Positions 1-13,391 of a DNA stretch of 13,391 nt are shown here, in pieces (within the stretch, counting starts at the first letter, position 1; every line of letters begins with the position of its first letter). Both the position numbers and the translations under genes were made by a program. The stretch comes from Clostridiales bacterium. GTDB taxonomy: Bacteria > Bacillota > Clostridia > Peptostreptococcales > T1SED10-28. The stretch lies in assembly GCA_007134725.1 (NCBI GenBank), contig SLKF01000293.1, forward strand, positions 1 through 13,391, written 5' to 3'. Below the pieces are notes generated by a model, which saw only the letters and a list, made by a program, of their open reading frames with translations, did not search any database and was not told the origin of the DNA.

Positions 1-17
1 CTAAAAGGGGAGATTCT

Positions 18-362
18 ATGTGGTGGTTTGGAAGATGGGATTCAACAAAGGGCGCTTGGGATATCGATATGAAAACAAGCCAACAATATCGCAAACGAAA
101 AGAAGGTACCAAAGCGATAAAACAGGGGATTTTTGGTCTGTTGATTGTTGCTATAATAGGTTATGGGGCATCTTTGGCAGGAAATAGTTTAGACTTTACC
201 AACGAAAGCGTTTTCACCATGTTTCTTGGGGGATTATTTATGATTATAACGTTTGCAGCCACTGTTATCAGCATATTTTTATTCCTTATGATTCTGATCG
301 GTATTTATTATTTCATCCGTTTCTTTAAGTACTCCGATCAATCACCGAAGAAAGAATCATAG
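18..362 (+). CDS. Small membrane protein of unknown function (114 aa)
   Basis: I do not recognise a family. A Trp-rich N-terminus (WWFGRW, residues 2-7) is followed by a basic stretch (about 20-36) and then hydrophobic segments at about 35-54 and 66-102. The second segment is long enough for two helices. A short charged tail (KYSDQSPKKES) ends the protein. The positive charge before the first helix suggests the N-terminus stays in the cytoplasm. The start is supported by AAAAGGGGA about 6 nt upstream; the in-frame ATG at residue 18 has no ribosome binding site. The gene ends at a strong terminator a few bases downstream, so it closes its transcription unit. Its promoter lies outside the window. 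The call as a real gene is fairly secure; no function can be given. Confidence 0.75.
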   Translation: MWWFGRWDSTKGAWDIDMKTSQQYRKRKEGTKAIKQGIFGLLIVAIIGYGASLAGNSLDFTNESVFTMFLGGLFMIITFAATVISIFLFLMILIGIYYFIRFFKYSDQSPKKES

Positions 363-367
363 TTTCA

Positions 368-392
368 GGGCTGATAGAATCAGCCCTTTTTT
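368..392 (+). terminator. Intrinsic terminator after the small membrane protein
   Basis: A perfect 7-bp stem, GGGCTGA (368-374) and TCAGCCC (380-386), with a TAGAA loop, is followed by six T residues on the plus strand. It overlaps the stop codon of the convergent M20 gene by two bases. On the minus strand the stem is followed by TGAAAC, so it is a poor terminator in that direction. Confidence 0.93.
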
Positions 393-1584
393 ATTTGCAA
401 AAATCCACTGCGGTAAGAGCATAAATCAAGGTCCCGGGCAATACCTCGTTTTTCTTAAGATGCTCATTGTTAGAATGGCCAGTTTCTAAGTCTCCAGGTC
501 CAAATACGATGGTGGGTATTTTAGCGTAACTACTCAACAGTCCCCCGTCGGACCAGGCCGGAAAAGATGTCGTTTCAGGGGTTTTGTTTATAACACTCTT
601 GGTGTTTTTTCTTATTATTGAAATAATGGGATGATTTAAGTCAATTTCCATGGCTTCGTGGACATACCCATGTTTCATGACGCTTTCTTCCATTACGTTA
701 AACGTGCAATCAAACTTCTCGTCTTCTTGTTTAAGCTCTTCAATTATTTTCTCGTAACCCGCTACAACTTCCTCATACTTGACTCCCGGTACCCATCTAC
801 GGTCGATTTTCAGAGTACAATCCCCCGCAACGGTACTGGGTTGAGTGCCTCCTTGAATGGTCCCGTAGTTCATCGATGAGGTGCCGATAATATCGTGGGT
901 CTCATTCAAGATTTTCGGCATCAATTTTTCCTCACAATGTTGAATAAAATTCGAAGCTTTCACGATGGCATTGATCCCCTCGGACTGTTTTCCACCGTGA
1001 ACAGTTTTTCCTCGAAAGTGAACTTCGAACCATTCCAATCCCCGGTGGACCGCACAAAGATCCAGATTTGTGGGTTCTCCCACAATGGCGGCATCCGCTA
1101 TGATTCCTTTCTCAATTAAATCAATGGTCCCTAAACTACCCTCTTCTTCATCGATGACTCCTGCGAAAATGATGTCTCCTTTTAACTTGATCCTTGCTCT
1201 TTTTATGGCAATCATGCTAAAAATCATACATGCCAGAGGACCTTTCATATCCACTACCCCTCGTCCATAAAGGTTGTTTCCTTGGGTTTTAAGGGTGAAA
1301 GGGTCCTCCATATCATAGGGCGGTACCGTATCCGTGTGTCCGGTCAGTAGTAGGGTTTTCCCACCTCCTTGTCCTTTAAGGGTGGCAATAATATTAAATC
1401 TGCCCTTTTCCACTTCAATCAACTCCGAATGAATCCCTTCGATGGTAAAGCTGTGATGGATAAGCTCTGCAATCTCTTTTTCTTGATTTTTCAGACCACT
1501 ATAGCTGGGTCTCGCCACCAAGGCTGCAATATAATCGATGATTTCCTCTTCACTCAAAACGGATTTTAGTTTTTCAAGTTCCAT
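391..1584 (-). CDS. M20-family metallopeptidase, ArgE/DapE type
   Basis: A zinc-dependent amidohydrolase of the M20 family, the group that includes acetylornithine deacetylase and succinyl-diaminopimelate desuccinylase; cytoplasmic, 397 aa as usual for the family. Visible active-site residues are H83 with D85 in LLLTGHTDTVPP, bridging D112 in GRGVVDMKGP, catalytic E146 and metal ligand E147 in VIDEEEGS, E170 in IVGEPT, and H370 in LETGHSNNEH. The lid or dimerisation domain runs from about 180 to 295 and carries the usual His (H196 in GKTVHGG). All metal ligands are present, so the enzyme should be active. The start is fixed by AAAGGAG 7 nt before ATG. It lies 82 bp behind the GNAT gene and may be cotranscribed with it. 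No arginine or lysine biosynthesis genes are adjacent, so the substrate (N-acyl amino acid, dipeptide or other) cannot be named. Confidence 0.93.
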   Translation of the reverse strand: MELEKLKSVLSEEEIIDYIAALVARPSYSGLKNQEKEIAELIHHSFTIEGIHSELIEVEKGRFNIIATLKGQGGGKTLLLTGHTDTVPPYDMEDPFTLKTQGNNLYGRGVVDMKGPLACMIFSMIAIKRARIKLKGDIIFAGVIDEEEGSLGTIDLIEKGIIADAAIVGEPTNLDLCAVHRGLEWFEVHFRGKTVHGGKQSEGINAIVKASNFIQHCEEKLMPKILNETHDIIGTSSMNYGTIQGGTQPSTVAGDCTLKIDRRWVPGVKYEEVVAGYEKIIEELKQEDEKFDCTFNVMEESVMKHGYVHEAMEIDLNHPIISIIRKNTKSVINKTPETTSFPAWSDGGLLSSYAKIPTIVFGPGDLETGHSNNEHLKKNEVLPGTLIYALTAVDFCK

Positions 1585-1666
1585 ACTCCATCTCCTTTAT
1601 GGTTTTTATAACACTTTATGCCTGTAAACAGCATAGTATTTTTTCCATAATATTTTTATTATCCTC

Positions 1667-2044
1667 TTATTTCGGAATCCACATCGATTGTTCATTATCC
1701 TTAAACCCGCATTTCTCATAAAATTCCCGGTTACCATTCGTGTAGGTCAGAAAAAAATAGGTGCCCTTATATTTTTGCAAAAGTTTCTCCATCATTTTTT
1801 TAGCAATTCCTTTTCCTTGAAATGTGGGTTTTACAACTACATCATAAATACCTGTGTAAAAGTAATCATCTGAGATTGCCCGGGCGAATCCTACCAATTG
1901 GTTATCGCTGTAAGCTAATACATAATAAGAATTCTGAAAAGCTTTTACTATTACATTTTCATCTTTTTTCCAACCGACACTCTTAAATACTCCTATCAGT
2001 TCCTCACCACAAACAGGGGTATTTACACGATAATCAATATTCAT
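1667..2044 (-). CDS. GNAT-family N-acetyltransferase (125 aa)
   Basis: Small acetyl-CoA-dependent acyltransferase. The acetyl-CoA binding motif A is clear at residues 68-88, with the pyrophosphate loop Q76-G-K-G-I-A81 at the start of the helix. The C-terminal FYEKCGF (108-114) is the usual GNAT motif B region. I chose the ATG at 2044, which has GGGAG 7 nt upstream. The frame stays open to a GTG at 2104, but that start has AAGG too close to it and would add 20 residues that do not look like the family. A 19-bp dyad lies about 120 bp upstream. The substrate is unknown; such short GNATs act on amines, antibiotics or protein N-termini. Confidence 0.88.
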   Translation of the reverse strand: MNIDYRVNTPVCGEELIGVFKSVGWKKDENVIVKAFQNSYYVLAYSDNQLVGFARAISDDYFYTGIYDVVVKPTFQGKGIAKKMMEKLLQKYKGTYFFLTYTNGNREFYEKCGFKDNEQSMWIPK

Positions 2045-2166
2045 AATACCACTCCCTTCAATAGTAAACTGATTTCCTAGCCTTACAAATCTTTTATATT
2101 CCACACCTTAATTAATTCAATTTTCAATTCAAAAACTCCTTTATTCGAGAATTTATTTTTCTTGCC

Positions 2167-2185
2167 GGTAATAATATTTATTACC
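2167..2185. promoter_or_regulatory. 19-bp perfect dyad, candidate operator for the GNAT gene
   Basis: GGTAATAA - TAT - TTATTACC is a perfect 8-bp inverted repeat with a 3-bp spacer. This geometry fits a dimeric repressor site better than a terminator, because no T-tract follows and the arms are AT-rich. It sits about 120 bp upstream of the GNAT start. The regulator is unknown. Confidence 0.4.
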
Positions 2186-2241
2186 TCTATCAATATCCTA
2201 AGCTAAGTGTAGTGATCACAGAATTTTCAACCAATTACTAT

Positions 2242-2313
2242 CCACCTAAAGACCGAGAGTAAAACTCCCTTAAGGAGGATTTCAAAAGCGTCTCTAGGCG
2301 GTTATTTTGATTT
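2242..2313 (+). other. Long imperfect hairpin with T-rich tail (structured RNA or terminator-like)
   Basis: Arms CCACCTAAAGAC (2242-2253) and GTCTCTAGGCGG (2290-2301) pair at 10 of 12 positions, with only A-C mismatches. Inside them is a smaller hairpin around CTCC-CTTAA-GGAG (2265-2277). The right arm is followed by a T-rich run (TTATTTTGATTTT). The end of the right arm plus tail resembles the right half of the terminator at 2719-2732 (both contain GCGGTTATTTT). No plus-strand gene ends just upstream, so this may end a small RNA or be one half of a repeat pair around the small ORF. Confidence 0.4.
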
Positions 2314-2324
2314 TCAATTTATCC

Positions 2325-2330
2325 TATAAT
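2325..2330 (+). promoter_or_regulatory. Candidate -10 box for the small ORF at 2386
   Basis: A perfect TATAAT lies 55 bp before the GTG start. The -35 region is weak (TTATTT with a 17-bp spacer) and overlaps the T-rich tail of the upstream hairpin. Confidence 0.4.
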
Positions 2331-2385
2331 AAAGACAAGTTCAAAGTAGTACATAGAGCTAATAAATCGAAAGGAGAGGATTGCA

Positions 2386-2649
2386 GTGGAAAACTTTTTA
2401 GAAATGAACAGATTGGACACCATCGTAGCAAAAATCGATCACGTAAAGGAGGGAAAACACATGGAAAAAACATTAACCTTACAAAATGAAACTTTTGTTG
2501 TAACCATTGATGAAAAAAGCAACAACAAACTTACTTTAATCTTCAATAAACCCAAGGACAAAATTGCTCAAATTTTACGTCATCGAGAAGTAGAAAAAGA
2601 TATCCAAAAAGCTAAGGAGCAATTTTACTATGGCAATTTTATCGGATAG
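2386..2649 (+). CDS. Hypothetical small protein (87 aa, or 62 aa from an internal start)
   Basis: I do not recognise this protein. The GTG start at 2386 is preceded by AAAGGAGAGG, and an in-frame ATG at 2461 (codon 26) has an equally good AAAGGAGGG 7 nt upstream. Either or both may be used, giving 87 or 62 residues. From residue 26 the sequence looks like short beta strands (TLTLQNETFVVTI, NKLTLIF) followed by a charged helix (about 57-80) and a YYGNFIG tail. There is no signal peptide or membrane segment. A TATAAT lies upstream and a strong terminator downstream, so it is probably a single-gene unit. Function unknown. Confidence 0.6.
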   Translation: MENFLEMNRLDTIVAKIDHVKEGKHMEKTLTLQNETFVVTIDEKSNNKLTLIFNKPKDKIAQILRHREVEKDIQKAKEQFYYGNFIG

Positions 2650-2679
2650 AAAACCTAACAATAAAATAACCCGAATAAA

Positions 2680-2733
2680 AAAATAACCGCCTTTTAGGTC
2701 TGTAAACAGAACCTAGATGCGGTTATTTTATTT
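2680..2733. terminator. Bidirectional intrinsic terminator after the small ORF
   Basis: Outer arms AAAATAACCGC (2680-2690) and GCGGTTATTTT (2719-2729) are perfectly complementary. An inner stem, AGGTCTGT paired with ACAGAACCT, has one bulge. T-rich stretches lie outside the stem on both strands, so it can end the plus-strand small ORF. On the minus strand it lies beyond the repeat-protein gene and may end that sigma-factor operon. Confidence 0.85.
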
Positions 2734-2845
2734 TGTACAACTAATTTTTACCATAAATTTACTTCAGTTATGCTTAATAGTAATGAACCCTTAAACTTTA
2801 GAAAACTAACGCTTAACTTGCTTCAGCCATTATTCAGTTTGCAAT

Positions 2846-2889
2846 AACTATAAGATCTTACATTACTACTATAAGTTTACCTTATAGTT
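2846..2889. repeat. Three short arms able to form competing hairpins at the end of the repeat-protein gene
   Basis: AACTATAAG (2846-2854), ACTATAAG (2868-2875) and CTTATAGTT (2881-2889) are present. The last arm can pair with the middle one (8 bp, 5-nt loop) or with the first one (9 bp). The structure overlaps the stop codon of the minus-strand gene starting at 4072. No T-tract follows closely, so it is not a typical terminator. Confidence 0.4.
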
Positions 2890-4072
2890 CCAGCACACCC
2901 ATATTTGTAATTTTTGTATACTCAGGCTCTTCACCTTTTTCCGCTTTTTCTTCTTTTGCATTAAAGACACCATAATTTTCCGTGATTTTTTGACTGAGGA
3001 TTCCATAAATCTCTTTTGAGCATTGAATTTTACCGTAATTCTTAATTTTTTTAATGCCCTCTTCTATTTGTTCTCCCGTTAGTTCTTCTTTAAATTCCAA
3101 CACCCCATAGTTTTCAATTTCAATATTTACTCTTCCCTTCAGATAGTTTGAATCCACAACCAGATTCGAATAGTTTTCCCTGGTTTCCGGATTAAAGGTT
3201 CTAACCTCCATATCTCCGGCGAACTCCAGATAAGCTTGTCTTTCTCCTTCCGGTACATAAAGTTCTTTCCCTTTAATATCTTTAATACGTCCTTGAATTT
3301 TTTCAAAAGGAAGGTCAATTTTTAATTTGTATTTAACAAATATTCTTCGATCAGTAAACGTCGAAAGATTCTCATCACTAATCGTAAGCTTCTCATAATA
3401 ATCATAACCTTCAGGAACAATGGTCTTTGCCACCTCCGTATAGTTCTCAATTCTCGGAGCAATCCATCGCAAGTTGTTTTTCGTTGTAATGAGCTCCTTA
3501 AGAATAACCATTTTTTCAATCTTTTCTTCAACCAGTGGTTGATCTACTGCACCTAAAATTCTTAATGAAGACAGAACAATTTTGCTTTGATCCTTTAAAC
3601 CAAAAAGATTTTCTTCCTGTAGATTGAAATCTCCTTTCAGATAAACAAACCCTTCAGGATAGGTTAACACTTCTCCGTTGATTTTCAGACGGTCACTTAA
3701 TACCCCATAAACTTTTTCCGGTGCAATCATCTGTCCGTTTAGTAGGATTCCCTCAATTTTACCCAGTAGGTCCGGTGGAATTTCTTCAATCAAAATACTG
3801 CCGTTAAGAATAAAAAATATTTCCTTCTCCGAATCTTCAAGATAACTTTTTTTAATTTCCAGTTCTCCATTTCTGATTACCACTCCGATGTCTTTCGATC
3901 CGTCGATCACAGCCTGATCTCCGATATTTTCCATTTCAATATGAGCTATTTTTTCAGTTTGATCCTTCCCGGTAATTAGCAGTCCGATATTTTCCAACTT
4001 ATGAATTTCTTCCAAGGCCTCGTTATTTGCTTTTACTAAATTTAATACGCCGATATTTTGATAAATTTTCAT
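2882..4072 (-). CDS. Soluble repeat-rich protein encoded behind an ECF sigma factor (396 aa)
   Basis: No family recognised. The protein is built of short beta-prone units with an N/I-x-G-V/I-L core: QNIGVLNL and ENIGLLIT near the N-terminus, a middle part with 'NGSILI', 'YGVLSDRLKINGEVL' and 'EGFVYLKGDF' strands, and at the C-terminus ENYGVLEF (about 320), KNYGKIQC (344), EIYGILSQ (354), ENYGVFNA (365) and TNMGVLEL (389). This pattern suggests a beta-solenoid or bactofilin-like fold. There is no signal peptide, membrane helix or zinc-binding anti-sigma motif. The ATG at 4072 has AAGGAG 9 nt upstream; an ATG at 4105 has no ribosome binding site. It lies 107 bp behind the ECF sigma gene on the same strand, where an anti-sigma factor or target gene usually sits. 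Its role as sigma partner or target is inference. Confidence 0.7.
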   Translation of the reverse strand: MKIYQNIGVLNLVKANNEALEEIHKLENIGLLITGKDQTEKIAHIEMENIGDQAVIDGSKDIGVVIRNGELEIKKSYLEDSEKEIFFILNGSILIEEIPPDLLGKIEGILLNGQMIAPEKVYGVLSDRLKINGEVLTYPEGFVYLKGDFNLQEENLFGLKDQSKIVLSSLRILGAVDQPLVEEKIEKMVILKELITTKNNLRWIAPRIENYTEVAKTIVPEGYDYYEKLTISDENLSTFTDRRIFVKYKLKIDLPFEKIQGRIKDIKGKELYVPEGERQAYLEFAGDMEVRTFNPETRENYSNLVVDSNYLKGRVNIEIENYGVLEFKEELTGEQIEEGIKKIKNYGKIQCSKEIYGILSQKITENYGVFNAKEEKAEKGEEPEYTKITNMGVLEL

Positions 4073-4179
4073 TTTTAATCGCTCCTTTTTTATTATTTTT
4101 TTCATTTTTTTAATTTACGACTCAATCAATTGTTATTCTGATTTGCTTTTAATGGATTTATCCTTCCTTCTTAATGGTT

Positions 4180-4674
4180 CTAAATTTTTTTCTCTTTAAT
4201 CAACAGGGTTTGCACCTTAGCGAGGCGGGATCGAAGGGTTGAAGGGTTTATCCCGAGAATTTCTGATATTTCCCGTGTGTTATAATCTAGAAAATACCGA
4301 TAAATAACCAAAGTCTTTAAGTCTTTTGGCAGTTTTCCCAATACTTCTTTTACCTCCATTCTTTCAAGCACTTTTTTTTCAAGGGAAGGGTTTCCCATAG
4401 GGTCCGAAAGGGTTTCCAGCATTTGTTGGTTGAAGGGTACCCGTTGAAAACATTTAGATCTTCGATACTGATCAATAAACTGATTTTTAATGGCGGTAAA
4501 AAACCATCCCTTAATCTGTTCTGCTTCCATAACCTCAAAGAGTCCCAGATGGTGAATGGCTTTTACATAAGTTTGCTGTACCAAATCCTCCGCCTCTTCC
4601 CTATGACGGGTAAGACTTAGAGCAAATCGAAAAAAATCCTCTCCCTGATGATGGTATATTTCAAACAGTTTCAT
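4180..4674 (-). CDS. ECF-type RNA polymerase sigma factor (164 aa)
   Basis: An extracytoplasmic-function sigma-70 factor that directs RNA polymerase to a small regulon. Region 2 spans about 7-75, with EAEDLVQQTYVKAI (27-40) for core binding and IKGWFFTAIKNQFIDQYRR (54-72) for -10 recognition. Region 4 spans about 105-158, with the helix-turn-helix at 133-155 (TREISEILGINPSTLRSRL). Region 3 is absent and the length is normal for the group. The start has AAAGGGAG 7 nt upstream. The gene heads a probable two-gene unit with the repeat protein. No transmembrane anti-sigma factor is next to it, which is unusual. Confidence 0.92.
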   Translation of the reverse strand: MKLFEIYHHQGEDFFRFALSLTRHREEAEDLVQQTYVKAIHHLGLFEVMEAEQIKGWFFTAIKNQFIDQYRRSKCFQRVPFNQQMLETLSDPMGNPSLEKKVLERMEVKEVLGKLPKDLKTLVIYRYFLDYNTREISEILGINPSTLRSRLAKVQTLLIKEKKI

Positions 4675-4712
4675 AGTCCATCTCCCTTTCTTCTAAATAA
4701 CCCCTCATCTAT

Positions 4713-4739
4713 TAAACGAATGATATGTAAAAAGTGTCC
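4713..4739 (-). promoter_or_regulatory. Candidate promoter of the ECF sigma gene, possibly self-recognised
   Basis: Read on the minus strand, GGACAC (4734-4739), a 15-bp spacer and CGTTTA (4713-4718) resemble an ECF-type promoter (GGAAC-like -35, CGT-like -10). A vegetative reading, TTGGAC plus TTTAAT with a 19-bp spacer, overlaps it and is also weak. The choice between them is not secure. Confidence 0.3.
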
Positions 4740-4748
4740 AAGAAAAAC

Positions 4749-4778
4749 AAAAAAATTGCGACACCCATAGATGCCGCA
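4749..4778 (-). terminator. Intrinsic terminator between the Sec-peroxiredoxin and sigma units
   Basis: On the minus strand, TGCGGCA (4772-4778) pairs with TGTCGCA (4757-4763), with one G-U pair and an 8-nt loop. After one A come seven T residues. It lies downstream of the peroxiredoxin gene and just before the sigma-factor promoter region, so it separates the two units. Confidence 0.85.
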
Positions 4779-4796
4779 GTATGTATTACTCAGAGA

Positions 4797-4825
4797 GAGG
4801 ACAGAGGGACGGAGTAATTGTCCTC
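4797..4825 (-). repeat. 29-bp palindromic repeat, copy A
   Basis: One of three copies in the window. On the plus strand it reads GAGGACA, a 15-nt loop GAGGGACGGAGTAAT, then TGTCCTC. The stem here extends to 11 bp. Orientation is opposite to copies B and C. It sits 17 bp past the stop of the peroxiredoxin gene. The layout resembles a REP-type (RAYT-mobilised) palindrome; no transposase is in the window. Confidence 0.8.
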
Positions 4826-4842
4826 TCTCCATTAATTTGTTA

Positions 4843-5301
4843 CTAATTCTCTATCAACCCCAAAATTTCTTGGTTTTCGGGAATATCCTTCATGGAATGC
4901 CCATAGTGAATATAGCGTAGAACTCCTTCTTTATTAATAATCATTTGTGCGGGCATGCGGCCTAATTTAAAAATTTTCATCTCCTGTCCGTAAAGATTTA
5001 ATACCTCGCCATTTGGATCCGGCAGTCCATAAAATTTGAAGTTGTGTTCTTCAAAATAGCTTTTGAACTTTCCCTGTTTCTCCGGTCCAACAGCCACAAT
5101 TACGGTATCTTTTTCTTGAAACTTGTCATAGTCTTGATGCAACTGCATCATATGCTTTTGGCAGAAGGGTCACATAAACCCTCTATTCAGTACCAATAAT
5201 ACATTTTTTTCTCCCTTAAAGTCGGAAAGTTTAAAGCTTTTTCCTTGATAGTCTTCCAACTCAAAATCCAGTGCAGTTTTATTAATCTCAACTTTACCCA
5301 T
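4843..5301 (-). CDS. Selenocysteine-containing peroxiredoxin-like protein (AhpC/TSA fold, UxxC; 152 aa)
   Basis: A thioredoxin-fold peroxidase or disulfide-type oxidoreductase, cytoplasmic, likely reducing peroxides. The frame opens at ATG 5301 with AGGAGG 6 nt upstream and runs through one in-frame TGA (5170-5172, codon 44) to the stop at 4843. Around the TGA the sequence is VLNRGFM-U-PFCQKHMMQL. AhpC/TSA relatives have RGF-x-C-PFC here, so the TGA replaces the redox-active cysteine and C47 is the resolving partner in a UxxC motif. A SECIS-like hairpin follows at a suitable distance. The domain then continues normally (VIVAVGPEK, YGLPDPNGEV, RMPAQMIINKEGVLRYIHYG). The length of 152 aa fits the family, whereas the ATG at residue 51 would leave a protein without an active site. 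No other frame damage is seen, which argues against a pseudogene. It forms a single-gene unit bracketed by inverted palindromic repeats. UxxC selenoperoxiredoxins are known in amino-acid-fermenting Clostridia. Confidence 0.9.
5127..5154 (-). promoter_or_regulatory. Bacterial SECIS-like hairpin of the selenoprotein mRNA
   Basis: Inside the coding sequence, on the minus strand, GATGC and GCATC form a 5-bp stem around an AGTT loop (the loop contains the expected G-U). An outer CATA/TATG stem is separated by an asymmetric internal bulge. The loop G lies 27 nt after the UGA, within the 16-37 nt range known for SelB-recognised bacterial SECIS elements. Confidence 0.75.
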
Positions 5302-5387
5302 ATTTTTCCTCCTAATAATTTTTCTCTTTACAGATACTCAAATAGTTTTTCGCTTTTACAACTAATTTAAAATCCACCTTTGCTATA

Positions 5388-5433
5388 TATACACAATTAT
5401 AGTTTTTATACCCAATTTTGTACTATATACCCA
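5388..5433 (-). promoter_or_regulatory. Candidate promoter with three 19-bp-phased boxes upstream of the Sec-peroxiredoxin
   Basis: On the plus strand TATACACA (5388), TATACCCA (5407) and TATACCCA (5426) start exactly 19 bp apart. On the minus strand a TATAAT (5396-5401) lies between the first two boxes, with a weak -35 (AGTACA, 17-bp spacer) overlapping the third box region. GTACT/AGTAC arms also flank the third box. The arrangement suggests an operator array over a promoter about 95 bp before the start codon. Confidence 0.4.
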
Positions 5434-5556
5434 GTACTCTAGAATCAATTCAACAACATTACCAGAAAATCCTCAGCAGATTGATACAGTGAACAAACAA
5501 TATTCCGTGCAATTAGCGGTTAAAAAATTAGTACTTTCCTCCGACAGTTGCGTTGA

Positions 5557-5585
5557 GAAGACAATTACTCCGTCCCTCTGTCCTC
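5557..5585 (+). repeat. 29-bp palindromic repeat, copy B
   Basis: On the plus strand it reads GAAGACA, loop ATTACTCCGTCCCTC, then TGTCCTC. The loop is the exact complement of that in copy A. The stem keeps seven pairs because its one difference gives a G-U pair on the minus-strand transcript. A partial extra unit (CCCTCAGTCC) follows. It lies 19 bp past the stop of the DUF2812 gene. Confidence 0.8.
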
Positions 5586-5604
5586 CCTCAGTCCGCTTTA
5601 TTTA

Positions 5605-6912
5605 TTAGAAAAAAGTGTTTTCAACTTCATTGATTAAATCCTCGTCGGTAAAATCCAAATTTCCCAAAATCACAAGGATTTTGTCATCCTGCAGAATGAA
5701 TACATGATTTCGACTTCCGCTAAATCCGATCCTTTTTACATCCCACAGACTGTATAGGGGATGGTCTTCTCGAAAATCCTGTCCCCCTTCATCTAAAAGA
5801 CGATCATAAAGATATTCAGCAACTTCTGGGCTGATGGCCCGGTAGTAAGAATATCTAAATATTCCTGCAGGCTGATCTACAGGATAATGCAGCTCATAAT
5901 GTTCCGGTACTAAAATACTGCTTCGGGTATAATAGCGAAACTCTTCTTGTTCTTCTTCGAAGTCTCCCCACGGGCCCCCAGTTAATAATGGATACTCATC
6001 CGGTAAAGGTCGCTGGACTCTCCCGATTTCAGCAATAACCAGACTTAGCGGCATCAGGAAAATCAAAAGGAGGAAAGATATCCCCATCACTTGGAATACC
6101 ATATTATCATTTTTAACTAGGTGCTTTTTTTGAACCCTTTGGTTAGCAACAAAGATTGTTACCGAACCTATTAACGCTAATGTAAGTGCGGTGATTACAC
6201 CTTGGTTTCCTCCGATAGTATCTCCCAGCATTCCCGCCGCATAAAATACTGCTAAAAACAAGGGAATTCCCACTAGGAACCATGCTCTTTTTCTTGCTTT
6301 TTTCAAATTTCGACTAGCAAAGATTTCCTGGCGCTCCACTTTCTTTTGTATTTGATAACGAACTATACTTAAATAAACCAGACTCGTAATTAAATAGAAC
6401 CAAAACAACGGTAAAATCACAGTTTGTAATGTATTACTATTATTCATTAGATCCTCAGGCCCTATGGGAAAATGAGACCAAAGCAATGATGTCAGTATAA
6501 ATATTCCGAAAATCGTTGCCAATAACCGACGATTCCAAATAGAGGTGGATACGATTCGGGCCTCTGTTTCCAGATCCGTTTGGATCGGCTTCGGCCGTTT
6601 TTCAGCTTCGCTGTAGAAAAAATGCAAATAGCCTTTCCCATCAATAAAATGCCATCCTGCCGCCTCACATAGATCCCGGTACTCCTTAGCTTCCACCGGG
6701 TCTTTTTCACCTCTATATTTAGGTATTTCAAACACATCCACTGTAAAATGCATTTTTCTTGGGGTTATTTTTTCAAAGGTTGCATAAAACAAATTGGTTT
6801 CCTTTAACATCCATCCCCGAAGAGCCATATCTTCCAAATATACTTCCATAGCTTTATAATCGAGTTCTAAAATACTCCATACTATCCGCTTAAGTTTCCC
6901 GGTTTGTTTCAT
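5605..6912 (-). CDS. DUF2812 domain membrane protein (435 aa)
   Basis: The N-terminal domain (about 8-115) has the DUF2812 pattern: LEDMALRGWMLKE, a 'FTVDVFE' strand, 'YRDLCEAAGWHFIDGKGYLHFFYS'. Five hydrophobic segments follow at about 129-147, 162-184, 210-229, 238-257 and 272-295, then a polar C-terminal domain of about 135 residues (300-435) that I do not recognise. The start overlaps the PadR gene by 23 bp, and the ribosome binding site (AAGGGGGAAG) lies inside it, so the two are translationally coupled. PadR-DUF2812 pairs are common in Firmicutes; the PadR protein probably controls this gene. The biochemical role of DUF2812 is not known. The C-terminal domain makes it longer than minimal members. 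Confidence 0.85.
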   Translation of the reverse strand: MKQTGKLKRIVWSILELDYKAMEVYLEDMALRGWMLKETNLFYATFEKITPRKMHFTVDVFEIPKYRGEKDPVEAKEYRDLCEAAGWHFIDGKGYLHFFYSEAEKRPKPIQTDLETEARIVSTSIWNRRLLATIFGIFILTSLLWSHFPIGPEDLMNNSNTLQTVILPLFWFYLITSLVYLSIVRYQIQKKVERQEIFASRNLKKARKRAWFLVGIPLFLAVFYAAGMLGDTIGGNQGVITALTLALIGSVTIFVANQRVQKKHLVKNDNMVFQVMGISFLLLIFLMPLSLVIAEIGRVQRPLPDEYPLLTGGPWGDFEEEQEEFRYYTRSSILVPEHYELHYPVDQPAGIFRYSYYRAISPEVAEYLYDRLLDEGGQDFREDHPLYSLWDVKRIGFSGSRNHVFILQDDKILVILGNLDFTDEDLINEVENTFF

Positions 6913-7231
6913 CTTTGCTTCCCCCTTTTAAAAATTGGTCTCCGTCCCGTACCAAATCTCGTAGCCGCTGATGTTCTTCATTCAATACTTCCCGTCCCTT
7001 ATCCGTGATCACATAGGTTTTTTTTCGCTCCCCCACGGACTCGATTTTAATCAACCTCTCACCGGTAGACTTTGAAAGTAAGCTATAGAGGGTTCCGGCA
7101 CCGATCTCCACTCTACCCTCGGTAATTTCATTTACCTTCTGCATGATTCCATAACCATGATTCGGCGAGTTTAAAATTAGTAAAATATAGTACATCGGTT
7201 CTGTAAGATTTCTTTTGGGTTCCTTTTTCAT
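6890..7231 (-). CDS. PadR-family transcriptional repressor (113 aa)
   Basis: A winged-helix DNA-binding regulator. Typical PadR motifs are visible: YYILLILNSPNHGYGIM (14-30), the recognition region IGAGTLYSLLSK (43-54) and the wing KKTYVITDKGREVL (70-83). The C-terminal helix is short, as in small (subfamily 2) PadR proteins. The start has AAGGAG 10 nt upstream. It is the first gene of a two-gene operon with the DUF2812 protein. Its own promoter carries repeated CGATATA boxes just downstream of the -10, which suggests autorepression. The inducer is unknown. Confidence 0.93.
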   Translation of the reverse strand: MKKEPKRNLTEPMYYILLILNSPNHGYGIMQKVNEITEGRVEIGAGTLYSLLSKSTGERLIKIESVGERKKTYVITDKGREVLNEEHQRLRDLVRDGDQFLKGGSKDETNRET

Positions 7232-7299
7232 AAACTTTATTCTCCTTGATCCTTAGAATTTTAATATACCCTCATTCCGACAGATTCGGATTCCTCATG

Positions 7300-7336
7300 T
7301 ATCGATTTATTTTATATCGTCTGTCGTTATATATCG
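7300..7336 (-). promoter_or_regulatory. Candidate PadR operator boxes
   Basis: TATATCG at 7313-7319 and 7330-7336 (17 bp apart) and a related TATCGAT at 7300-7306 lie immediately downstream of the -10 box of the PadR promoter (read on the minus strand as CGATATA). The position would allow the PadR protein to block its own promoter. Confidence 0.5.
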
Positions 7337-7345
7337 CTTACCGCT

Positions 7346-7374
7346 ATAATATCATATGAGTAATTAACTGTCAA
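7346..7374 (-). promoter_or_regulatory. Strong vegetative promoter of the PadR-DUF2812 operon
   Basis: On the minus strand, a perfect TTGACA -35 (7369-7374), a 17-bp spacer and TATTAT as -10 (7346-7351; five of six). It lies about 115 bp upstream of the PadR start and is the best sigma-A promoter in the window. Confidence 0.8.
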
Positions 7375-7460
7375 AATGAAAGTGCATTAATGTTTTTATT
7401 ATAAAGGCGACAAACAAAACATCCCTCTATCTCACTGTCTTATTCTTTCTGTTTCTATCT

Positions 7461-7491
7461 AAAAAAACCCACCCCATCTTTCCGGGGTAGG
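7461..7491 (-). terminator. Intrinsic terminator of the histidine kinase gene
   Basis: On the minus strand CCTACCCC pairs with GGGGTGGG (7484-7491 with 7468-7475; one G-U pair) around an 8-nt loop, and seven T residues follow (7461-7467). It lies 40 bp after the kinase stop. Confidence 0.92.
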
Positions 7492-7531
7492 CCTTTTGCT
7501 TCGATAAATCATCAGGGTTACTCTGCAAGGC

Positions 7532-8749
7532 TTAATACTTTCCAGGAATTCTCAGTCCCATAGATGTGCCTTTTCCCATGGCACTTTCTATAATCCATTT
7601 TGCATCAGTTTGTTCAATCAAGTCTTTTGAGATCAACAACCCAAGACCCGTGCCTTTTTCATTTTCGGTTCCCAAATTGGATTGAGATTCACTCCTCTCG
7701 ATTTTTCGAATCATCTCTTCACTCATTCCCGTACCATTGTCGACTACGGTTATTGCAATTTGATCTTGTTCTTTCCGGGCTTTTAGTGAAATTTTACCAC
7801 CTTTTCCGGTAAACTTCAAAGCATTATTCGTAAAATTCCTAAGAACAGTTCTGAGCATATTCAGGTCACCGATCGCTGTTATGTCTTCTTTTTTTTCAGT
7901 ATCAATGGTCAATTCTATTTCTTTTTGCAAGGCTTGGGTCCTAAACATTCCATGTATTTCTTTTAGAACCGTAAAAACTTCAATCTCCTTTTTTTCCAGT
8001 TCCATAGTCCCCTGCTGAACATGAGCCCAGTGCAGCAAATTGTCCAATAAGGTCATACTGTTTTGAGAGGCTTCGAAGACCTCCTTTTTTAATTCTTTTT
8101 CTTCCTCAGGATCAAAAAAATCAGACTCTTGAAGCATTAGTTCGAAAATATTGACCACATTTCCAATGGAGTTTTTTAAATCATGGGCCATAATCCGCAT
8201 CATTTGGTCTTTAATGAGATTGGTTTTTATTAAAGCTTTTTCTGAATCAATGATTTTTTGTTCCGCCAACTTTTGCTCCGTGACATCGAATACAATTCCT
8301 TTAACAGTGTGAGGGCTTCCTTCAGGGGTCCTTTTGATAATTACTCCCCGATCGTAAAACCATTTGATTTTACCGGTTCGTGTAACAATTTTGTATTCTG
8401 TTTCATACACCGGTTTTTTTCCTATTAAATGATCTTTCATATCCTGATAGGCCCGGTCCCTGTCTTCACTGTGGATCATCTGTACAAAATCATCAATACT
8501 GAATCGATCATTTTCCGGATCATATTCTAAGGCTTTGATTTTTAATGGATTGGCAGTGACCTTCCGATTAATCAAATCCATCTCCCAGTGGCCCAGATTC
8601 CCTGCCCAGGGAAATTCCAATTTTTCTTCTTCCATTTGCTGCTGTTTTAATTCTACTTGTTCCTGTTTAAGCAAACGATTTTCTTCTTGGTACTGCTCTA
8701 ATTGTTTTTGCAGTTTTTGCAGTCTTTCAATATTCTCATTTTTTTTCAA
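7532..8749 (-). CDS. Soluble PAS-domain sensor histidine kinase (405 aa)
   Basis: Autophosphorylating sensor kinase without membrane helices, so it senses a cytoplasmic signal. Residues 1-45 form a Gln/Glu-rich coiled coil. A PAS domain follows at about 50-160 (GHWEMDLINRKVTANP, then TRTGKIKWFYDRGVIIKR, ending GIVFDVTEQK). The HisKA domain (about 178-245) has H189 in MRIMAHDLKNSIGN. The ATPase domain (about 290-403) has an N box NFTNNALKF (305-313), G1 DNGTGM (337-342) and G2 GTGLGL (366-371). All catalytic motifs are intact. The start is TTG, chosen because AAAGGGG lies 7 nt upstream and no nearby ATG fits. No response regulator is adjacent, so it is an orphan kinase here. It lies 111 bp behind cardiolipin synthase; cotranscription is possible. 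Confidence 0.92.
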   Translation of the reverse strand: MKKNENIERLQKLQKQLEQYQEENRLLKQEQVELKQQQMEEEKLEFPWAGNLGHWEMDLINRKVTANPLKIKALEYDPENDRFSIDDFVQMIHSEDRDRAYQDMKDHLIGKKPVYETEYKIVTRTGKIKWFYDRGVIIKRTPEGSPHTVKGIVFDVTEQKLAEQKIIDSEKALIKTNLIKDQMMRIMAHDLKNSIGNVVNIFELMLQESDFFDPEEEKELKKEVFEASQNSMTLLDNLLHWAHVQQGTMELEKKEIEVFTVLKEIHGMFRTQALQKEIELTIDTEKKEDITAIGDLNMLRTVLRNFTNNALKFTGKGGKISLKARKEQDQIAITVVDNGTGMSEEMIRKIERSESQSNLGTENEKGTGLGLLISKDLIEQTDAKWIIESAMGKGTSMGLRIPGKY

Positions 8750-8860
8750 AGTATAACCCCTTTACTGTAAATTGAAATATTTTTACTGATTTAAATATTT
8801 ACTATTAAATAATATTCCCCATGGAATACTAAAAGTCTGCAAATCCAAACTATCAATCCC

Positions 8861-10417
8861 TTACATCCATGGAGCAAATAAACGAAGAACCGAACGTCCT
8901 AGTACTCTGACCCAAGAGGCACCGGTAACATCTTGAAAATTGATTTGATGGCATTTATCAAGGGTGCCAAAAAAGTCCTTCTTCATATCTGCCAATGAGG
9001 CTACTTCGTACATCCATACTCCGCACTCAAAGTGCAAATAAAGACTTCGATAATCCATATTGATGGTTCCTACCACACCATACTCCTGATCCACAAGAAA
9101 TGTTTTGGAATGGATAAATCCGGGAGTGTACTCGTAAATTTTCACCCCGCTATTAATAAGCATCCCAAAGTAAGACCTTGTAACCTTATGAACATACCAT
9201 TTATCCGGGATATGGGGAGTAATAATCCGAACATCAACACCGGACTTTGCTGCACTGGTAAGTGCGGTTAGCATTCCGTGATCCAAAATCAGATAGGGCG
9301 TGGTGATATAGATGGATTTCTTCGCTTTGGTGATCAGATTAAGATAGACATTTTCTCCGACGGTCTCCCCGTCCAGAGGACTATCAAAAAAAGGCTGCAC
9401 GATCCCCGGAGATTTTTGGAGGTTTTGTAACTGGACCGCGGAAAATTCGTACTGAAAGGGAAGAAAATCTTCCACTTCATCCCGTAAATAATCCCACAAA
9501 CTAAGAAACATCACCGTAAAGCTCCATACTCCAGCCCCTTCAATCATAATCGCAGAATCTTTCCAATGACCGTGTTTTTCATATTCATTGATGTATTCAT
9601 CCCCGATGTTGATACCTCCGGTAAAGCCCACTTTTCCGTCGATGACTGCAATTTTTCTATGATCCCGATTATTATGAAGAGAGGATATTACCGGAATCAC
9701 CGGGTTAAACACACAGGTTTTTATGCCCATGGCCTCTAAGGTCAAATGATAGTTTTTCGGCAAAGTCAGCATACAACCAACATCATCATAGATGATCCGA
9801 ACATCCACATTTTCTTTTACCTTCTGTTTCAAAACATCCAATATTTTATTCCAAAGCTTTCCCTCCGCAATGATAAAATACTCCAGGAATATAAACTTTT
9901 CCGCTTTTTTTAACTCCTCGACCAGCTTTTCAAACTTTTCCTCTCCGGTTGGTAAATAAAGGGTTTTTGTGTTTTGATAGGGAGGATAATTTCCGAAATC
10001 TCTGATATAACGAATTTGATTTGCGGCGTCCCGGTTGTTATCATCCAAGATTTTAAGGATGTCTTCATTTTTTGGTAAAACCTCATTGCTTTGTTCCATC
10101 AAATGACCCATCTTTCGTCGAGCATTACGACTGACCCGGTTTTGAGCAATTAATAGATAAAACAGACCTCCAAAAATGGGAAACAGGAGAATAGGAATGA
10201 CCCACACCAGTTTGTACTCCGGATGGATATGCTTATTGATAACCCAAACAACTACCGCTATACTCAGCAGGATGCTCAGCCCATAGAAAATCACAAAATA
10301 AGCTTGGAAACTCAATAGCACACCGATTATCAGTGCAATCTGCAATAAAAAGGCGATCAATAAATAGGTTACCCGATGAAACATTACTTTTTTAGTACCC
10401 TTAATTATTCCATGCAT
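8861..10417 (-). CDS. cls: Cardiolipin synthase (phospholipase D family, 518 aa)
   Basis: Condenses two phosphatidylglycerol molecules to cardiolipin and glycerol at the membrane. Three N-terminal hydrophobic segments (about 15-37, 41-60 and 70-91) anchor it. Two complete HKD motifs follow: HRKIAVID (H253, K255, D260) with FTGGINIGDEY, and HSKTFLVD (H436, K438, D443) with VGTINMDYRS. The C-terminus LRLFAPWM is typical of the family and the length is normal. The first of two overlapping ATGs is chosen because AAGGAG lies 6 nt upstream. An inverted repeat at 10451-10467 sits close to the start and could control it. The function is secure; assigning one particular paralogue is not possible. Confidence 0.95.
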   Translation of the reverse strand: MHGIIKGTKKVMFHRVTYLLIAFLLQIALIIGVLLSFQAYFVIFYGLSILLSIAVVVWVINKHIHPEYKLVWVIPILLFPIFGGLFYLLIAQNRVSRNARRKMGHLMEQSNEVLPKNEDILKILDDNNRDAANQIRYIRDFGNYPPYQNTKTLYLPTGEEKFEKLVEELKKAEKFIFLEYFIIAEGKLWNKILDVLKQKVKENVDVRIIYDDVGCMLTLPKNYHLTLEAMGIKTCVFNPVIPVISSLHNNRDHRKIAVIDGKVGFTGGINIGDEYINEYEKHGHWKDSAIMIEGAGVWSFTVMFLSLWDYLRDEVEDFLPFQYEFSAVQLQNLQKSPGIVQPFFDSPLDGETVGENVYLNLITKAKKSIYITTPYLILDHGMLTALTSAAKSGVDVRIITPHIPDKWYVHKVTRSYFGMLINSGVKIYEYTPGFIHSKTFLVDQEYGVVGTINMDYRSLYLHFECGVWMYEVASLADMKKDFFGTLDKCHQINFQDVTGASWVRVLGRSVLRLFAPWM

Positions 10418-10686
10418 GTTTTTCTCCTTAAGTAATTAAATTTAGATATCGTCATAATTCATATGACAATTCTATCTACAATGAAGTTCTGCGAAGGAAA
10501 ATATATTGATAAGAAGATTTTGAACATATCCAGTTGAGAGAGAACGATTGCTAGGTCTCTCTATCTCCAAACCTATACTTTCACCAATATATAGTTCTAT
10601 TTAACCATGATTTATCAATTATACCATTAATTTTATCAATTATAGCAATATTTGCAAGAATTTTCTCTTTCATTAACCTCAGAGAG
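10418..10686. other. Upstream region of cardiolipin synthase, AT-rich with repeats
   Basis: Holds a 17-bp inverted repeat (10451-10467), a hairpin AGAGAGA (10537-10543) with TCTCTCT (10556-10562), and a 13-bp direct repeat TTTATCAATTATA at 10611-10623 and 10632-10644. Each repeat unit carries a TATAAT on the minus strand, so transcription of cls may begin there. No clear -35 box was found. Confidence 0.45.
10451..10467. promoter_or_regulatory. Inverted repeat just upstream of cls, candidate operator
   Basis: GTCATA - ATTCA - TATGAC is a perfect 6-bp inverted repeat with a 5-bp spacer, centred about 42 bp before the cls start codon. No T-tract follows, so an operator is more likely than a terminator. 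Confidence 0.35.
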
Positions 10687-10878
10687 TCAAAAATTACAAC
10701 TCCCATTTAGAGAAGCGGATTTTTCAAAAAAAAGCCAGAATTCGAATAAATCCTTCGGAGTACTCCGTGCGATTAAAGCTCGGTAGACGCTCCCACGGAT
10801 CAAGTCCTTTAACGGATCTTCTTGTCGACAAAGACTCAATGCGCAATAGTATAATCCCTTCTGATTTTTTATTAGCAA
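10687..10878 (-). pseudogene. Probable relic of an ECF sigma factor, region 2 only
   Basis: A 63-residue open stretch without ATG or ribosome binding site. Its residues 9-36 align with region 2 of the intact ECF factor at 4180-4674: LYYCALSLCRQEDPLKDLI against FFRFALSLTRHREEAEDLV, then Y-x-A-L and a W-L-F-F where the intact protein has W-F-F. Nine of 27 positions are identical, including ALSL-x-R. There is no region 4, and the frame ends at TGA after GSCNF. A stop (TAG) lies just before the first codon. It is best read as a decayed gene fragment. The alternative is a chance ORF. Confidence 0.45.
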
Positions 10879-10984
10879 TTTCTATGGCATGAACTTAATT
10901 AGAAACCTCACTTCACAAAATTTAAGAATCAGCAGGAATAAGATACAACTCAATAGACGAATTATACAAAGTTTTTTTCATTCA

Positions 10985-10993
10985 TGATACAAT
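10985..10993 (+). promoter_or_regulatory. Extended -10 promoter of the gene at 11040
   Basis: TGATACAAT combines a TGn extension with TACAAT (10988-10993). The -35 region is weak. It lies 46 bp upstream of the start codon, which fits a short leader. Confidence 0.5.
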
Positions 10994-11039
10994 ATGAAAA
11001 AGATTCACTGTAGTTTTACAAGTAAAAGGAGGCTTCAAA

Positions 11040-11525
11040 ATGACAGGATTCGATATTCTACTCCTAGGGTTTATTGTAGTTTTTTTTGTTAAGGATGTGG
11101 GACCTAAGATAAGCGGTTACTTTAAAATAAAAAAAGGAGGTTCTCTGGAAATTCCCATTGCGCCTTCCATTTCAGAAATGACTCGCATAATTTCCCATGG
11201 AATCTTAACTTTAATGTTTTTATTCTTGATTCTTCGATTTGAGGAAGCGGACCCATTAACCATTGCTTTTTTTATTACTTTAGTACTGATGGGAATATTT
11301 CCACAGCCTCACGGCATCTACGAAAAAGGACTTCAAGCTAAAGGACATTTTTACCGGTGGGAAGAGATTGAAGAAATTACAGTTTCTCGAAAAGCCGCCT
11401 ATTTTCGCATCAAACTGAAACAAAAATTCCGTTTTGATGTTACTTTTTCTGTTTCTATAAAGGATCGCGAGACCTTAATCGAAGAAATAAAAGAAAAACC
11501 GGTTAAACTGGAAATGGAAAAATGA
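11040..11525 (+). CDS. Small membrane protein with a C-terminal DUF5673-like domain (161 aa)
   Basis: Hydrophobic segments at about 3-18, 50-66 and 72-88 are followed by a soluble domain (about 92-155): GIYEKGLQAKGHFYRWEEI, then a beta strand FRIKLKQKFRFDVTFSV and a final charged helix. The 'G-I-x-x-K-G-L ... W-E-E-I' arrangement resembles DUF5673-like or PH-like domains at the C-termini of small Firmicute membrane proteins. That link is from memory of the pattern and is moderate at best. The start is secure (AAAGGAGG, 7 nt spacing) and an extended -10 promoter is present. It appears to be a single-gene unit convergent with the EamA gene. No function can be assigned. Confidence 0.8.
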   Translation: MTGFDILLLGFIVVFFVKDVGPKISGYFKIKKGGSLEIPIAPSISEMTRIISHGILTLMFLFLILRFEEADPLTIAFFITLVLMGIFPQPHGIYEKGLQAKGHFYRWEEIEEITVSRKAAYFRIKLKQKFRFDVTFSVSIKDRETLIEEIKEKPVKLEMEK

Positions 11526-11625
11526 AATATATCTATGTAATTGGAAGACTAAAGTATAAATGACTAAAATTAGCATTAACGCGATAAACTCCCGGTACAA
11601 ACAGCAAAGAAAAGCTTCTGTAGAT

Positions 11626-11661
11626 AAAAAAAGAGGACAATTACTCCGTCCCTCTGTCCCC
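11626..11661 (-). terminator. Repeat-derived terminator of the EamA transporter gene
   Basis: On the minus strand GGGGACA (11655-11661) pairs with TGTCCTC (11633-11639), with one G-U pair and a 15-nt loop. Seven T residues (11626-11632) follow directly. The hairpin is repeat copy C, and the gene's stop codon lies in its loop. Confidence 0.7.
11633..11661 (+). repeat. 29-bp palindromic repeat, copy C (overlaps gene end)
   Basis: On the plus strand it reads GAGGACA, loop ATTACTCCGTCCCTC (identical to copy B), then TGTCCCC, followed by a further partial unit (CTCTGTCC). It overlaps the last codons of the EamA gene. Confidence 0.85.
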
Positions 11662-12552
11662 TCTGTCCTGCATTTCACTTCGTAGGAGAAAGACAGAAAA
11701 AAGGACCATAGCGATGCCGAGAAGTTTTAAGATATTCAAGGGCTCAGAAAATATTAAGTACGAACCCAGTACCGAAACCGGAACTTCGATGGTGGCCACC
11801 ACGGCGGCCTTGGAGGATTCAATATTGTAGGAAAGTCCCGCGGTAAAAAAGCCGTAGCTGAGAGCTGTGGGCACCAGCCCTAATAAAATCAGATTAACCC
11901 AGAGCCAAGGATCAAAGTCCAACCGAAAAGCCGCGGCGGGGTCGGAAAATGTAAGAGAAAATAAAAATGCGAAACCGAAGGCATAGGTCAGGATCGTCTG
12001 TTGCTGATACCTGGTAATGAGGAATTTACTGTAAAGATTCATTACCCCATAGGCTAATCCCGCACCCAGTCCGAATAAAATTCCCACCATATCATAGCTC
12101 AACTGGTCTAACTTCCCTCCGGTAACCGTAAAATAAACTCCGCTTACAGCAATGATGACAGAGATCACTTTCAGAGTTGTGAATTTCTCGTTAAACAGAA
12201 ACCGAGAGATAATCAACACAAAAAAAGGAGCGGTATATAAAAGAGCTACGGTGGTTGCAATGGTAGTTCGCTCAACAGACAAATTCATAAAAAGGTTGTA
12301 AAAGGTATGACAAACCAATCCTAATATCCCGATCAACAGCAGCCCTCTTTTATCGACTTTCAATGCTTTTGGATTCTTTCGGATCGTATATAGCAGCATA
12401 AATATAAAACCAATCAACATTTTCCACGAGACAATTTCTTGGGGAGAAAGTCCGCCGTTTAGTACAAACTGTATATATAAGAATCCGGTACCCCACATGA
12501 TCCCTGCCAGGGCCACCAGGCTATATCCTTTCCCTTTTTCACTGATATTCAT
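11641..12552 (-). CDS. EamA-family (drug/metabolite) transporter, 10 TM (303 aa)
   Basis: An inner-membrane exporter or permease with two EamA repeats (about 9-142 and 153-292), each with five predicted helices. Conserved signs are GIMWGTGF in helix 1, the YTAPFFVLI segment, and IEVPVSVLGSYLIFSEPL (255-272) in the second repeat. The start has GGGAGG 6 nt upstream. It follows the FAH-family gene by only 14 bp, so they form an operon. The last residues (Q295-D-R-G-D-R-G-T-E303) and the TAA stop are encoded by the palindromic repeat copy C and its tandem extension. This hydrophilic tail is therefore unlikely to be ancestral. The substrate is unknown; it may be related to the product of the FAH-family enzyme. 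Confidence 0.92.
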   Translation of the reverse strand: MNISEKGKGYSLVALAGIMWGTGFLYIQFVLNGGLSPQEIVSWKMLIGFIFMLLYTIRKNPKALKVDKRGLLLIGILGLVCHTFYNLFMNLSVERTTIATTVALLYTAPFFVLIISRFLFNEKFTTLKVISVIIAVSGVYFTVTGGKLDQLSYDMVGILFGLGAGLAYGVMNLYSKFLITRYQQQTILTYAFGFAFLFSLTFSDPAAAFRLDFDPWLWVNLILLGLVPTALSYGFFTAGLSYNIESSKAAVVATIEVPVSVLGSYLIFSEPLNILKLLGIAMVLFSVFLLRSEMQDRGDRGTE

Positions 12553-12566
12553 GATGTCCCTCCCTG

Positions 12567-13391
12567 CTACTCCGCTACCTTATTCCATAGAGTCCCTATT
12601 TTTTCAATTTTACAGATCACACGGTCTCCTCGTTTTAAGTACTTCGACGGTATGAAACCTTTACCTACACCACCGGGAGTTCCTGTCGCGATTAGATCTC
12701 CTGCTTGCAAAGTAGTTCCTTTGGAAAAATCACTGATGATATGAGGAAGATCAAAAATGAAATTTCTCGTATTTGAAGACTGTCGCATTTCCTCGTTAAC
12801 TTGACACTGAAGATCAAGCTCTACCGGTTCTTTGACTTCGTCCCGGTATAGGATGGCCGGACCCATGGTGGTGAAAGTGTCCAGACTTTTCCCACGGATA
12901 AACTGTTGATGTCTAGCCTGAAGATCCCTTGCGGTAACATCATTCATAATAGTATAGCCGAAAATATATTCATAGGCTTTTTCCACGGGAATATTTCTGC
13001 CGGTTTTTCCGATGACTGCTACTAATTCCACTTCATAATCCACGGAACCCGTGGCTTTTTCATGTAGCTCAATAGTGCCTCCGGAACCAACTATTTCCGT
13101 CGCCATCTTTCCGAAGTACACCGGTACCTTTGGAATTGGGCGTGGCTCTCCATCAGCTCCCTTTAATTCTTCTACGTGATCCCGATAATTCATACCAAGA
13201 CAAATCACATTTCTTAAGGGTCGAGGAATCGGTGCCAGCATTCGACATTGATCTAGGGGAACCGGGATGTTTTCCGGATCACTAATAAATCGGGAAATTC
13301 TTTCTATAGTATCCTTTTCCCCAGTATTCTCTTTACTCTTTTCGGATATATTTTTCGGTCTGTTTTCATTTTGCTGAATAAAAGTTAATAA
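12567..13391 (-). CDS. Fumarylacetoacetate hydrolase (FAH) family enzyme, 5' end outside the window
   Basis: A metal-dependent hydrolase, decarboxylase or isomerase of the FAH fold. The frame stays open to the window edge, giving 274 visible residues, so the internal ATG at 13241 is not the true start. The preceding residues (VPLDQCRMLAPIPRP) match the usual linker between the N-terminal and catalytic parts of the family. Counting visible residues, CLGMNYRDH (64-72), the metal ligands E120 and E122 in VDYEVELVAVIGK, D151 in MNDVTARD, RGKSLDTF (166-173) with the conserved Lys, and TGTPGGVG (237-244) are intact. Members are usually 280-300 aa, so only a short N-terminal part is missing. It is the upstream gene of an operon with the EamA transporter. 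The exact reaction cannot be told apart within the family. Confidence 0.93.
   Translation of the reverse strand, partial: LLTFIQQNENRPKNISEKSKENTGEKDTIERISRFISDPENIPVPLDQCRMLAPIPRPLRNVICLGMNYRDHVEELKGADGEPRPIPKVPVYFGKMATEIVGSGGTIELHEKATGSVDYEVELVAVIGKTGRNIPVEKAYEYIFGYTIMNDVTARDLQARHQQFIRGKSLDTFTTMGPAILYRDEVKEPVELDLQCQVNEEMRQSSNTRNFIFDLPHIISDFSKGTTLQAGDLIATGTPGGVGKGFIPSKYLKRGDRVICKIEKIGTLWNKVAE

Follow-up and report, generated by a model that had tools for sequence, protein, structure and literature searches.

The window, a stretch of 13,391 nucleotides from a Clostridiales bacterium (contig SLKF01000293.1), contains on its minus strand an open frame that is interrupted by a single TGA, which raises the question of whether this codon ends a protein, marks a decayed gene or is read as an amino acid. 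The frame runs from ATG 5301 to TAG 4843 and is 152 residues long; its single in-frame TGA is codon 44 (5170..5172, minus strand), in the sequence context RGFM-U-PFC. An AGGAGG ribosome binding site (5308..5313, minus strand) lies 6 nt upstream of the ATG. The initial annotation had described the frame, the site and the TGA in these terms, and reading of the sequence confirmed all of them. In the table-11 ORF list, the only product given for the 152-codon frame was a 102-residue piece starting at ATG 5151 (4843..5151, minus strand). The evidence presented below makes it very probable that UGA codon 44 is decoded as selenocysteine (Sec), yielding a selenoprotein of 152 residues (~17 kDa) with the thioredoxin fold of the AhpC/TSA superfamily.

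Close relatives remain similar to the frame both before and after the TGA. In a comparison with an 82%-identical congener, codons 2-43 gave a dN of 0.147 and a dS of 1.13, and codons 45-152 gave a dN of 0.079 and a dS of 1.37, indicating from substitution rates that the codons upstream of the TGA are under purifying selection like those downstream; dS reached saturation, for at least one of the two parts of the gene, in four comparisons with more divergent sequences. Since the similarity spans both sides of the TGA and selection is apparent upstream of it, the frame is not a product of chance. Of 35 distinct relatives, counting the window, 22 showed a crude Shine-Dalgarno pattern ahead of the upstream start; for some of the other 13, the script had probably picked the wrong start codon. 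Codon 51, which in L034 and L035 is a codon other than ATG, was preceded by the pattern in 0 of the 35.

The TGA itself was found to be conserved. It was present at codon 44 in all 55 loci of at least 44% identity (45 of 45 close-family loci in an earlier tally), which come from Clostridia and Chloroflexota and amount to 36 distinct sequences, the window included, several loci being the same place taken twice. Eight more distant redoxins had Thr (six), Cys (one) or Ser (one, by a shifted alignment) at the position of codon 44. The combination that the initial annotation had named as counter-evidence, a sense codon other than Cys or Sec in close relatives together with frameshifts in this copy, was not seen, the close-family DNA giving TGA throughout and the frame being free of frameshifts. 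All four same-genus genomes (G001 to G004) carry the gene, each with exactly one TGA, and G005, the sole other genome of the family searched, gave no match to it. A class-wide search at an E value of 1e-25 matched 6 of 391 genomes, that of the window included, again with one TGA in each of the six, and a scan of GTDB species contigs yielded 24 loci which by their titles belong to Clostridia and related Bacillota, with two from Chloroflexota (L034 and L035). Carriers of the gene that are in culture include Fusibacter tunisiensis (L015), Soehngenia longivitae (L017) and Acetoanaerobium pronyense (L019). A further member, with the TGA at its codon 43, was located on a Thermomicrobium roseum plasmid (L101, NC_011961.1, 543865-547218) in a search of a plasmid collection that matched 29 records, the best 10 of which were listed, that of T. 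roseum being the one examined. The annotated T. roseum gene, TRD_RS15230, is a 42-residue "hypothetical protein" that stops at the conserved UGA, and the following ~110 codons have no listed gene. A scan of viral contigs for relatives of the gene found none.

Matches of other kinds were also noted. One locus (L052 and L036, G102:C23:7465-7692) is a degraded copy with two TGA and two TAG codons in 76 aligned codons, and a second, partial paralogue with one TGA and one TAA (G027:C51:3132-3506) lies ~2.5 kb downstream of a main copy. Four more distant AhpC/TSA matches (G166:C151, G049:C117, G085:C27 and G107:C3) have a single in-frame TGA each and are perhaps other Sec redoxins.

The short product is what gene callers return, as the initial annotation had anticipated for a standard caller when it predicted a 102-residue fragment without the active site: besides the piece in the ORF list, 69 of the best 120 of 474 matches in the first protein search had 112 residues or fewer, and none of these 69 contained the motif. 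That the TGA is a premature stop in a pseudogene, with this C-terminal piece or nothing as its working product, is scarcely credible despite the prevalence of entries of that size, given that the close relatives read share the TGA, that the codons upstream of it appear to be under purifying selection, that the frame has no frameshift, that the Shine-Dalgarno pattern is missing before codon 51, and that the piece would, in the structural model, lack the initial strands of the fold as well as its active-site turn.

Among the matches listed, 66 homologues were full length, and these had Cys at position 44 in 9 cases and Trp in 57. The first search, in which the best 120 of 474 matches were listed, contributed 51 of them, of which 50 were aligned (48 W and 2 C) and one, P0065, fell outside the alignment and likewise had W; a second search added 15 (8 W and 7 C). 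The Cys entries, seen at the protein level only, are P0028, P0057, P0122, P0123, P0125-P0128 and P0156, and they supply the aligned Cys for which the initial annotation had proposed to look. The more numerous Trp entries invite the reading that UGA encodes Trp (code 4), in the lineage or at codon 44, and that the product is an ordinary redoxin with Trp in its sequence; four of these entries (P0046, P0048, P0050 and P0051) are on contigs of 9.8-19.5 kb, for which calling with code 4 is less expected. However, there is very little to recommend Trp once the DNA is considered. Entry P0005, which has W, is the translation of loci L016 and L095 except at its ends, and the codon in both loci is TGA, so Trp can arise from code-4 calling; the 103-residue entries P0066, P0074, P0090 and P0115 likewise match TGA-bearing loci. 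Apart from the four named above, the W entries of the first search (45 of 49) come from contigs shorter than 5 kb, and the nearest genome matches of P0046 (58-60% identity) carry TGA. TGG was found at codon 44 in none of the close-family DNA read (55 loci). In the window, the 14 main ORFs encode Trp by TGG (41 codons) and one of them terminates with TGA, their freedom from in-frame TGA being a consequence of how the ORF list is constructed, and several cover almost the full length of their Pfam domains with no need of TGA read-through. Trp at position 44 appears to be best explained as UGA called with code 4, the DNA basis for this being P0005, the 1 of the 57 W entries traced to DNA.

The reading of UGA as Sec is further supported by the RNA. 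Downstream of the UGA, the coding sequence contains a six-pair hairpin, UGAUGC[AGUU]GCAUCA (5135..5150, minus strand, within codons 51-56), separated from the UGA by a 19-nt spacer before the stem. The bSECIS rules in the accessible part of PMC13188914 specify G in the first two loop positions, a loop of 3-9 nt, a stem of 4-16 bp, a spacing of 16-37 nt and an MFE of -7.5 or lower. The window hairpin, with 25 nt from the UGA to the loop, a 4-nt loop with G second, a 6-bp stem and a 45-nt MFE of -8.4, fits the bSECIS model as published there. Across a set of 35 distinct family sequences plus T. roseum (36 in all), the loop-G rule held in 36 and the MFE rule for the first 45 nt in 35, and folding of the 45-mer preferred a competing fold in 7. 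For the window, the 63-nt region alone was not more stable than shuffles (z of -0.84; its stability was equalled or exceeded in 44 of 200), and an Rfam scan at gathering thresholds gave no match.

Covariation of the stem was clear in the same 36 sequences. Pairing was observed in 98.6% of 216 cells, with two-sided changes at three of the six pairs (10 cells); when the partners were slid by 1-3 bases, 17.6-64.4% of cells were paired and at most one had a two-sided change. Leaving out T. roseum, 98.6% of 210 cells were paired and the three covarying pairs remained (8 cells), with none in the slid controls. The covariation score was reached by 0 of 500 shuffles, a control which ignores relatedness. 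Broken pairs were confined to L035 (two) and L034 (one). The changes extend to the encoded residues: Met52-His55 (UGAUGC/GCAUCA) is replaced by Ala52-Arg55 (UGGCGC/GCGUCA, or UGGCGC/GCGCCA in T. roseum), and the two replacements, Met52 to Ala and His55 to Arg, co-occur as a compensating stem pair in L047, L051, L099, L100 and T. roseum. Where Arg55 occurs alone (L013 and L048), a U-G pair is kept in the stem. When 138 sites were ranked by synonymous conservation, codon 53 was first, codon 55 second and codon 54 third (tied with codon 47). Gln53 is CAG in 34 of 34 sequences, as against 70 of 154 elsewhere in the gene, and Leu54 is TTG in 35 of 36, whereas TTG makes up 71 of the 452 Leu codons in the rest of the gene. 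With the conserved TGA, the Cys homologues and this covarying hairpin, the selenoprotein reading put forward in the initial annotation is well supported.

That reading had also implied SelA, SelB, SelD and tRNA-Sec in the organism, and of these the SelD part was borne out in the window's own genome, a bin ~80% complete in 308 contigs. Its SelD (L091, G000:C201:4962-5882) scored above the cut-off and has an in-frame TGA in the active site (SSGUAGKIG), so it is likely a second Sec gene of this genome; SelD above the cut-off with one TGA was found in all six family genomes. This incomplete assembly yielded neither SelA nor tRNA-Sec, and no SelB above the cut-off of 242.25 bits; its best SelB match, which lies in a frame of 709 codons, scored 116.4 bits. 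The search for tRNA-Sec, in which 150 of 179 first-look candidates were scored, produced four candidates that were below the Rfam cut-off and were identified by ARAGORN as ordinary tRNA genes (Gly, Arg, Leu and His).

In the congeners G001, G002 and G004 (98-100% complete), selB and selA are neighbours, both above the cut-off, and a tRNA-Sec(tca) lies next to them; in G003 (63% complete), SelA and SelB were also not found at E values of 1e-30 and 1e-40. Contig C157 of the window's genome tracks the operon region of G001 and stops at base 10355 of it, ~170 bases before the tRNA-Sec begins at 10528. Past base 10355, two matches of 35-47 bases were listed in the window's assembly (40 of 88 first-look candidates scored). 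Because this syntenic contig breaks beside the sel operon, with the genes lying beyond the break in congeners, the absence of SelA, SelB and tRNA-Sec is most simply an assembly gap; incompleteness explains the absence and does not prove presence. Both Chloroflexota genomes with the gene have SelB above the cut-off, and no SelB was found for T. roseum on the plasmid, the only part of it searched. A close match bearing the TGA, counting partial and degraded ones, occurs in 21 genomes; SelA was found in 18 of these and SelB in 19, the misses (SelA in G000, G003 and G093; SelB in G000 and G003) falling in genomes of 63-88% completeness. The association between the family and the sel genes is statistically weak because sel genes are common across the order (SelA in 154 of 198 genomes).

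The function of the protein is a separate matter from its decoding. With Sec/Cys at position 44, the window protein matched AhpC-TSA (PF00578) at 81.3 bits (cut-off of 26; E value of 7.4e-23) over residues 6-131 and Redoxin (PF08534) at 60 bits over residues 7-138. The AF2 model, in which Cys was placed at 44, had a mean pLDDT of 93 and positioned residue 44 directly before helix 45-56, which is the active-site position of the thioredoxin fold. The best PDB match was the peroxiredoxin Bcp1 (3drn, TM of 0.87), with AhpC/Prx and ResA types behind. The partner of Sec44 in the UxxC motif (UPFC) is Cys47 (5161..5163, minus strand), which is invariant in alignments of 51 rows (A1) and 37 rows (A5).

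Canonical peroxiredoxins have a PxxxTxxC(U) site and a catalytic Arg. The Bcp1 match and the Pfam AhpC-TSA assignment would suit a canonical Sec peroxiredoxin in which Sec is the peroxidatic residue of such a site, a reading that concerns function and not Sec decoding, but we consider it unlikely. In the window protein, U44 takes the place of the Thr and Pro117 stands at the Arg position. Six PrxQ-type proteins of the same order, once aligned, have Thr at 44, Cys at 47 and Arg opposite Pro117, whereas the ResA-like L054 has CxxC and, as in the window protein, Pro at the 117 position. The likeness to PrxQ/BCP proteins such as Bcp1 is thus one of fold, with Cys47 aligned to the Cys of the PrxQ TPGC site, and the difference lies in Sec for Thr at 44 and Pro for Arg at 117. 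With ResA/TlpA proteins the window protein shares a C/UxxC motif where the active-site helix opens, together with Pro in the cis-Pro-like place, but it scores 58.2 against a ResA cut-off of 170 and has no membrane or signal segment by eye in its 152 residues; it is probably cytosolic. The "peroxiredoxin" label of the initial annotation was therefore corrected, since the PrxQ site has Thr at 44 and its TPGC Cys at Cys47, and UxxC is the Prx-like pattern: in the portion of PMC1088965 available, known Sec-peroxiredoxins have TxxU, and UXXC replaces TXXU in Prx-like selenoproteins. By its sequence, the window protein is of the Prx-like thiol:disulfide oxidoreductase kind (UxxC), an already known class, and is not a canonical peroxiredoxin (TxxU).

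The available part of PMC13188914 tables Prx-like thiol:disulfide oxidoreductases (UxxC/UxxU) under PF00578, with WP_010940744.1 as representative, and also a Redoxin family selenoprotein (PF08534, UxxC, HEU0032618.1). Going by these class descriptions, the window protein resembles the former in its PF00578 domain, in having UxxC for TxxU and in its predicted redox role, and resembles the latter in matching PF08534, but with PF00578 scoring higher. In the accessible part of PMC3091704, none of the eight selenoproteins in the C. sticklandii table is of AhpC/TSA type with Sec near position 44 in ~152 residues, the peroxiredoxin of that species having Sec at 84 of 240. No NCBIfam 20.0 (June 2026) model reached its cut-off on the window protein. 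The nearest, the SelL-related NF040769, gave 73.7 bits over residues 8-105 against a cut-off of 120, which leaves the protein outside that family, and the same model matched 37 of 37 members scanned at an E value of 0.001 or better. By the NCBIfam 20.0 cut-offs, the RGFxUP[FY]C branch appears to be uncurated.

Taking the protein as a Prx-like selenoprotein, we propose that UGA codon 44 would be read as Sec in translation under the direction of the stem-loop that lies within the gene; SelB and tRNA-Sec, whose genes were found in congeners and are presumed for the window's genome, would serve the insertion. Its most likely role would be that of a Prx-like thiol:disulfide oxidoreductase or a thioredoxin-dependent peroxidase, which is favoured because the Thr44 and Arg of PrxQ are absent here and the ResA-like L054 combines CxxC with Pro. 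In either case, Sec44 would attack the disulfide or peroxide substrate, Cys47 would resolve the Sec44 intermediate as a selenenylsulfide, and a thioredoxin-type reductant would regenerate the Sec44-Cys47 site. Such a catalytic cycle, suggested by the fold and the motif alone, seems reasonably probable.

Genomic neighbours were scanned for 68 of the 142 ORFs at 21 loci. MarR-type regulators accounted for 6 of the 68 and TM1586-type nitroreductases for 4, and no common partner gene was found among them (best 25 of 90 families). In the window, a protein of 407 residues that matched no Pfam family at an E value of 1e-5 (2882-4105, minus strand) adjoins a sigma-70-type (ECF-like) factor (4180-4674, minus strand).

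These data add a well-supported selenoprotein where databases mostly have a ~103-residue fragment without the active site, and where the alternative form of the gene carries a Trp that is probably false. As the protein stays below the cut-off of every NCBIfam model, the annotation error would persist. The finding is useful for annotation and ordinary in kind. On balance, we lean slightly towards the view that RGFxUP[FY]C proteins form a distinct, uncurated selenoprotein subfamily across Clostridia, Chloroflexota and Thermomicrobia, in most of whose Sec forms the segment MMQLHQ or MAQLRQ that follows the active site is set by the SECIS hairpin and not by the protein. If this is true, the Cys forms, being free of the hairpin, should lose the constraint on this segment. 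The coding sequence, serving at the same time as a covarying SECIS hairpin, is a clean case of RNA constraining protein sequence.
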